DNA of 64,000 bases, from positions 434,001 through 498,000 of the forward strand of contig NZ_AUJB01000008.1 in the NCBI RefSeq assembly GCF_000424005.1, read 5' to 3'. Each line of letters opens with the position of its first letter. The stretch's first letter is position 1. Shown here in pieces: positions 1-64,000 of the stretch. This stretch comes from Pseudobutyrivibrio ruminis CF1b. GTDB lineage: Bacteria > Bacillota > Clostridia > Lachnospirales > Lachnospiraceae. The notes under the pieces were generated by a model. The model was not told where the DNA came from and did not search any database. It saw only the letters and a list, made by a program, of their open reading frames with translations. The position numbers and the translations under genes were made by a program.

Positions 1-1
1 C

Positions 2-475
2 TGGTCTTTAGGCAGCTTTTCTGGTGTTAGATGGGAAAATGTCTATATATCAGCGATTTTTATTTCAGCATCCCTGTTTTTTTCATTCTTTTTATCAAAG
101 CCAATAGGGGCTTATCAGTTAGGTGAAAACTATGCAAGGAATATGGGTGTAAATATTAGTGCACTTAGAATTTCACTTATTATGCTTTCAAGTGTGTTAT
201 CAGGTACAGTAACAGCTTTTGCCGGACCAATTTCTTTTGTAGGAATAGCAGTGCCTCATATTATGAGAGGTCTCATGAGGACTTCGAAACCTATAGTAAT
301 GATTCCAGCATGTTTTTTAGGTGGAGCTATTATCACATTGGTTTGTGACGGTATTGCACGTACTGCCTTTGCACCAGTGGAGTTAAGTATCAGTGCAGTA
401 ACAGCTATCGGACTTGCGCCTGTAGTAATTTATCTTTTAATAAAGCGTAAGGAGGCGGGACATGGAACAAATTAG
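2..475 (+). CDS. FecCD/BtuC-family ABC importer permease (5' truncated)
   Basis: Membrane permease of a type II ABC importer for corrinoids, haem or siderophores; only the last 157 codons lie in the window. The frame is open from base 2, so the ATG at 143 is internal. What is visible is alternating hydrophobic helices and the family signature GPISFVGIAVPH near codons 77-88, followed by the usual C-terminal segment ending in a basic tail (KRKEAGHGTN). The stop overlaps the start of the ATPase gene by 14 bases, so the two are translationally coupled. Position at the head of a cobalamin cluster suggests corrinoid uptake (inference); substrate cannot be read from sequence. Confidence 0.9.
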   Translation, partial: WSLGSFSGVRWENVYISAIFISASLFFSFFLSKPIGAYQLGENYARNMGVNISALRISLIMLSSVLSGTVTAFAGPISFVGIAVPHIMRGLMRTSKPIVMIPACFLGGAIITLVCDGIARTAFAPVELSISAVTAIGLAPVVIYLLIKRKEAGHGTN

Positions 476-1238
476 TGCAAGGGATTTAACAGTCGGATAT
501 GGAAGGGCTGTTATTTCAGATGCGACTTTTCAGGTTTTGCCAGGAGAAATAATAGCATTAATTGGTCCAAATGGTTCTGGAAAATCTACAATACTAAAAA
601 CTATAACAAGACAGCTTAAAAAGATGTCAGGAAAGCTATTTATAGGTGAGGATATAGATGATTCACTTACTGAAGTTGAGCTTGCCAAAAAGATGTCTAT
701 GTTAATGACAGAAAGAATCCATCCGGAGCTGATGACATGCTTTGAGGTGGTGGCCATGGGAAGATATCCATACACGGGCCGACTCGGATTGCTTACTGCT
801 GAGGATAAGAAAAAGGTAGAAGAGGCAATCGCCCTTGTTGGAGCTGAGGATGTAGCTAACAAGGACTTTATGAAGATAAGTGATGGACAGCGTCAGAGAG
901 TCATGCTTGCCAGAGCAATTGCTCAGGAGCCAGAGATAATGATTCTCGACGAGCCTACCTCCTTCCTTGATATTCAGTATAAGATCGATATTTTATCTGT
1001 TATCAAGAAGCTGGCTGTGGAGCGAAATATTGCCGTATTAATGTCTATTCACGAACTTGAATTTGTACCTGCCATTGCAGATAAGGTTATTGGAATCTGT
1101 GATGGAAGTATTTATAAAATCGGAACTCCAGAGGAGATTTTTACAGGGGAGAATTTGGAGAAAATGTACAGGATGAAACCGGGAACCGGAGACAGAATAA
1201 TATCTGGATTATTGGAGTATTCAAAATGTCTAAAGTAA
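462..1238 (+). CDS. ABC importer ATP-binding protein (FepC/BtuD type)
   Basis: Cytoplasmic ATPase that powers the upstream FecCD permease. 258 residues, normal length for the family. Walker A GPNGSGKST at residues 35-43, signature ISDGQ at 139-143 (second glycine of LSGGQ replaced by Asp), Walker B IMILDEPTS at 159-167 and the switch His at about 197 in SIHELE. Start overlaps the permease by 14 bases; the stop overlaps the start of cbiP by 13 bases, placing transport and cobalamin synthesis in one transcription unit. Corrinoid specificity is inferred from context; iron-siderophore or haem transport would look the same. Confidence 0.93.
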   Translation: MEQISARDLTVGYGRAVISDATFQVLPGEIIALIGPNGSGKSTILKTITRQLKKMSGKLFIGEDIDDSLTEVELAKKMSMLMTERIHPELMTCFEVVAMGRYPYTGRLGLLTAEDKKKVEEAIALVGAEDVANKDFMKISDGQRQRVMLARAIAQEPEIMILDEPTSFLDIQYKIDILSVIKKLAVERNIAVLMSIHELEFVPAIADKVIGICDGSIYKIGTPEEIFTGENLEKMYRMKPGTGDRIISGLLEYSKCLK

Positions 1239-2725
1239 TCATGGTCCAGGGCACCATGTCCAATGTAGGTAAAAGCCTTCTGGTGGGTGGCCTGTGCAGA
1301 ATTTTTAAACAGGATGGTCTAAAGGTGGCACCATTTAAATCTCAGAATATGGCGCTGAATTCCTTTGTGACTGCAGATGGTCTGGAGCTTGGAAGAGCCC
1401 AGGCTATGCAGGCAGAGTGCGCAGGTGTGGCACCATCCGTATATATGAATCCTATTTTGCTGAAACCTACAAATGATGTGGGCAGCCAGGTGATTGTAAA
1501 TGGTGAAGTGGTGGGCAATATGTCTGCCAGAGATTATTTCGCTTATAAGAAAAAACTTGTGCCTGATATTCTAGCAGCTTTTCACAAGCTTGAAGAGTGG
1601 GCAGATGTGATTGTAATAGAGGGAGCAGGCTCTCCGGCAGAGATTAATTTAAAGTCAGATGACATTGTAAATATGGGAATGGCAGCCCTTGTGGATGCTC
1701 CTGTTCTTTTGGTGGGAGACATCGACAGAGGTGGTGTTTTCGCACAGCTTCTTGGTACTTTGGAGCTTTTGGAAGAAGATGAAAGAGCCAGAGTAAAAGG
1801 GCTAGTTATAAATAAATTTAGAGGAGATAAGAGTCTCCTTGATTCTGGAATTGAAATGATTGAGCAGATGGGTAAAGTGCCGGTGATTGGCACAGTGCCT
1901 TATGTGCGATTAATGATAGATGATGAGGATAGCCTGAGTGAAAGACTTAGCAATTCCTTTGATTACGGTGATAACGTAAATACGGTAGAGTTGGCGGTGA
2001 TTCGCCTGCCTCGAATATCAAATTTTACTGATATAGCACCTTTTGAAAATATTCCTGGTGTTAATGTTAGATTTATTTCTAACCCAAGGGAGCTGCAAGG
2101 CTCAGACCTTGTAATTATTCCAGGAAGTAAAAATACAATATCGGATTTACGATGGATGCGTGAGTCTGGTATGGAAGCAGCCATAAAGAGATTTGCCATG
2201 ACAGGTCCCGTAGTAGGAATCTGTGGTGGATTCCAAATGATGGGAAATACAGTCCTCGATCCAGAAGGGGTTGAAGAGGGCGGTTCTATCAGAGGACTTG
2301 AGCTGTTTCCTCTTGAAACTGTGCTCAGTGGAGAAAAATATCGCAGCCAGACAGAGGACTGCTTTGATGATTTAACAGGAATTTATTCCGGATTAGCTGG
2401 GGAAGAGTTTGTAGGTTATGAGATTCACAATGGTGTGACAACCGTTGATTCAGAGAATCCTTCCTTGGAGATTGTGGAGCGGGATGATGAAGGAAATATT
2501 ATTCTTGTTCAGAATAAAAATCTTCTTGGAACCTATGTCCATGGAATTTTTGATAATGGAGATTTGGCATACAGACTTGTTTCTGAAATCGCCCAGTCAA
2601 AGGGGCTCAGCCTTGAAGCTGACTCTGTAGATTACCAGCAGCTAAAGGAAGCAGAGTACGATAAGCTGGCTCAGGTGTTACGTGAAAATTTAGATATGGA
2701 GTATATATATAAAATATTAGGATGA
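1226..2725 (+). CDS. cbiP: Cobyric acid synthase
   Basis: Glutamine-dependent amidation of adenosylcobyrinic acid a,c-diamide at the b, d, e and g side chains to give cobyric acid. 499 residues, standard length. The N-terminal dethiobiotin-synthetase-like ATPase domain starts with GTMSNVGKS (residues 9-17); the C-terminal class I glutaminase domain has the nucleophile Cys333 in GICGGFQMMG and His439 in YVHGIFDNG. Overlaps the ABC ATPase gene upstream and cbiC downstream (4 bases), consistent with a single operon. The pair GGFQMMG and YVHGIF distinguishes it from CbiA, which is encoded separately at 9514-10854. Confidence 0.96.
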   Translation: MSKVIMVQGTMSNVGKSLLVGGLCRIFKQDGLKVAPFKSQNMALNSFVTADGLELGRAQAMQAECAGVAPSVYMNPILLKPTNDVGSQVIVNGEVVGNMSARDYFAYKKKLVPDILAAFHKLEEWADVIVIEGAGSPAEINLKSDDIVNMGMAALVDAPVLLVGDIDRGGVFAQLLGTLELLEEDERARVKGLVINKFRGDKSLLDSGIEMIEQMGKVPVIGTVPYVRLMIDDEDSLSERLSNSFDYGDNVNTVELAVIRLPRISNFTDIAPFENIPGVNVRFISNPRELQGSDLVIIPGSKNTISDLRWMRESGMEAAIKRFAMTGPVVGICGGFQMMGNTVLDPEGVEEGGSIRGLELFPLETVLSGEKYRSQTEDCFDDLTGIYSGLAGEEFVGYEIHNGVTTVDSENPSLEIVERDDEGNIILVQNKNLLGTYVHGIFDNGDLAYRLVSEIAQSKGLSLEADSVDYQQLKEAEYDKLAQVLRENLDMEYIYKILG

Positions 2726-3351
2726 ATATAGAATTTGTACTTCCAAACGAAATTGAAAAAAGAAGCTTTGAAATAATCAGGCAGGAGCTGGCTGATCGAG
2801 GTGTCACACTCCCTCCCCAGGAGGCTCCAATCACTATGCGAACCATTCATACCAGCGCAGATTTTGATTACGCCGAAACTATGCGCTATTCAAGTGGCGG
2901 CATAGAAAAGGCCAGAGAGCTCATCAGAAACGGGGCTGACATTGTCACAGACACAAACATGGCCTTATCTGGAATTAACAAAAAGAAGCTGGCTACTTAT
3001 GGCGGTCAGGTACATTGCTTCATGGCTGACGAGGATGTGGCAGCAGAAGCCAAAGAACGCCAGGTTACCCGTGCTACTGTATCAATGGAGCGGGCAGCCA
3101 AGCTTGGAAAGCCTGTAATCTTTGCAATAGGCAATGCACCTACAGCACTTATTTCACTTTATGAAATGATGGAAGCAGGTACCTTCACTCCAGAGTTTGT
3201 CATAGGAGTACCTGTTGGTTTTGTAAATGTAGTGGCAGCCAAGGAATTATTCCTAAATTCTGACGTGCCATACATCATAAACGAAGGAAGAAAAGGTGGC
3301 AGCAACATCGCAGCCGCTATATGTAATGCGCTTATATATGGTATAGAATGA
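2722..3351 (+). CDS. cbiC: Cobalt-precorrin-8 methylmutase
   Basis: Moves the methyl group from C11 to C12 of cobalt-precorrin-8, giving cobyrinic acid. 209 residues, full length. The catalytic histidine expected at position 43 (CobH numbering) is present in RTIHTSADFD. The GNAPTAL segment and the C-terminal GRKGGSNIAAAICNAL are typical of the family. ATG overlaps the cbiP stop by 4 bases. It is the last gene before a ~520 bp insertion that separates it from cbiD. Confidence 0.95.
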   Translation: MNIEFVLPNEIEKRSFEIIRQELADRGVTLPPQEAPITMRTIHTSADFDYAETMRYSSGGIEKARELIRNGADIVTDTNMALSGINKKKLATYGGQVHCFMADEDVAAEAKERQVTRATVSMERAAKLGKPVIFAIGNAPTALISLYEMMEAGTFTPEFVIGVPVGFVNVVAAKELFLNSDVPYIINEGRKGGSNIAAAICNALIYGIE

Positions 3352-3383
3352 AACCTTCCATCCTAACGGCTGGAAGCTCTTGA

Positions 3384-3434
3384 TTAAGCCTTCCCCTTGA
3401 GGGGAAGGTGTCAGCGGAGCTGACGGATGAGGTG
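3384..3434. repeat. Left inverted repeat of DUF559 element
   Basis: About 51 bp whose reverse complement matches 3852-3903 at most positions. It contains two internal palindromes: CTTCCCCTTGAGGGGAAG (3389-3406 region) and GTCAGCGGAGCTGAC (3410-3424), and starts with TTAAG. A further small palindrome, GCTTCCCGAAGGGAAGC, follows at 3438-3454. Together with the right copy it bounds the DUF559 gene. Confidence 0.85.
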
Positions 3435-3484
3435 TATGCTTCCCGAAGGGAAGCCAAAATTCATTTTACATCAAGGTGATAATT

Positions 3485-3844
3485 ATGAATGAAAACTATA
3501 ATCCATTGTTGAAGTCATACTCACAAAAACTGAGAAAAGAAATGACAAAAGAAGAGAAGCATTTATGGTTTGATTGTCTTAAACAATTGCCATTAACTTT
3601 TAAGAGACAACAGATTATAGGTGATTATATAGTTGACTTTTATTGTGCCAAGAAAAGTATAGTAATAGAGTTGGATGGAAGTCAGCATTATGAAAAAGAT
3701 GGAATAGAAAAGGATAATGAGAGGGACTCTTTTATGCAAAGTAAAGGAATCAAGGTCCTTAGATATTCAAACTATGATATTAATAAAAATTTTATAGCTG
3801 TTTGTGAGGATATAAGAAAGAATTTAGGTTTATCTAATGAATAA
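3485..3844 (+). CDS. DUF559 endonuclease-like protein (PD-(D/E)XK fold)
   Basis: Small protein of 119 residues with the DUF559/Vsr-like nuclease core: Asp in GDYIVDFYC, then the ELD motif in IVIELDGSQHYE, and the ending KVLRYSNYDI. The predicted fold is a single-domain nuclease; its real activity is unknown. ATG at 3485 is chosen because AAGG at 3473-3476 sits at proper distance; a GTG at 3476 overlaps that site. It interrupts the cobalamin genes and is flanked by ~51 bp inverted repeats, so it is probably cargo or the enzyme of a small mobile element (inference). Its stop overlaps the cbiD start. Confidence 0.85.
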   Translation: MNENYNPLLKSYSQKLRKEMTKEEKHLWFDCLKQLPLTFKRQQIIGDYIVDFYCAKKSIVIELDGSQHYEKDGIEKDNERDSFMQSKGIKVLRYSNYDINKNFIAVCEDIRKNLGLSNE

Positions 3845-5015
3845 GGTACAGACACCTCATCAGTCACCTTCGGTGACAGCTTCCCCTCAAGGGGAAGCCT
3901 TAAGAAAAGGATTCACCACGGGGAGCTGTGCGGCAGCTGCTGCGAAGGCGGCAACGTACATGCTTCTGACAGGGCAGGAAAAACTGAATATTGAGATTGA
4001 GACTCCTGCAGGAATCATGTTTGCAACTGACATTGTGGATGTGAATCGTGGTGAAGAGCAGGTGAGTTGTGCTGTGATTAAGGATGGTGGAGATGATCCC
4101 GATGTGACTACAGGTTGCCATGTGACAGCAACAGTAAGCATTTTGGTGCCATCGGCAGAGGCTACAGCAGGACAGAGCCTGGAGCTTGAGATTGATGGTG
4201 GTGAAGGGGTAGGCAGGGTGACTTTGCCAGGACTTGACCAGCCAGTTGGAAATGCAGCCATCAATCATGTGCCAAGAGAGATGATTGAAAAGGAAGTGAC
4301 AGAGGTCTGCCAGTTGTTAGATTTCAACGGCAAGCTTCAGATAATCATTTCCATTCCTGAGGGAGTGGAGCTGGCAAGTAAGACATTCAATCCCCGACTT
4401 GGAATAGTAAATGGTATTTCAGTCCTTGGAACCACAGGGATAGTGGAGCCTATGAGTGCCAAGGCTCTTATTGATACCATAGAAGTGGAGCTGAACCAAA
4501 AGAAAGAACTGGGATTTAAGACAGCCATAGTCACTCCAGGAAATTATGGACTGAAGTTCATGAAGGATTGCTATGACTATGATTTGGATAAGAGTGTAAA
4601 ATGCTCAAACTTTATCGGTGAGACAGTGGATATATGCATTAGACTTGGGTTTGAAGGCATGCTCATCACTGGCCATATTGGAAAGCTTATTAAGGTGGCC
4701 GGAGGCATTATGAACACCCACTCCCATGAGGCGGATGCCAGAATGGAAATTTTATCTGCCTGTGCACTAAGAGCAGGAGCAGATGCTGTGCTTGCAGGGA
4801 AAATATTAGATTGTCTCAATACCGAAGAGGCATTAAAGCTTGTAGATGAAGCAGGTTTACTAAAACCTACCATGGATATTGCCTTGGAAAAGATACTTTT
4901 CTACCTGGACTTCAGAGCACAGGGCAGATTGAAGCTTGATTGTATTTTATATTCAAATGATTTTGGACTCCTTGCAGAGTCAGAAAATGCCAAGAATATT
5001 TTGGAGGATATATGA
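3837..5015 (+). CDS. cbiD: Cobalt-precorrin-5B C1-methyltransferase
   Basis: SAM-dependent methylation at C1 of cobalt-precorrin-5B in the anaerobic pathway. 392 residues. The family's N-terminal hallmark is RKGFTTGSCAAAAAKAA at residues 23-39; GHIGKLIKVAGG occurs at about residue 280. Residues 1-22 are not family-like: they are a translation of the right inverted repeat of the adjacent DUF559 element. ATG at 3837 overlaps the DUF559 stop; an in-frame GTG at 3873 inside the repeat is an alternative start. The native start codon seems to have been lost or replaced by the insertion. The gene ends overlapping cbiF by 4 bases. Confidence 0.94.
   Translation: MNKVQTPHQSPSVTASPQGEALRKGFTTGSCAAAAAKAATYMLLTGQEKLNIEIETPAGIMFATDIVDVNRGEEQVSCAVIKDGGDDPDVTTGCHVTATVSILVPSAEATAGQSLELEIDGGEGVGRVTLPGLDQPVGNAAINHVPREMIEKEVTEVCQLLDFNGKLQIIISIPEGVELASKTFNPRLGIVNGISVLGTTGIVEPMSAKALIDTIEVELNQKKELGFKTAIVTPGNYGLKFMKDCYDYDLDKSVKCSNFIGETVDICIRLGFEGMLITGHIGKLIKVAGGIMNTHSHEADARMEILSACALRAGADAVLAGKILDCLNTEEALKLVDEAGLLKPTMDIALEKILFYLDFRAQGRLKLDCILYSNDFGLLAESENAKNILEDI
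3852..3903. repeat. Right inverted repeat of DUF559 element, translated as CbiD N-terminus
   Basis: Reverse-complement partner of 3384-3434, with its own palindromes GTCACCTTCGGTGAC and CTTCCCCTCAAGGGGAAG, ending in CTTAA. It lies inside the cbiD reading frame and encodes codons ~6-22 of the predicted protein. Confidence 0.85.
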
Positions 5016-5767
5016 TTTATTTCGTTGGTGCAGGCTGTGGAGCAGCCGACCTGATTACAGTTAGAGGAATGAAGCTTTTGCAGCTTGCAGATGTGATAAT
5101 TTATGCAGGCTCACTGGTTAATCCAGAACTTTTGGAATATGCCAAGAAAAGCTGCGAGATTCACAACAGTGCCACCATGACTTTGGATGAGGTCATGGAG
5201 GTGATGCTTAAAGCTGACAAGGAAAACAAAACTCTTGTGAGACTTCACACTGGAGAGCCAAGCATCTATGGAGCTGTGCAGGAGCAGATGCATATTCTTG
5301 ATGAAAATGGGATTGCTTATGAAAGTTGTCCTGGTGTCAGCGCATGTTTTGGCGCGGCGGCCGCTCTCAATCTGGAATACACACTGCCTGAAGTAAGCCA
5401 GTCTCTTATTATTACAAGAATGGCTGGTCGCACCGGGGTTCCTAAGAAGGAATCCATTGAAAGCTTTGCGGCTCATGGTGCATCAATGGCGATTTATCTT
5501 AGCTCAGGAATGTTAAAGGAGCTTCAGGAAAGACTCCTTGCTGGAGGTTACAGAGAGGATACTCCTGCAGCAATAGTTTATAAAGCCAGCTGGCCAGAGG
5601 AAGAAAAGTACATCTGTACAGTAGGAACTCTGGCAAAAACAGGTGAAGAAAATGAGATTAAAAATCTCGCAGTAGTATTAGTTGGTGATGTGATAGCAAA
5701 GTCTGGCTACGCACTATCAAAACTATATGACCCAGAGTTTGAAACAGCTTTTAGGAAACCAAAATGA
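5012..5767 (+). CDS. cbiF: Cobalt-precorrin-4 C11-methyltransferase
   Basis: Tetrapyrrole methylase that adds the C11 methyl group from SAM. 251 residues, normal length. The N-terminal SAM loop reads VGAGCGAADLITVRG (residues 5-19), with Cys where a proline is usual in the GPG loop; VRLHTGEPSIYGA and PGVSACFGAAAAL are the other expected family motifs. It overlaps cbiD upstream and cbiG downstream by 4 bases each. CobM of the aerobic pathway is homologous; the cbiD/cbiG neighbours indicate the anaerobic route. Confidence 0.95.
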   Translation: MIYFVGAGCGAADLITVRGMKLLQLADVIIYAGSLVNPELLEYAKKSCEIHNSATMTLDEVMEVMLKADKENKTLVRLHTGEPSIYGAVQEQMHILDENGIAYESCPGVSACFGAAAALNLEYTLPEVSQSLIITRMAGRTGVPKKESIESFAAHGASMAIYLSSGMLKELQERLLAGGYREDTPAAIVYKASWPEEEKYICTVGTLAKTGEENEIKNLAVVLVGDVIAKSGYALSKLYDPEFETAFRKPK

Positions 5768-6711
5768 AAATAATAAAAGTAGTGTATTTTACTGAAAATG
5801 GAAAAATGACATTGCAAAAGCTGAAGGAGGCGGAGGTCCAGTTTATCTTTGAGGAAAAGGAGGCGGATGCCGACTTAAAGCAGTGGACAAAAGAGGCCTT
5901 TGAGATGCATCTTCCTATATTGTTTATTGGGGCAACGGGGATTGCGGTACGCGCTATTGCTCCTTTTGTAGAGAGTAAGCTTACTGATTCGCCGGTACTT
6001 GTAATGGATGAGCTGGGGAAGAATGTGATTCCGATTTTGTCAGGACATTTTGGTGGTGCCAATGAAATAGCAACTGAGATTGCGGCATTAGCTGGGGCAA
6101 ATGCAATTATCACTACAGCAACAGATATAAATAACGTATTTGCGGTAGATGTATTTGCAAAAGTCAACGGCCTTAAAATCACTGATAAAGATAAGATAAA
6201 AATCGTATCATCAAAGGTACTAAAAGGGGAAAAGCTAAAGCTTACCCAGACAGATGATGCAATAGAAATAGATGAACTTAGGCTTGAGCCTAAAAGACTG
6301 GTTCTTGGAATGGGCTGTAAAAAGGATAAGCCCTTTGAAGACTTAAAAGCCTTCCTTAATGAGTTTTATACAGATCAGGAGCTAAAGGATAATCTTTATG
6401 CTATTTGCTCCATAGATGTGAAGGAAAGGGAGACAGGATTAATCAAACTGGCCCAGTACTACGGTGCAGAATTCCTTACATTTTCCGCAGAGGAACTAAA
6501 AAATGCACCAGGAGAATACCAGGAATCAGATTTCGTAAATGAAACTGTGGGCGTGGGAAATGTCTGCGAAAGAGCAGCAGTGCTTGGAGCTGGAAAAGAC
6601 TCAACATTGATAAAAAATAAAAGTGCAAAAAACGGAATGACTTTTGCAGAGGCACGTCGTGAAAAGATAGATTTGAAAATGGAGAGAAAATGGCAGGACA
6701 TATTTATATAG
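5764..6711 (+). CDS. cbiG: Cobalt-precorrin-5A hydrolase
   Basis: Opens the delta-lactone of cobalt-precorrin-5A, releasing acetaldehyde. 315 residues. The N-terminal domain has GATGIAVRAIAPF (about 57-69) and LSGHFGGANEIA; the C-terminal CbiG_C domain begins near LVLGMGCKKDKPF (about 180) and includes SVCERAA-like VGNVCERAAVLGAG. The 3' end overlaps cbiH by 22 bases. All expected domains are present. Confidence 0.94.
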   Translation: MKIIKVVYFTENGKMTLQKLKEAEVQFIFEEKEADADLKQWTKEAFEMHLPILFIGATGIAVRAIAPFVESKLTDSPVLVMDELGKNVIPILSGHFGGANEIATEIAALAGANAIITTATDINNVFAVDVFAKVNGLKITDKDKIKIVSSKVLKGEKLKLTQTDDAIEIDELRLEPKRLVLGMGCKKDKPFEDLKAFLNEFYTDQELKDNLYAICSIDVKERETGLIKLAQYYGAEFLTFSAEELKNAPGEYQESDFVNETVGVGNVCERAAVLGAGKDSTLIKNKSAKNGMTFAEARREKIDLKMERKWQDIFI

Positions 6712-7445
6712 TTGGAATGGGACCAGGTGACAAAACAATGATGACAACAGAGGCATATGATGCCATGGAAAAAGCAGACGTCATTGTTGGATACACCGTA
6801 TATATCGATCTTGTAAAGGAACATTTCCCTGACAAGGAATTCTTTACAACTCCTATGCGAAAGGAAATCGAAAGATGCAGAGCCTGCTATGATTTTGCAA
6901 TAGAGGGAAAAGATGTGGCTTTCATCTGCAGTGGAGATGCTGGAGTATATGGCATGGCTGCGCCTATGTATGAGCTCCTTCCGGAATACGTAAATGCGAA
7001 TCCAGAAATTTCAGAGGACAGTATTACAGTTATCCCTGGTGTGACAGCTGCTATTTCAGGTGCTGCAGTACTTGGTTCTCCAATCAATCACGATTTTTGC
7101 GTGATTAGTCTTAGCGATTTACTTACTCCATGGGAGGTAATAGAGCGCAGAATCATCTCTGCTATCTATGGAGATTTTGCTATAGCAATCTACAATCCAT
7201 CCAGTCACAAGCGTCACGATTATTTACAGAAGGCCTGCGATATTATGCTGGCAGCAGGTGCCAGGGAAGACAGAGCCTGTGGCTATGTAGAAAACATAGG
7301 ACGAGAAGGTTGCAAGGGCACAGTATGTACTCTCAAAGAGCTGAGAGATACACAGGTAAATATGTTTACCACTGTTTTTATTGGAAGTTCCAGAAGTGAA
7401 ATCATAAATAACAAACTGGTTACACCAAGAGGATACAAAATATGA
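6690..7445 (+). CDS. cbiH: Cobalt-precorrin-3B C17-methyltransferase
   Basis: Ring-contracting tetrapyrrole methylase acting on cobalt-precorrin-3. 251 residues. SAM loop VGMGPGDKTMMT at residues 8-19, FICSGDAGVYGMA near 75, IPGVTAAISGAAVLGSP near 113-130, and the C-terminal TTVFIGSS. ATG follows GGAGAG (6680-6685) inside the end of cbiG. No extra C-terminal domain (such as a nitrite-reductase-like or CbiG fusion) is present. Confidence 0.95.
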   Translation: MAGHIYIVGMGPGDKTMMTTEAYDAMEKADVIVGYTVYIDLVKEHFPDKEFFTTPMRKEIERCRACYDFAIEGKDVAFICSGDAGVYGMAAPMYELLPEYVNANPEISEDSITVIPGVTAAISGAAVLGSPINHDFCVISLSDLLTPWEVIERRIISAIYGDFAIAIYNPSSHKRHDYLQKACDIMLAAGAREDRACGYVENIGREGCKGTVCTLKELRDTQVNMFTTVFIGSSRSEIINNKLVTPRGYKI

Positions 7446-9505
7446 AAAAAGTAATCATTTTTGGCGGAACAACAGAGGGAAGAAAGCTGGCTGAAACACT
7501 TGAGGCGGCAGAGATAAACTGCGTCTACTGTGTGGCCACCGAATATGGCAAGGAGCCGGTGAAAGAATCCTCTTATATTAAAATTCACTCAGGGCGACTT
7601 GATGCTGAGGGGATGGTTAGTTTGTATGAGTCGGAAAAGCCAGATGCAATAGTGGATGCCACCCATCCATTTGCAGAAATTGTAAAAAAGGAAATCGAGA
7701 CCAGCCTTTTTAAATATCAGGCTGTGCGTTTTTTAAGATTGGCAAGAGATGAGGAGCAGATTGATTACAGCAACTGCACATTCTTTGATTCAGTTCAGGA
7801 ATGCGCCAAGGCTCTTAAAGAGACTGCTGGAAACATTTTCCTTACTACTGGCAGCAAAGAGCTTCCTGTATTCTGCGAAGATGAGTCTGTAAGAGAAAGA
7901 ATTATTGCAAGAATTATTCCTAATGATGAGAGTCTGGAAATCTGCAAACAGCAGGGCCTTAAAGGAAATCAGATAGTGGCAATGCAGGGGCCATTTTCAA
8001 AGGGGATGAATATTGCATGTCTTAAGGAATTTAATGCTGATATTTGTGTCCTTAAAGAAAGCGGAAAATCTGGCGGAGAAGCCAATAGAATAGAAGCGGC
8101 AAATGCCTGCGGCACGAAATGTTTTGTAATCAGACGGCCTCAGGAGAATGCCAGTGCAATGACATTCAAACAGGTGGTTGAGGCCATTTTTAAAGAATTC
8201 GGCATTGAAAAATCTCCGGAGCCTGTACTTGAAAAGATTACGGCTGATTCCATAACGGCAGATAAAAAAATAGTAGTATCTCTGGCTGGATTTGGAATGG
8301 GATTTGGCACTGTCACAGCAGAGGTTAAGCAGGCAGTGGCAGAGGCAGATTATCTTTTTGGCGCTCCAAGAATGCTACTGGGACTGGAAAGTGATGCCAA
8401 GAAATATCCTTATTATCTTGCCAAGGATATCCTTCCTTGTATGGAAGAAATAGCAGATAGCATTCAGTTTGGGAAGAAGAAGGCAGTGGTACTTTTCTCC
8501 GGTGATACTGGATTTTACAGCGGTGCCACAAAGCTGGCGGAGGCATTAAAGCAGACAGGTTATATAGATGTCAAAATATTGCCTGGCATTTCATCTATAA
8601 ATGCAGTTGCAGCAAAGGCCAATCTAACCTGGCAGGATGGACATTTTTTAAGTGCCCATGGAATTTCTGAGGATAAGTGGCGACCTGCCCTTATAGATGC
8701 TGTACAGCACAGAGACAATACCTTTGTAATCACATCTGGAAGCAAGGATGTGAGAGATATTGGTGATATTCTTTTGGCTCTTGAGCAGGCTGACAAAGGA
8801 AAATACAGGGTTTTCATCGGAACCAATCTATATTCTGATGAAAAGACTGGTTGGTATAGCTCAGAAAAATGCAGCACCTATAATCATGATGGATTAAGTA
8901 CAATCATTATTCAAAATCAGAAGCCTACTCCAAAGGTACTTGCACCTGAGCTTTCTGATAATGACTACATCAGGGACAAGGTTCCTATGTCAAAAGAGGA
9001 AATCCGTCAGTTATCTATTTGCAAGCTTCATTTGCATAAGGATGCTGTGGTTTATGACATTGGCAGTGGAAGCGGTTCTGTGGCAGTGGAAATGGCACGT
9101 ATGGCCCCTGGCATCAAGGTGTACGCCATAGAGCTGAAGGATGAAGCATGTCAGCTGATTCGTAAAAACGTAGATAAATTTATGCTGGAGAATGTAAATG
9201 TTATTTCCGGAATAGCTCCAGATGCCCTTGAGAATCTTCCAGTTCCTACCCATGTATTCATTGGTGGCAGTGGTGGAAGACTTGAAGATATTATTGAAAA
9301 ACTAAAGGGCTACAATTCGCCTATACGAATTGTAATCAATGCTGTTACCATCGAGACCATCTCGGAGATTAACAGCGTATTAAAGAAATATGAAATAGAA
9401 AATGCAGATGTGATTCAGGTTACAGTGTCCAAGGCAAAGAAGGCTGGAGACTACAGCATTATGCAGGGCCAGAACCCCGTATATATAGCTGCGTTTGAAT
9501 TATAG
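7442..9505 (+). CDS. cbiJET: Fused precorrin-6A reductase / precorrin-6B C5,15-methyltransferase (CbiJ-CbiE-CbiT)
   Basis: One 687-residue polypeptide with three enzymes. Residues 1-~255 are CbiJ/CobK: FGGTTEGRKLAE at 7-18, DATHPFAE near 75 and the TTGSKEL segment. Residues ~273-480 are CbiE, a tetrapyrrole methylase whose SAM loop is LAGFGMGFGTVT and which keeps FSGDTGFYSG. Residues ~510-687 are CbiT, the C15 methylase and C12 decarboxylase, with VYDIGSGSGSVAVEMA (class I SAM motif) and FIGGSGG. CbiET fusions are common as CobL; addition of CbiJ makes reduction and the next two methylations one chain. No frameshift or internal start is needed. Overlaps cbiH by 4 bases. Confidence 0.95.
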   Translation: MKKVIIFGGTTEGRKLAETLEAAEINCVYCVATEYGKEPVKESSYIKIHSGRLDAEGMVSLYESEKPDAIVDATHPFAEIVKKEIETSLFKYQAVRFLRLARDEEQIDYSNCTFFDSVQECAKALKETAGNIFLTTGSKELPVFCEDESVRERIIARIIPNDESLEICKQQGLKGNQIVAMQGPFSKGMNIACLKEFNADICVLKESGKSGGEANRIEAANACGTKCFVIRRPQENASAMTFKQVVEAIFKEFGIEKSPEPVLEKITADSITADKKIVVSLAGFGMGFGTVTAEVKQAVAEADYLFGAPRMLLGLESDAKKYPYYLAKDILPCMEEIADSIQFGKKKAVVLFSGDTGFYSGATKLAEALKQTGYIDVKILPGISSINAVAAKANLTWQDGHFLSAHGISEDKWRPALIDAVQHRDNTFVITSGSKDVRDIGDILLALEQADKGKYRVFIGTNLYSDEKTGWYSSEKCSTYNHDGLSTIIIQNQKPTPKVLAPELSDNDYIRDKVPMSKEEIRQLSICKLHLHKDAVVYDIGSGSGSVAVEMARMAPGIKVYAIELKDEACQLIRKNVDKFMLENVNVISGIAPDALENLPVPTHVFIGGSGGRLEDIIEKLKGYNSPIRIVINAVTIETISEINSVLKKYEIENADVIQVTVSKAKKAGDYSIMQGQNPVYIAAFEL

Positions 9506-9513
9506 GAAAGACT

Positions 9514-10854
9514 ATGAATTATCCAAGAGTTGTGATAGCTGCTCCTAAAAGCGGCAGCGGCAAAACTACAATTACATGCGGAATATTACGTGCACTGACA
9601 AACTCAGGGCTTAGTTTGTGCAGCTTTAAATGCGGCCCAGACTATATCGACCCGATGTTCCACAGAACAGTGCTTGGCATTCCATCAGGTAATCTGGATA
9701 CATTCTTCACTGACGACAATATTACAAAATCTCTTTTCAGTAAGACCTACTCAGGCGACATGGCAGTTATAGAAGGTGTCATGGGACTATATGATGGAAT
9801 CGGAGGAGTTGAAACTCAGGGTTCTACCTACGATTTAGCCCGAGCTCTTTTAGCTCCAGTGGTTTTGGTGGTGGATGCAAAAGGTGCAGGCCGCTCGGTC
9901 ATCGCTCAGCTTAAAGGTTTCCTGGATTACGATGAGCATCATCTTATAAAGGCTGTGATTCTAAACAGAACCAGTGTAGCCTTTGGTAATACTCTTGGAG
10001 ATATTATTGAAACAGAGATTGGACTTAAATACCTTGGCACCATGCCTGATATGAAAAATCAGGAGCTTTCAAGCAGACACTTAGGGCTTGTTATGCCAGA
10101 AGAGGTGCCAGAGATAAACGAGAAAATAGATGAGCTTGCAGGTACTATTCAAACGAACCTTGACCTGGATGAGCTTAAAAATATTGCCACTTCAGCTTCT
10201 GAATTAGATATAATTAATGATAAGAAAGGTATAAGAAACGTAAATGCGAATCTTACTCTGGCAGTAGCAAGAGATCAGGCATTTTGTTTTTATTACAGGG
10301 AAAACTTAGAAATCCTTAAGGAATTAGGTGTAAAGCTTGTAGAGTTTTCACCTATAAATGATTCCAAGCTACCGGAGAACATAAATGGAATCCTTCTTGG
10401 GGGTGGTTACCCTGAAAATTATCTCAAGGAGCTTTCTGGGAACGAAAGTATGAAGGCTTCAATCAAAACTGCATATGATAATGGAATGCCAATCCTGGCT
10501 GAGTGCGGTGGCTTTATGTATCTGTCAGAATCTGTAAAGAATCAGAATGATGAGACCTACGCCATGGTCGGTGCTATTGATTCAAAAGTAGAGTGGATGG
10601 GCAAGCTTGTGAGGTTTGGCTATATCACAGTGGATACAGGCAAGCTTCAGATAAAAGGTCACGAATTCCATTATTATGACAGTGATAATAACGGTGAGTG
10701 CTGCGTTGCCACAAAGCCATTCGGTGGCAAAAGTTGGAAATGCATTCACAGCAAAAATGGAAGTTATATAGGATTTCCTCACCTTTATTATCCATCCAAT
10801 CCAGAATTCATTAATAATTTTGTGGAGGTTATGAAAAATTATGGGGGACACTAG
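9514..10854 (+). CDS. cbiA: Cobyrinate a,c-diamide synthase
   Basis: Glutamine- and ATP-dependent amidation of the a and c carboxylates of cobyrinic acid. 446 residues. The N-terminal ATPase domain begins VVIAAPKSGSGKTT (P-loop at about 12-19) with KCGPDYIDP next; the glutaminase domain has nucleophile Cys331 in LAECGGFMYL and the HEFHYYD segment. Starts 8 bases after cbiJET and overlaps cobT by 14 bases. Confidence 0.95.
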   Translation: MNYPRVVIAAPKSGSGKTTITCGILRALTNSGLSLCSFKCGPDYIDPMFHRTVLGIPSGNLDTFFTDDNITKSLFSKTYSGDMAVIEGVMGLYDGIGGVETQGSTYDLARALLAPVVLVVDAKGAGRSVIAQLKGFLDYDEHHLIKAVILNRTSVAFGNTLGDIIETEIGLKYLGTMPDMKNQELSSRHLGLVMPEEVPEINEKIDELAGTIQTNLDLDELKNIATSASELDIINDKKGIRNVNANLTLAVARDQAFCFYYRENLEILKELGVKLVEFSPINDSKLPENINGILLGGGYPENYLKELSGNESMKASIKTAYDNGMPILAECGGFMYLSESVKNQNDETYAMVGAIDSKVEWMGKLVRFGYITVDTGKLQIKGHEFHYYDSDNNGECCVATKPFGGKSWKCIHSKNGSYIGFPHLYYPSNPEFINNFVEVMKNYGGH

Positions 10855-11920
10855 ATATTTATTCGACGATGTACTTGAAAACAAGCTTGTTGTAGAGCCT
10901 GTTGATAAAGAGGCTTTGAAGGCGCTTCAGGAGGAATGGGACAAAGTGGCAAAGCCAATTGGAAGCTTTGGTACTTTTGAAACTGTTTATTCAAAAATTG
11001 CAGCAATTCAGGGCTACAAAGCACCTGATTTATCTCACATGAGACTGATTGTCTGCTGTGGAGATCACGGCGTAGTAGAGGAAGGTGTCAGCCAGACCAG
11101 TCAGGATGTTACCAGAATCTGTGCCACTAATATTGGCAAGGGTGTCACCACAGCCGGTGTTATGGCAAAATATCTTGGCATTGATGTTATGTCTGTAGAT
11201 GTGGGAATCAATTATGCCGAGGAAGTGCCTTATACCCTCAATCGCAGAGTTAAATATGGTACCTGCAATTTTCTTAAGCAGCCAGCCATGTCTGTAGAAG
11301 AATTTTCCCGTGCAGTTCAGGTGGGAATGGATTTGGTTAAGGACAGTAAAGAAGAGGGAAAAAACGTAATCCTTATTGGCGAAATGGGAATTGGCAATAC
11401 AACATCAGCTTCAGTTATGGCTGGATACCTTTTGGATTTAAACGCAGAGGCAGTTACCGGAAGAGGTGCAGGTCTTGATGACGAGGGCTTCAGCAGAAAG
11501 CGAGCAGTAGTATCAATGGCCCTTTCAAAATACAGCGGATTAGATCCAGTTGAAATCTGCAGTAATTTTGGTGGACTTGAGTTGGCAGCCATGACAGGAA
11601 TTGTTATTGGTGGAGCTTTGTACAAGGTGCCAATTATTTTAGATGGAATGTTAAGTATGGTTTCTGCACTTGTGGCAGACAGATTACTTGAAAATACAAA
11701 GGAATATCTTATTCCATCCCACATCAGCAAGGAGCCTGTGGCCAGAAAGATTGCCAGCAAGCTCGATATCGAGCCTGTTATTGATGGAAAGATGGCCGTA
11801 GGAGAAGGGGCAGGTGCAGTTATGATGGCTCACATGCTTCGACTTACCGATGAAGTATTCCACAATGCACTTAAGTTTCAGGATTCTGAAGTAGAGCAGT
11901 ATGAGAGATTTAATAAATGA
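10841..11920 (+). CDS. cobT: Nicotinate-nucleotide--dimethylbenzimidazole phosphoribosyltransferase
   Basis: Makes alpha-ribazole phosphate from a lower-ligand base and nicotinate mononucleotide. 359 residues. Family features: KPIGSFGTFE near 36, VCCGDHGVVEEGVSQ near 70, GEMGIGNTT near 180, and the C-terminal VGEGAGAVM with the catalytic Glu. No bluB is visible in the window, so the base is made elsewhere, taken up, or is something other than dimethylbenzimidazole. Overlaps cobU by 4 bases. Confidence 0.95.
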   Translation: MGDTRYLFDDVLENKLVVEPVDKEALKALQEEWDKVAKPIGSFGTFETVYSKIAAIQGYKAPDLSHMRLIVCCGDHGVVEEGVSQTSQDVTRICATNIGKGVTTAGVMAKYLGIDVMSVDVGINYAEEVPYTLNRRVKYGTCNFLKQPAMSVEEFSRAVQVGMDLVKDSKEEGKNVILIGEMGIGNTTSASVMAGYLLDLNAEAVTGRGAGLDDEGFSRKRAVVSMALSKYSGLDPVEICSNFGGLELAAMTGIVIGGALYKVPIILDGMLSMVSALVADRLLENTKEYLIPSHISKEPVARKIASKLDIEPVIDGKMAVGEGAGAVMMAHMLRLTDEVFHNALKFQDSEVEQYERFNK

Positions 11921-12435
11921 TTACTTTGATTTATGGTGGTAGCAGCAGTGGAAAATCCGCATATGCGGAGGATTATGTTTGCCAGTCCAATTGTAAAAAT
12001 CGATATTATCTGGCCACTATGCTTGCACAGGATAGTGAATCCCAAGAGCGTGTTAAAAGGCATAGAAATCTTAGAGCAGGCAAGGACTTTATCACCCTTG
12101 AGCAGCCATATGATATCGGAAATACGGTAGAGACCAAAGAGGACAGCATTATTCTTTTAGAATGTATGTCCAACCTGGTGGCTAACGAGATGTTTAGGGA
12201 GGGCAAAATAAATTCTCAGGCAGCTACAGTAAGTAAAATAATAAATGATATCAAGGAACTTGATTCAAAGGTTGCTCAGCTGGTAATCGTATCAAACGAT
12301 GTCTTTGAGGATGGGCTTGAATATGATGAATATACAAAAGATTACCTTAGAGCATTAGGAAAAATAAATGCTGAAATAGCCAAAATGGCTGATAAATCCG
12401 TAGAGGTTATCGTAGGAATAGGAGTGGAAAGATGA
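11917..12435 (+). CDS. cobU: Adenosylcobinamide kinase / guanylyltransferase
   Basis: Phosphorylates and then GMP-activates adenosylcobinamide in nucleotide-loop assembly. 172 residues. P-loop GGSSSGKSAYAE at 7-18, the guanylylated-His region QERVKRHRNLR at about residue 45, and a family-like C-terminus (VSNDVFEDG followed by GKINAEIAKMAD and VGIGV). Overlaps cobT upstream and cobS downstream by 4 bases. A second, shorter CobU-like gene lies after cobS at 13235. Confidence 0.93.
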   Translation: MITLIYGGSSSGKSAYAEDYVCQSNCKNRYYLATMLAQDSESQERVKRHRNLRAGKDFITLEQPYDIGNTVETKEDSIILLECMSNLVANEMFREGKINSQAATVSKIINDIKELDSKVAQLVIVSNDVFEDGLEYDEYTKDYLRALGKINAEIAKMADKSVEVIVGIGVER

Positions 12436-13214
12436 AAATACTTAAATCAATAGCGGTGGCATTTTCCATGTATTCAAGAATTCCTATGCCACGTTTCGAT
12501 TGGGACAGTAAAGACATGGAGTATCATCTTATCTTCTTTCCATTTATTGGAGCAGTTATTGGAGGCGTCATGTTCCTATGGTGGAAAATGTACTATCTTT
12601 TTCCTCCAATGGGAGGCATCCCATTTTCAGCTATAGCAATTGTTATTCCAATAGTGATAACAGGCGGCTTTCACGTAGATGGATTTATGGACACCAGCGA
12701 TGCCCTAGCTTCCTGGGGAGATAAGGAAAAACGCCTTGAGATTTTAAAGGATTCCCATGTGGGAGCATTTGCAATTATCAGGCTTTTGACTCTTGGATTA
12801 ATACTTTTTTCAGCAATATATATGATGGATGATTCAGCAATACTGACCTGGTGCTTTTCATTTTTCGCTGCCAGATGCATTAGCGGAATTTGCGTTGTAG
12901 CCTCAAAAAAAGCAAAGAATGATGGCATACTGTCTACCTCAGCAAAAAATGCAAAGGATAAGGTAGTTATCATATGTCTTGCTTTGGAATTTATTATTTG
13001 TAATTTATTTGCAGGTCTTATGTTTCAGTGGTACTGGACAGCATCACTTTTTGCTCTTGCCATAGTGCTTGTATATTATATTTATGTAGCATATTCAAAA
13101 TTTGGTGGAATCACAGGCGATTTAGCCGGATGGTTTGTTTGCAAATCAGAGGTTTTGATGGCTGTTGCAGTTGCAATAGTTTCTGCATTAAATATGTACG
13201 GAATTAATCAGTAA
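12432..13214 (+). CDS. cobS: Adenosylcobinamide-GDP ribazoletransferase (cobalamin synthase)
   Basis: Integral membrane enzyme that joins adenosylcobinamide-GDP to alpha-ribazole or its phosphate. 260 residues with about six hydrophobic helices. The acidic motif GGFHVDGFMDTSDAL (about 77-91) is the family's Mg2+ site; FGGITGDLAG near 218-227 is the conserved C-terminal motif. ATG overlaps the cobU stop. Membrane location matches CbiB, encoded a little downstream. Confidence 0.95.
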   Translation: MKILKSIAVAFSMYSRIPMPRFDWDSKDMEYHLIFFPFIGAVIGGVMFLWWKMYYLFPPMGGIPFSAIAIVIPIVITGGFHVDGFMDTSDALASWGDKEKRLEILKDSHVGAFAIIRLLTLGLILFSAIYMMDDSAILTWCFSFFAARCISGICVVASKKAKNDGILSTSAKNAKDKVVIICLALEFIICNLFAGLMFQWYWTASLFALAIVLVYYIYVAYSKFGGITGDLAGWFVCKSEVLMAVAVAIVSALNMYGINQ

Positions 13215-13234
13215 ATTTATAGAGGTATTTATTT

Positions 13235-13567
13235 ATGATTTTAGTAGTTGGTGGTAGTTATCAGGGAAAGACAGAATTTGCAAGAACAGAATTTCCTGAT
13301 GCAAAGTATTTTAATCAGCTTCATCTATTTGTAAAAAAGCGTATTTCAGAGGGAAAGAACAACAGTGAGATCCTTGCTGAAATCAGAGATGTAATCAAAG
13401 ATGGAGACTGGGTAATTATTTCAGATGAGATAGGAAATGGAATCGTTCCATTGGATGAAAACGATAGAACCTGGAGAGAGGTTTGCGGCCGTATCATGAT
13501 CGAACTGGCCAAGGACGCAACAGAGGTTTATCGTGTGGTTTGCGGAATCGGGCAAAGGATTAAATAA
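13235..13567 (+). CDS. Short CobU-family P-loop protein
   Basis: A 110-residue protein with CobU-like ends and no middle. It has the P-loop VGGSYQGKTEFA at 5-16 and the CobU C-terminal motif ISDEIGNGIVP near 62 followed by WREVCGRIMIELA and VVCGIGQRIK. The central segment that carries the guanylylated histidine in full-length CobU is absent. It is intact (own start, no frameshift) and sits 20 bases after cobS. It may be a kinase-only CobU relative or a partner of the 172-residue CobU; which one is unknown. Confidence 0.8.
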   Translation: MILVVGGSYQGKTEFARTEFPDAKYFNQLHLFVKKRISEGKNNSEILAEIRDVIKDGDWVIISDEIGNGIVPLDENDRTWREVCGRIMIELAKDATEVYRVVCGIGQRIK

Positions 13568-14143
13568 ATGGATAAAACAATAACCTTTATTCGTCATGGA
13601 AAAACAGCTGGCAATCTTACCAACTGTTATATTGGAATCACAGATGAACAGCTTACCATTGAAGGTGAGAAGGACATTCTGGACCGCAGCTATCCTGAGG
13701 CAGATATTGTCTTTGTAAGCCCACTGAGTCGATGCATCAGAACAGCAGAGATTATTTATCCATCCCTTGATCCAGTTGTTATTGATGAGCTCAGGGAGAC
13801 GAATTTTGGTAGTTTTGAGGGGAAGAATTATAAGGATTTATCCTCAAATCCAGATTATCAGCGATGGATTGACAGTGGCGGCGATTTGCCTTTCCCAGGA
13901 GGAGAGAGCAAACAGGAAGCTACAGCCAGGGCACTTATAGGTTTTGACAAACTGCTTGAGCTTAGTAAGGATTATTACAATATTTCTGTGGTTGCCCATG
14001 GAGGCACTATCATGGGGATTCTTAGTCATATCTTTGGGGGAGATTACTATTCATATCATGTAGAGAACTGTGAGGGATATACAATTGATTTATCACATGA
14101 CGGCATTTTTAGCGGGCTTTATCCTAGATCTTTTCGTAGGTGA
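13568..14143 (+). CDS. cobC: Histidine phosphatase, alpha-ribazole phosphatase type
   Basis: Phosphoglycerate-mutase-like phosphatase expected to remove the 5' phosphate of alpha-ribazole phosphate or of the cobalamin phosphate product. 191 residues. RHG triad at 9-11 (His10 is the nucleophile), SPLSRCIRTAEI near 52, ETNFGSFEGK near 78 and VAHGGTIMG near 141. It follows the short CobU gene without a gap and overlaps cbiB. Family members act on many phosphate esters; location in the cluster supports the CobC role. Confidence 0.85.
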   Translation: MDKTITFIRHGKTAGNLTNCYIGITDEQLTIEGEKDILDRSYPEADIVFVSPLSRCIRTAEIIYPSLDPVVIDELRETNFGSFEGKNYKDLSSNPDYQRWIDSGGDLPFPGGESKQEATARALIGFDKLLELSKDYYNISVVAHGGTIMGILSHIFGGDYYSYHVENCEGYTIDLSHDGIFSGLYPRSFRR

Positions 14144-15095
14144 TCCAATAGGTTTCCCACATCCTGTCAGATGGATTGGCAGCCTGATTAGCAATCTGAC
14201 CGACTTATTTTTAAGTAATGCAGAAAGGACACTGGAGCCAGAGAAGATTAATAAACGTAAGAGAAGATTAGGCCTTATTATGGTCATTATCGTAATTACG
14301 GTTTCAGCTGGGATTTGTTTTGCTATTGTTCACATTGCTTATACCCTGAATTCAATATTGGGAGTTATAGTAGAATCCGTAATTACGTATCAGTGTATTG
14401 CCACAAAGAGTCTTTACACTGAAAGTATGAAGGTTCAGAAAGCACTTAAAAGCGACGGCCTTGATGCAGGGCGCAAAGCAGTATCTATGATAGTAGGCAG
14501 AGATACAGCCTGTCTTGACGAAAAGGGAGTTATAAAGGCAGCAGTGGAGACAGTAGCAGAGAATACTTCCGATGGAATAATAGCTCCACTAATTTATCTG
14601 GCCATTGGCGGTCCTGTTTTAGGAATTGCCTACAAAGCCATAAATACCATGGATTCTATGGTAGGCTATAAAAATGACAAGTATATGGATTTTGGAAGAG
14701 CTGCGGCTAAGCTAGATGATGTGGTAAATTTCATTCCAGCCCGTATCAGCGCAGTCCTTATGATAATAAGCTGCATCTTCTTAGGAAAAGATTATAGTTT
14801 TTCTGGAGCATGCAGGATTTTTAAGAGAGACAGATTCAACCATTCCAGCCCTAATTCAGCACAGACAGAAAGTGTTTGCGCAGGCGCACTTGGAGTTCAG
14901 CTTGCAGGGCCAGCCAGTTATTTCGGAAAGATTGTAGATAAAAAGTTTATCGGTGATCCTGTTCGTTCTATAGAATTGGATGACATAAAAAGGGCCAATA
15001 TTTTGATGTTGGTTACAGCCATAATTTGTGAGGTTTTATTAATATGCACGGTGGTGATATTTACAGGAATAGCATACAGTATGATTTCTCAGTAA
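14097..15095 (+). CDS. cbiB: Adenosylcobinamide-phosphate synthase
   Basis: Membrane enzyme that attaches (R)-1-aminopropanol phosphate to adenosylcobyric acid. 332 residues from ATG 14097, which gives the family N-terminus (FILDLFVGDP then HPVRWIG); a GTG at 14070 would add nine residues. Hallmarks are present: ENTSDGIIAPL, FGRAAAKLDDVVNFIPAR and DRFNHSSPNSAQTES. Several hydrophobic helices. It overlaps the phosphatase gene by 47 bases and cobD by 52 bases. Compare the degenerate paralogue at 45972. Confidence 0.93.
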   Translation: MTAFLAGFILDLFVGDPIGFPHPVRWIGSLISNLTDLFLSNAERTLEPEKINKRKRRLGLIMVIIVITVSAGICFAIVHIAYTLNSILGVIVESVITYQCIATKSLYTESMKVQKALKSDGLDAGRKAVSMIVGRDTACLDEKGVIKAAVETVAENTSDGIIAPLIYLAIGGPVLGIAYKAINTMDSMVGYKNDKYMDFGRAAAKLDDVVNFIPARISAVLMIISCIFLGKDYSFSGACRIFKRDRFNHSSPNSAQTESVCAGALGVQLAGPASYFGKIVDKKFIGDPVRSIELDDIKRANILMLVTAIICEVLLICTVVIFTGIAYSMISQ

Positions 15096-16087
15096 ACATA
15101 AACCCAATGGGAATGCCCTCTGAGGTCCAGTGGGTTTTAACTGAGGCTGCTTTATACTCAAACAGATATCCTGATATCTATCATGAAAGATTGATTGAAG
15201 AAACATCAGGTCTTTTTAATGTTCCTAAGGAAAACATTGTATACGGTAATGGTGCATCTGAAATAATCATGGCTGTTTGTCATGCCATTTCACCAAAGAA
15301 GGCACTTTTTATCGCACCATGCTTTTCAGGTTATGAGACCTGTGTGAAGGGAGCCTGCCCTGATTGCAGCCTTTCCTATTACACTTTGTCAGAGGATAAC
15401 GACTTCGAGATTCATCATGATATTCTAGAACATATTCAGGTAGAAAAAGCAGATTTAATGTTCCTTACCAATCCAAATAATCCTAATGGAAGACTTATCT
15501 CAAAAGAACTTTTGGATGAAATTGTTTTAGCCTGTGAAGAGGCTGGCACCACACTTGTTGTAGATGAGTGTTTTCTTGCTCTTACAGGAATGGACAGAGA
15601 AAATTCTCTGGCCTATGAAATTAAAGAACATAAATCATTGATTGTACTTAGAGCCTATACAAAGACCTTTGCCATACCAGGGGTAAGAATTGGGTATAGC
15701 ATTTGCTCAAATGAATCAATTGCTACATCTTTAAAGAATCATCTTCCAGAATGGAACCTTTCCGTGTTTGCGCAGATGGCAGGTGTTGAATGCCTGAAGC
15801 ACATGGAGTATCTTGAGGATTCAGTTAAACTAATTGAATCAGAGAGAAGGTATCTGACAGAAGGTCTTGGGAAACTGGGGGCAAAAGTTTATACCAGTGA
15901 TGCCAATTACATTTTATTCAGATGTAATGATTTGGAGCTGGAGAAAAAAATATTACAATATAGTATTTTAATAAGGGAGTGCTCAGATTATAATGGGTTG
16001 GAAAAAGGGTTCTATAGAGTAGCAGTAAAATCTCATGGAGATAACGAAAAGCTGCTGATAGCCCTGGAGGACTTACTTAATGATTAA
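15044..16087 (+). CDS. cobD: Threonine-phosphate decarboxylase (PLP-dependent)
   Basis: Fold-type I PLP enzyme of the histidinol-phosphate aminotransferase group, making (R)-1-aminopropan-2-ol phosphate for CbiB. 347 residues. The start MHGGDIYRN is the family N-terminus, which fixes ATG 15044 in spite of a 52-base overlap with cbiB. FLTNPNNPNGR, VVDECF and the PLP lysine about 207 in AYTKTFAIPGVRIGY are present. An aminotransferase role is possible in principle, but position beside cbiB supports the decarboxylase. Confidence 0.92.
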   Translation: MHGGDIYRNSIQYDFSVNINPMGMPSEVQWVLTEAALYSNRYPDIYHERLIEETSGLFNVPKENIVYGNGASEIIMAVCHAISPKKALFIAPCFSGYETCVKGACPDCSLSYYTLSEDNDFEIHHDILEHIQVEKADLMFLTNPNNPNGRLISKELLDEIVLACEEAGTTLVVDECFLALTGMDRENSLAYEIKEHKSLIVLRAYTKTFAIPGVRIGYSICSNESIATSLKNHLPEWNLSVFAQMAGVECLKHMEYLEDSVKLIESERRYLTEGLGKLGAKVYTSDANYILFRCNDLELEKKILQYSILIRECSDYNGLEKGFYRVAVKSHGDNEKLLIALEDLLND

Positions 16088-16844
16088 CGAACAAAAAGTT
16101 AAACAGTTATTTGCAAATTATACGAAGGATTACAATCCTGAAGACCCAAAGATTTCACTTAAGATATCACATACCTACAGAGTAGCTGAAAATTCAAAAG
16201 CCATAGCAGAAAGCCTTGGATTATCAGATGAAGACATTGAGCTGGCATGGCTTATAGGTATGCTTCATGATATAGGAAGATTTGAACAGATTAAAAGGTA
16301 TCAGACATTTAGTGATGACCGTTCTGTAGATCATGCTGAGTTTGGCGCAGATTTATTATTTAAAGACCCTGGTTTGATTAAAGATTATATCGAGACCAGA
16401 GATTACGATGATATTATCGAAACAGCCATAAGAGAGCATAACAAATATCGTATTTCCGAAGATTTGGATGACAGAACAGAAATGTTTGCAAATATTATCA
16501 GAGATGCGGATAAAATAGATATTTTCCGCGTTCAGGTGGAAGAGCCTATAGAAGGAATCTACGGTGTTCCTTTTGAATATATAAAACAGCAGCCTCTCAG
16601 TGATCAGGTGCTTGAGCAGATTAAAGCTCATACAGCAGTTTTAAGAAGTACCAAGATTTCCTATCTTGATTATTATGTGGGACATTTTTCGCTGGCCTTT
16701 GAGCTGGTGTTCCCACACAGTAGAAAGCTTACCCTTCAGCAGGGATATTTAGAGCAGCTTCTTACCATTCATGTGGACAATGAAGCTACTCAGCAAAAGC
16801 TGGATTTTATAAAGAAGGAAATCGAGAATTTTTTATTTGCATAA
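16080..16844 (+). CDS. HD-domain phosphohydrolase
   Basis: Metal-dependent hydrolase of the HD superfamily, substrate unknown. 254 residues. Metal ligands: His in ISHTYRVAE (about 30), HD in GMLHDIGRFEQ (about 61-71), His in IREHNKYRI and Asp in RDADKIDIF. ATG overlaps the cobD stop by 8 bases, so it is co-transcribed with the cobalamin genes, but no link to B12 is known for this type of protein. Not an HD-GYP or a synthetase of the RelA type. Confidence 0.85.
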   Translation: MINEQKVKQLFANYTKDYNPEDPKISLKISHTYRVAENSKAIAESLGLSDEDIELAWLIGMLHDIGRFEQIKRYQTFSDDRSVDHAEFGADLLFKDPGLIKDYIETRDYDDIIETAIREHNKYRISEDLDDRTEMFANIIRDADKIDIFRVQVEEPIEGIYGVPFEYIKQQPLSDQVLEQIKAHTAVLRSTKISYLDYYVGHFSLAFELVFPHSRKLTLQQGYLEQLLTIHVDNEATQQKLDFIKKEIENFLFA

Positions 16845-16862
16845 ATTAAGGAGAATAAACTT

Positions 16863-17822
16863 ATGAAGCTTGGAATAGCAGGAAATGGTGTCATCGTAAA
16901 AGAAGTTCTTTCATTTATAGATGAAATAGGATTCGAGGAAATCTACATCTGTGGAAGAAAGCAGAGCGAAGACAAGCTTAACGAACTGGCTAAAGAGTAT
17001 CATCTAAATGGGGTTTATACAGATTATGATGCGCTTTTGGCATCAGATATTGATGTGGTTTACATAGGTGTTTTAAATGACATGCATGCAGAATATTCAA
17101 AACGTGCCATTGAGGCAGGTAAGCATGTAATCTGCGAAAAGCCAATATCTATCACGTTGGAAGAGCTTCAGCAGCTTGATGACCTTGCAAAGAAGAAAAA
17201 TGTTATGCTTTTTGAGGCTATGAGCATTTATCACCTGCCTGCTTATAAGCAGCTCCAGAAGGATGTTAAGCTGGTTGGAGATTTAAAGCTTTGCAATTTT
17301 AATTACAGCCAGATGTCCCGCAGATATATAGCTTTCCATGAAGGTACAGCCACAGCTGCAGTATTTGATAAGAATCATGCTGGTGGCGCACTTAGAGATT
17401 TGAATGTTTATAATCTCTCAGCCATGGTAGGATTATTTGGAATGCCAAAGGCAGCAAGCTACAGCCCTAATATGGAAAAGGGTGTTGATACAAGCGGCGT
17501 TCTCCTTGCAGATTACGGCAGTTTTAAATGTATCTGTGCAGCTACAAAAGACTGTAACGCACCAGGACCATCTACTATACAGGGCGTTGATGCCACAATT
17601 TGTATCTATCCTCATGTAAATGGCATGACAGAATATGATGTTTTGTTTAATGATATGGATACTGATACAAAAGAGGTGGATTTATCTGATGGTAGCCACA
17701 GATTGTTCTTTGAATTTGTAGAGTATAAGAGAATCATTGAAGAAAATGATTCCAGCGCACAGCAGAAGCTTATGGAATACAGCAAAGCTGTGGCTGGTAT
17801 CATAGATATGGTTCAAAATTAA
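16863..17822 (+). CDS. Gfo/Idh/MocA-family NAD(P)-dependent oxidoreductase
   Basis: Likely sugar or polyol dehydrogenase. 319 residues. Rossmann start KLGIAGNGVIVKEV, then VYIGVLNDMHAEY and the family motif CEKPISITLEEL (about 94-105), with YKQL in the C-terminal domain. The dinucleotide loop reads GNGVI, not the usual GxGxIG/A. RBS AAGGAG at 16848-16853. Last plus-strand gene of the series; its TAA overlaps the stop of the convergent radical SAM gene. Substrate unknown. Confidence 0.88.
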   Translation: MKLGIAGNGVIVKEVLSFIDEIGFEEIYICGRKQSEDKLNELAKEYHLNGVYTDYDALLASDIDVVYIGVLNDMHAEYSKRAIEAGKHVICEKPISITLEELQQLDDLAKKKNVMLFEAMSIYHLPAYKQLQKDVKLVGDLKLCNFNYSQMSRRYIAFHEGTATAAVFDKNHAGGALRDLNVYNLSAMVGLFGMPKAASYSPNMEKGVDTSGVLLADYGSFKCICAATKDCNAPGPSTIQGVDATICIYPHVNGMTEYDVLFNDMDTDTKEVDLSDGSHRLFFEFVEYKRIIEENDSSAQQKLMEYSKAVAGIIDMVQN

Positions 17823-18718
17823 AGTTCAGAAATATATTTATGCATAGTGTTCATTACAAGCTTCTTATTGCCACTCCAAAGCGGGACGATAAGAAGCTTT
17901 TTTGGTCCATCCCCAGTGAGACGATGGATAACAGTTTCCTTTGGAAGGAGTTTGAGACATTCTCCCACAAGCTGGCAGTATTCATCCAGCTCATATATAT
18001 GGAAAGGCTTTTCCTGAAACATTTCAGCCAGCTTTGTTCCTTTTAATACATGTAAAAGTTGAAGCTTTATGCCAAAAAGCGTTGGCTGAAGGCGGGAGAG
18101 ATACTGTACAGTCTCAAGAATGTCATCATTTGTTTCTCCAGGAAGACCAAGAATCACATGGACCACCACTTTAAGACCAGCATCAGTCAATCTTTTGTAA
18201 GCGTCATCAAAAACAGGAAGCTTATAGCCTCTATTAATAAGGAACGCTGTTTCTTCATGTATGGTTTGTAATCCAAGCTCTACCCAGACTTCCTTATCCT
18301 TATTTAATTTCTCCAAAAAGCTAATCATTTCATCTGACAGGCAGTCCGGTCTGGTGCCAATGGAAAGACCAACGATTTCCGGATAGGAGAGAACCTCCTT
18401 AAAAAGAGCCATAAGGCGCTTCTGGTCACCGTAGGTATTGGTGAAAGACTGGAAGTAAGCTATGTACTTTCTGTCTGACATAGGAATTTTTTCAGGAATC
18501 TTGGCATCCACTAACTTTCTTGCAGAAGCAATCTGCATATCCAGTGGCATAAAGCTGGCGGCAAAATCGCCAGAGCCACCCTCAGAGCAGAAGATACATC
18601 CACCTGTGCTAATACTACCGTCTCTGTTTGGACAGGTGCAGCCACTTGTAAGTGAAAGTTTGTATACCTTCGTTCCATATTTATCTTTTAAATAATCTGA
18701 AAGGCTTAAATAATTCAT
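17819..18718 (-). CDS. TIGR01212/YhcC-family radical SAM protein
   Basis: 299 residues. The radical SAM cluster site is CTCPNRDGSISTGGCIFC (spaced C-x-C type of the YhcC/TIGR01212 group) at residues ~27-44. SIGTRPDCLSDE, WVELGLQTIHEETA and VHVILGLPGET are the expected barrel motifs. Function of the family is not established in detail; it resembles Elp3-type radical SAM enzymes. Convergent with the Gfo/Idh gene: the stop codons overlap in TTAA at 17819-17822, with no terminator between. Confidence 0.9.
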   Translation of the reverse strand: MNYLSLSDYLKDKYGTKVYKLSLTSGCTCPNRDGSISTGGCIFCSEGGSGDFAASFMPLDMQIASARKLVDAKIPEKIPMSDRKYIAYFQSFTNTYGDQKRLMALFKEVLSYPEIVGLSIGTRPDCLSDEMISFLEKLNKDKEVWVELGLQTIHEETAFLINRGYKLPVFDDAYKRLTDAGLKVVVHVILGLPGETNDDILETVQYLSRLQPTLFGIKLQLLHVLKGTKLAEMFQEKPFHIYELDEYCQLVGECLKLLPKETVIHRLTGDGPKKLLIVPLWSGNKKLVMNTMHKYISEL

Positions 18719-18746
18719 GACACAATTTTAATTAATAAAAAAGTGA

Positions 18747-18773
18747 TTGACAAGGTGATGAAATTGTTATAAT
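18747..18773 (+). promoter_or_regulatory. Sigma-70-type promoter for the 140-codon gene
   Basis: TTGACA at 18747-18752 and TATAAT at 18768-18773, perfect hexamers but with a short 15-base spacer. It lies 68 bases before the gene at 18841. Confidence 0.65.
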
Positions 18774-18840
18774 ATCATCAAGGTTTTGGAAACGGATTTG
18801 GTATTATAACGTTTTTTATTGGTATCGAGGGATAAGAATT

Positions 18841-19263
18841 ATGATTACAGTTCGTACTAGAAGAAAGCTTGGAATGACACAGCAGCAGCTTGGTGGATTT
18901 AAGGAAGAAGCATTTATTGTAAGTTTAGGACAGAATTTTATCGATTTTGTTGATAAGTATTCAGAGAACGGTCAGTGTGAAGAGTCACTTCTATATGACA
19001 AGATGAATGAATACGTTAAGGCTAAGGATTATAAAAACATCGAGAAGCTTTTTTCTACAATCCAGGTTTTTGGTACATATGATAAAGTTACTCAGTTTAC
19101 AACAAAGTATAAGACTGTAAAGTCTGCAGTTGGTAATGCATATAATGGCACACTTTTAGAGGGTGGAGCAGATGAGAAGGCTGAGCTTGATAGAATTGTT
19201 GCTCATACATGTGGAATGTGTTCAGCTCAGGGAGATGAGTTCCTTGGAAAGCTTTTAGCGTAA
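18841..19263 (+). CDS. Hypothetical protein, 140 residues
   Basis: I do not recognise this protein. It is soluble, rich in Lys, Glu and Gly, has no signal peptide or membrane segment, and carries a CGMC pair near the C-terminus (HTCGMCSAQGDEF). The start KLGMTQQQLGG looks superficially like a helix-turn-helix, but no full HTH follows. It has a strong promoter, GAGGG ahead of the ATG and a codon choice like the highly expressed genes here, so it is a real gene. Its last 9 bases overlap the convergent gene at 19255. Single-gene transcription unit. Confidence 0.75.
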   Translation: MITVRTRRKLGMTQQQLGGFKEEAFIVSLGQNFIDFVDKYSENGQCEESLLYDKMNEYVKAKDYKNIEKLFSTIQVFGTYDKVTQFTTKYKTVKSAVGNAYNGTLLEGGADEKAELDRIVAHTCGMCSAQGDEFLGKLLA

Positions 19264-20676
19264 CCATAAGATAAAAATACAGGTGATAGTTACTAATATC
19301 GCCGCGAAGACCAGGAAGGACACAGTTCTCCTGGAAATCATAAAGCTGGAATTGATGATTATGGTGGCATCTTCGGCTCGCAAATCATCGCCACTGTATT
19401 TCAAAGGATTAATGTGACGCATTTTTCTGGATACAGATACCAGCAAATCAAATAATTCCATATGTTTTCTTAGAAATTGAATTAGATTGTCTGAGGTATG
19501 TCGCATCTTTAAAATAGAAATGACTACTTCAGGCTTTTTTCCTATTATCTCCATTAATAAATCGTAATTAGTCACAAAGTTAATTGCACCAAGCATATTG
19601 GTGCTGAAGCCATTCTGCTGTAAGATGTCTCTTACAGAGTCCACCATTTTAGGTTTTTCAACTTTATAGCGCAATGTGTAGGCTATTAATTTGGCCGCAC
19701 TGTCAGAGTTGTTTTGGTCAGAGAAGGAATATACCAGCTTATCTGTATCGCCGCTTGAGGCGTTAACAATAACGCTGCCAAGCATATTGGCAACCTTTTC
19801 CTTAGTTGACATTCTGATAGATCTGATAAAGCTGTTAAGCATTTTATCAAGTGCAGACATTTTTTTATCCTGTCCAGGTGCTTCATGCAAAGACATCTCA
19901 CCGATGTCATCGTAAAATGCAATGGCATTTGGGCAATGATTTTCTGCAAAGCCAAGTCTTCCATAATTTGTGCCAAGATAAAACTGCTTCTTTCCCACAT
20001 CATTAAGAAGAATATTTACAAAATCACTTTCAGCGCTGATATTCAGAATCTTACTTTGATTTTTAACTATAAGAGGAGAGTATTTGCGAATGAATTCGTC
20101 AGAAAAGCCCTGACCATCAAAAGAAAAGCAATTGTCTACCCTGTCATCCATGATAGTGATAAACTTTGCCTTATTACCGCCCTTGGAATGGCCGGTCACA
20201 GTAATGGTATCATATCCATCCAGGTCTAAAGATTTAAACCAGTTTAAAGCATTATCCTGAAATGCCGTTGGGACCTGATAAAGTCCGGAAACATTATCTA
20301 TCCACTCAGCATCACTTTGGGTACCCTTGAAAGCAACGATGGCTTCGTTGGCAGTAGGGTCGAATAGAAGAGCACTTCGGCCACCGCCTGCGCCCTCACT
20401 TTCATAATGCACCTGCATGATAATAATCTTTTTAAGGTGCTCCATAGGCCTGATGGCCCACATAAGTTGCTTATACTCAGCGCCAGTTACACCGGTGCTG
20501 TATTCTTTGTCGTTTTCAATCTTTGTGGCATAGTGGAGCACACCGTCCACAAAATCCCCAATAGTTCTTGATTCCTGGCTTATAGACAGGAAGGTTCCCC
20601 TTGGTCCTCCAAGATTTTCGCAGTAGAGCAGGCAGTTAATTAAAACGATTTCTTCTATAGATAAGCAACTGTTCAT
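19255..20676 (-). CDS. Mbeg1-like (DUF2974) alpha/beta-hydrolase with C-terminal membrane anchor
   Basis: 473 residues. The lipase-like nucleophile elbow is GHSKGGNKA (Ser about 170), preceded by EAIVAFKGTQSDAEW, as in the Mbeg1/DUF2974 group of lipase-like proteins. FDGQGFSDEF follows. A single hydrophobic helix at the extreme C-terminus (LVFAAILVTITCIFILWL) predicts a tail-anchored protein with a cytoplasmic enzyme domain. It lies 16 bases after the gene at 20693-21349 on the same strand and probably forms an operon with it. Substrate unknown. Confidence 0.82.
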   Translation of the reverse strand: MNSCLSIEEIVLINCLLYCENLGGPRGTFLSISQESRTIGDFVDGVLHYATKIENDKEYSTGVTGAEYKQLMWAIRPMEHLKKIIIMQVHYESEGAGGGRSALLFDPTANEAIVAFKGTQSDAEWIDNVSGLYQVPTAFQDNALNWFKSLDLDGYDTITVTGHSKGGNKAKFITIMDDRVDNCFSFDGQGFSDEFIRKYSPLIVKNQSKILNISAESDFVNILLNDVGKKQFYLGTNYGRLGFAENHCPNAIAFYDDIGEMSLHEAPGQDKKMSALDKMLNSFIRSIRMSTKEKVANMLGSVIVNASSGDTDKLVYSFSDQNNSDSAAKLIAYTLRYKVEKPKMVDSVRDILQQNGFSTNMLGAINFVTNYDLLMEIIGKKPEVVISILKMRHTSDNLIQFLRKHMELFDLLVSVSRKMRHINPLKYSGDDLRAEDATIIINSSFMISRRTVSFLVFAAILVTITCIFILWLR

Positions 20677-20692
20677 ATTAATACCTCACGAA

Positions 20693-21349
20693 TTACAACA
20701 ATATACTATCTGAAAAAACTCTGTCTCTTGCAGCATCTGCATTTTCGCCTGATAAGATAACCAGATAAACCTGGCCACTAATATTGTTAGCCTGAAGACA
20801 TGTTTTTATCTTTTCCATAATGGCCTGATAATCTTTGTCTACAAGCTTGGAATCATCAAGAAAGATTTTAAAATCGTTTCCGGCATCTATTTCTCCGGTG
20901 AGAACTTTTTCAGGAGATATTTCTTCTCCATACTCCTCACCAAGATATTCCCAAAATGATACTTCTATATTAAGAACTGGAAGGTTAGCGTTGTTAAGGA
21001 TGCTTAACAGCTTTTCTGTTATTGGCTCACGTATAAGCTGTCCAAAGAAGGCATCTCTTATTTTATAGTAATCACCTGCCTCCTCAGACATGGCAATGAA
21101 AGCAGATTCTCTGTCAATCTCCGCAGATTTGAAATACCATTCGGAGTAGGTTCTTGTGGTACCTGACTTCGGTTCACAGCCTGTTATTTCAAAGTGAAAG
21201 TTGGGATACTTCTCAATCAGGTATTTTCCAACTGCCCTCATTTCTGTAAGCAGGGCAGCATCGCTTTCTCGTAGATTTCCACTTTCAATTTCTTCTGTGT
21301 TAAATGAAATCCCATTTAAAACCTTTTTTTCGGAAGCAGTTAAATCCAT
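20693..21349 (-). CDS. Hypothetical protein, 218 residues
   Basis: Not recognised. Soluble, acidic (many Glu/Asp), no signal peptide or membrane helix; sequence such as VYLVILSGENADAARDRVF near the C-terminus does not match a family I can name. GGAGG lies correctly before the ATG on the minus strand (21355-21359 region). It precedes the Mbeg1-like hydrolase by 16 bases, so the two are likely co-expressed and perhaps act together. Confidence 0.75.
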   Translation of the reverse strand: MDLTASEKKVLNGISFNTEEIESGNLRESDAALLTEMRAVGKYLIEKYPNFHFEITGCEPKSGTTRTYSEWYFKSAEIDRESAFIAMSEEAGDYYKIRDAFFGQLIREPITEKLLSILNNANLPVLNIEVSFWEYLGEEYGEEISPEKVLTGEIDAGNDFKIFLDDSKLVDKDYQAIMEKIKTCLQANNISGQVYLVILSGENADAARDRVFSDSILL

Positions 21350-21542
21350 ACAAACACCTCCATCCCTCTATCACGACAGCATAGCCATTCTACCACGCAA
21401 TTATGAAGACAGTGTTAAATTAGGTCGCTTGATTATGAGGAGAAAAAGGGCATAATTCCCGGTAATTGATAGACAATTTAATATTTATGAGAACGTATGA
21501 GAAAAAAGTTACTTAAACGTTTACGAAAATTACGAAAAAGTA

Positions 21543-21571
21543 TTGACACGAGGTCACATACATGGTAATTT
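21543..21571 (+). promoter_or_regulatory. Candidate ptsG promoter
   Basis: TTGACA at 21543-21548; with a 17-base spacer the -10 would be TAATTT (21566-21571). A better hexamer, TATCAT, lies at 21571-21576 but too far. Transcription from here would include the antiterminator target. Confidence 0.5.
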
Positions 21572-21582
21572 ATCATGCGTAG

Positions 21583-21612
21583 TGTGTAACTTGTAACCAA
21601 TCAAGGCACGAA
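21583..21612 (+). promoter_or_regulatory. GlcT-type ribonucleic antiterminator (RAT)
   Basis: TGTGTAAC...AATCAAGGCACGAA at 21583-21612 resembles the GlcT RNA target of Bacillus ptsG leaders (GTGTTACTGATT...TCAGGCATGAG, from memory). Its 3' half (GGCACGAA) is also the 5' arm of the terminator at 21605-21659, the mutually exclusive arrangement expected for antitermination. The matching BglG/GlcT-family protein is encoded right after ptsG at 23887. Confidence 0.7.
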
Positions 21613-21659
21613 CTATACATAATAACTTTCTGTATTTATGTGGGTTCGTGTCTTTTTTT
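21605..21659 (+). terminator. Leader terminator of ptsG
   Basis: GGCACGAAC (21605-21613) pairs with GTTCGTGTC (21644-21652) with one G-U pair, followed by seven T. It lies before the structural gene and overlaps the RAT, so it is a regulated attenuator. Confidence 0.8.
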
Positions 21660-21746
21660 ATGCCCATTTAACCCATCAACGTGGCTGAAAAAGACAAAAC
21701 AACTCAGATAGGTACGCAAAATTTTTCATGTATAGGAGATAAAAAA

Positions 21747-23870
21747 ATGAAAGACAAATTATTTGCAGTATTGCAGCGAGTTGGACGCTCATTCATGCTT
21801 CCAATCGCAATCCTTCCAGTAGCAGGTTTGCTTCTCGGAATCGGTGGTTCATTCACCAACACAACTATGCTTCAGACTTATGGTCTTGAAACAGTTTTAG
21901 GCCCAGGTACAGTAGGAAACGCTATCCTTACTGTTATGAACGAGGCAGGTAACATTGTATTTGCTAACTTACCAATCATCTTTGCTATCGGTGTTGCGAT
22001 CGGTATGGCAAAGAAGGAGAAGGAAGTAGCAGCTTTAGCAGCAGCTATTGCATTCCTTATCATGCACGCTTCAATCGGCGCTATGATCACAATTCACGGC
22101 GGTGCAGAGGCAATGCTTGATGGTGCTACAACATCAGTTTGCGGTATCACTTCATTACAGATGGGTGTATTCGGTGGTATGATCGTAGGTCTTGGTGTAG
22201 CAGCTCTTCACAATAAGTATTATAAGATCCAGCTTCCACAGGTATTATCATTCTTCGGTGGTACAAGATTCGTACCTATCGTTTCAGGTTTGGTATACAC
22301 AGCAGTTGGTATTTTAATGTTCTTCGTATGGCCATTCATCCAGCAGGGTATTGCTGCTGTTGGAGGTCTCGTAATGGAGTCAGGTTATGCAGGAACATGG
22401 ATTTACGGTATCATGGAAAGACTTCTTATTCCATTTGGTCTTCACCATGTATTCTATCTTCCATTCTGGCAGACTTCACTCGGTGGTACACTCGAGGTTA
22501 ATGGTCAGCTTATCGAAGGTGCTCAGAACATCTTCTTCGCACAGCTTGGTGCACAGAACACAATTGATCACTTTGCAGTATCAGCTACAAGATTCATGTC
22601 TGGTAAGTTCCCATTCATGATCCTTGGTCTTCCAGGTGCAGCTCTTGCTATGTACAGATGCGCACTTCCTGAGAAGAAGAAGGAAGTAGGAGGTCTTCTC
22701 CTTTCTGCAGCTCTTACATCTATGCTTACAGGTATCACAGAGCCAATCGAGTTCACATTCTTATTCGTAGCTCCAGCTCTTTACGGTATCCACTGCGTAT
22801 TCGCAGGTGCATCATACATGCTTATGCACATCTTAGGCGTTGGTGTTGGTATGACATTCTCAGGTGGTCTTATCGACTTAATCCTCTTTGGTGTCCTTCC
22901 AGGTAACGCTATGACATCATGGGTATGGGTTCCAGTTGTAGGTCTTGGATATTTCGTAGTTTACTACTTTCTTTTCACATTCCTTATCAAGAAGTTCGAC
23001 CTTAAGACACCAGGTCGTGACGCTGATGAGGAGGTTAAGCTTTACAGACGTTCAGATTACAATGCAAAGAAGGAGTCTATGAACGACAACACTTCTGAGA
23101 AGATCTGCAACGGTCTCGGTGGCAAGGCTAACATCTCTGATGTTGACTGCTGCGCAACAAGACTTCGTTGTACAGTAAAGAAGTCTGAGCTCGTAAATGA
23201 TGCTATGCTTAAGGCTACAGGTGCTTCAGGTGTAGTTCACAAGGGTAACGGTGTTCAGGTAATCTACGGACCACACGTTACAGTTATCAAGTCAAATCTT
23301 GAAGATTATCTTGAGACAGCTCCAAATGTTGAGTATAATGGAGCAAATGATGCTGTTGCTGAGGAAGCAAAGGCAGTAGAGTCAGCTGAGCCAACAGGTA
23401 AGGTTGTAAAGACAGTTATTCTTGGTAGCCCACTTACAGGTGTTGCTGCTGATTTAGCAGAGACTCCAGATGATGTTTTTGCTCAGAAGATGATGGGTGA
23501 TGGTGCCGTTGTTACTCCTAAGGAGGGCAAGGTTGTAGCACCAGCTGATGGTACAGTTGTATTCGTATTTGATACAAAGCACGCTATCGGATTCAAGACA
23601 GATGATGATGTGGCTATGCTTCTTCACTTTGGTATTGACACAGTTAAGCTTAAGGGTGAAGGTTTCAACGTTCACGTAACAAATGGACAGAAGGTAAAGA
23701 AGGGTGATGTACTTATGGAAGCTGACTTAGATTACATCTCTAAGAACGCTCCTTCAATTGCTACACCAGTTCTTTGCACAGAGCTTAAGGGTAATCAGAA
23801 GCTTCGTCGCATCGCAAATGGCGATGTTAACGCAGGTGATGACTTACTTGCAGTAGATTTTTACGAGTAA
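21747..23870 (+). CDS. ptsG: PTS glucose-family EIICBA permease
   Basis: Membrane transporter that takes up glucose (or N-acetylglucosamine) and phosphorylates it with phosphate from HPr. 707 residues from ATG 21747, chosen for AGGAG at 21734-21738; an upstream in-frame GTG at 21681 lacks support. EIIC fills ~1-420 (FLIMHASIGAM, GITEPIEFTFLF), EIIB ~440-525 with phospho-Cys469 in DCCATRLRC, and EIIA ~555-700 with phospho-His627 in LLHFGIDTVKLKGEGF and the partner His in TKHAIGFKT. Codon use is strongly biased, as in highly expressed genes. Controlled by the leader RAT/terminator and the GlcT-like protein downstream. Confidence 0.93.
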   Translation: MKDKLFAVLQRVGRSFMLPIAILPVAGLLLGIGGSFTNTTMLQTYGLETVLGPGTVGNAILTVMNEAGNIVFANLPIIFAIGVAIGMAKKEKEVAALAAAIAFLIMHASIGAMITIHGGAEAMLDGATTSVCGITSLQMGVFGGMIVGLGVAALHNKYYKIQLPQVLSFFGGTRFVPIVSGLVYTAVGILMFFVWPFIQQGIAAVGGLVMESGYAGTWIYGIMERLLIPFGLHHVFYLPFWQTSLGGTLEVNGQLIEGAQNIFFAQLGAQNTIDHFAVSATRFMSGKFPFMILGLPGAALAMYRCALPEKKKEVGGLLLSAALTSMLTGITEPIEFTFLFVAPALYGIHCVFAGASYMLMHILGVGVGMTFSGGLIDLILFGVLPGNAMTSWVWVPVVGLGYFVVYYFLFTFLIKKFDLKTPGRDADEEVKLYRRSDYNAKKESMNDNTSEKICNGLGGKANISDVDCCATRLRCTVKKSELVNDAMLKATGASGVVHKGNGVQVIYGPHVTVIKSNLEDYLETAPNVEYNGANDAVAEEAKAVESAEPTGKVVKTVILGSPLTGVAADLAETPDDVFAQKMMGDGAVVTPKEGKVVAPADGTVVFVFDTKHAIGFKTDDDVAMLLHFGIDTVKLKGEGFNVHVTNGQKVKKGDVLMEADLDYISKNAPSIATPVLCTELKGNQKLRRIANGDVNAGDDLLAVDFYE

Positions 23871-23886
23871 TCATTAAGGAGAAAAA

Positions 23887-24720
23887 ATGTACAGAGTCGA
23901 GAAGGTCCTCAATCACAATGCGCTGATAGGTATCTTGGATAACACAACACAGGAGTATCTTATTCTCGGTAAGGGAATAGGGTTTGGAAAACATATCAGT
24001 GAGATTATTGAGACTACTGACGAGCATAAGATTTATTCTCTTAAGGAGTCTACAGAGAGAGGCGATAAAAAAGAGTTAGCAACCAGTATCGATCCTGTAT
24101 ATCTTGAAATTGCAAACGAGATTTTAGATGGCGCCGAGGAAGCATTTAAAACAATTGATCGTGATGTTTTGCTTCCTTTGGCAGACCATATCGAGTATGC
24201 AGTTAAAAGAAGTAAGAACAATGAGCAGCTAAAAAACCCCCTTACAGACGATATCAGAGTTCTTTTTCATTCCGAATTTAAAGTAGCAGAAGCAGCAAGG
24301 GAGATTTTGTCGAATCGTCTTGATGTCAATCTTACAGACGACGAGATTGGATATATTGCACTTCATGTGCATTCATCTATTATGGATCAGGCAGTATCTC
24401 AGGCTATGCAAATGGCCGACGCTGTGAGACAGTGCGTGAGCATGGTAGAGAAAGAAACAGGAAAGAAGATAGATACTCAGTCATTGTCATATAACAGGTT
24501 GCTCAATCATATTCGTTATATGATTGCACGTACTTTAAAGGGAGAGGTAATAAAGCTTGATATGAACGACTACATCAATGCCTCTGCCGCAAATTCATTT
24601 CAGGCAGCCACAAAGATTTGCAAGGAGCTTTCAAAGAGCTTAGGTCGTGATATCCATGATGCAGAGATTGGATATTTGGCTATGCATATCGAAAGAGTTG
24701 CATTAGACGAAATGAATTAA
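23887..24720 (+). CDS. glcT: GlcT/BglG-family transcription antiterminator
   Basis: RNA-binding antiterminator controlled by PTS phosphorylation. 277 residues. The N-terminal ~60 residues are the CAT RNA-binding domain (VEKVLNHNALIGIL, LGKGIGFGK); two PRD domains follow, with conserved histidines in RVLFHSEFKVAEAA / ALHVHSSI and NHIRYM / LAMHIERV. Located 16 bases after ptsG with AAGGAG before ATG 23887. Its predicted target is the RAT at 21583-21612, making a self-contained glucose-sensing circuit that also controls its own gene. Confidence 0.9.
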   Translation: MYRVEKVLNHNALIGILDNTTQEYLILGKGIGFGKHISEIIETTDEHKIYSLKESTERGDKKELATSIDPVYLEIANEILDGAEEAFKTIDRDVLLPLADHIEYAVKRSKNNEQLKNPLTDDIRVLFHSEFKVAEAAREILSNRLDVNLTDDEIGYIALHVHSSIMDQAVSQAMQMADAVRQCVSMVEKETGKKIDTQSLSYNRLLNHIRYMIARTLKGEVIKLDMNDYINASAANSFQAATKICKELSKSLGRDIHDAEIGYLAMHIERVALDEMN

Positions 24721-24795
24721 TAATGTTTTTTTAAATCCCTAAAAACAGTTCACATTAAATAATCCCGATTTTTTTATAATCGAAACTTTATATAG

Positions 24796-24826
24796 CCAGC
24801 TTATTGAAAAATAAGCTGGTTTTTTG
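24796..24826 (+). terminator. Terminator after glcT
   Basis: CCAGCTTATT / AATAAGCTGG stem (24796-24805 and 24810-24819) with a GAAA tetraloop and six T. Ends the ptsG-glcT unit. Confidence 0.9.
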
Positions 24827-24940
24827 TTGAGATTTTTTCCCGATAGCAGATGGGGGAAGTGTAGAAGTTTTAACAATTTTGTGATAATATATATGTTTGT
24901 TGTATAGAATAAAATTTTGTCAAAAAGGAAGGTTATTATC

Positions 24941-26077
24941 ATGACAAAGATTGATATAATTTCAGGTTTCCTGGGTGCAGGAAAGACTACTTACATTAAA
25001 AAGATGCTTGAAGAAGCTTATAAAGGTGAGAAAGTAGTTCTTATTGAGAACGAGTTCGGCGAGGTTGGTATCGACGGCGGTTTCTTAAAGGATGCTGGTA
25101 TCACTATTTCAGAGATGAACTCTGGTTGTATCTGCTGTTCACTTGTTGGAGATTTCGATAAGAATCTTCACGAAGTTCTCGAGAAGTTCAGCCCAGATCG
25201 TATTCTTATTGAGCCATCTGGTGTTGGTAAGCTTTCAGATGTTATGACATCTGTTATTAAGCTTGAGGAGACAGCTGATGTTAAGCTTTGCGGCCTCGTT
25301 ACAGTAGTAAATGCACTTAAGGCTTCTAAGCAGATGAAGGCCTTTGGTGAGTTCTTCAACAATCAGATTGAATTTGCTACTACAATCGTTCTTTCACGTT
25401 CACAGACAGCTACAGAGGATCAGCTTGAGTTCTGCGTTAAGCAGATTCAGAAGCTCAATCCAAAGGCTGCTATCATTACAACTCCATGGGAAGAAATCAC
25501 AGGAGAGAAGCTTCTTTCAGTTATGGAAGGACAGGATAATCTTGCAGCTGAGATGAAGCACCTTGCTGAGGAAGCTCACGAGGAACATGAGCACGAGCAT
25601 CATCACCACGATCATGATGAGCATGACCACGAGCATGAGCATCACCATCACGATCATGATGATCATGACCACGAGCATGAGCATCATCATCACGACCATG
25701 ATGAGCATGACCACGAGCATGAACATCATCACGAGCATGGCGAGAACTGCACATGTGGTTGCCATGACCATGATCATGAGCATCATCACCATCATGCAGA
25801 TGAAGTATTTAATACTTGGGGCAAGGAAACACCTCATAAGTTCGAGAAGGCTACTATCGAGAAGGCTATGAAGGCATTTGCTAACACTACTGACTACGGC
25901 ACAGTTATCCGTTCAAAGGGTATGGTTGAGTCTGTAGAGGGCGGCTGGATTTACTTCGACTTCGTAGACGGAGAGTACGAGCTTAGAAGCGGTGAGCCAG
26001 ATTACACAGGACGTCTTGTTGTAATTGGTGCAGATATTGATGAGCACAAGATCGAAGAACTTTTCGGTTTAGAGTAA
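24941..26077 (+). CDS. CobW/COG0523 GTPase with long His-rich metal-binding tract
   Basis: G3E-family GTPase, presumed metallochaperone or metal insertase. 378 residues; ATG 24941 follows AGGAAGG, and the longer frame start is upstream of that site. Walker A GFLGAGKTT at 9-17; the family metal-site motif CICC at about 65; C-terminal CobW domain at ~300-378. Between them, residues ~213-285 are almost only His, Asp and Glu, encoded by three exact-length 42-base tandem units plus a partial one, then CTCGC and HHHHH. His-rich tracts in this family bind Zn, Ni or Co. The neighbouring gene is a second COG0523 protein. Cobalt is a tempting substrate given the B12 cluster, but zinc is equally likely. 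Confidence 0.9.
   Translation: MTKIDIISGFLGAGKTTYIKKMLEEAYKGEKVVLIENEFGEVGIDGGFLKDAGITISEMNSGCICCSLVGDFDKNLHEVLEKFSPDRILIEPSGVGKLSDVMTSVIKLEETADVKLCGLVTVVNALKASKQMKAFGEFFNNQIEFATTIVLSRSQTATEDQLEFCVKQIQKLNPKAAIITTPWEEITGEKLLSVMEGQDNLAAEMKHLAEEAHEEHEHEHHHHDHDEHDHEHEHHHHDHDDHDHEHEHHHHDHDEHDHEHEHHHEHGENCTCGCHDHDHEHHHHHADEVFNTWGKETPHKFEKATIEKAMKAFANTTDYGTVIRSKGMVESVEGGWIYFDFVDGEYELRSGEPDYTGRLVVIGADIDEHKIEELFGLE
25586..25738 (+). repeat. 42-base tandem repeat encoding His/Asp/Glu tract
   Basis: Three consecutive units (25586-25627, 25628-25669, 25670-25711) and a partial fourth to 25738 encode the 14-residue motif HEHEHHHHDHDEHD with one E-to-D change. In frame within the COG0523 GTPase gene; a likely site of copy-number variation. 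Confidence 0.9.
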
Positions 26078-26100
26078 TACATTTTTAGATAGAGGTTAGA

Positions 26101-27057
26101 ATGGCTAGAGATATACCAGTTTATGTCTTTACTGGATTTATGGATAGTGGAAAAACTACTCTTATTCAGGAGACATTGTTTGAAAATGACTTCGCTCAGG
26201 GCGGAGAAGATAAGATCCTCATTCTTTCTTGTGAGGATGGAGATGTAGAATACGACATCGAGAAGCTTAAGACTATCAATGCAAAGGTTGCTACTATCGA
26301 TTCTGAAGAGGAGTTCAACCTTGAAAATCTTACACGCATCTCAAAGGAATATGACCCTGATGTTATTTTCCTTGAGTACAATGGTACATGGGGTGTTGAT
26401 AAGATTTATGATGAGCCACTTCCAGAGGGATGGGTTCCAGCACAGAGTCTTGCTACAGTAGATGCTACTACATTTGAGAACTACCTTAACAACATGCGTA
26501 CCATGATGATGGAGCAGCTTTTCAAGGCAGAGGTAGTTATCTTTAATCGTTGTACAGATGCTACACCAAAGACAAAGTTCAGAGGACAGATTAAGTCTAT
26601 GAATCGTCCAGCTCAGATTGTTTATGAGCGTGCAGATGGTACAATCGATGATTCTCCAGAGGAGCTTCCATTTGATATCGATGCAGATGTTATCGAAATC
26701 ACAGATGCTGATTATGCACTCTGGTTTATGGATTGTATGGAGACACCAAAGAAGTACGATGGTAAGACTGTTCACTTCAGAGGTCTTGTTTATAATCCGA
26801 ATGATAAGAAGCTTCGCAGGGATGTATTTATTCCAGGTCGTTTTGCTATGACTTGCTGTGTTGAGGATATTCAGTTCCTTGGCATGAAGTGTAAGTGGGA
26901 CAATGCAACATCTCTTGGCCATAGAAGCTGGATTGATATCACAGCTACTATTAAGGTTGAGTTTGCAAAAGAGTATAAGGGTAAGGGTCCGGTTCTCTAT
27001 CCTGTATCTATTGAGCCAGCTGAGAAGCCAGAAGATGAGCTTGTATATTTTAGTTAA
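26101..27057 (+). CDS. COG0523 GTPase fused to YcgQ/DUF1980-like C-terminal domain
   Basis: 318 residues. N-terminal P-loop GFMDSGKTT at 12-20, then a G3E-like core with IFLEYNGTWG in place of the usual EPSG segment. The CxCC metal motif of typical CobW proteins is missing (SCEDGDVEYD there). The C-terminal ~90 residues (HFRGLVYNP, IPGRFAMTCCVEDIQFLGMKC, SWIDITATI) resemble the conserved C-terminal domain of TIGR03943/YcgQ proteins, which in Bacillus are linked to zinc limitation. Starts 23 bases after the other GTPase and ends in a strong terminator: a two-gene unit, probably metal homeostasis. Domain assignment for the C-terminus is from motif memory. Confidence 0.8.
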   Translation: MARDIPVYVFTGFMDSGKTTLIQETLFENDFAQGGEDKILILSCEDGDVEYDIEKLKTINAKVATIDSEEEFNLENLTRISKEYDPDVIFLEYNGTWGVDKIYDEPLPEGWVPAQSLATVDATTFENYLNNMRTMMMEQLFKAEVVIFNRCTDATPKTKFRGQIKSMNRPAQIVYERADGTIDDSPEELPFDIDADVIEITDADYALWFMDCMETPKKYDGKTVHFRGLVYNPNDKKLRRDVFIPGRFAMTCCVEDIQFLGMKCKWDNATSLGHRSWIDITATIKVEFAKEYKGKGPVLYPVSIEPAEKPEDELVYFS

Positions 27058-27067
27058 AGATATTTTA

Positions 27068-27109
27068 AGTTACTATTCACAGTAAAGTATTGTGAATAGT
27101 AACTTTTTT
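27068..27109 (+). terminator. Terminator after the COG0523 pair
   Basis: A perfect 14-base stem: AGTTACTATTCACA (27068-27081) with TGTGAATAGTAACT (27091-27104), 9-base loop, then T6. Confidence 0.92.
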
Positions 27110-27123
27110 ATGCGCTTTAACAC

Positions 27124-27152
27124 TTTACAAAACTAAAGAAATGAGATAAATT
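27124..27152 (+). promoter_or_regulatory. Promoter of nfnA-nfnB
   Basis: TTTACA at 27124-27129, 17-base spacer, TAAATT at 27147-27152; 37 bases before the start codon region. Confidence 0.5.
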
Positions 27153-27188
27153 ATTAGAAATTGGTTAAAAAGGGAAGGAGTCTTGTTT

Positions 27189-28079
27189 ATGTATCCAATC
27201 GTAAAGAAGGAAAAGCTTTCTGATAAGATTTTCCTTATGGTGGTTAAGGCACCACGTGTTGCTGACGGTTGCTTACCAGGTCAGTTTATTATCGTAAAGA
27301 TTGATGAGGAGGGTGAGCGTATTCCTCTCACTATTTGCGACTATGATAGAGCAGAGGGAACAATTACTATTGTATTCCAGATTGTAGGCGCTTCTACAGA
27401 GCGTATGGCACTTCTTAATGAAGGAGATGCATTCGCTGATTTCGTAGGTCCTTTAGGACAGCCTTCAGAGCTTTGTCTTGAAGAAGATTTAGAAGAGACT
27501 AAAAAGAAGAGCATAGTCTTCATCGCAGGTGGTGTTGGTACAGCTCCAGTATATCCACAGGTTAAGTGGCTTAAGGAGCACGGTGTTAAGACTACAGTTA
27601 TTATTGGTGCACGTTCAAAGGATATCCTTTTCTATGAGGACGAGATGCGCGAAGTAGCTGATGAGCTTTACCTTGCAACAGATGATGGTAGCTATGGTTT
27701 CCACGGAAATGGTTGCCAGCAGCTTCAGGCACTTGTTGACGCAGGAAAGAAGTACGATCACTGCGTAGCAATCGGTCCTATGATTATGATGAAATTTGTA
27801 TGTCTCCTTACAAAGGAGCTTGGCATTCCTACAGTTGTTTCTATGAACCCAATCATGGTTGATGGAACAGGTATGTGTGGAGCTTGCCGTCTTGTAGTAG
27901 GTGATGAGGTTAAGTTTGCTTGCGTTGATGGACCAGAGTTTGATGGTCACCTTGTAGACTTTGATCAGGCTATGGCTAGAGCAAAGCAGTACAAGACAGA
28001 AGAAGGCAGAGCACTTCTTAAGCAGCAGGAAGGTGACACACATCACGGCGGATGTGGACATTGTGGAGGTGACAAGTAA
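27189..28079 (+). CDS. nfnA: NADH-dependent ferredoxin:NADP+ oxidoreductase, small subunit (NfnA type)
   Basis: FAD- and [2Fe-2S]-containing subunit of the electron-bifurcating transhydrogenase; also annotated as sulfide dehydrogenase or GltA-associated subunit. 296 residues from ATG 27189, set by AAGGAG at 27175-27180. FAD-binding RIPLTICDYD near 50, nucleotide-binding IAGGVGTAPVYPQ near 112, GARSKD, and the cluster cysteines in GTGMCGACRLVVG plus a later FACVDGPEF. The C-terminal GGCGHCGGDK tail is an extra Cys/His patch. Stop and nfnB start overlap by one base. Confidence 0.88.
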   Translation: MYPIVKKEKLSDKIFLMVVKAPRVADGCLPGQFIIVKIDEEGERIPLTICDYDRAEGTITIVFQIVGASTERMALLNEGDAFADFVGPLGQPSELCLEEDLEETKKKSIVFIAGGVGTAPVYPQVKWLKEHGVKTTVIIGARSKDILFYEDEMREVADELYLATDDGSYGFHGNGCQQLQALVDAGKKYDHCVAIGPMIMMKFVCLLTKELGIPTVVSMNPIMVDGTGMCGACRLVVGDEVKFACVDGPEFDGHLVDFDQAMARAKQYKTEEGRALLKQQEGDTHHGGCGHCGGDK

Positions 28080-29467
28080 TGGGAGACGTTTTAGTTAGAG
28101 TACCTATTTCAGAGCAGGACCCAAAGGTTCGTGCTACAAACTTTGAAGAGGTTTGTCTTGGATATACAGAGGAAGAGGCAGTAGAAGAGGCAGGTCGTTG
28201 CCTTAACTGTAAGAAGCCTATGTGTGTAGGCGGCTGCCCAGTTTCTATCAATATTCCTGCATTTATCGAGCAGGTTAAGGAGCGCAACTTTGAGAAGGCT
28301 TATGAAATCATTTCTGAGTCATCAGCTCTTCCAGCAGTTTGTGGTCGTGTTTGCCCACAGGAGTCACAGTGCGAAGGCAAGTGTATCCGTGGTATCAAGG
28401 GTGAGGCAGTAGCTATCGGAAAGCTTGAGCGTTTCGTTGCTGACTGGGCTCGCGAGAATGGAATTAAGCCAAAGAATACATCTACTCCAAACGGACACAA
28501 GGTAGCAGTTATCGGTTCAGGCCCTTCAGGTCTTACTGCAGCTGGCGATCTTGCAAAGCTTGGTTATGATGTTACTGTATTTGAAGCCCTTCACGAGATG
28601 GGCGGTGTACTTGTTTATGGTATTCCAGAGTTCCGTCTTCCAAAGGACAAGGTAGTAAAGGCAGAAGTTGAGAACGTAAAGGCGCTCGGCGTTAAGTTTG
28701 AGAAGAACGTAATCATCGGTCGTTCAATCACAATCGATGAGCTTATGGAAAAAGAAGGCTACGAGGCTGTATTCATCGGTTCAGGTGCTGGTCTTCCAAT
28801 GTTCATGCACATTCCTGGTGAGCAGGCTAACGGTGTATTCTCAGCAAATGAGTACCTTACACGTAACAACCTTATGAAGGCTTTCAAGGAAGGTTATGAC
28901 ACACCAATCGCTCGCGGCAAGAAGGTCGTAGTAGTAGGTGGTGGTAACGTAGCTATGGATGCTGCACGTACAGCACTTCGTCTTGGAGCAGAGGTACATG
29001 TTGTATACCGTCGTTCTGAGGCAGAGCTTCCTGCAAGAGCGGAGGAAGTTCATCACGCTAAAGAAGAGGGCGTTATCTTTGACCTTCTTCAGAATCCAGT
29101 TGAGATCCTCGTTAACGAGGAAGGCTCAGTTCGTGGATGTAAGGTTATCAAGATGGAACTTGGCGAGCCAGATGCTTCAGGCCGTCGTCGTCCAGTAGAG
29201 ATTCCAGGTAGCGAGTATGAAATCGAGTGCGATACAGTTATCATGTCACTTGGTACATCTCCAAACCCACTTATCTCTAGCACAACATCTGGTCTTGATA
29301 CAAACAAGAAGGGTTGCCTTATCGCTACAGAGCAGGGCGCTACAACAAAGGATGCTGTATTCGCAGGTGGTGATGCCGTTACAGGTGCAGCTACAGTTAT
29401 CCTCGCTATGGGCGCAGGTAAGACAGCAGCCGCAGCAATCGACGAGTACTTCAAGTCTAAGAACTAG
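28079..29467 (+). CDS. nfnB: NfnB / glutamate synthase small-subunit-like flavoprotein
   Basis: 462 residues. N-terminal 4Fe-4S cysteines in CLNCKKPMCVGGCP and CGRVCPQESQCEGKC, then FAD motif GSGPSGLTAAGDLA (about 141) and NADPH motif GGGNVAMDAARTALRLGA (about 285). Sequence alone cannot separate NfnB from glutamate synthase GltA, but the adjacent NfnA-type subunit and absence of the large glutamate synthase subunit favour the bifurcating NADH/ferredoxin/NADP+ enzyme, which balances reduced ferredoxin in fermenting anaerobes. Cytoplasmic complex. Followed by a terminator. Confidence 0.88.
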   Translation: MGDVLVRVPISEQDPKVRATNFEEVCLGYTEEEAVEEAGRCLNCKKPMCVGGCPVSINIPAFIEQVKERNFEKAYEIISESSALPAVCGRVCPQESQCEGKCIRGIKGEAVAIGKLERFVADWARENGIKPKNTSTPNGHKVAVIGSGPSGLTAAGDLAKLGYDVTVFEALHEMGGVLVYGIPEFRLPKDKVVKAEVENVKALGVKFEKNVIIGRSITIDELMEKEGYEAVFIGSGAGLPMFMHIPGEQANGVFSANEYLTRNNLMKAFKEGYDTPIARGKKVVVVGGGNVAMDAARTALRLGAEVHVVYRRSEAELPARAEEVHHAKEEGVIFDLLQNPVEILVNEEGSVRGCKVIKMELGEPDASGRRRPVEIPGSEYEIECDTVIMSLGTSPNPLISSTTSGLDTNKKGCLIATEQGATTKDAVFAGGDAVTGAATVILAMGAGKTAAAAIDEYFKSKN

Positions 29468-29486
29468 ACTAATATCAACTATATGG

Positions 29487-29518
29487 CGGTCTCTGGGAAT
29501 CCCAGAGGCCGTTTTTTT
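29487..29518 (+). terminator. Terminator after nfnB
   Basis: CGGTCTCTGGG (29487-29497) pairs with CCCAGAGGCCG (29501-29511) with one mismatch, followed by seven T. Confidence 0.9.
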
Positions 29519-29530
29519 ATGCAATTTAGT

Positions 29531-29820
29531 CAGCTTGCCCCAGCCCCTAGATTTTTATGGTGGCCCGCTATGGCCCTGGTGTGTCCGTCTCCCTCACCTT
29601 CCACTATCGCTCTCACAGAATTATGATTTTCTAAATACTACGTGTCGCTTTCTTAATTGGTAAGTGTCTTTTCAATTCTTTGCACTTCTGTCAAGAATGT
29701 GTGCTTAACACAGACATGAATTTTATTTTATTTAATATTCTCCAAAATTTTTGTTGAAGGTTGCTGGACATTTGGAATGAGCTTAGTAGAACTTAAAGAG
29801 ATATTTGAATTGTAAGGGCA
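29531..29820. repeat. Left arm of a long imperfect inverted repeat
   Basis: About 290 bases whose sequence matches the reverse complement of 29881-30168 along its whole length, roughly 70% by eye with small indels. The best block is TGGCCCGCTATGGCCCTGG followed by GTGTCCGTCTCCC and CACCTTCCACTA. No protein is supported: the left arm has stops in frame with peptides seen from the other arm. Confidence 0.85.
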
Positions 29821-29880
29821 GCTGCCGCTAGGACGGCGGCAGCAGTGGTCACCTGAAACAGGACGTTGAATGTGCCACGG
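29821..29880. other. Centre of the inverted pair with GC-rich hairpin
   Basis: Sixty bases between the arms. GCTGCCGC (29821-29828) pairs with GCGGCAGC (29836-29843) around a short loop; CCTGAAACAGG forms a second small hairpin. It would be the loop of a giant hairpin if both arms are transcribed. Confidence 0.6.
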
Positions 29881-30168
29881 TGCCCTTACAACCAAATATC
29901 CCTTTTTTAGTTCTACTTAGCAAATGGAACATGAAAGCAACCTCAACAAATAACTTTGGAGAATATTTATAGATACCTAACATGTCTGTGGAAAGCACAA
30001 CATTCTCTTCGAAGTGCAAAACCAGTGAAAAGACACTTACAAAAGCTCCACTTGTAGTATTAAAAAAATCTATAATTCTGCTCAAATGCTTTAGTGGAAG
30101 GTGGGGGAGACGGACACCCCAGGGCCACAGCGGGCCAGTGAAGGTAGTGTGGGGCTGAGGCAGGGCTG
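29881..30168. repeat. Right arm of a long imperfect inverted repeat
   Basis: Inverted, diverged copy of 29531-29820. Both inner ends read TGCCCTTACA / TGTAAGGGCA; conserved patches include AATATTCTCCAAA, CACAGACATG, GTAAGTGTCTTTTCA and AGTAGAACT. Read on the minus strand it is open for much of its length, but without a ribosome binding site. Confidence 0.85.
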
Positions 30169-30180
30169 AAATTTGGGCAC

Positions 30181-30208
30181 AAAAAACGGCCACCATAAAT
30201 GGTGACCG
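30181..30208 (-). terminator. Minus-strand terminator of the 43-codon gene
   Basis: CGGTCACCA / TGGTGGCCG stem (30187-30195 with 30200-30208) followed on the minus strand by six T (A run at 30181-30186). It sits 15 bases after the stop of the small gene. Confidence 0.85.
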
Positions 30209-30222
30209 ACATATATTAAATA

Positions 30223-30354
30223 TTAGTCTTCGTACTGACCAAAAGCATACTTGAAGAATGATACTGGCTCCTTGCCTGCGTTCTTCTGAACTCTGCAATA
30301 CTTCTCATAATCTGAATAAATTGTGTACATCTGGAATGATACTTCTTCGAACAT
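30223..30354 (-). CDS. Small hypothetical protein, 43 residues
   Basis: Begins MFEEVSFQMYTIYSDYEKY and ends VSFFKYAFGQYED; acidic and aromatic-rich, no membrane segment, one Cys. I do not recognise it. Everything around it argues for a real gene: a perfect AGGAGG site 8 bases before the ATG, TTGACA/TATCAT promoter with 17-base spacing, and an intrinsic terminator just after the stop. Monocistronic, divergent from the tetR-type gene. A regulatory small protein or part of the neighbouring non-coding element is possible. Confidence 0.8.
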   Translation of the reverse strand: MFEEVSFQMYTIYSDYEKYCRVQKNAGKEPVSFFKYAFGQYED

Positions 30355-30401
30355 TCTTATTTCCTCCTAAAAAATCTCTCTGTTTCTTGTTTACATGGCA
30401 C

Positions 30402-30430
30402 ATGATAAACCCCTGGTTGTACTTTGTCAA
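30402..30430 (-). promoter_or_regulatory. Strong promoter of the 43-codon gene
   Basis: On the minus strand, TTGACA (30425-30430), a 17-base spacer and TATCAT (30402-30407); about 48 bases before the start codon. Confidence 0.8.
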
Positions 30431-30477
30431 CAAAAATATTGTAAAAGAATTGTGAAAAATGGACAAACCTATTTCTA

Positions 30478-30523
30478 TTGAGTTAGTTTCCATGTCTGTG
30501 GTATTATTTATGTAAGGAAACTC
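30478..30523 (+). promoter_or_regulatory. tetR promoter with possible operator
   Basis: TTGAGT (30478-30483), 18-base spacer, TATTAT (30502-30507). Inverted half-sites GTTTCC (30486-30491) and GGAAAC (30516-30521) flank the -10 element, a plausible autorepression site; the 24-base gap between half-sites is large for a TetR dimer. Confidence 0.4.
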
Positions 30524-30558
30524 GATATACAAATTATAGTTTTTGGGAGTAAAAACGT

Positions 30559-31119
30559 ATGAATGAAAGAATTTTAGAGGGTGCGTTAAACGTATTCAAG
30601 GAAAAAGGTCCTAAGTTCACAATGGACGATCTTGCATCTGAAATGAAGATGAGCAAGAAAACTATCTACACAGTTTTCAACGATAAGAATGAATTAATGT
30701 GTGAGATGGTAGATTACGCCTTCAACATTATTAAGGAGGAAGAGGATAAGGTTTACAAAAATGACAAGCTTTCTACTGTAGAGAAGCTTAGAGGTATTCT
30801 TGTTGTACTTCCAGAGAATAGCTATGGATTTGATTATGCAGCCATGCAGCAAATGGCTGAAAAGTATCCTATGGCTCATGAGAAACTTAATAATCGTCTC
30901 GAGAGTGGATGGGAGAAGACTTTCGACCTCCTTAATAAGGGGATGGAAGAAGGCAAGATTAGAAAGATTAATCTTGAAATTTTTAAGCTTATTTATGGTT
31001 CCAGCGTAGAGCGTTTATTAATGGGTGATTTCCTTAAGGAAAGCAAAATGGATTATCCAACTGCTTTAAAGGAAGTCGTTGATGTACTTATTGATGGAAT
31101 TCTTATAAAGGAAAAGTAA
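30559..31119 (+). CDS. TetR-family transcriptional regulator
   Basis: 186 residues. N-terminal HTH of the TetR type: ILEGALNVFKEKGPKFTMDDLASEMKMSKKTIYTVF (in two parts, residues ~5-40), then a divergent all-helical ligand domain. It is the first gene of the galactoside operon: its stop codon is directly followed by the ATG of the GH2 enzyme. Likely represses the operon and itself; the effector is unknown. Control of sugar operons by TetR proteins is less usual than by LacI or AraC. Confidence 0.9.
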   Translation: MNERILEGALNVFKEKGPKFTMDDLASEMKMSKKTIYTVFNDKNELMCEMVDYAFNIIKEEEDKVYKNDKLSTVEKLRGILVVLPENSYGFDYAAMQQMAEKYPMAHEKLNNRLESGWEKTFDLLNKGMEEGKIRKINLEIFKLIYGSSVERLLMGDFLKESKMDYPTALKEVVDVLIDGILIKEK

Positions 31120-33579
31120 ATGGCACAAAGAATTTATTTAGATAGAAAATGGCGATTTAACGAAAACTTTTCTGAGGATATGATTAATGAGCCAATGGAA
31201 AGCAGCACATTAGTCAACATTCCCCACACTGTTAAAGTGACTCCACTTTCATATTTTGATGAGAACATCTACCAGATGGTGAGTGGATATCAGAAGAGTA
31301 TTTTCGCTCCTACTCAGTGGGAAAATCAGTTTGTTTCACTTGTTTTTGAAGGCGTAGGCCATGCTTGTGATGTTTATGTGAATGGAAAGCATTTGAAACA
31401 TCACGAATGTGGATATACTGCTTTTTCTGTAGATATCACAAAGGTGCTGAAGCTTGGCGAGGAAAACCTAATCACTGTTAAAGTTGATTCCAGAGAGACA
31501 CTTAATCAGCCTCCATTTGGTTATGTTATCGATTACATGACATATGGTGGTATTTACAGAGATGTATATTTCGAGGTTAGAGAAAAGGTTCATTTCAAAG
31601 ACCTGATAGTTCAGCCATCATTACTGGAGAGAGTTTCTACTAATAAGAGATCTCCTAAGCAGATAAAGATGATGAATGTTCAGGGAATTGTTAAGACTGA
31701 GTGCTTCTTCAGAAAGAACGTATATAAGCTGGCAAGCCAGGAGAGATTATTCATCAGACAGTATTTGGACGAAGATTTATTATTCTCTCAGCCTGTAGGT
31801 GGTCTGGAGGAGAAAGACGGTGGATATTACCTCAGCCTTACAAGTGCACCTTCTACTGTAAAGCTTTGGGATATCGAAAGCCCTAGTCTTTATACTCTTA
31901 AGACACAGCTTATTCTTGATGATAAGGTAGTGGATGAGGTTAAAGAGACTATAGGCTTTAGAAGCTCAGAGTTTAGAAAGAATGGATATTACCTTAATGG
32001 TAGAAAGGTAAAGCTCAGAGGATTAAACAGACATCAGTCATATCCATATGTTGGTTATGCTATGCCAGAATCCATGCAGCGACTTGATGCAAAGATTCTC
32101 AAAGAGGAACTTGCATTAAATGCAGTAAGAACATCTCATTATCCTCAGTCACATTACTTCATTGATGAGTGCGACAGATTAGGACTTTTAGTATTTACAG
32201 AGATTCCTGGCTGGCAGCACATCGGTGGTAAGGAATGGCAGAATATTGCAGTAGAGAATACAAAGGATATGGTTCGTCAGTATAGAAATCATCCTTCCAT
32301 TATTCTCTGGGGTGTTCGTATAAACGAATCACCAGATTGCGATGAGTTCTATGAAAGAACAAACGCAGCTGCCCACGAGCTTGATCCTTCAAGACCAACA
32401 GGTGGTGTAAGATGCATAGCAAAGAGTAATCTTCTCGAAGATGTATACACATACAATGATTTCTCATTCTCAGGAAAAAATAAGGGATGTGCTAAAAAGA
32501 GCGACATTACTTCTAATGAAGAAAAGCCTTATTTAATCAGTGAGTACAATGGTCATATGTTCCCAACAAAGCCATTTGACTGGGAGGAGCACAGGCAGGA
32601 GCATGCAATCAGACACGCAACAGTTGTTGATGCGGTGGCAGGAGAGGCTGATATCGCTGGCGCATTTGGCTGGTGTATGTTTGACTACAATACTCACAAG
32701 GATTTCGGTTCGGGAGATAGAATCTGTTATCACGGTGTAATGGATATGTTCAGAAATCCAAAGCTTGCAGCTTCTGTTTATGCAGCTTTCTCTGACACAG
32801 AGACAGTTTTGGATGTTACTACAAGCTTTGATATCGGAGAGCATCCAGCATGTAATCGTGGTAAATCTTACATTATTAGCAATGCTGATTCTGTGAGAAT
32901 GTATAAGAATGATGTGCTTATTAAGGAATATGTTCCAGAGGATAGCAAATTCCAGAACATAAAGCATGGACCTATTTTGATAGATGATTTCGTAGGTGAT
33001 GCTATTGAGCAGGACGGCGAATTCACAAAGGGTCAGGCTAAGCTTATTAAGAAAATCCTTAATGAGGTTACATTAAAAGGATTCAGACCTACACCAACAC
33101 TTGCATGGAACGCATTCAGACTTGTTGCTTTCCATGGCGTGAGTCCTAAAAAGGCAGTGCCAATCTACAATAAGTTTATTGGTGACTGGGGTGGAGAATC
33201 CCGCGAGTATAAGTTTGAAGCTATTAAGGACGGAGAGGTTGTTAAGACTGTTAAGAAGGCGGCAGTTACTCAGGCTAAGATTGAGGCAAAGGCCAGCCAT
33301 ACACTTTTAACAGAGCTTCACACTTATGATGTGGCGAATATTCGAATTAAAATAGTAGATCAGAACGATAATCAATTGTTCTATTTTGCTCAGCCGCTGA
33401 GTTATGAAATTGAGGGTCCATTTGAGATACTTGGACCTAGTGTGGTTTCGCCAATGGGTGGCTGCACGGGAGTATATATTAAATCTATTGGTGAAGATGG
33501 CGATGGAAAGCTCACTATCAAATGTGACGGCCTAGAGCCAGTTACCATTGGATTGTCGGTGGAATGTTTAACTAAGTAA
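31120..33579 (+). CDS. Glycoside hydrolase family 2 beta-galactosidase
   Basis: 819 residues, cytoplasmic (no signal peptide). Sugar-binding jelly roll at ~1-150 (NIPHTVK, FEGVGHACDVYVNG), immunoglobulin-like domain ~170-290, then the TIM barrel: RGLNRHQSYPYVG, the acid/base Glu403 in WGVRINES and the nucleophile Glu475 in LISEYNGH. GH2 also includes beta-glucuronidases and beta-mannosidases; the alpha-galactosidase in the same operon supports galactosides. It starts directly after the tetR stop. Confidence 0.88.
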   Translation: MAQRIYLDRKWRFNENFSEDMINEPMESSTLVNIPHTVKVTPLSYFDENIYQMVSGYQKSIFAPTQWENQFVSLVFEGVGHACDVYVNGKHLKHHECGYTAFSVDITKVLKLGEENLITVKVDSRETLNQPPFGYVIDYMTYGGIYRDVYFEVREKVHFKDLIVQPSLLERVSTNKRSPKQIKMMNVQGIVKTECFFRKNVYKLASQERLFIRQYLDEDLLFSQPVGGLEEKDGGYYLSLTSAPSTVKLWDIESPSLYTLKTQLILDDKVVDEVKETIGFRSSEFRKNGYYLNGRKVKLRGLNRHQSYPYVGYAMPESMQRLDAKILKEELALNAVRTSHYPQSHYFIDECDRLGLLVFTEIPGWQHIGGKEWQNIAVENTKDMVRQYRNHPSIILWGVRINESPDCDEFYERTNAAAHELDPSRPTGGVRCIAKSNLLEDVYTYNDFSFSGKNKGCAKKSDITSNEEKPYLISEYNGHMFPTKPFDWEEHRQEHAIRHATVVDAVAGEADIAGAFGWCMFDYNTHKDFGSGDRICYHGVMDMFRNPKLAASVYAAFSDTETVLDVTTSFDIGEHPACNRGKSYIISNADSVRMYKNDVLIKEYVPEDSKFQNIKHGPILIDDFVGDAIEQDGEFTKGQAKLIKKILNEVTLKGFRPTPTLAWNAFRLVAFHGVSPKKAVPIYNKFIGDWGGESREYKFEAIKDGEVVKTVKKAAVTQAKIEAKASHTLLTELHTYDVANIRIKIVDQNDNQLFYFAQPLSYEIEGPFEILGPSVVSPMGGCTGVYIKSIGEDGDGKLTIKCDGLEPVTIGLSVECLTK

Positions 33580-33603
33580 TTAAGAGGGGTAAAGGTATAA
33601 GTA

Positions 33604-35070
33604 ATGCAAGATAAGAGTAAAGTTATTTTTGGAAATGTTATTGCAGACAAAGATTACAACAAGGCGTGTAAATCTAAGAAAAAGTATGCCAAGAAATTTG
33701 GTGACGATTCTAATGTTGATTACAACATTGTTATCGAAAAGAATGCTCACATTGGCGATGCTCTTGGGGTTTATGACGTTCTTTTAAAGGATGGTCAGTC
33801 TAAGGAGCAGTTCGATACAGAAAAGGGTATTATTGTTGGAAATATCAGAATGGGATTCGGTCATTACCGTATTTCAATGGCTATGGCTTCAGCTGCAAAG
33901 GCTCTTGGCTATACTCCATACTGGATGGATTTAAATGGCTATCCACAGACTACATGTACAAAGGTTATCAGCCACCAGAACGATTTGTATTCAAAGGGCT
34001 CACGTATGTCAAAGAACAAGCTCTTCAACAAATTTATCTGGGAGCCAGCTAACTATGAGTGGTTCAGAAAGCTTTCTTATAATTCTTCAGATCAGAAGAA
34101 CGCTGAGCTTATGGCACCTGTATATAAGAATGTACCAAAAGAGATTCCTGTTGTTGGAACTCACGTATGGCCGGCACAGGCAGCTATTCATGCTGGTATG
34201 AAGTACGTTGTAAATGCTATTCCAGATAACTGGCCAATGGCTCTTCATTTTGCAGAGGGCAGCGTTCACACAATCCAGTGCAAGAATGCTTACATGGGAT
34301 ACCGTATCTGTAATGGTATGGCACCAAATAATGCAGTATGTAATCCAATGCCAAATGATGATTTGGTTTACACAGGTCACTACATTGACCATGAGCTTGT
34401 TAGCAATATCGAGGCTGACTGCGATGCAAGAATGACCAGAAAGCATGATGGAAAGGCTATGCGTTTCCTTCTTACAATCGGTGGTGCTGGTGCTCAGAAG
34501 GAGATTTTCGCAGCTATCATAAAGTACCTCCTTCCAGCAATCAAGGAAAACAAGGCTATGCTTTATGTAAACGTTGGTGATTACAAGAATGTATGGGATG
34601 ACCTTATGGCTGAGATTCCAGAGATGAAGGCTGTAGCTACTGAGCATTTCAATGAGTTTGAGGCTACATCAAAGTTTGCAGAGGATGCTATTACAGGTGA
34701 TGTTTCAGGTATCCACGGCTTCTACCACGAGAACATTTTCGAGGCAGTTTATGTTACAAATCTTCTTATGAGAAGCTGCGATGTTCTCGTTACAAAGCCA
34801 TCAGAGCTTGCTTTCTATCCAATTCCCAAGCTCTTTATTAAGAGAGTAGGAAAGCATGAGATGTGGGGCGCTATTCATTCAGCGGAAATGGGAGATGGTA
34901 CATTAGAGTGCAGAGACATTCCTCATACTATTCAGATGATTGATATGTTTATGAAGGATGACAAGCTTCTGACAGATATGTGCGAGAGCATTAAGGTTAA
35001 TAAGACAATCGGTCTCTACGATGGAGCTTACAAGGTAGTTGAGCTTGCTATGGGACTTAAGAATAAGTAA
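33604..35070 (+). CDS. Putative GT-B-fold glycosyltransferase-like protein
   Basis: 488 residues, no signal peptide. I see a GT28/MGDG-synthase-like pattern, not a named family: IVGNIRMGFGHYRISMAMA near 78-96 (glycine-rich N-domain loop), LTIGGAGAQKEIF near 285 (nucleotide-sugar domain loop) and VTKPSELAFYPIPKLF near 398 (the acidic donor-binding segment). It lies 24 bases after the GH2 gene and before the symporter in a galactoside operon, with highly expressed codon style. It could transfer galactose to a lipid or other acceptor, or be a catabolic enzyme with this fold; function is open. Confidence 0.6.
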   Translation: MQDKSKVIFGNVIADKDYNKACKSKKKYAKKFGDDSNVDYNIVIEKNAHIGDALGVYDVLLKDGQSKEQFDTEKGIIVGNIRMGFGHYRISMAMASAAKALGYTPYWMDLNGYPQTTCTKVISHQNDLYSKGSRMSKNKLFNKFIWEPANYEWFRKLSYNSSDQKNAELMAPVYKNVPKEIPVVGTHVWPAQAAIHAGMKYVVNAIPDNWPMALHFAEGSVHTIQCKNAYMGYRICNGMAPNNAVCNPMPNDDLVYTGHYIDHELVSNIEADCDARMTRKHDGKAMRFLLTIGGAGAQKEIFAAIIKYLLPAIKENKAMLYVNVGDYKNVWDDLMAEIPEMKAVATEHFNEFEATSKFAEDAITGDVSGIHGFYHENIFEAVYVTNLLMRSCDVLVTKPSELAFYPIPKLFIKRVGKHEMWGAIHSAEMGDGTLECRDIPHTIQMIDMFMKDDKLLTDMCESIKVNKTIGLYDGAYKVVELAMGLKNK

Positions 35071-35089
35071 TAAGGGAAGGGTAATTAAA

Positions 35090-36505
35090 ATGGAAACACG
35101 AAAAAAATTAACAGGTACTGAGAAATTTGCCTATGGATTGGGAGCTGTAGGTAAGGATATGGTGTATATGCTTTCAGCATCATACATTTCAATATACTTT
35201 TTGGATGTAATGGGAATATCTGCGGTAGCTATAGGTATTCTTCTTATGGTTGCAAGAGTATTTGATGCTTTTAACGACCCATTAATGGGTGTTTTGGTTG
35301 CTAAGACAAAGTCACGTTGGGGTAAGTTCAGACCTTGGCTGATGATTGGAACCGTAACTAATGCTATTGTTCTTTATATGATGTTTAGCATTCCACCTTC
35401 ACTTGATGGTGCTGGGCTTGTTGCATATGCATCTGTCACTTATATCCTTTGGGGCGTTACATATACAATGATGGATATTCCATATTGGTCAATGGTTCCT
35501 GCTTTTACAGAGTCAGGTAAGGAAAGAGAAGGCCTTTCTGCATTTGCTCGTTCATGTGCAGGCGTTGGTTCGGCACTGGTTTCTATTATTACTGTTATGA
35601 GTGTTGGTGCTCTTGGCAAGATGTGCGGAGGCAACACAGATAACGAAATCAACAGACTTGGATATAGCAAATTTGCACTTATTATTGCGTTAATATTTGT
35701 TGTATTTATTTCAATTACATGTCTTTTCATTAAAGAAAAATCTACAGTAGATATGAAGTCAGCCTCTATCAAAGACATGTTTAAGGCTCTTATTCAGAAT
35801 GATCAGGCTATGACAGTTGTTATTGCCATTGTTATGATTAACACTGCACTTTATTTTACTCAGCAGTTGGTATACTTTTTCTTAAAGTATGATTTTAGCC
35901 CTGCTACATATCGTGATGATTTTACTCTTTTTAATACTGTAGGTGGCGGTTGCCAGATATTAGCAATGATGCTTTTATTCCCAATACTTAGAAAGTTTAT
36001 GGATACAGTAAAAATATTCTATACATGCTTTGGAATGGCTGTTTTCGGATATATTTTGATTATTATCATTGCACTTTCAGGAACAGGAAAAATTACGTGG
36101 CTTCTTATTCCTGCAGCTCTTATTATGGCTGCAGTAGGCGTTCTCAATGTAATCATTACAGTATTCCTTGCAAATACAGTAGATTATGGCGAGTGGAAAA
36201 ATTACAGAAGAGATGAATCAGTTATTTTTTCTATGCAAACCTTTGTAGTTAAGCTTGCATCTGGTATTTCAGGCTTCATGTCATCAATGGTGCTTGCTAT
36301 ATTTAGTATTAATCCTGATAAAGAGGCAAAAGTAGTTAAGGCTATTTCTGATTCACAGAGATTTGGTCTTCGATTTACAATGACACTTATTCCGATTGCT
36401 GTTCTTGCGATTGGCGCTATTGTATTCAAGAAGCGTTATATTCTTTTTGATACAAAGATGGATGAAATTACTGATGAAATTGAAGGCAGAAAAGCTATTT
36501 CATAA
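35090..36505 (+). CDS. GPH-family sugar:cation symporter (MelB-like)
   Basis: Glycoside-pentoside-hexuronide:cation symporter, 471 residues with about twelve hydrophobic helices. ATG 35090 follows GGGAAGGG. The family signature is clear: EKFAYGLGAVGKDMVY at the start, then FDAFNDPLMGVLVAKTKSRWGKFRPW in loop 2-3 (two parts), and TVDYGEWKNYRRDES late in the protein. It probably imports alpha- or beta-galactosides (melibiose, lactose, raffinose type) for the two intracellular galactosidases flanking it. Confidence 0.9.
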   Translation: METRKKLTGTEKFAYGLGAVGKDMVYMLSASYISIYFLDVMGISAVAIGILLMVARVFDAFNDPLMGVLVAKTKSRWGKFRPWLMIGTVTNAIVLYMMFSIPPSLDGAGLVAYASVTYILWGVTYTMMDIPYWSMVPAFTESGKEREGLSAFARSCAGVGSALVSIITVMSVGALGKMCGGNTDNEINRLGYSKFALIIALIFVVFISITCLFIKEKSTVDMKSASIKDMFKALIQNDQAMTVVIAIVMINTALYFTQQLVYFFLKYDFSPATYRDDFTLFNTVGGGCQILAMMLLFPILRKFMDTVKIFYTCFGMAVFGYILIIIIALSGTGKITWLLIPAALIMAAVGVLNVIITVFLANTVDYGEWKNYRRDESVIFSMQTFVVKLASGISGFMSSMVLAIFSINPDKEAKVVKAISDSQRFGLRFTMTLIPIAVLAIGAIVFKKRYILFDTKMDEITDEIEGRKAIS

Positions 36506-36520
36506 GATAGGAGAATAAAA

Positions 36521-38857
36521 ATGATAAAAGCTGATGGTAAAGTATTTATTTTAAATACTAACAATACTACATACGCATTTCGCGTATTAGAGACAGGTCA
36601 GCTGGAACATTTGTATTATGGAAGGCTCATCCACGAGGATGAGCCATCTGTGCTTAATGAAAAGCGCGCATTTGCTCCAGGAAATACTGTTACTTACAAT
36701 TCTGAGCATCCTGAGCTTACTTTGGAGGATGTCAGACTTGAAACTTCAGCAATTGGGAAGGGTGATTTCAGGGAGCCTATGGTAGAGGTAATCTGCGCTG
36801 ATGGCAGCAGCACACTTGATTTTGTTTATGACAGCTATCAGGTAATTAACTGTAAGCCAGAGCTTCAGGGACTGCCTAGTTCATATGATGAGGATGACAA
36901 TGCCAAGACACTTGAGGTTACATTAAAGGATAAGAATCATGGATTTACATTGGTGCTTTCTTATTCAGTGTTTGAGGAGTGTGATGTAATTACACGTACT
37001 GCCAGATTTATTAACAGCTCAGATGAATCTGTTAAGCTTACACGTATGCTTTCCATGATTCTTGACTATGATAGAGCAGGCTTAAAGGTAACTTCATTCC
37101 ACGGTTCCTGGACAAGAGAAATGAACAAGGCTGATATGATTCTTACAGCAGGAAAGCTTGTTAATTCATCTTTTACAGGCACAAGTTCTAATCGCTGCAA
37201 TCCCTTCTTTATGGTCGCAGAAGCTGATACCACAGAGACTGATGGCGATGTTTGGGGATTCAACCTTGTATATTCAGGCAACCACTATTCAGCTACTGAG
37301 GTATCACCTTGGGGAAAGACAAGAGTTGCCTATGGTATCAATCCACAGAACTTCTCTTGGACACTTGAGGCAGGAGAGGAGTTCCAAGCTCCAGAGGCAG
37401 TGCTTACATATTCTGGCGCTGGCTACAGACAGATGAGTCTGAACATGCACGATTTTGTTCGTGAGCACATCACCAGAGGCACTTGGAAGTATAAGGAGCG
37501 TCCAATTCTTATCAACAGCTGGGAGGCATCATATTTTGATTTCACAGACAAGTCTCTTGTAAAGCTTGCAAAGACTGCCAAGGATACAGGCATGGAACTT
37601 TTTGTTATGGATGACGGCTGGTTCGGCGAGAGAAATGATGATAAGAGAGCTCTCGGAGACTGGGATATCGTAAATACGAAGAAGCTTCCAGGTGGCCTTG
37701 AGGGACTTGCAAAGAAGATTAACGACCTTGGTCTTATGTTTGGTCTTTGGGTGGAGCCTGAGATGATTAATGTTGACAGCGAGCTTTATCGCAAACATCC
37801 AGAGTGGGCTATCGACATTCCGGGAATGGATCACGCTGAGGGACGTAATCAGAGATTACTTGACCTTTGCAATCCAGAGGTTGTTGATTACATGATAGAC
37901 AGAATGAGCGAAGTTTTCGCTACACCTGGTCTTTCATATATCAAGTGGGATATGAACCGCAACTTCTCAGATTACTATTCAAAGTATCTTCCGGCTGAAA
38001 AGCAGCAGGAGGTTAGCCATAGATATGTTCTTGGATTCTATAGACTCCTTAGAACACTTGCAGAGAAATTCCCTGACATTCTTATGGAGGGATGCGCATC
38101 AGGTGGAAACAGATTTGATCTTGGCGCCCTTTGCTATTACCCACAGATTTGGGCAAGTGATAACACAGATGCAGTAAGCCGACTTACAATTCAGAATGGT
38201 TATTCATATGCATATCCACAGAGTACATATACAGCTCATGTATCTGCATGTCCAAACCATCAGACACTTCGTGTGACACCTATCGAGAGCCGTTTTGCTG
38301 TAGCAAGCTTTGGTGTACTTGGTTACGAGCTTAATCTTAATGAGGCAAAGTCTGAGGACATTGCCAGCGTTAAGGCTCAGATAGAACTTTATAAAACATA
38401 CAGAAAGACACTTCAGTTCGGAGATTTCTATCGCCTTAAGGATGGAAACATCTACGAGTGGAGTATTGTGGATAAGAATAAAAACACTGCTGTAACTATG
38501 CTTATGCAGCGTGAGATTATGGCAGGAGAGCAGTATCTTAGAATAGATCAGGCCGGGCTTGATAATGATTCTAAGTATCACTTCTTTGGAAGAAAGCTTG
38601 AATATAATCTTAAAGGATTTGGAGATTTAGTTAATACAGTAGCGCCTGTTCATATCAAACAGGACGGCGTACTTCATAACGTAATTGCGAAGTTCGTAAA
38701 GATGCCAGGAGAGAATGAAGACTTTGTAGCTTCAGGAGATACACTTAACAATGCAGGTGTAAAGCTTTCACAGTCCTTCGTAGGAACAGGATATAACGAG
38801 CAGGTTCGTTACTTCCCAGACTTCGGAGCACGTTTATATTTTGCAGAGAGAATATAA
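36521..38857 (+). CDS. Glycoside hydrolase family 36 alpha-galactosidase
   Basis: 778 residues, cytoplasmic. Releases terminal alpha-galactose from melibiose, raffinose and related sugars. N-terminal beta-sandwich ~1-330, then the barrel with NSWEASYFDFT, DDGWFGERNDD, nucleophile Asp477 in YIKWDMNR and acid/base Asp547 in WASDNTDAV; GCASGGNRFDLG lies between. Length and motifs match the large bacterial tetrameric AgaA/RafA group. AGGAG precedes ATG 36521. Last gene of the operon, followed by a long hairpin. Confidence 0.94.
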   Translation: MIKADGKVFILNTNNTTYAFRVLETGQLEHLYYGRLIHEDEPSVLNEKRAFAPGNTVTYNSEHPELTLEDVRLETSAIGKGDFREPMVEVICADGSSTLDFVYDSYQVINCKPELQGLPSSYDEDDNAKTLEVTLKDKNHGFTLVLSYSVFEECDVITRTARFINSSDESVKLTRMLSMILDYDRAGLKVTSFHGSWTREMNKADMILTAGKLVNSSFTGTSSNRCNPFFMVAEADTTETDGDVWGFNLVYSGNHYSATEVSPWGKTRVAYGINPQNFSWTLEAGEEFQAPEAVLTYSGAGYRQMSLNMHDFVREHITRGTWKYKERPILINSWEASYFDFTDKSLVKLAKTAKDTGMELFVMDDGWFGERNDDKRALGDWDIVNTKKLPGGLEGLAKKINDLGLMFGLWVEPEMINVDSELYRKHPEWAIDIPGMDHAEGRNQRLLDLCNPEVVDYMIDRMSEVFATPGLSYIKWDMNRNFSDYYSKYLPAEKQQEVSHRYVLGFYRLLRTLAEKFPDILMEGCASGGNRFDLGALCYYPQIWASDNTDAVSRLTIQNGYSYAYPQSTYTAHVSACPNHQTLRVTPIESRFAVASFGVLGYELNLNEAKSEDIASVKAQIELYKTYRKTLQFGDFYRLKDGNIYEWSIVDKNKNTAVTMLMQREIMAGEQYLRIDQAGLDNDSKYHFFGRKLEYNLKGFGDLVNTVAPVHIKQDGVLHNVIAKFVKMPGENEDFVASGDTLNNAGVKLSQSFVGTGYNEQVRYFPDFGARLYFAERI

Positions 38858-38858
38858 T

Positions 38859-38960
38859 AAAAGCAACTTGTAGCTATCAATCTCTTAGAGTTACTCAAGC
38901 GAAACTTTCTATGTTGAGCGGAGTAATTCTAAGGATTGAGAGCGTAACAAGTTGCTTTTT
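38859..38960. terminator. Long bidirectional hairpin terminator
   Basis: Outer stem AAAAGCAACTTGT (38859-38871) pairs with ACAAGTTGCTTTT (38947-38959); inside, TCAATCTCTTAGAGTTACTC pairs imperfectly with GAGTAATTCTAAGGATTGA around a 24-base apex. A/T runs on both sides allow termination of both convergent genes. About 100 bases, longer than an ordinary terminator. Confidence 0.8.
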
Positions 38961-38970
38961 ATTTTGACTT

Positions 38971-40248
38971 TTACTGTACTTTTTTATCAATGTAGTTGCT
39001 TTTGTATTTACTGTATACAATCTTTTGTGCTTTGTACAATCCTGTGTATCCTGATACCCAGTAAGAGAAAGCTACTGCTAAAAGGAAGTAAGGCATTGGC
39101 TCGTAGCCGAATAATTCAAAGCAGATAAGTAAGCTTGATATTGGACAGTTGGTAACTCCGCAGAAAAGAGCACCCATTCCTACGGCAGCCATAAGTGGTG
39201 CCGGAAGACCGAGGATTGGTCCCAGCGCAGCGCCTAAGGTCGCACCTATAAATAATGTTGGAACGATTTCACCACCTTTATATCCGCAGGATAATGTGAG
39301 GGTGGTGAAAATTATTTTAAGTAAAAAGAACTGTAATCCAATAGTTGCACCTGTAAAGCAGGATGCGATGATTGCAGAACCTGTACTATTGTAAGTCTGG
39401 TTTCCGACTAAAAGAGTAAGTATAAGAACTGAAGTACCACCAACAACAGCTTTTATGTATGGGTTAGTGAGCTTTCCTGAAAGGAACTCTTCATATTTAT
39501 GCAGACAGGTACAAAACAATATTGATACGAAACCGCATATTACAGCGAAAACACATATTAAAACTGCGTTCTTAACTCCAAATGAAGGAATGTCAGGGAT
39601 GAGATATTCATCAGCACCTAATCCCATTTTAGCTGCTATAGCTCTTGCTACAAGTGAAGAAATAACACATGGTACCAAAGCAGCATAGTGCATGATTCCT
39701 ACAGAAATAACTTCCATAGAAAAAATTGCGGCAGCCATTGGTGTTCCAAACAATGCTGAAAAGGCTGCACTCATTCCACACATAATCATAGTTTTTTTAT
39801 CTGTAGAATTAAGTCTGAAGGCGCGTCCAATCCCATTTCCAATGGCACCTCCCATCTGAAGAGCAGCACCCTCACGTCCGGCAGAACCACCGATTAAATG
39901 TGTAATGCAGGTGGCAATAAAGATCAGTGGAGCAAGTCTAAATGGAAGCTTTTCATCAGATTGAATGGCAGCAATAACGGTATTTGTTCCGCTGTCTTTT
40001 TCCTTTAGAACGGTTTTGTATATAAATGTAATAATGACTGCACCAACAGGTAGAAAATATATAATCCAAGGATGGGCTTCTCTTGTTTGAATAACAAATC
40101 TCATGGAAAGACCAAAGGCTGATGCGAAGGCACCAACAAATAATCCTACAAGTATTGAAGCAATTGTCCAGGATACTACAGACAATGCGCGATGGCCGTT
40201 GTGGTCTATTTTATGATAGGCTTTTTTCTTAAATTCGTCGTTAATCAT
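38971..40248 (-). CDS. ClC-family chloride channel or H+/anion antiporter
   Basis: 425 residues, polytopic. GSAGREGAALQMGGAIG (about 116-132) is the ClC GKxGPxxH-type motif with the gating Glu; GGEIVPTLFIGATLGA near 325 is the C-terminal selectivity motif. No C-terminal CBS domains. Members move chloride or fluoride; the gating Glu and lack of fluoride-riboswitch-like sequence nearby do not decide. Convergent with the alpha-galactosidase, divergent from the lipid kinase. Confidence 0.9.
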   Translation of the reverse strand: MINDEFKKKAYHKIDHNGHRALSVVSWTIASILVGLFVGAFASAFGLSMRFVIQTREAHPWIIYFLPVGAVIITFIYKTVLKEKDSGTNTVIAAIQSDEKLPFRLAPLIFIATCITHLIGGSAGREGAALQMGGAIGNGIGRAFRLNSTDKKTMIMCGMSAAFSALFGTPMAAAIFSMEVISVGIMHYAALVPCVISSLVARAIAAKMGLGADEYLIPDIPSFGVKNAVLICVFAVICGFVSILFCTCLHKYEEFLSGKLTNPYIKAVVGGTSVLILTLLVGNQTYNSTGSAIIASCFTGATIGLQFFLLKIIFTTLTLSCGYKGGEIVPTLFIGATLGAALGPILGLPAPLMAAVGMGALFCGVTNCPISSLLICFELFGYEPMPYFLLAVAFSYWVSGYTGLYKAQKIVYSKYKSNYIDKKVQ

Positions 40249-40323
40249 GGTGTTCCACCTTTCTTTTTTATCGATAGTTTATATGCTATCATTATTACAT
40301 ATTATAGAAAAGGTATTTTTATT

Positions 40324-41250
40324 ATGAAGAATGTTTTTATTGTAAACAAAGCATCAAGAACAGGAAAAGCGGCTGATACCTGGGCGAAAATAGATGAGTA
40401 TTTGAAAAATAACAAAGTGGAATACCAAATCTTTTTTACTGCAGGAGCAGGTGATGCTACAGAATTTGCCCGTCAGGCTACAAGCTCGGGGGAGAAGGTA
40501 GGTCTTTTTGTTATGGGGGGAGATGGCACTTTAAATGAGGCTTTGAATGGAATAGCTGATTTTGAAAATACATTATATACCCCTTTGCCATCTGGTTCTG
40601 CAAATGATTTTGTGAGTGGTATTGGCCTTCAGGGGGATGTCGTTGATATTCTCGATAGAGCATTAAACACAGAGGAATACAAAATATATGATATAGGTAA
40701 GGTTATATATGAAGGCGGGGAGAGACTGTTTGGGGTCAGCTCTGGGATTGGAGTAGATGCCTATGTGTGTTTACAGGCTTTGACCAGCAGGTTAAAGAAA
40801 TTCCTCAATAGATTTGGCCTGGGCGCTGCCACCTATGGGCTCCTTACTGTAGGTGATATTTTTACCATGCCATTTATCGATGGTGAAATTACCACATGGT
40901 TTAAAGATGAAAAGAGAGAGTTTTATTTTAATGGTACTATCTTTGCAGCAGCTATGAACTGTAAGGCCGAGGGTGGTGGAATACCTATGGCGCCAAATGC
41001 CAGACCAGACTCAGGATACCTAACAGCTTTTTGTGCTCATGATATAAGTAGACTGAAATGTCTGTGCCTGTTACCATTTTTAATAGCTGGAAAGCATGAG
41101 GGTAAGCCTGGTTTTAATTTATTAAATTTTGATAAAATCCATATCAAATTAAAATCGCCAATGTGCCTTCATGTAGATGGGGAACACGTTGGATTTTTTG
41201 AGGAAATTCGCTTTGAGTGTTTGCCCCATGCCCTGAAAATACGTGGCTGA
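40324..41250 (+). CDS. Diacylglycerol kinase-family lipid kinase (YegS/DgkB-like)
   Basis: 308 residues from ATG 40324; the longer upstream frame would overlap the divergent ClC gene and lacks family sequence. N-terminal FIVNKASRTGKA, then the catalytic GGDGTLNEALNGI near 68-80 and PLPSGSANDFVSGIG near 93, with VDGE near the C-terminus. It phosphorylates diacylglycerol or a related lipid at the membrane. Monocistronic; 75 bases to the divergent ClC start. Confidence 0.9.
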   Translation: MKNVFIVNKASRTGKAADTWAKIDEYLKNNKVEYQIFFTAGAGDATEFARQATSSGEKVGLFVMGGDGTLNEALNGIADFENTLYTPLPSGSANDFVSGIGLQGDVVDILDRALNTEEYKIYDIGKVIYEGGERLFGVSSGIGVDAYVCLQALTSRLKKFLNRFGLGAATYGLLTVGDIFTMPFIDGEITTWFKDEKREFYFNGTIFAAAMNCKAEGGGIPMAPNARPDSGYLTAFCAHDISRLKCLCLLPFLIAGKHEGKPGFNLLNFDKIHIKLKSPMCLHVDGEHVGFFEEIRFECLPHALKIRG

Positions 41251-41386
41251 TGCTTATACAATTTATAAAAAAACTATTAAATAATCCACAGCTGTCGCAT
41301 TGTTATTTTCTTTATACAAGGGTATAATGTTATAGAAAGTAACGGGGAGATTATTCTCAAAAATAATTAATAAGGAGGATGGAAAT

Positions 41387-42499
41387 ATGATTTTCCAAAT
41401 TACTAATCTTTGGCAGATTCTTGGCTGGTGCTTAGTATTTGCTGGATTAATTCTCATGAATGAAATCGGCCGTCGTACAAAGGTCGGTGGAATGATTATC
41501 TTCGTAATCATCCCAGCTATTCTTACAGTTTATTTCATTCTTGCACATGTTGGTATGTTCGGTGGCGCAGCTAACCCTACAGTTGCTTATATGGATGGAT
41601 GGTTCCACTACTTCAAGCTTTACGCAGCAGATATCGGATGCGTAGGTTTCATGATGATCAAGTACAAGTGGGGCATCGGTAAGGAAAAGTGGTTCGCATG
41701 GTGGCCTTGGTTTATCGTTGCAGCAAACATCATGATTGCTAATGTTTCTGATATGGAGTCTGCACTTGCAGCTTATCAGATTTCTGGTACTCTTTCAGGT
41801 GCTTGGTGGGCTTCAAACGAAGGTGTATTCATCTACGGTGGATGGTGGAACGTTGTTAACGCTATCGCTGGTATGATCAACATCTTCTGTATGACAGGAT
41901 GTGTAAAGCTTTACACATCAAATGACAAGAATCAGTCAGATATGATTTGGCCAGACATGACAGTTTGGTTCATCATTGCATATGATGTATGGAACTTTGA
42001 GTACACATACTTAAATCTTCCTACACACACATGGTACTGTGGTGTTGCACTTCTTCTTGCTCCTACATTTGCTAACGCACTTTGGAACAAGGGTGCATGG
42101 ATTCAGAACCGTGCTAACACACTTGCAATCTGGTGCATGTGGGCACAGGTAGTACCACTCTTCCAGCTTAAGGGTACATTCGCAGCTGTTCTTCCTCGTG
42201 TATACGGTGGCGCTACAGAGGCTGGTATCACAACAATGGATCTTTATGAGAAGGCTATCGCTCTTTACAATGCAGGCCAGGGCAAGACAGCAGCAGCTGG
42301 TGAGGCTATTGCAGCAATGGGTATCACAGCAGATCCTACAATGCAGGGCTTCGTAGCTATGATGGCACTTGCTGTTAACGTTGTATGTATCTCTGTTATC
42401 ATCAGAAATGCAATCAGAATCGGTGGAAACCCATATTCTAATTGCGTATTTGAAGGAACAAAGGATTTCGACGAGGCTATGGCACGTGCAGCTAAGTAA
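41387..42499 (+). CDS. Multi-pass membrane protein (DUF5692-like)
   Basis: 370 residues with about eight hydrophobic helices, unusually rich in Trp (for example WWPWFIVAAN, GGWWNVV, TYLNLPTHTWYCGVALLL). AAGGAGG precedes ATG 41387. I associate it with the uncharacterised DUF5692 group of Lachnospiraceae, from memory. Strong codon bias implies high expression. Single gene, with a terminator. Function unknown. Confidence 0.75.
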   Translation: MIFQITNLWQILGWCLVFAGLILMNEIGRRTKVGGMIIFVIIPAILTVYFILAHVGMFGGAANPTVAYMDGWFHYFKLYAADIGCVGFMMIKYKWGIGKEKWFAWWPWFIVAANIMIANVSDMESALAAYQISGTLSGAWWASNEGVFIYGGWWNVVNAIAGMINIFCMTGCVKLYTSNDKNQSDMIWPDMTVWFIIAYDVWNFEYTYLNLPTHTWYCGVALLLAPTFANALWNKGAWIQNRANTLAIWCMWAQVVPLFQLKGTFAAVLPRVYGGATEAGITTMDLYEKAIALYNAGQGKTAAAGEAIAAMGITADPTMQGFVAMMALAVNVVCISVIIRNAIRIGGNPYSNCVFEGTKDFDEAMARAAK

Positions 42500-42519
42500 T
42501 TAATTTCACAGATTATTCT

Positions 42520-42552
42520 AAGCCCGGACAGTTTATCTGTCCGGGCTTATTT
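42520..42552 (+). terminator. Terminator after the Trp-rich membrane protein
   Basis: AAGCCCGGACAG (42520-42531) pairs perfectly with CTGTCCGGGCTT (42537-42548); T-rich but not pure T after. Confidence 0.8.
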
Positions 42553-42591
42553 GTTATAATCAATTATAGTGGGGATAAGTGGGGGCTGATA

Positions 42592-44352
42592 ATGGATATT
42601 ATTAGGGGTTATGGAACAAGGCCACGTTGGCAAAAAACAGCTACGTTTTGTTTGTTGATGGCAGTCTGTATAGGCATCAACTTTTGTGGTGCTTTTTTTG
42701 CTAAACTTCTTGGCTTGCCCCTTTATTTAGATTGTATAGGTACCATGCTGGCATCTATGCTTGGTGGATATATATCAGGTATTTTTGTAGGATTGTTCAG
42801 TTCTATCTTAAATGGTATTTTTAGCGATCCGCGATTGGTTTCATATGGCGCTCTTAATGTTTTTATTGCCATATTTACAGCATGGGCATGTACCCATAAA
42901 TGGTACAAAAAGCCTTTAAGATTTTTTACAGCAGTAATAATATATGCATTTTTAGGTGGATTTTTAGGCTCTATTCTTACTATTGTTCTTTACGGGTTTG
43001 GAAATGGAGTAGCATCTGGCTCTGTTGTTTATTGGTTTTCCGACATGGGAATGCCTAGATTGCTTGCTGAGATGCTAGGGGATTATTGTGTTGATATTCT
43101 CGATAAGTTTATCTCTTTTACAATAGCTGTTTTTGTCTGCACGGTTATGCCTAAGCAGATTAGAGGAAAGTTTAAGATTCATTCCTGGAAGCAGATGCCA
43201 CTTAAATCAGACGCAGTACAAATCCTGCTAAACAATAAGACCAGAGGAAGATCTCTTCGAAACAAGATTATTTTCGTTTTGATTTTAATGGCCACTCTTA
43301 TTGCAATAGTTTCAATTTCTATCAGTTATGCTTTATTTGTAATTACAATCGAAGCTTTTGCGAAAAGAGAGGGCGTAGTAGTTCCAAACTTTGTACTGGA
43401 AATATGGTCTGAAAAGTACCTGGTAAATCAGCTTTCGCTTTTTATAGGTGTATTTGTTTTTATCATTGTATTGTTTTTATATATAGCCAGATATCATCTG
43501 ATTTTGCCTCTTAATTCCATGGCATATACTTTGGGATACTATTCCGACAAGGAAAATCGTTCTTTCGAGGAGATGGCAAAGGTTTTCGACGGACTTAGGA
43601 TTCACACAGGTGATGAAACAGAAAACCTCTATCTTTGTATCGCTGATATGATTAAGGAGAGTGCTAATTATCTGGCAGATATTCAGCATAAGAATGCTAC
43701 GATTTCCGACATGCAAAATGCAATGATTATTGTTCTTGCAGATATTGTAGAGAGTCGAGATCACAATACAGGAAATCATATTAAAACTACAGCTGAATAT
43801 GTTGAGTTGATTATTGATGAGATGCTCTTTGAAAATATATATCAGGACCAGCTTACATCAAAGTTTATTTCAGATGTTTATCAGTCAGCACCTCTGCATG
43901 ATATCGGTAAGATTAGCGTCAGTGATGTAATTCTTAATAAACCAGGCAAGCTTACTGATGAAGAATTTAATCTTATGAAAAAGCACACAATTGAGGGTGC
44001 AAAAATCATAGATAAGGTAATAGATACTGTCCCAGATTCAGATAATATTTATTTGAAGGAAGCTCGCGATTTGGCACTTTATCATCACGAGAGATGGGAT
44101 GGCACAGGATATCCATATGGCATTGCAGGAGAGGAAATACCTCTTTCAGCCCGAATAATGGCGGTAGCAGATGTATTTGATGCCCTTGTATCAAAGAGGA
44201 GTTATAAAGAAGCCTACGATTTTGATAAGGCTATTAGCATAATAGAAGAAAGTGCGGGAACTCACTTTGACCCGTTGATTGTAAAAGCATTTATCAATGC
44301 TAAAGAAAAAATCAGAATAATTACAGAAGAGAAGGACTCGATTAATGACTAA
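42592..44352 (+). CDS. Membrane HD-GYP protein with ECF S-component-like sensor domain
   Basis: 586 residues. Residues ~15-200 form six hydrophobic helices resembling vitamin-binding S components (GLPLYLDCIGTMLASMLGGY, GALNVFIAIF). Two more helices (~228-255 and ~282-303) flank a short extracytoplasmic loop; residues ~370-580 are an HD-GYP domain: HDIGKISVSDVILNKPGKL and HHERWDGTGYPYG with HD and GYP motifs intact. Predicted cyclic-di-GMP phosphodiesterase controlled by a small-molecule or membrane signal. It overlaps the next gene by 8 bases. Confidence 0.85.
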   Translation: MDIIRGYGTRPRWQKTATFCLLMAVCIGINFCGAFFAKLLGLPLYLDCIGTMLASMLGGYISGIFVGLFSSILNGIFSDPRLVSYGALNVFIAIFTAWACTHKWYKKPLRFFTAVIIYAFLGGFLGSILTIVLYGFGNGVASGSVVYWFSDMGMPRLLAEMLGDYCVDILDKFISFTIAVFVCTVMPKQIRGKFKIHSWKQMPLKSDAVQILLNNKTRGRSLRNKIIFVLILMATLIAIVSISISYALFVITIEAFAKREGVVVPNFVLEIWSEKYLVNQLSLFIGVFVFIIVLFLYIARYHLILPLNSMAYTLGYYSDKENRSFEEMAKVFDGLRIHTGDETENLYLCIADMIKESANYLADIQHKNATISDMQNAMIIVLADIVESRDHNTGNHIKTTAEYVELIIDEMLFENIYQDQLTSKFISDVYQSAPLHDIGKISVSDVILNKPGKLTDEEFNLMKKHTIEGAKIIDKVIDTVPDSDNIYLKEARDLALYHHERWDGTGYPYGIAGEEIPLSARIMAVADVFDALVSKRSYKEAYDFDKAISIIEESAGTHFDPLIVKAFINAKEKIRIITEEKDSIND

Positions 44353-45106
44353 AGTTTATTACTTGATGCATAGCTCTTTTTTAGTGGAGCTTGAAGACAG
44401 ATATTTGCTTTTCGATTATTTTAACAAAGCTGTCTGTGAGGAGGTGGTAGCCTACAGAGGTTCGCTACCAGAACTGGATTCCAACAAAGCACTTTATGTG
44501 TTTGCCAGCCACAGTCACAAGGATCACTGGTGGCTTGAAAATCTCAGACTGGCAGATGACAGAACAAATGTGAAATTCATCCTTTCTAAGGACATTCGCC
44601 TTGGCAGGAATTACTTAACAAGAAATGGCTTTGATTTATCCATAAAAGATAAAATTACATTTGTTGCACCTCTTAAAAAGTATCAGGTAGATGATATGAC
44701 TATCGAGACACTTCGTTCTACTGATGCCGGAGTGGCATTTGTGATAAATGTAAATGGCATGAATATTTACCACGCAGGTGATTTGAACTGGTGGAACGCA
44801 GAAGGCCGTGGAGAACTTTATGGTGAGGTTTACGGCCGTGAATATAAACGTGCCTTAAAACCAATTATGAACAGACATTTTGATTTAGGTTTTGTGGTAC
44901 TCGATTCCAGAATGGGAGAAGATGGTTACTTCCTGGGAATGGAGCACTTTGTTAAGAATATTGAGTGTGACTATATTTTCCCAATGCATATGTGGGGCCA
45001 GTACCAGTGGGTTGAAAGATTTAAGAATCGTCCTGGCATGGCCAATCTGAAGGACAGAATTATCGACATCGACCAGGAAAATATGATTTTTGAAATAGAG
45101 GACTAG
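44345..45106 (+). CDS. Metallo-beta-lactamase-fold hydrolase
   Basis: 253 residues. The metal site HxHxDH is ASHSHKDHWW (about 54-63); YHAGDLNWWNAEGRGE supplies the later His and Asp, and FPMHMWGQY a further His. It resembles UlaG/YtnP-like cytosolic hydrolases with unknown substrate. Overlaps the HD-GYP gene by 8 bases and precedes the DNA glycosylase by one base, so a four-gene unit to the CbiB-like gene is likely. Confidence 0.85.
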   Translation: MTKVYYLMHSSFLVELEDRYLLFDYFNKAVCEEVVAYRGSLPELDSNKALYVFASHSHKDHWWLENLRLADDRTNVKFILSKDIRLGRNYLTRNGFDLSIKDKITFVAPLKKYQVDDMTIETLRSTDAGVAFVINVNGMNIYHAGDLNWWNAEGRGELYGEVYGREYKRALKPIMNRHFDLGFVVLDSRMGEDGYFLGMEHFVKNIECDYIFPMHMWGQYQWVERFKNRPGMANLKDRIIDIDQENMIFEIED

Positions 45107-45107
45107 A

Positions 45108-45947
45108 ATGGTTTTTAGCAAGAGCCTTACGGCTGAGGAATTTAATCCCGAGGTCATCATGAATTCTGGACAGGTTTTCAGAATGAAAAAGGAGACTAAG
45201 GGAGCTGATGGCATGCCAGATACTTACAGTGCATGCTCAGGAGATAATGACATATATTTTTATTTGAACAGAGAAAAGGACACCTGGGATTTTGCCTGCG
45301 AGGAAAATCAGTGGGATTTCTGGCAGAGATATTTTGATTTTGATACAGATTACATTGCTTTTAATGACAAAATTCGAAGCAGCAGTGATAAATTTTTGAA
45401 GGATGCATTGAAGGATTCCTTTGGAATGCGTATCCTCAGACAGGATTTGTGGGAAGTATTTATTTCTTATGTTATTTCCCAGAATAATAACATCCCAAAG
45501 ATTAAGAAATCTATCCAGATTTTATGTGACAGATATTCTGATGGAATACATTTTCCAAAGGCTGAGACATTGTCCTACATACCTGAGGCGGAGCTGATGG
45601 ATGGCACAGCTTTAGGCTATAGAGCAGATTACATCATTGGCATTTCACAGAAGGTGGCAGCAGGTGAGCTGGATATAGAAAAAATAAGCAAGCTGCCATA
45701 TGATGAAGCTTATGGAAAGCTTCTTGAAATAAAGGGGATTGGGCCAAAGGTAGCCAACTGTATTATGCTATATGGGTTCCATTTTATGGAGAGCTATCCA
45801 ATCGATACCTGGATGAAAAAGATTATTACAGAAGATTACAGTTCCTATACAAAGGACAAATATCTTGAATATATCAATGATTGTTACAGCGGATATCAGG
45901 GATATGTACAACAGCTTCAGTTCTATCACAAACGTAAATCAAAATGA
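45108..45947 (+). CDS. OGG1-like 8-oxoguanine DNA glycosylase/lyase
   Basis: 279 residues. Base-excision repair enzyme of the HhH-GPD superfamily. The N-terminal OGG domain (~1-110) precedes the helix-hairpin-helix EIKGIGPKVANCIMLYG (~203-219), whose Lys corresponds to the Schiff-base lysine, and YPIDTWMKK carries the catalytic Asp. FISYVISQNNNIPKIKK is the conserved QNN segment. Domain layout matches bacterial OGG1 homologues, not AlkA or endonuclease III (no 4Fe-4S cysteines). Confidence 0.88.
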   Translation: MVFSKSLTAEEFNPEVIMNSGQVFRMKKETKGADGMPDTYSACSGDNDIYFYLNREKDTWDFACEENQWDFWQRYFDFDTDYIAFNDKIRSSSDKFLKDALKDSFGMRILRQDLWEVFISYVISQNNNIPKIKKSIQILCDRYSDGIHFPKAETLSYIPEAELMDGTALGYRADYIIGISQKVAAGELDIEKISKLPYDEAYGKLLEIKGIGPKVANCIMLYGFHFMESYPIDTWMKKIITEDYSSYTKDKYLEYINDCYSGYQGYVQQLQFYHKRKSK

Positions 45948-45971
45948 TTAACTATAAAAAGGGATTGAATA

Positions 45972-46886
45972 ATGTTTAAATTACACATTTTCGCGTTACT
46001 ATTAGGCACAATTTTAGACTTTATAATCGGTCCGCTTTACACCGTATGGAACCCATTTGATTCCATAGGTCGTTGGATCAAATTCCTGGACAGAGCACTT
46101 TTAGGGGATGAGATAATTCTCCTGGAGGATTCAAAGCAGAAAAATCTTGGACTTTGGATTCTGTTTTTAGTGTTACTTCCTGTGGTGGCAGTGGTAAGCT
46201 TCTTCGTGATTTTGGGATACGAAATAGCTCCTTTTGTAGGGGTGATTATTGAAGCTATCGCCACATATTTCTGTCTCGAAGCCAACCGTCTTTTTTATCT
46301 GGGAAGAGAAGTGATGAATTCCTACTACGGAGATGGAATTCCTGCTATGAGACATGCCCTTGAGCTTCTCACTGGAGGGGATGTGGAAGAGGATGATGAG
46401 GAAAGCCTGACTGCAAGAGCTGTTACCTATATAGCTAACGAGGCGGGGGATAGTGTTGTTTCACCACTTTTTGTTATGTTTCTGTTTGGACCTGTTGGAG
46501 GCTTCATCTATCGCACAGTTGATTTGATGGACGCCAGACTGGGCCATAAGAATAAAAGATATAATGAATTTGGGTTCTATACTGCCAAATTTAATCAAAT
46601 TATTGACTGGCTTCCAGGAAGAATTTCCGGCGTGCTTGCAGTGTTTGCAGCAAGATATACCTTCGGAGATTTCCACGGAAAAAATGCCAGATACATCCAC
46701 CTGAGAGACAGATATAAAGCTATCTCAGCATTTGCCGGAGCAATCGGTATTTGTCTTAAGGATGAAAGCATTGGAGACGCTGACAAAGTAGCAGAACCAA
46801 AGGACATCAGGATTGCTACAGCTCTTATGAGAAACATGTTTTTACTCTGTCAGCTGTTTTTAGTGATTTTATTGTTATTTTTCTGA
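45972..46886 (+). CDS. Degenerate CbiB paralogue (membrane protein)
   Basis: 304 residues with four or five hydrophobic helices. It follows the CbiB plan: LLLGTILDFIIGP at the start, ANEAGDSVVSPLFVMF (CbiB has ENTSDGIIAPL), GHKNKRYNEFGFYTAKFNQIIDWLPGRISG. But the acidic LDDVVN of CbiB is FNQIID here, and the HxSPN/AQTE motif is gone. The full-length CbiB at 14097 keeps all of these. It is outside the cobalamin cluster, last in the HD-GYP/MBL/OGG1 run. Probably no longer an adenosylcobinamide-phosphate synthase. Confidence 0.8.
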   Translation: MFKLHIFALLLGTILDFIIGPLYTVWNPFDSIGRWIKFLDRALLGDEIILLEDSKQKNLGLWILFLVLLPVVAVVSFFVILGYEIAPFVGVIIEAIATYFCLEANRLFYLGREVMNSYYGDGIPAMRHALELLTGGDVEEDDEESLTARAVTYIANEAGDSVVSPLFVMFLFGPVGGFIYRTVDLMDARLGHKNKRYNEFGFYTAKFNQIIDWLPGRISGVLAVFAARYTFGDFHGKNARYIHLRDRYKAISAFAGAIGICLKDESIGDADKVAEPKDIRIATALMRNMFLLCQLFLVILLLFF

Positions 46887-46985
46887 AATACTGGTGGAAT
46901 TTGAAAATAGTTTGCATTATAATTTGAGTAAGTATGTAATAAAGGTTTAATTGGTTACAAATATTGTGATTTAGGAGGAATTGCC

Positions 46986-47120
46986 ATGTCTGCATTTTTA
47001 TCTACTTTTGCAAGTTATCTGATTAAAATGATCATACTGGTTGCGCTAGGGATCTGCGGAGGCTTCATTGGAGTTAAGCTTCGCAAGTCAAAAAATAGGA
47101 AAGAAGGTATTGAGGAGTAA
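46986..47120 (+). CDS. Small single-pass membrane protein, 44 residues
   Basis: One hydrophobic helix (LIKMIILVALGICGGFIGV) followed by a basic then acidic tail (KLRKSKNRKEGIEE). TAGGAGG sits correctly before ATG 46986, and TATAAT at 46918-46923 may be its -10 element. Not recognised as a named family. It lies 43 bases before alaS and may share its transcript. Confidence 0.75.
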   Translation: MSAFLSTFASYLIKMIILVALGICGGFIGVKLRKSKNRKEGIEE

Positions 47121-47163
47121 TCCTTCGTCTTCTTCCAAGTAATATATTTTGGAGGACTTTGTT

Positions 47164-49815
47164 TTGAATAACGGTGTTAATGATTTACGACGCGCCTACT
47201 TGGAGTTCTTTGAGAGCAAAGATCATCTTTGCCTCAATAGCTTTTCTCTTGTACCACAGAATGACAACTCTTTGTTGCTCATCAACGCTGGTATGGCACC
47301 ACTTAAGCCATACTTCACAGGTCAGGAGATTCCACCAAGAAAGCGCGTCACTACATGTCAAAAATGTGTTAGAACAGGTGATATCGATAATGTAGGTAAG
47401 ACGGCTCGCCATCTTACTTTTTTTGAGATGCTTGGTAACTTCTCTTTCGGAGATTACTTTAAGCACGAGGCAATCGCATGGTCTTGGGAGTTTCTTACAG
47501 AGGTTCTTAAGCTTGATGCAGATCGCCTTTACCCATCTATCTACGGAGAGGATGAGGAAGCATTCGAAATCTGGACAAAGGAAGTTGGTGTAGCTCCAGA
47601 GCGCATCACACGTTTCTATCGTGATCCTGAGACAGGCGAGTGCGACAACTTCTGGGAACACGGTGCAGGTCCTTGTGGTCCTTGCTCAGAGATTTACTAC
47701 GACCGTGGTGAGAAATACGGATGCGGAAAGCCAGATTGTAAGGTTGGTTGTGATTGCGACCGCTTCATGGAGGTTTGGAACAACGTATTTACACAGTTCA
47801 ATGGTGATGGCCATGGCGGTTATGAGGAGCTTTCTCAGAAGAACATCGATACAGGTATGGGTCTTGAGCGTCTTGCAGTTGTTATGCAGGATGTAGATTC
47901 AGTATTCGATATCGATACAATGAAGGCTATTCGTGACAAGATTTGTGAGATGTCAGGAAAGAAGTATCAGGTTGATGCTCTTGATGATGTTTCTATCCGT
48001 CTTATCACTGACCATATTCGTTCATCTACATTCCTTATTTCTGACGGTGTTACACCTTCAAATGAGGGTAGAGGGTACGTTCTTCGTCGTCTTATTCGTC
48101 GTGCTGCTAAGCATGGTCGTGCACTTGGTATTTCAGGTACATTCATGGCTAAGCTTTCAGAGACAGTTATCAACGAATGTAAGGATGGTTACCCAGAGCT
48201 TTGGGAGAAGAGAGAATTCATCTTCAAGACTCTCACAGCTGAGGAAGAGCAGTTCAATAAGACAATCGACAATGGCCTTGAGATTCTTGCTGGTATGGAA
48301 GAGAAGCTTGTTGCCGCAGGTTCTAAGGAGCTTTCAGGTGAGGATACATTCAAGCTTTACGATACTTACGGATTCCCTGTAGATCTTACTGCAGAGATTC
48401 TTGAGGAAAAGGGCTTCACATACGATGCTGCAGGCTTCGAAGCTTGCATGGAGAAGCAGCGTCAGACAGCTCGTGCTGCTCGTAAAGAGACAAACTACAT
48501 GGGTGCTGATGCATCTGTTTATGATGATATCGATCTTTCTGTTACATCTGAGTTCGTAGGTTATGACAAGACTACATCAGAGTCTACAGTTACAGTGCTT
48601 ACTACAGAGACAGAGATCGTTGATACACTTGCAGAGGGAATGATTGGTACTATCATCGTTCCTGAGACACCATTCTACGCTACAATGGGTGGTCAGATTG
48701 GTGATACAGGTGTTATCTCTACAGCTAACGGACAGTTCACTGTTAAGGATACAATCAAGCTTAAGGGTGGAAAGATTGGTCACGTTGGTGAGATGACTAC
48801 TGGTATGATTAAGGTAGGCGAGAAGGTTACACTTACTGTTGATGCTGAGCGTCGTGCTCGCATCTGCAAGAACCACTCAGCTACTCACCTTATGCAGAAG
48901 GCACTTCGTGAGGTGCTTGGTACACACGTAGAGCAGAAGGGTTCTTACCAGGATGCTGACAGAACTCGTTTCGATTTCTCTCACTTCGAGGCAATGACAG
49001 CAGAGGAAATTGCTAAGGTTGAGAAGATGGTTAACGAGAAGATTGCTGAAGGCCTTGCTGTTGAGACAGCTATTATGTCTATCGACGAGGCAAAGAAGAG
49101 CGGTGCTATGGCTCTTTTCGGTGAGAAGTATGGCGATACAGTTCGTGTAGTTAAGATGGGTGATTTCTCTGTAGAGCTTTGCGGTGGTACACACGTAAGC
49201 AACACATCAGAGATTTCCGCTTTCAAGATTCTTTCTGAGTCTGGTGTAGCCGCTGGTACACGTCGTATCGAGGCTATCACTGGTTCTGCAGTATTCGAAT
49301 ATTATGCAGACCTTGAGGCAAAGCTTAACGCTGCAGCTGCAGCACTTAAGTGTAAGCCAGCAGAGGTTGAAGAGAAGATTGCACACCTTCAGAAGCAGCT
49401 TAAGGAGACAAACTCAGAGCTTGATTCTCTTAAGGCTAAGGCTGCACAGGCAGCTGTTGGTGATGTTATGGATTCAGTCGTAGAGGTTAAGGGCGTTAAG
49501 CTTCTTGCTACATCCGTAGCTGGTGTAGATATGAACGGTCTCCGTGATCTTGGTGATGATCTTAAGACAAAGCTTGGCGAGGGTGTTATCGTTCTTGCGT
49601 CTGATTGCGATGGCAAGGTAAATCTTGTAGTAATGGCTACAGATGCCGCACAGGCAGCTGGCGCACATGCTGGTAACCTTGTTAAGGCTATTGCTCCTAA
49701 GGTTGGCGGTGGCGGCGGCGGTCGTCCAAACATGGCACAGGCCGGCGGCAAGAACCCAGCAGGTATTGCAGATTGCCTTGCAGAGGCAAAGAGCGTACTT
49801 GAGGGCATGCTTTAA
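47164..49815 (+). CDS. alaS: Alanyl-tRNA synthetase
   Basis: Charges tRNA-Ala. 883 residues from a TTG start at 47164: GGAGG at 47151-47155 gives 8-base spacing, and the upstream in-frame TTG at 47149 overlaps that site. Aminoacylation domain: FFESKDHL, PYFTGQEIPPRKRVTTCQKC, NFSFGDYFK, GAGPCGPCSEIYYDRG. Editing domain zinc ligands HSATHL and CGGTH. C-terminal coiled region and the glycine-rich GGGGGGRPNMAQAGG of the C-Ala domain. Complete; no T-box leader visible. Very strong codon bias. Confidence 0.97.
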   Translation: MNNGVNDLRRAYLEFFESKDHLCLNSFSLVPQNDNSLLLINAGMAPLKPYFTGQEIPPRKRVTTCQKCVRTGDIDNVGKTARHLTFFEMLGNFSFGDYFKHEAIAWSWEFLTEVLKLDADRLYPSIYGEDEEAFEIWTKEVGVAPERITRFYRDPETGECDNFWEHGAGPCGPCSEIYYDRGEKYGCGKPDCKVGCDCDRFMEVWNNVFTQFNGDGHGGYEELSQKNIDTGMGLERLAVVMQDVDSVFDIDTMKAIRDKICEMSGKKYQVDALDDVSIRLITDHIRSSTFLISDGVTPSNEGRGYVLRRLIRRAAKHGRALGISGTFMAKLSETVINECKDGYPELWEKREFIFKTLTAEEEQFNKTIDNGLEILAGMEEKLVAAGSKELSGEDTFKLYDTYGFPVDLTAEILEEKGFTYDAAGFEACMEKQRQTARAARKETNYMGADASVYDDIDLSVTSEFVGYDKTTSESTVTVLTTETEIVDTLAEGMIGTIIVPETPFYATMGGQIGDTGVISTANGQFTVKDTIKLKGGKIGHVGEMTTGMIKVGEKVTLTVDAERRARICKNHSATHLMQKALREVLGTHVEQKGSYQDADRTRFDFSHFEAMTAEEIAKVEKMVNEKIAEGLAVETAIMSIDEAKKSGAMALFGEKYGDTVRVVKMGDFSVELCGGTHVSNTSEISAFKILSESGVAAGTRRIEAITGSAVFEYYADLEAKLNAAAAALKCKPAEVEEKIAHLQKQLKETNSELDSLKAKAAQAAVGDVMDSVVEVKGVKLLATSVAGVDMNGLRDLGDDLKTKLGEGVIVLASDCDGKVNLVVMATDAAQAAGAHAGNLVKAIAPKVGGGGGGRPNMAQAGGKNPAGIADCLAEAKSVLEGML

Positions 49816-49837
49816 TTAAAACAATATTTAATAATTC

Positions 49838-49873
49838 AGAGCTTTCTTGGTAATACAAGGAAGCTCTTTTTTT
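49838..49873 (+). terminator. Terminator after alaS
   Basis: AGAGCTTTCTTG (49838-49849) pairs with CAAGGAAGCTCT (49856-49867) except for one mismatch; T run to 49873. Confidence 0.9.
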
Positions 49874-50026
49874 GTCAACTTAAAATTCTGAACATTCAGT
49901 GAATAGATTGTGAAATGCAAGAAGAGTCAGAAAATTTACGCTACAATGACAATCGCCGCAATAGTTATATGGTATAACTATTCGTTATAAAAACACTATT
50001 GTTTTTCAATTTTAAAGGTGAAAAGT

Positions 50027-50815
50027 ATGGAAAATGAGATTAAATGGTATCACAAGAAATGGGTGAGAATAGTGGCTGGAGTGTTGGCAGTTGTCATGAT
50101 ATTTACAACTGTTGGCTATGTTATGCTTCGAAATGAGGCAGATGAATTATATAAAAATCTAGCAGATTCAGACGAGTATTTGAAACGAAATAGTAGGAGT
50201 TTTTCTGACTCTTTTGATGCTGATAATTTGATTTTAAACATGAGTCAGTATAGCGATTTAAAGAAGTTGATGGAGGATGGTAAATACGAGGAGTCTATTG
50301 TCAAAGTTAAATCACTTCTTGAAACCGAGACTGATAGTGCGCGCGTTGAGCAGCTTCACGAGCTTTTATGCGAGCTGGATTATAACGTGGGAGACTACGA
50401 GGAAGCTGCAAAAGAAGCTGATATTTGCATTGACAGTTTAGAGGCTGCTAATACGTCATACCTGTTTTATTATCTTGGTGCAGTATCAAATATGCATACA
50501 GGTGAATACGATAAAAGCGTTAAATACATAGATACCATTTTGGAGCTGGGGGATGACCCACAGTTGTTCTACTACAGAGGCATTAATAATATGGCTCTGC
50601 AGGAGTTTGGAGAGGCATCTTCTGACTTTGAAAAATCCATAGAGTTGGGAAAGGATGATATTGATTTATATTACGATTTAGGAATATGTCTTATCTCAAA
50701 CGGAGATGTTGATGAAGGTGTAGCAAAACTTGGATATGTAATTGATACGGACGATAGTCCGGAATTGACTGAGGCAGCCCAAAATATACTACTTGCAATG
50801 AGTCAAGAAGAGTAG
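50027..50815 (+). CDS. Membrane-anchored TPR protein
   Basis: 262 residues from ATG 50027 (AAAGG at 50014-50018). A basic N-terminus and one hydrophobic helix (IVAGVLAVVMIFTTVGYVML, ~13-32) anchor it with the bulk outside the cytoplasm. Residues ~75-260 are tetratricopeptide repeats: YEESIVKVKSLLETE, YEEAAKEADICIDS, YDKSVKYIDTILEL, FGEASSDFEKSIEL, then DEGVAKLGYVI. It ends 56 bases before the giant surface protein and may be co-transcribed; TPRs suggest a scaffold or secretion helper (inference). Confidence 0.85.
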   Translation: MENEIKWYHKKWVRIVAGVLAVVMIFTTVGYVMLRNEADELYKNLADSDEYLKRNSRSFSDSFDADNLILNMSQYSDLKKLMEDGKYEESIVKVKSLLETETDSARVEQLHELLCELDYNVGDYEEAAKEADICIDSLEAANTSYLFYYLGAVSNMHTGEYDKSVKYIDTILELGDDPQLFYYRGINNMALQEFGEASSDFEKSIELGKDDIDLYYDLGICLISNGDVDEGVAKLGYVIDTDDSPELTEAAQNILLAMSQEE

Positions 50816-50871
50816 GTTTTAGAGTAAAAAGTAGCGATGTGATTGTAATAGTTTTGAGTGAGGGCTCTACT

Positions 50872-53800
50872 ATGGGAAAAGGATTCAGATTTTTTACAAA
50901 CCTTGTATTTGCATTGGTGATATGTTTTGGGTTATGTGGTATTACTGTATATGCGGAGGAAGATGATTCGACAGCGGAAGCAGCTGAGCCTCAGGAGGCT
51001 GAGGAAGTTGAAGCTGAAACTGTTGATACAGTAGTGAAGAATGCAATTCAGACACAGATAGAAGAGGCAATCAATAATCTGGAAGATCCAGCTGATTGCT
51101 ATGTTACTGTGGACAGTGGCACTTATGATGGCAATATTACATTGCAGGGTGCAGATCTTTCTAAACTTGGCGACAAGACTCTTTATATTCTTGGTGATGG
51201 TTCTTACCAGACAGATGAAGAGGGCGAACTAATTAAGACTACTATTTCTGCAGCTGGAAATGGTTCAGCTACAGTGAATGGTGATATTTATATTGATGGC
51301 CTCACTGTCATTCTCGGTGGAATTTATCTTTCTATGGGCAATAAAATCACTGTAATCGATTCCGACACAAGCATCTATGGAACAACAAAAGATGACAATC
51401 TGACAGTAGATGCAGGTAAGGATGCAAAAATTAAGATTGATACTGGTGAGGGGGCTGATACCATAATCATAAATGGGGTATCCGGTAGCTCTAGTTTGGA
51501 TAATCCATTTGTTACCAATACAGGTTCAATAGTTATCGAATTGACTGGTGGTGATGGAGCGGATGTTTATGAAATAGACACCAGTGTTGGTGGAGATTTG
51601 ATGTTAAAGACTCTTTTAGATCACGTATATGAGTCGGCTACGGCGATTACCATAAATGGTGATGCAGATGACAGATTACATCTTACGGGTTCGTTGAACA
51701 AGGATAGCGTTGATAGTGTTATTCATGGCAGTTCAGATAGTAGTGTTTCAGAGGAGAAGACTTATATCCAGAAAAAATCTTCTGATGAGTTTGATATTAA
51801 TCTGGTTTCTGAAAAAGGTCTAAAGACACAAATTAATTCTATTGGAGTAGGTTCATTCACAGATGAACTTGAAAATAAAACTGAGGTGGTATTCAAGCAG
51901 GGAACAACTCCTATTCAGAATAAAGCCTTTATAGATTATGTCATTAGTCTTGAGGATACCACGAAAACTTCTATTACTGTTATTCCATCTGCTTTAGCAG
52001 ATAATCTTGCACATTCTTTTTCACAGCTTAAGGTTGGAAAAGAACGTAAGGCAGTAAAAGTTGGAAATATTACAACAAATGGAATGAACCTTTTAATAGT
52101 TGGTAAGGAGGTAAAGGTTCAGGGGAACATTGATACAGGTTCAGGAAATGTAGTTATTAGAGCCAATGATTCAGATGACTACAATATCGATTTGAGTGAG
52201 ATGATTCCAATGCCTGAATCAATTTCAGAAATTGTTCAGTCGGCAGTTCCTAATGATGGTAAAGCCTCTGTATTTAGTATTAAATCTACAGCATCTGTAG
52301 ATGTGGAAGAAGGCAAGACCATAAAGGGAAATAACATCGACATTAAGTCTAGCAGCAAGCAGGACCAGCCACTTGTACCAGAGGCAGACAACGAGGCATT
52401 AAAGGGAATTAACTTTATAGCAGTCAAGGTTGGTAAGGCAGTTGTTAATCTCAAGGGAACAATCCAGGCAGCTGGTTCAGTTATAGGTAGAGCAATTTCA
52501 GCTATTACTACAGCAGCTTCCAATGAGAATCTTGCAAAGTGGTATATTCCAATCGCTGCAGGTGTACTTTTAGGTGAAGCTGGAATTAGTGTTCTTGGAA
52601 ATATTACAGCAAGGGCAATTAAGCTTTTATCTGACAGCACAGTGAACTTAGAGGTTGCATCTACAGTAGGTGCACTTCCAGTTTCAATTTCTGTTGCAGC
52701 TATAGATAATGACTCTAAGGTAGAGGTTAAGGGTAATGCATATCTGAAAGCAGAACAGAATATTTCCATGGAGGCAACTGGAAAGATTAAGGCATCCACT
52801 GTTTCTCATGCAAAGAACAAAGAGAAGAAGGATGAGAAGGGACAGAAGACAGGTGCCGATACTGATGATGGAGATGGTGACCAGGCGGCAAAGAATAACG
52901 GAGCAAATACAGCAGACGGTGAAGAAGTAACTGAGTCAGGTAACCTCTATGGAGGATTCATAGCGGTTTCTGTAGCTATTCAGAATGTAGTAGCACATGT
53001 AATAGAAAACGCACTTGTAGAATCAACAAAGGGTTCTATAAATATTCTTGCAGAGGCACTTGAAAGTGTATTAACATCTGCAATCTCTTATGTACCTGAA
53101 ACAGCAGATGATGCTGAAGGCGAAGATGATAAGGATAATGGTAAGGCAGCCAGTGATGCAGATACAAAATCTGACAAGGAAGGCGACGATACTGATAAGC
53201 GTTCAGTAGAAAATTCAAAGGATAGTGCTGCAAGTTTGCTTACAGCAGCTGGAAATACAAAAGAAGAAAATCAGATTGGCGATAAGCTTGATTCTGATGA
53301 TAAGGATAAGATTGACAATTTAAAGAAGGGAATAACAGGAGACGATAAAGAGAATCCATCTGAAGAAGGTGAGGAGCCTAAGGAAGATGAAAAGAAGCAG
53401 GATGGAATAGACAAGGTATTTGATGATGCAACTCAGTCTGCAGATCCTGAAAACGATTCTGCTGCATCTGTAAAGAAGAGCTCAAGCCAGCTTGCAGGAG
53501 CATTGGCTGTTAACGTTCTTTTGAATACAGTAGAAGCTATTATCGAAACAACTAAGTCAGTCAAGGCTGTTGCCGGAGCAATCAGATTATTAGCTGATGC
53601 TTTCACATATTCAAAGGCAATAGCTAACGCATCCCAGGTTCAGAGTGCACAGGATGAGGATGATGCAAATGTGGCTGTAGGAGCGGCAGTAGCAATTAAT
53701 ATAGTTGATCACGAGAGCTTGGCAGAAATAAAACAGGGTAATATTGAGGCGAAGGAGCTTGTTGTATCTGCAAACTCTGGTTCAGAAGGTTTGCCTGTAA

Positions 53801-56800
53801 CAGTTCATACTGAGGCAGTAGCTGGACATACAGATAAGAGTGAATATGGTATCGCAGGTGCAGTAGCTATTGATGTAGCTTCAATTAGTACAAAGGCTCT
53901 CGTAGGTGAGAAGGCTAAGCTTGTTGTTACTGATGATGGTTTAACAGTAAAAGCAAATTCAAATGAAAATATAAAGACTATTTCTACAACCAACGAAGAG
54001 ATTGGCGAAAGCAATGCAAGGGTTGGTGTAGGTGTAGCTATTTCTGTAGATGTTTGTGGTGTAGACACTATTGCTCAAATTGGTTCTGAGAATGCGCAGA
54101 CAGTTATCAATAGTGACATCGCATCCATGGCAATTGATGCTGCAAATAATCTTGTTGAAGAGATAGAAGCTACAGCAGGTGCAACTGGTAAGGTGGGCGT
54201 TTCTCCATCTGTAACAGTTGTTGTTTCCGGTGCAAACACAGAAAGCTATGCATACTTTATTCCTTCAACAGAGATAACAAATATGGATGGCGATTTTGAG
54301 CAGGACGCTACAAATAATGTAGAGCGTACTGTATCTGCTGACGCAAAGGCAGAAAGCCAGAATGGTGGAAGCGGTGCTTTGATCGTTACTGTTCTTAATG
54401 ATAGTGCATATGCAAAAGGTAAGAGCGAAATCAACGCAAATAATATTAGGATTAATGCAGTTTCCAAGAGTGTATTAACTAAGGCTCATGCTCGTGCAAG
54501 CTCAAAGGGTGCAATGAAGAATGGTGGAAAGACTGATGGCGACTCTGATGACGGAGATGCTGATGCGGGTAATGGTGATGGAGACCAGGATAAGCAGGCA
54601 GATGAAGCCATAGCTGGTGCAAAGAGTCTTTCTAAGAATGTTGGTACAAAGAATGTAAATGAAAATGAAGTAGATAAGTTGACTGCAAACCGTCAGAAGG
54701 GACAGACCGCTGAGGGTTCAGTTAGTGTGGCTGCAGCTTTTGTTGTCAATGTAATGAGCAACGAGAGTATTGCAGTATTTGAGGTGCCAGTAATTAACGC
54801 GCCTGAAACTGCTATAGAGGTTACATCTTCAAATACAACTTCTGCATACGTATTTGCGGATTCATCTTCAGTAGCAGCTAAGTGTGATTCTAATGGTCAG
54901 GTTGAGTCAGGTTCTTCTGTAGGCGTTGGAGCAGCAGTTGCTATTAACGTAATTACGATTAAGAATGAAGCTCACATTAAGACAAATGGAGATATCAAGG
55001 CTAAAGATATTAGAGTTACTGCAACTAATGCTATAGATGAAACATACAATTATGACGTTAACACTTTGAAGACTTATGCAGTATCAGGTGCAGGTGCAGG
55101 CAATGTTGGTGTTGCTGGTAGCGTGGCAATAGCAGTGATAAATGGTAATGTTGATGCATTTATTGACTGTGGAAATAAGACCATTTATATAGTAGATGAA
55201 ATTGGTAATATCTATATCCGTGGTTCTATCGACAATAATGAGGAGACAATTGCCTCTGCAGCTCTTTTAAATGGTGAGCCAGATAAGAATGATACAGATA
55301 AGGATGGCAATGAAAATGAAGCTATAGCAGACAGCAAAAAGGCTGAAGGTAATGATGGTAACAGTAAATCCGATGATGGAAAGAAGATTGTCGAAGTAAA
55401 TGGAGAAAATAAGCAAAATGCTGGAGGACAGGATAATACTGCTACAAATACAAAACCTCCAACAGATTCAAATAATAATCCAAAGAATCCTAATGCTAAG
55501 GCAGGTGAAGAAGGTAAATCTTCATCTGTAGGTGTTGGTGCGTCTGTTGCACTTAACTACAGCACAATTGAGACAAACGCATATATTAATGCTTCAAAGA
55601 TTGAAGCAAATTGGGGTGTAAGAGTATTTGCAGTTGAAAATATTGATAGATACACATTTGCAGTAGCAGGTACTGACCCTGTAGCGAAGGGAGCATCTTC
55701 TGCTATGAATACAGTTGTGGATGCTTCTGTTGCACTTCTTATTGAATCAGATCGTGTAAATGCATTTATAAGTGGACAGCCAACCATTAATGCATTTGAA
55801 GTTGCAATTGAAGCAGTTCATAGTGGGGAAGCAAGAAATCAGGCTAGTGGTTTTGCAGTTGGTAATCAGTCTGCAATAGGTGCTGCAGTTGCCTTTATAT
55901 GGTCTGACTCTCAGGCAAAGGCTACCTTTGATGGTGTTATTACTGCAGCGGCTTTATATATAAATGCCGAAACCAGAGATACGGATCGAAGCCTTGCACT
56001 TGCATTAGCAAAGGGTACTACTCAGGAAAAGGCTAAGCCTGACAGCTCTGCTCAGCCTGGTACAAAGAATAATGATAACAAGACTGCAGAAAAGATAAAC
56101 ACTGCTTTAAATAAGACTAAGTCTGACAAGGCTGAAGGAGAGGCTACTAATTCAAAGGCTCTTTCTACAAATCTTTTAAAAACACAAAATGTTAAGACAG
56201 AATCTACTTCTACTAAAGACAGTAGTTCTGAAACAGGCAAGGCTGTAATAGAAGCTGAAGGTACTGTTAATACAGAGGTGACTAATAAGAACCAGTCAGG
56301 AGCTGGAAACAACAATATATCTACAGACGCTAAGGGTACAGAATCAAAGAAGGTAGATGTAGCTGCAGCTCTTGGTATCCTTGTGGCAGACCATAAGGCT
56401 GAAACATCTGTAGCAGGCAAGATTTACTGTTCTGAAGTAACAGTAAAAGCTAAAAATGATGCTAATTTCTCAGCCCTTGGAACAGCTATTACTATGACAC
56501 AGCTCCCTACTACAGCAGCAGTAGCTCTTGGTGTTGCAGTTGCGGTAAATAAGGGTGAGGCCATTGCAAAGTTGGCAGATGGCATCGTTATTGCACCTAA
56601 GAAAGAAAATGAAGATGGATTCTTCATTATTATTTCTGCTGATGTTAATCAGAACTGTGACAATAATTATTTTGGTGCCCAGGCAGTTTCAGGAAGCATT
56701 GCAAAAGCTCAGGGTAATAATGATACTAAGGTGGCAGCAGCAGGTGCAGTTGCAATACTTATAACAGATGCAAATGCACAGGCAATAGTTGGTGACAATG

Positions 56801-59800
56801 CTAATCTTAAGAGTGGTGATATTAGTATTACAGCTAAGGATGACTACAAGTTATATGTAAGGGCAGGTAGTCTTAGCTATTCAACAAAGGCTAATGTTGG
56901 ACTAGGCATATCTTATGGCATGCTATATGCAAACGACAGGATAAGTGCGTCTATAGGTCGTAATGCTGTAATAGAATGCAGGTCACTTGATGTAGAGGCT
57001 ATTAAAGTACATGAAGATTTATTAGAAGGCCAGGGTCTGAAGGAATATATTGATAAGGCAATGGAGGTCTATGATGGTATTTCTTCTAATAAGACAGTAA
57101 CAGCCAGGGGGGATGGTTCAAATGAAGAAGTAGTTATAGCAGATAGTGATATTAAGAGTATTTATACTGTTCAGGAAGCAACAAATATCATAAATCTCTT
57201 TGTATTTGATAACTATCATGTTGAAAGCTTTAGCGGTTCTGCAGCACTTGGACAGGGCGATTTTAATGGTGCAGGAGCAGTATCCTTTGCATTGCTTAAA
57301 ACTGATGTAAACGCTGTTATTGGTGAGAATGCAAATATAAAGTTGATAAAAGGTTCTCTAAATTATGGTGATTACTCAGAAGATGAAGATGATTATAGAC
57401 CAAAGGACGTATATGTATATGCTTCAGACAAGGCTGATTCAGGACTTTACACCATCGGTGTGGCTGCAGGAAATGCAAAGAACACTGCAGGTGCGTCTAT
57501 AGTTGTTTTGATTGATCATAGTAATGTAAAAGCTGAAATTAAAAATGGAGCTGAAATCAAGTCAGAGAATAAGGGTGGTCTCAAGATACAAGCTGAAACA
57601 GGTTTGAATAATCTTATTGTTTCTGTGGCTTCAGCAGTATCCGCAAATGCATCTGGAACGTCAATTGTTGGTGGAAATGTAAATGTATTTGTAACTGACC
57701 ATAAGACAATAGCTCAGCTTCATGATGGAGCAAATGTTGATGTTTACGGAAATATTGATGTTAACGCAGATTATGCAAACGATACAATCCTTGTAGCAGC
57801 AGGTGTTCAGGGGGGAAAGACTGGCACTGCAGTTGCAGGTGGAACAGTAGTAGTTGGAATTAATAAATCAGACACAGAGGCTCTTGTTGGTTCAGAAAAT
57901 AGTGTGAATAAGACTTTATTGAAGTCTAGAACCGGCAATGTGAATGTTAAAGCAAATTCTATAGATAAGGCAGTAAGTGTTCTTGCAAGTGCTTCAGTAG
58001 CCATTGGGTCAAAAGCGGGTGTTGCAGCTGTTATTGACGTGCTCATTTCTAAGGCAAAGATTCTTGCAAAGATCATAAGTAAAGCTGATATTACTGCACA
58101 ATATGGAAATATTAATGTTATAGCTTCTTCTGATACAAAGTTTACTGCAGTTGATGCTAATGTAGCCCTTGCTTCAAGCGGAACAGCTGCAGGTGGTACA
58201 GTGCAGGTAGGCGTATTTAGAAGAATCGTGGAAGCAGCAGTAGCTAAGGGATGCAATCTTATTGCTGGCGGCAATGTATTAATTAGTGCATACGGCGATG
58301 ATAGAATGCTTGATATTCTCGCTGCCGCAGCAGCAGGTTCAGAGAATGCTATTGATGGAGTTATTGTTGTATCAATTGAGGAGAATATAATCAGAGCTAT
58401 CCTTGAGAGCGATAAAAACAATGCTTCAAGGATTGATGCAGATGGTTCTATAGGTATTTCTTCATATCTTGATTCTGATACTATGCTTATTGCTGCTGGA
58501 CTTAATGCAGCAAAGACCGTTGCTGCTGGAGGAACTATCTCTACAGTAATATTAAATAATACTATAGAAGCTGTAGCAGATTCTTATTCTTCACTTTATA
58601 GTGGAGGACTTAAGGCTCTCGTTATTCCTTCAGTTACAAATGGCTCAAAGGATAAAAAGAAAAAGATACGTGGTATTGCAATAGACTCAGGTGAAAACTC
58701 TGTATTCAGACTTATTTCTGCTGCAGGTTCTATTTCTGGCAAAGTGGGTGTAGAAGGTGTTATCAATACAGTAGTTAAATCATCTAAGGTTCACTCTTAT
58801 GCAAGAGGTCATAACACATTAAAGGCAAAGACAAAAGAGGGCTCTATACCTTCAGATTTAGATGTTCCCCTGGATATTCAGGTCGTTGCCAATACATATA
58901 ATAACAATATAGATGCAGCTGGAGCTTTAGCTGTAGGTGGAACCGTTGGTGTAGGTGTATCTATAGTAACGTTTGTTAATAGTGCAGAGGTAATTGCTGC
59001 AATTATTGACTTATCAGAAATTACATCTGATGATGGAAGCGTTAAAGTGGATGCTTATGCTTCTGAAAATGTGACTCTAATTGCAGTCAGCTTTGCTGGA
59101 GCAGGTACTGCAGCTGTTGGTGTGGCACCAAACGTCCTTGTATACAACAATAATGTAAAAGCATATATAACTGGTGAAAACAAAAATGTATATGCTAAAA
59201 AAGATATATCTGTTACTTCAACTGCAAATACAGATATTATATTGAATGCAGGTGGAGTTACAGCAAGTGGCACTGCAGCTATTTCCCTTGAAGGAAATGT
59301 AATTTACTTCAATAACAACAGTTCAGCATACATTGGACCATTTGTTACAGTTACAACTAAGAATGGTGATGTAACTATAAAGTCATCTACTACAGAAACT
59401 CTAAATGAAAATGCTGGTGGTATTGCTGGTTCAGGCACTGCAGCAGTAGGTGGTTCTGCTGATGTAGTAATTACAAATATTAATTCTAATGCCTATACGA
59501 GTGATCATGTAATAATAAATTCTGGCAAAAATACTAACATACAGGCAATTGATGATTATAGTTTCATAGGTATAGCAGGAACTATAGGAGGAAGTGGTAC
59601 AGCAGCTGTAATAGTAAGTGCAATTGTTGCGGTTACACATAATACAATTAAAGCTCAGATTGGCGAATTAAATACCATTAATAGTGCTAGTGACATAAAG
59701 GTAGAGGCAAAATCTTCTAGAATAGTGGATACATTTGGACTTACTGTAGGTGCTGCAGGAGCTGCAGGTGTAAGTGGTGCTGTTGTAGTAATAGTAGAAG

Positions 59801-62800
59801 GAAAAGGAATTGATAAAGACTCTTATGATAGATTCCACGAAAATGCAGGTATTCATCCGGAAGAGATTGCTACGAATGGATATAAATATGCGGATACAAG
59901 AGCAGGAGAAACTTATAAAGTTGATAATCTAGTCGATGAGATTAAATCATCCACAGAGCCTACAAGAGATTCTGCCCAGACTATAGCAGATAAGGGGGCT
60001 AATGGTGGAACATATCAGAATTATGCAAACGAAGAAGGAAGAAGAGTTGAAGATGCAAAAGCGCAGAATACGTCGCTAGCTAATGCTACATCTGAGAATC
60101 TGTCTGGAAAGATTACAGATGCAAGTGATGTTAATCTTGCATACGTAGGACAGGGTTCAGTTCTTACAGCTGGTTCAAACATTAATGTAGTATCTACAGA
60201 AAACGTAGGCGCTCTTGTAATATCTGGTGGTGCAGGTGGTGGTACTGCTGGAGTAGGTGCAGGTATTGCTGTAGTGATAATCACGTCAAATGTATCTGCC
60301 CTTGTAGATTATAATGCAGTGCTCAATGCGGGCAAAGACATAAAGGTTGAAGCTACATTAACACATGAGAACGTTAAAATAGATAATTCTAGTTTAAGGT
60401 TTTATAACAGTGCTCGTACATACATAAGTGGCTCTGATACAGTTAGCAAAGCAAATTCACTTGAAAAAGACACAACAGGCAGCAGATTGTCTAATTACGG
60501 TATTTTTATTGTAAGTGGTGCAGTTGCTGGTGGTGAGGTAGGAGTCAGCGCATGTGTTTCTTATTTCAACAATTCTGCTGATGTAAGAGCTGTTGTACAT
60601 GGAATAGTTTGTTCAGAACGCGGTAATATAAATATCACATCTAAAGTTGATTTAGGAAACGTAGGAGTACTTAATGTTTCATTAAGTGGCGGAGCTGTAG
60701 CTGTATCTGTAAGTGTAGCTATTTCTACAAACGAGGCAACAGTAAAAGCTACTCTTGATACAGATAGTGTTGCTCAGGAAAACACTGCTAATAAGGGTTC
60801 AATAAATGTTAAGTCTACTACCAATGCACACCTGCTCACTGTTAATGGAGCTTTTGCAGCAGGCGGAGTAGCTGTATCTCCTTTGGTATCCATATCAAAT
60901 AGCAGAGTGGATTCAAAAGCATACATTGGTGGATATACAAGAATTAGATCAAAGAAATTAGATGTTAAAGCAATAGTAGAAGGAGATATTGAAGCATATC
61001 TTGGCAATTTAAATATAGGAATAGGAGCAGTTCCAGTAACGGTAGTTATTGCCAATAATAAAACAATTAACAAAGCGTATGTGGGACACTATGTTGATAA
61101 TCCTAACAATTATGGTTATATAATTGCTGATTCACTGGATATTACTGCAACAGTAAATAGTAGTCTTTGTGTACATGGTTATTCAGTTGCCACAGGTGTT
61201 TATTCTGTAAATGGAACTGTTGATATTGCTGACAACAATGCAGAAAACAGTGCATATATTGAACGCATGAATACTTATGTTACAAATGATATAAACATAC
61301 TTGCTGGTATGGCTGGATCTACAAAGGTTGTTGTTGGTAGTGTTTCTGCAGGTGTAGTAGGTGCAGGTGCAGTAGTTGCTATAGCAAATATTAATGGAAT
61401 CAATAAAGCCTATGTAGAAATGGGAAGCTTTGAGCTTAAGAGTAAAAATCTTAGGGTAGAAGCTGCTGGTCTTACAAAGGATAGTGCATATGAAACAGAG
61501 GCTGTTACTACAGCACTTACAGGAGCGGCCGGTATTACGTTTGCTGCTACAATAAATTTTGTATATGCTACTAATAATGCGGTCAATGAAGCGCTGATAG
61601 ATACAAATGGGATTCTTACGGCTACAGATAGTATTAAAATTATAGCAACAGGCAAGAGTAAGGCTTTGGCTGTAGGTGTATCTGGTGCGGTCGGAGGTGC
61701 GACAGGTAGTGTTGTATATGTAGAAGCTACTTTATCAGGAACAAATAAAGCTTCGCTTGTAGGTAAGTCGAATGCTGTAGTTACAACAAATTCTTTAGAT
61801 ATTTTATCTACAAGTAATGAGGTGAATACAAAGCCTTCTGATGTAACTATAAGTGTTTTGGGCTTTATAAGAATATCAATTGAACCTGAGGCAGCTGCTG
61901 AAGCTCGAATTTATGCAGGTGATATTAGTCTTGGCTCTTTGTCTGTCAACAAGGCAAATGCAGAGTCTTCTATGACAGTTACTGCCAATGTTAAATTTGA
62001 TGGCGAAAAGCTTCAGATAGGCAATGGTAATGGCGAAATTAATATTAAAGTAAATGGTGCCAGCACAGCCAGAGCAAGGTCTGATCAGGCTAATCTTCAG
62101 TTTGCAGCCCTTGGTGCTGTAATGGTTGATGCAAATGCAGCAGGTGAATATAAAGCCACCTGGAATAATACCGCTAAAGAAACAGTAATAAGTGTTAAAG
62201 ATATTAATATAATTAACAATTATGCATCCAAGGCAAATGCTAGTTTAACTCCATCTGCTTTTGGAGTGAATATTAGTTTTACTGACGCTAAATCTAATAA
62301 TGCTACAGCTATGGCGTCTTCTATAGGTAAAGCTTCTGCAACAGGTGATATTAGTAATGCAACAGGAAACGTTAATATTGCCAGCATAGGAAGCTTAGTA
62401 GAAGCTTATGCCCATATTGAGGGAGTACTTGTAACAGCAGAATTTGCTAAAATTGTATCAAACATCTCAACAGCTAAAGTTGAAGTAGATAATTCTGCCT
62501 CCTTAGATGGAAGAAACAAAAATATTACTGCAAAGAATCTTACTGTTTTGGCTAAGCTTAATGAGGTTAATTCTATCGCCAAGGGCGGTTCGAATTCAAG
62601 CAAACTAAATCTTACATTTGTAGAGACAGATTATACTAAAATTACTGCTAAAGCAGATGTTATCAATAACGCATATATTAATGATGCAAACATAAATGCA
62701 ACAGGAGCAGTTAATGTAATCGCAGATGTTGAAAAGGCAAGTGATGAAAACAAGTCATTAGGAAATGTTGTTCATGTTGAGGCTACTGCTGACCAACCAA

Positions 62801-64000
62801 AATACTCTATAAGTGTTGCAAGTGCTAACGTTGTGAGTACGGAAACGGATGCCGTAAGTACTGTTACCGCTAAGATTGTTGGAAAGAGTAATATAACAGC
62901 TAATCAGATAAGTGTTACATCTGCTGATGGCACGGAAGTTTCATCGAAGGGTAGTGCGCCTCAGGCTCAGATTGAGACTAATAGCGTTAACATTAAGGCT
63001 GCAGATATTTGTAGAGTAAAGGTAATTACCCAAGCTGCACAAGCTAGAGCAAGAGAGGTTGTTTCAGAGATTGGAGATAATGTAACTCTTACAGCAACTG
63101 GAAACAATATTGCAGTTCTTGCATTATCTGAACTGGACCTTTATACGCATCTAAATAAGATGAGTAATTATTCCTTAGTCAAGCTTGGAAATTATTCTTA
63201 TGGAGTAGAAGTTGGTAAAACTTTTGTAAAAGCAAATATTTACGGAAAGCTCATATCTAATGGTAATGTGGATATTCTTGCAAAGGATAATGTCAAGTTA
63301 AAGGTAGATCCACTTGAGATTTTAAATGTAACTATTTTTCTATCTACTGATTTATTAGGAGCCTCAACAATTTGGAGTAAAGTCGAATCACAGAATGTAA
63401 ATGTTATTTTAGGAAATGGTTATGATAGCTCTATTGAAGCTCCAAATGGAACCATTACTGTATTAGCAGTTTCATCTGGCGATGTTGAGAATGAAATTAT
63501 TAATACTAATAAAGGTTTAGGAAATAAATGTAAGTTACATATAAGAGATGAGTATACTCGCTATACGACTGTGGATGTAAAAGATAACACGACTATATTC
63601 GCAGGATATGGTATTGCAATAAAAGCAGATGCTCAAAATGTTAAGATATCAAGTGCTGCTAATGGAGAGGCTCGTACGGCTGTAGAGATTTATGAGGTTT
63701 GGCCACAAATTAAATATAACGAGAATACAAATATTAATATTGGTGGTGGATGTGATATCACAGCTCAGCAAGGAGATAATTATATTGCGGCTCAATCAGA
63801 GAGCGATTTGAGTGCAAAAGCTAAGTATCACATTGAAAAAAATGCATATGGTACAAATAAACCTTTTACTCAAATCATTAGTATTGTTGATTTGAGAGTA
63901 GTCATTGCATCAAATAGTAACAAGAGAACTAATATTTACGGCAAAAATGTTACTATAGGAGCCTTTATTAATTTACAGAATCATATGTCAGAAGCTATTG
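50872..64000 (+). CDS. Giant secreted repeat protein, adhesin-like (3' end outside window)
   Basis: A single frame without stop from ATG 50872 to the window end: at least 4,376 codons (>430 kDa). GAGGG at 50860-50864 precedes the ATG. Residues 1-28 are a signal peptide ending VYA. Residues ~185-235 hold short RTX-like pieces (GEGADTI, GGDGADVY). From ~900 onward, dozens of 50-100-residue repeats of the pattern VGVGAAVAINV...A.I......I.V.A, predicted to stack as a beta-helix, as in filamentous-haemagglutinin or LktA-like adhesins. Acidic Lys/Asp/Asn-rich linkers break the first third (e.g. 52800-52960, 53330-53470, 55265-55510, 56035-56350) and fade later. The C-terminal anchor is not in view. 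Confidence 0.85.
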   Translation, partial: MGKGFRFFTNLVFALVICFGLCGITVYAEEDDSTAEAAEPQEAEEVEAETVDTVVKNAIQTQIEEAINNLEDPADCYVTVDSGTYDGNITLQGADLSKLGDKTLYILGDGSYQTDEEGELIKTTISAAGNGSATVNGDIYIDGLTVILGGIYLSMGNKITVIDSDTSIYGTTKDDNLTVDAGKDAKIKIDTGEGADTIIINGVSGSSSLDNPFVTNTGSIVIELTGGDGADVYEIDTSVGGDLMLKTLLDHVYESATAITINGDADDRLHLTGSLNKDSVDSVIHGSSDSSVSEEKTYIQKKSSDEFDINLVSEKGLKTQINSIGVGSFTDELENKTEVVFKQGTTPIQNKAFIDYVISLEDTTKTSITVIPSALADNLAHSFSQLKVGKERKAVKVGNITTNGMNLLIVGKEVKVQGNIDTGSGNVVIRANDSDDYNIDLSEMIPMPESISEIVQSAVPNDGKASVFSIKSTASVDVEEGKTIKGNNIDIKSSSKQDQPLVPEADNEALKGINFIAVKVGKAVVNLKGTIQAAGSVIGRAISAITTAASNENLAKWYIPIAAGVLLGEAGISVLGNITARAIKLLSDSTVNLEVASTVGALPVSISVAAIDNDSKVEVKGNAYLKAEQNISMEATGKIKASTVSHAKNKEKKDEKGQKTGADTDDGDGDQAAKNNGANTADGEEVTESGNLYGGFIAVSVAIQNVVAHVIENALVESTKGSINILAEALESVLTSAISYVPETADDAEGEDDKDNGKAASDADTKSDKEGDDTDKRSVENSKDSAASLLTAAGNTKEENQIGDKLDSDDKDKIDNLKKGITGDDKENPSEEGEEPKEDEKKQDGIDKVFDDATQSADPENDSAASVKKSSSQLAGALAVNVLLNTVEAIIETTKSVKAVAGAIRLLADAFTYSKAIANASQVQSAQDEDDANVAVGAAVAINIVDHESLAEIKQGNIEAKELVVSANSGSEGLPVTVHTEAVAGHTDKSEYGIAGAVAIDVASISTKALVGEKAKLVVTDDGLTVKANSNENIKTISTTNEEIGESNARVGVGVAISVDVCGVDTIAQIGSENAQTVINSDIASMAIDAANNLVEEIEATAGATGKVGVSPSVTVVVSGANTESYAYFIPSTEITNMDGDFEQDATNNVERTVSADAKAESQNGGSGALIVTVLNDSAYAKGKSEINANNIRINAVSKSVLTKAHARASSKGAMKNGGKTDGDSDDGDADAGNGDGDQDKQADEAIAGAKSLSKNVGTKNVNENEVDKLTANRQKGQTAEGSVSVAAAFVVNVMSNESIAVFEVPVINAPETAIEVTSSNTTSAYVFADSSSVAAKCDSNGQVESGSSVGVGAAVAINVITIKNEAHIKTNGDIKAKDIRVTATNAIDETYNYDVNTLKTYAVSGAGAGNVGVAGSVAIAVINGNVDAFIDCGNKTIYIVDEIGNIYIRGSIDNNEETIASAALLNGEPDKNDTDKDGNENEAIADSKKAEGNDGNSKSDDGKKIVEVNGENKQNAGGQDNTATNTKPPTDSNNNPKNPNAKAGEEGKSSSVGVGASVALNYSTIETNAYINASKIEANWGVRVFAVENIDRYTFAVAGTDPVAKGASSAMNTVVDASVALLIESDRVNAFISGQPTINAFEVAIEAVHSGEARNQASGFAVGNQSAIGAAVAFIWSDSQAKATFDGVITAAALYINAETRDTDRSLALALAKGTTQEKAKPDSSAQPGTKNNDNKTAEKINTALNKTKSDKAEGEATNSKALSTNLLKTQNVKTESTSTKDSSSETGKAVIEAEGTVNTEVTNKNQSGAGNNNISTDAKGTESKKVDVAAALGILVADHKAETSVAGKIYCSEVTVKAKNDANFSALGTAITMTQLPTTAAVALGVAVAVNKGEAIAKLADGIVIAPKKENEDGFFIIISADVNQNCDNNYFGAQAVSGSIAKAQGNNDTKVAAAGAVAILITDANAQAIVGDNANLKSGDISITAKDDYKLYVRAGSLSYSTKANVGLGISYGMLYANDRISASIGRNAVIECRSLDVEAIKVHEDLLEGQGLKEYIDKAMEVYDGISSNKTVTARGDGSNEEVVIADSDIKSIYTVQEATNIINLFVFDNYHVESFSGSAALGQGDFNGAGAVSFALLKTDVNAVIGENANIKLIKGSLNYGDYSEDEDDYRPKDVYVYASDKADSGLYTIGVAAGNAKNTAGASIVVLIDHSNVKAEIKNGAEIKSENKGGLKIQAETGLNNLIVSVASAVSANASGTSIVGGNVNVFVTDHKTIAQLHDGANVDVYGNIDVNADYANDTILVAAGVQGGKTGTAVAGGTVVVGINKSDTEALVGSENSVNKTLLKSRTGNVNVKANSIDKAVSVLASASVAIGSKAGVAAVIDVLISKAKILAKIISKADITAQYGNINVIASSDTKFTAVDANVALASSGTAAGGTVQVGVFRRIVEAAVAKGCNLIAGGNVLISAYGDDRMLDILAAAAAGSENAIDGVIVVSIEENIIRAILESDKNNASRIDADGSIGISSYLDSDTMLIAAGLNAAKTVAAGGTISTVILNNTIEAVADSYSSLYSGGLKALVIPSVTNGSKDKKKKIRGIAIDSGENSVFRLISAAGSISGKVGVEGVINTVVKSSKVHSYARGHNTLKAKTKEGSIPSDLDVPLDIQVVANTYNNNIDAAGALAVGGTVGVGVSIVTFVNSAEVIAAIIDLSEITSDDGSVKVDAYASENVTLIAVSFAGAGTAAVGVAPNVLVYNNNVKAYITGENKNVYAKKDISVTSTANTDIILNAGGVTASGTAAISLEGNVIYFNNNSSAYIGPFVTVTTKNGDVTIKSSTTETLNENAGGIAGSGTAAVGGSADVVITNINSNAYTSDHVIINSGKNTNIQAIDDYSFIGIAGTIGGSGTAAVIVSAIVAVTHNTIKAQIGELNTINSASDIKVEAKSSRIVDTFGLTVGAAGAAGVSGAVVVIVEGKGIDKDSYDRFHENAGIHPEEIATNGYKYADTRAGETYKVDNLVDEIKSSTEPTRDSAQTIADKGANGGTYQNYANEEGRRVEDAKAQNTSLANATSENLSGKITDASDVNLAYVGQGSVLTAGSNINVVSTENVGALVISGGAGGGTAGVGAGIAVVIITSNVSALVDYNAVLNAGKDIKVEATLTHENVKIDNSSLRFYNSARTYISGSDTVSKANSLEKDTTGSRLSNYGIFIVSGAVAGGEVGVSACVSYFNNSADVRAVVHGIVCSERGNINITSKVDLGNVGVLNVSLSGGAVAVSVSVAISTNEATVKATLDTDSVAQENTANKGSINVKSTTNAHLLTVNGAFAAGGVAVSPLVSISNSRVDSKAYIGGYTRIRSKKLDVKAIVEGDIEAYLGNLNIGIGAVPVTVVIANNKTINKAYVGHYVDNPNNYGYIIADSLDITATVNSSLCVHGYSVATGVYSVNGTVDIADNNAENSAYIERMNTYVTNDINILAGMAGSTKVVVGSVSAGVVGAGAVVAIANINGINKAYVEMGSFELKSKNLRVEAAGLTKDSAYETEAVTTALTGAAGITFAATINFVYATNNAVNEALIDTNGILTATDSIKIIATGKSKALAVGVSGAVGGATGSVVYVEATLSGTNKASLVGKSNAVVTTNSLDILSTSNEVNTKPSDVTISVLGFIRISIEPEAAAEARIYAGDISLGSLSVNKANAESSMTVTANVKFDGEKLQIGNGNGEINIKVNGASTARARSDQANLQFAALGAVMVDANAAGEYKATWNNTAKETVISVKDINIINNYASKANASLTPSAFGVNISFTDAKSNNATAMASSIGKASATGDISNATGNVNIASIGSLVEAYAHIEGVLVTAEFAKIVSNISTAKVEVDNSASLDGRNKNITAKNLTVLAKLNEVNSIAKGGSNSSKLNLTFVETDYTKITAKADVINNAYINDANINATGAVNVIADVEKASDENKSLGNVVHVEATADQPKYSISVASANVVSTETDAVSTVTAKIVGKSNITANQISVTSADGTEVSSKGSAPQAQIETNSVNIKAADICRVKVITQAAQARAREVVSEIGDNVTLTATGNNIAVLALSELDLYTHLNKMSNYSLVKLGNYSYGVEVGKTFVKANIYGKLISNGNVDILAKDNVKLKVDPLEILNVTIFLSTDLLGASTIWSKVESQNVNVILGNGYDSSIEAPNGTITVLAVSSGDVENEIINTNKGLGNKCKLHIRDEYTRYTTVDVKDNTTIFAGYGIAIKADAQNVKISSAANGEARTAVEIYEVWPQIKYNENTNINIGGGCDITAQQGDNYIAAQSESDLSAKAKYHIEKNAYGTNKPFTQIISIVDLRVVIASNSNKRTNIYGKNVTIGAFINLQNHMSEAI

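Follow-up and report, generated by a model that had tools for sequence, protein, structure and literature searches.

The stretch of DNA analysed here (the window) comprises 64,000 nucleotides of Pseudobutyrivibrio ruminis CF1b and carries, between two convergent reading frames, a long palindromic element at positions 29531–30168. The upstream gene (28079–29467) codes for an oxidoreductase with Fer4_20 and Pyr_redox_2 domains, presumably of the glutamate synthase small subunit type ('gltA'), and its 3' end borders the palindrome. On the 3' side of this gene, an intrinsic-terminator-like hairpin (29485–29520, plus strand) points into the element, and another one (30181–30208, minus strand) points into it from the right. 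Next to the latter, outside the element, lies an ORF of 43 aa (30223–30354, minus strand), convergent with the upstream gene; in 16 of the 27 genus genomes compared, related sequence adjoins the upstream gene. Terminator-like hairpins facing inward were thus found twice at the element (1.0 expected), one on each side, and therefore little transcription should enter it; promoters showed no excess there (1 found, 1.5 expected). Inverted similarity goes on outward beyond both terminators, with 26 nt at 85% (29466–29491 and 30204–30229). In L142 (G008) and other filled copies of this site, the 3' regions of the convergent neighbours also resemble each other in reverse complement, in G008 roughly as far as the stop codons, a pattern that would result from copying of flank sequence from one side to the other.

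The long imperfect palindrome is genuine. Alignment of the sequence to its reverse complement produces 300 pairs, of which 243 (81%) are Watson–Crick, and a score of 492, whereas 200 shuffles reach at most 58 and 195 further stretches of 638 bp from the window at most 98; the BLAST identity of the arms including gaps is 72% over 701 columns. These values, far above the controls, bear out an earlier note on this DNA, which had described two inverted arms matching at about 70%, and the nearly intact blocks that it pointed out correspond to a 46-bp outer stem. RNA folding of the palindrome yields −337 kcal/mol (z −21) for the plus strand and −355 kcal/mol (z −24) for the minus strand, with 20 shuffles each. 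The open frames that cross the arms, 148 aa on the plus strand and 149 aa on the minus strand, are judged to be non-coding. From the outside inward, the outermost arms (29531–29560 and 30138–30168) form 21 of 27 pairs; the outer stem, C-rich on the left (29561–29606) and G-rich on the right (30092–30137), is paired at 43 of 46 positions and is unlike the outer stems of other copies; the inner arms (29607–29770 and 29932–30091) form 124 of 152 pairs; and the apex occupies 29771–29931. The same order characterises the element in general, that is, a short outer match, often some 10–16 nt unpaired, an outer stem, inner arms and apex. The outer stem is 30–60 bp long, near-perfect and C-rich on the inward-reading strand, and the C-skew, which was considered as a Rho-site signal, continues into the flanks. 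Throughout the genus the inner arms (about 160 bp on each side) resemble one another, and their internal loops recur at the same places.

The apex gave the only match of an Rfam search of the 64 kb, to RF01731 (TwoAYGGAY), on the plus strand with 60.9 bits against a cut-off of 43 and over the full length of the model, so that the palindrome can be named; the earlier note had recognised no nameable class of ncRNA. The Rfam model has 168 positions, in contrast to the 638 bp or more of palindrome found here. The two AYGGAY hexamers to which the family owes its name are missing from both strands of the window's apex, and on the plus strand of 79 genus copies at least two are present in 10, one in 23 and none in 46. 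TwoAYGGAY has been described as a likely RNA that is probably not a cis-regulator, with occurrences in human gut, gamma-Proteobacteria and Clostridiales (PMC2864571), and is put forward as a CsrA-binding RNA on the basis of motif matches (PMC4333381). Among the papers listed by a literature search there was no report of TwoAYGGAY mobility or of long palindromes around it, and nothing relevant on palindromes in Lachnospiraceae or in the genus, or on the end sequence of the element.

The element is single-copy in the window's own genome, and 26 of 29 Pseudobutyrivibrio genomes have matches, with up to 23 match places in one genome among the matches listed, where one copy can give two places. RF01731 is present in 35 of 200 genomes of the family Lachnospiraceae (at most 13 candidates scored per genome), and no match to the element was found in a phage or plasmid collection. 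The palindromes of the genus are mostly of 0.6–0.8 kb. For 26 of 27 copies from other genera (a set without L058, which belongs to the same genus, and L059, truncated at the end of its contig), the palindrome exceeds 30 shuffles of the same copy and usually extends past the limits of the Rfam model; in L041 and L056 the best palindrome is not centred on the apex. Among the 79 genus copies examined, 73 had both anchors located under permissive matching, and the stem filter left 56, which have both outer arms. This count bears on the proposal that two single arms of a dispersed repeat came to lie head to head by chance. A dispersed family does exist, and that half of the earlier note's suggestion stands; the pairing of single arms does not, since it is contradicted by the copies with both arms and by the pattern of pairing around the apex, which recurs between copies, and a chance pair is extremely improbable. 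Nor do the homologues consist of many single-arm copies devoid of covariation, the finding that the same note had held to be decisive for such a pair, since both arms are the rule and covariation is present.

Comparison between relatives indicates that these elements move. At the window's site, from the upstream gene to the 43-aa ORF, 8 of 27 genomes are filled, 8 are empty and 11 are not assessable; G027 is one of the filled genomes, but the left outer arm is missing there. For a 625-bp copy of G027 at another site, the matching place in the window's genome is empty. The family is therefore multi-copy, dispersed and variably present between relatives, as MITEs are, even if single-copy in the window's own genome. 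The ends of some copies bear a TTACCATTCACAG-type motif, which was scored as TTACYATTCACAG with at most two mismatches and was found at both ends of 12 of the 79 genus copies and at one end of 2 (both ends in 0 of 79 and one end in 1 for the reversed-motif control). Eight end-bounded copies (seven from G007 and one from G027) were inspected for direct duplications, and five of them, all in G007, have duplications of 7–8 bp, namely TCTTACTC, TAGGGATT, AGAGCTGG, AAAAATCC and the 7-bp CGATTTT; the two other G007 copies and the G027 copy have none. Since these five copies combine TTACCATTCACAG-type ends with target duplications, the family transposes. The copies of G016, G018 and G020 that carry TTACCATTCACAG-type ends show no target duplication in their flanks, and a systematic scan confirmed two duplications, retrieving non-palindromic 8-bp ones in 2 of 77 genus copies and in 0 of 27 copies from other genera, six of its eight duplications being self-palindromic 8-mers and thus artefacts. 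L277 contains 275 N and its interior is not comparable. The window's copy has neither a TTACCATTCACAG-type end nor a target duplication, and is assigned to the family by its sequence, structure and site. No autonomous partner was found among the candidates encountered, all of them elements of the IS4 family, whose ends are different and which sit within hairpins.

The outer stems vary greatly between copies and are nonetheless paired within each of them. The median score of the outer arms is 42 within a copy (73 copies, anchor failures included) versus 8 between copies. None of the 16 same-genome pairs with an inner identity of at least 0.95 share the outer stem, and only 3 of 66 do so at an inner identity of 0.90–0.95; among different-genome pairs with at least 0.95, on the other hand, 6 of 14 share it, and the flanks show each of these six pairs to occupy one and the same site, in one case by the flank of a single side. 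For example, the window's copy and a G019 copy occupy the same site (flanks 93% and 87% identical, inner identity 0.93), and yet comparison of the outer stems gives scores of 9 (left) and 14 (right) between the two copies versus 40 and 42 within them.

Changes in the two arms were then classified as double or single. Four G020 copies gave double-to-single ratios of 51:48 in the outer stem and 20:88 in the inner arms, and four G007 copies gave 23:57 and 15:73, respectively, whereas independent change would predict about 6 doubles (G020, outer), about 3 (G007, outer) and about 1 and 1 (inner), with each arm at its observed rate, one third of double hits pairing by chance and positions unpaired in both ignored, the pairs of copies being not independent of one another. 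At flank-verified orthologous sites, doubles numbered 17 in 11 comparisons, where about 1 was expected, and singles 49, although a single pair with a gapped, uncertain alignment contributes 7 of these doubles (L007/L105 and L007/L005 were excluded because their flanks do not match). Both arms thus change together above chance; at short range many changes affect one arm alone, and over longer spans the pairing is retained. Since singles outnumber doubles 49 to 17, homogenisation of the arms is not instantaneous. In addition, of 9 sites checked by their flanks, 3 have the inner part in the opposite orientation with respect to the flanks. One explanation for the variable stems is that a fresh outer stem is captured at each insertion, from the target or from elsewhere, and decays afterward, which would agree with the lack of shared stems in the 16 closest same-genome pairs and with the predominance of single-arm changes between close orthologous sites. 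This is contradicted, however, by the five G007 copies with duplications, which are 64–92% identical in the same-side stem; moreover, the empty site of the G027 copy is without the stem and double changes are above independence, so that capture at each insertion is very unlikely.

Whether such paired changes reflect an RNA or a DNA constraint can be approached through the mismatches that the helices tolerate. Inside the helices of a functional RNA, G.U should far exceed A.C. By one symmetric method applied to both sets with a flank of 2 pairs, in-helix G.T:A.C mismatches amount to 99:155 in 77 palindromes versus 78:8 in SRP RNA (27 genus sequences), and to 67:95 versus 16:4 with a flank of 3 pairs and 53:66 versus 8:1 with a flank of 4, the counts not being independent, as related copies share mismatches. 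When the palindromes are read from the other strand the bias is 61%, still distant from the SRP control. In the palindromes, therefore, pairing of the RNA type, in which wobble is tolerated over A.C, is absent. The hairpin RNA of about 640 bases that the earlier note had envisaged lacks the wobble signature of the rod-like SRP RNA of the same genus, and the covariation that it proposed to look for is there as pair-preserving change in homologues, but not of the kind left by selection on an RNA.

A long regulatory RNA that is transcribed and adopts a rod-like structure, such as the CsrA-titrating sRNA proposed for TwoAYGGAY, would account for the Rfam membership of the apex, the strong folding on both strands, the pair-preserving changes in the arms and the published match to the CsrA motif (PMC4333381). 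It is nevertheless unlikely, given the mismatch ratios in comparison with SRP RNA, the lack of a promoter excess, the flanking terminator-like hairpins, the mobility and multiple copies of the element, and the absence of AYGGAY from the window's copy and from 46 of the 79 genus copies. About equally unlikely is a hairpin of single-strand DNA of the attC or REP type, in which a recombinase or HUH transposase reads the folded strand and selection keeps the pairing. Pairing retained without a preference for wobble, recurring internal loops and the variable sequence of the stem agree with it, and selection on a folded single DNA strand would leave marks similar to those of exchange between arms at the DNA level; on the other hand, the 7–8 bp duplications and terminal inverted ends of the G007 copies fit double-strand cut-and-paste better. 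Template switching between inverted repeats has been described to result in arm homogenisation and spacer inversion (PMC8604942), and has been proposed to create and maintain hairpin stems (PMC8794818). Maintenance at the DNA level is preferred here because the wobble signature is lacking and because homogenisation and inversion are the products of template switching.

The element at 29531–30168 is thus probably a non-autonomous, dispersed (MITE-like) mobile DNA palindrome whose arms are maintained at the DNA level. The window's copy would be one resident of a palindromic DNA family with TwoAYGGAY at its apex, the copies of which have moved between intergenic sites and are bounded in G007 by TTACCATTCACAG-type ends and 7–8 bp target duplications. 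After insertion, the arms would be kept complementary by exchange at the DNA level, in which a polymerase may switch between the arms at the hairpin base, copying one arm onto the other and occasionally inverting the sequence between them; the double changes and the in-place inversions are the reason for proposing such a switch. Neutral template switching does not account for the recurrence of the inner loops or for the apex, both of which suggest some constraint. A broader proposition, for which the chances are a little below even, is that TwoAYGGAY in this lineage, and perhaps throughout, is the tip of a mobile DNA palindrome and that its covariation stems from arm-to-arm DNA copying and not from an RNA function; the window's copy, which scores above the curated cut-off, differs from the published family by belonging to a mobile family, lacking the naming hexamers and lacking RNA-type wobble.

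MITEs and fold-back elements are a known kind of mobile DNA in bacteria, and the element shares with them its non-coding nature, multiple copies, inverted ends and, in five G007 copies, short target duplications; it differs in that the arms fill nearly the whole element and that the outer stem is variable between copies and yet paired. REP/BIME and ERIC sequences are likewise intergenic palindromic repeats and targets of insertion sequences, as the palindromes described here are, although the element here is much longer and has a shared apex. The inverted repeats of the template-switching studies (PMC8604942, PMC8794818) have in common with it arm homogenisation, multi-base double changes and spacer inversion, but concern short repeats and RNA genes, as opposed to a mobile unit of 0.6–0.8 kb. 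If the DNA-level explanation is true, template switching would be naturally recorded in such elements, whose stem would be renewed in both arms at once, and dozens of palindromes of the same family would make template switching and spacer inversion measurable in bacteria. Covariation is widely read as proof of a functional RNA; pair-preserving change without the wobble signature, as found here, could mislead RNA discovery, and counting G.U versus A.C with an SRP control is a cheap test against it.

Tolerance of long palindromes might be sought in the loss of SbcCD. A match to SbcD above the curated cut-off is present in 3 of 29 genus genomes, with a split match just below it in G003, and the SbcD match of the window's genome is weak and partial. 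Loss of SbcCD was rejected as the reason for tolerance, as the SbcD-bearing genomes G002 and G028 have 23 and 21 match places, respectively, among the matches listed; there is no simple link between the two.

Finally, hairpins of this lineage are also associated with insertion sequences. In L317, a 461-aa IS4-type transposase lies between TTACTATTCACAG ends. The IS4 family was rejected as the autonomous partner, because its insertion sequences have CAATGTCATT-type ends of their own in hairpin tips (L317, L338–L341, L348, L354 and L357), and the outer TTACTATTCACAG ends are therefore their target; in L337 and L342, no arrangement of an insertion sequence in a hairpin tip was found. Two IS4-family elements of G028 lie inside the TwoAYGGAY hairpin, each with what looks like a duplication of about 10 bp (GGACGGCGGC in one case, GGAAGGCGGC in the other), and other members lie in the tips of terminator-like or TTACTATTCACAG hairpins, so that hairpin tips appear to be the target of those IS4-family insertion sequences that have CAATGTCATT-type ends. 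Pairs of TTACTATTCACAG also bound elements of 29–293 bp (L318–L333), several of which have 7–8 bp duplications by eye, and those longer than 29 bp had no Rfam match inside. In G000:C13:5532 and G027:C52:6487, two such ends are only a few bases apart, like the remnant of a hairpin. Of 200 family genomes, 28 contain the 14-mer GTTACTATTCACAG, with a maximum of 43 occurrences, whereas its reversed form occurs once each in 8 genomes. In the window itself, at 27068–27110, an inverted pair of TTACTATTCACAG forms a terminator-like hairpin followed by T6.
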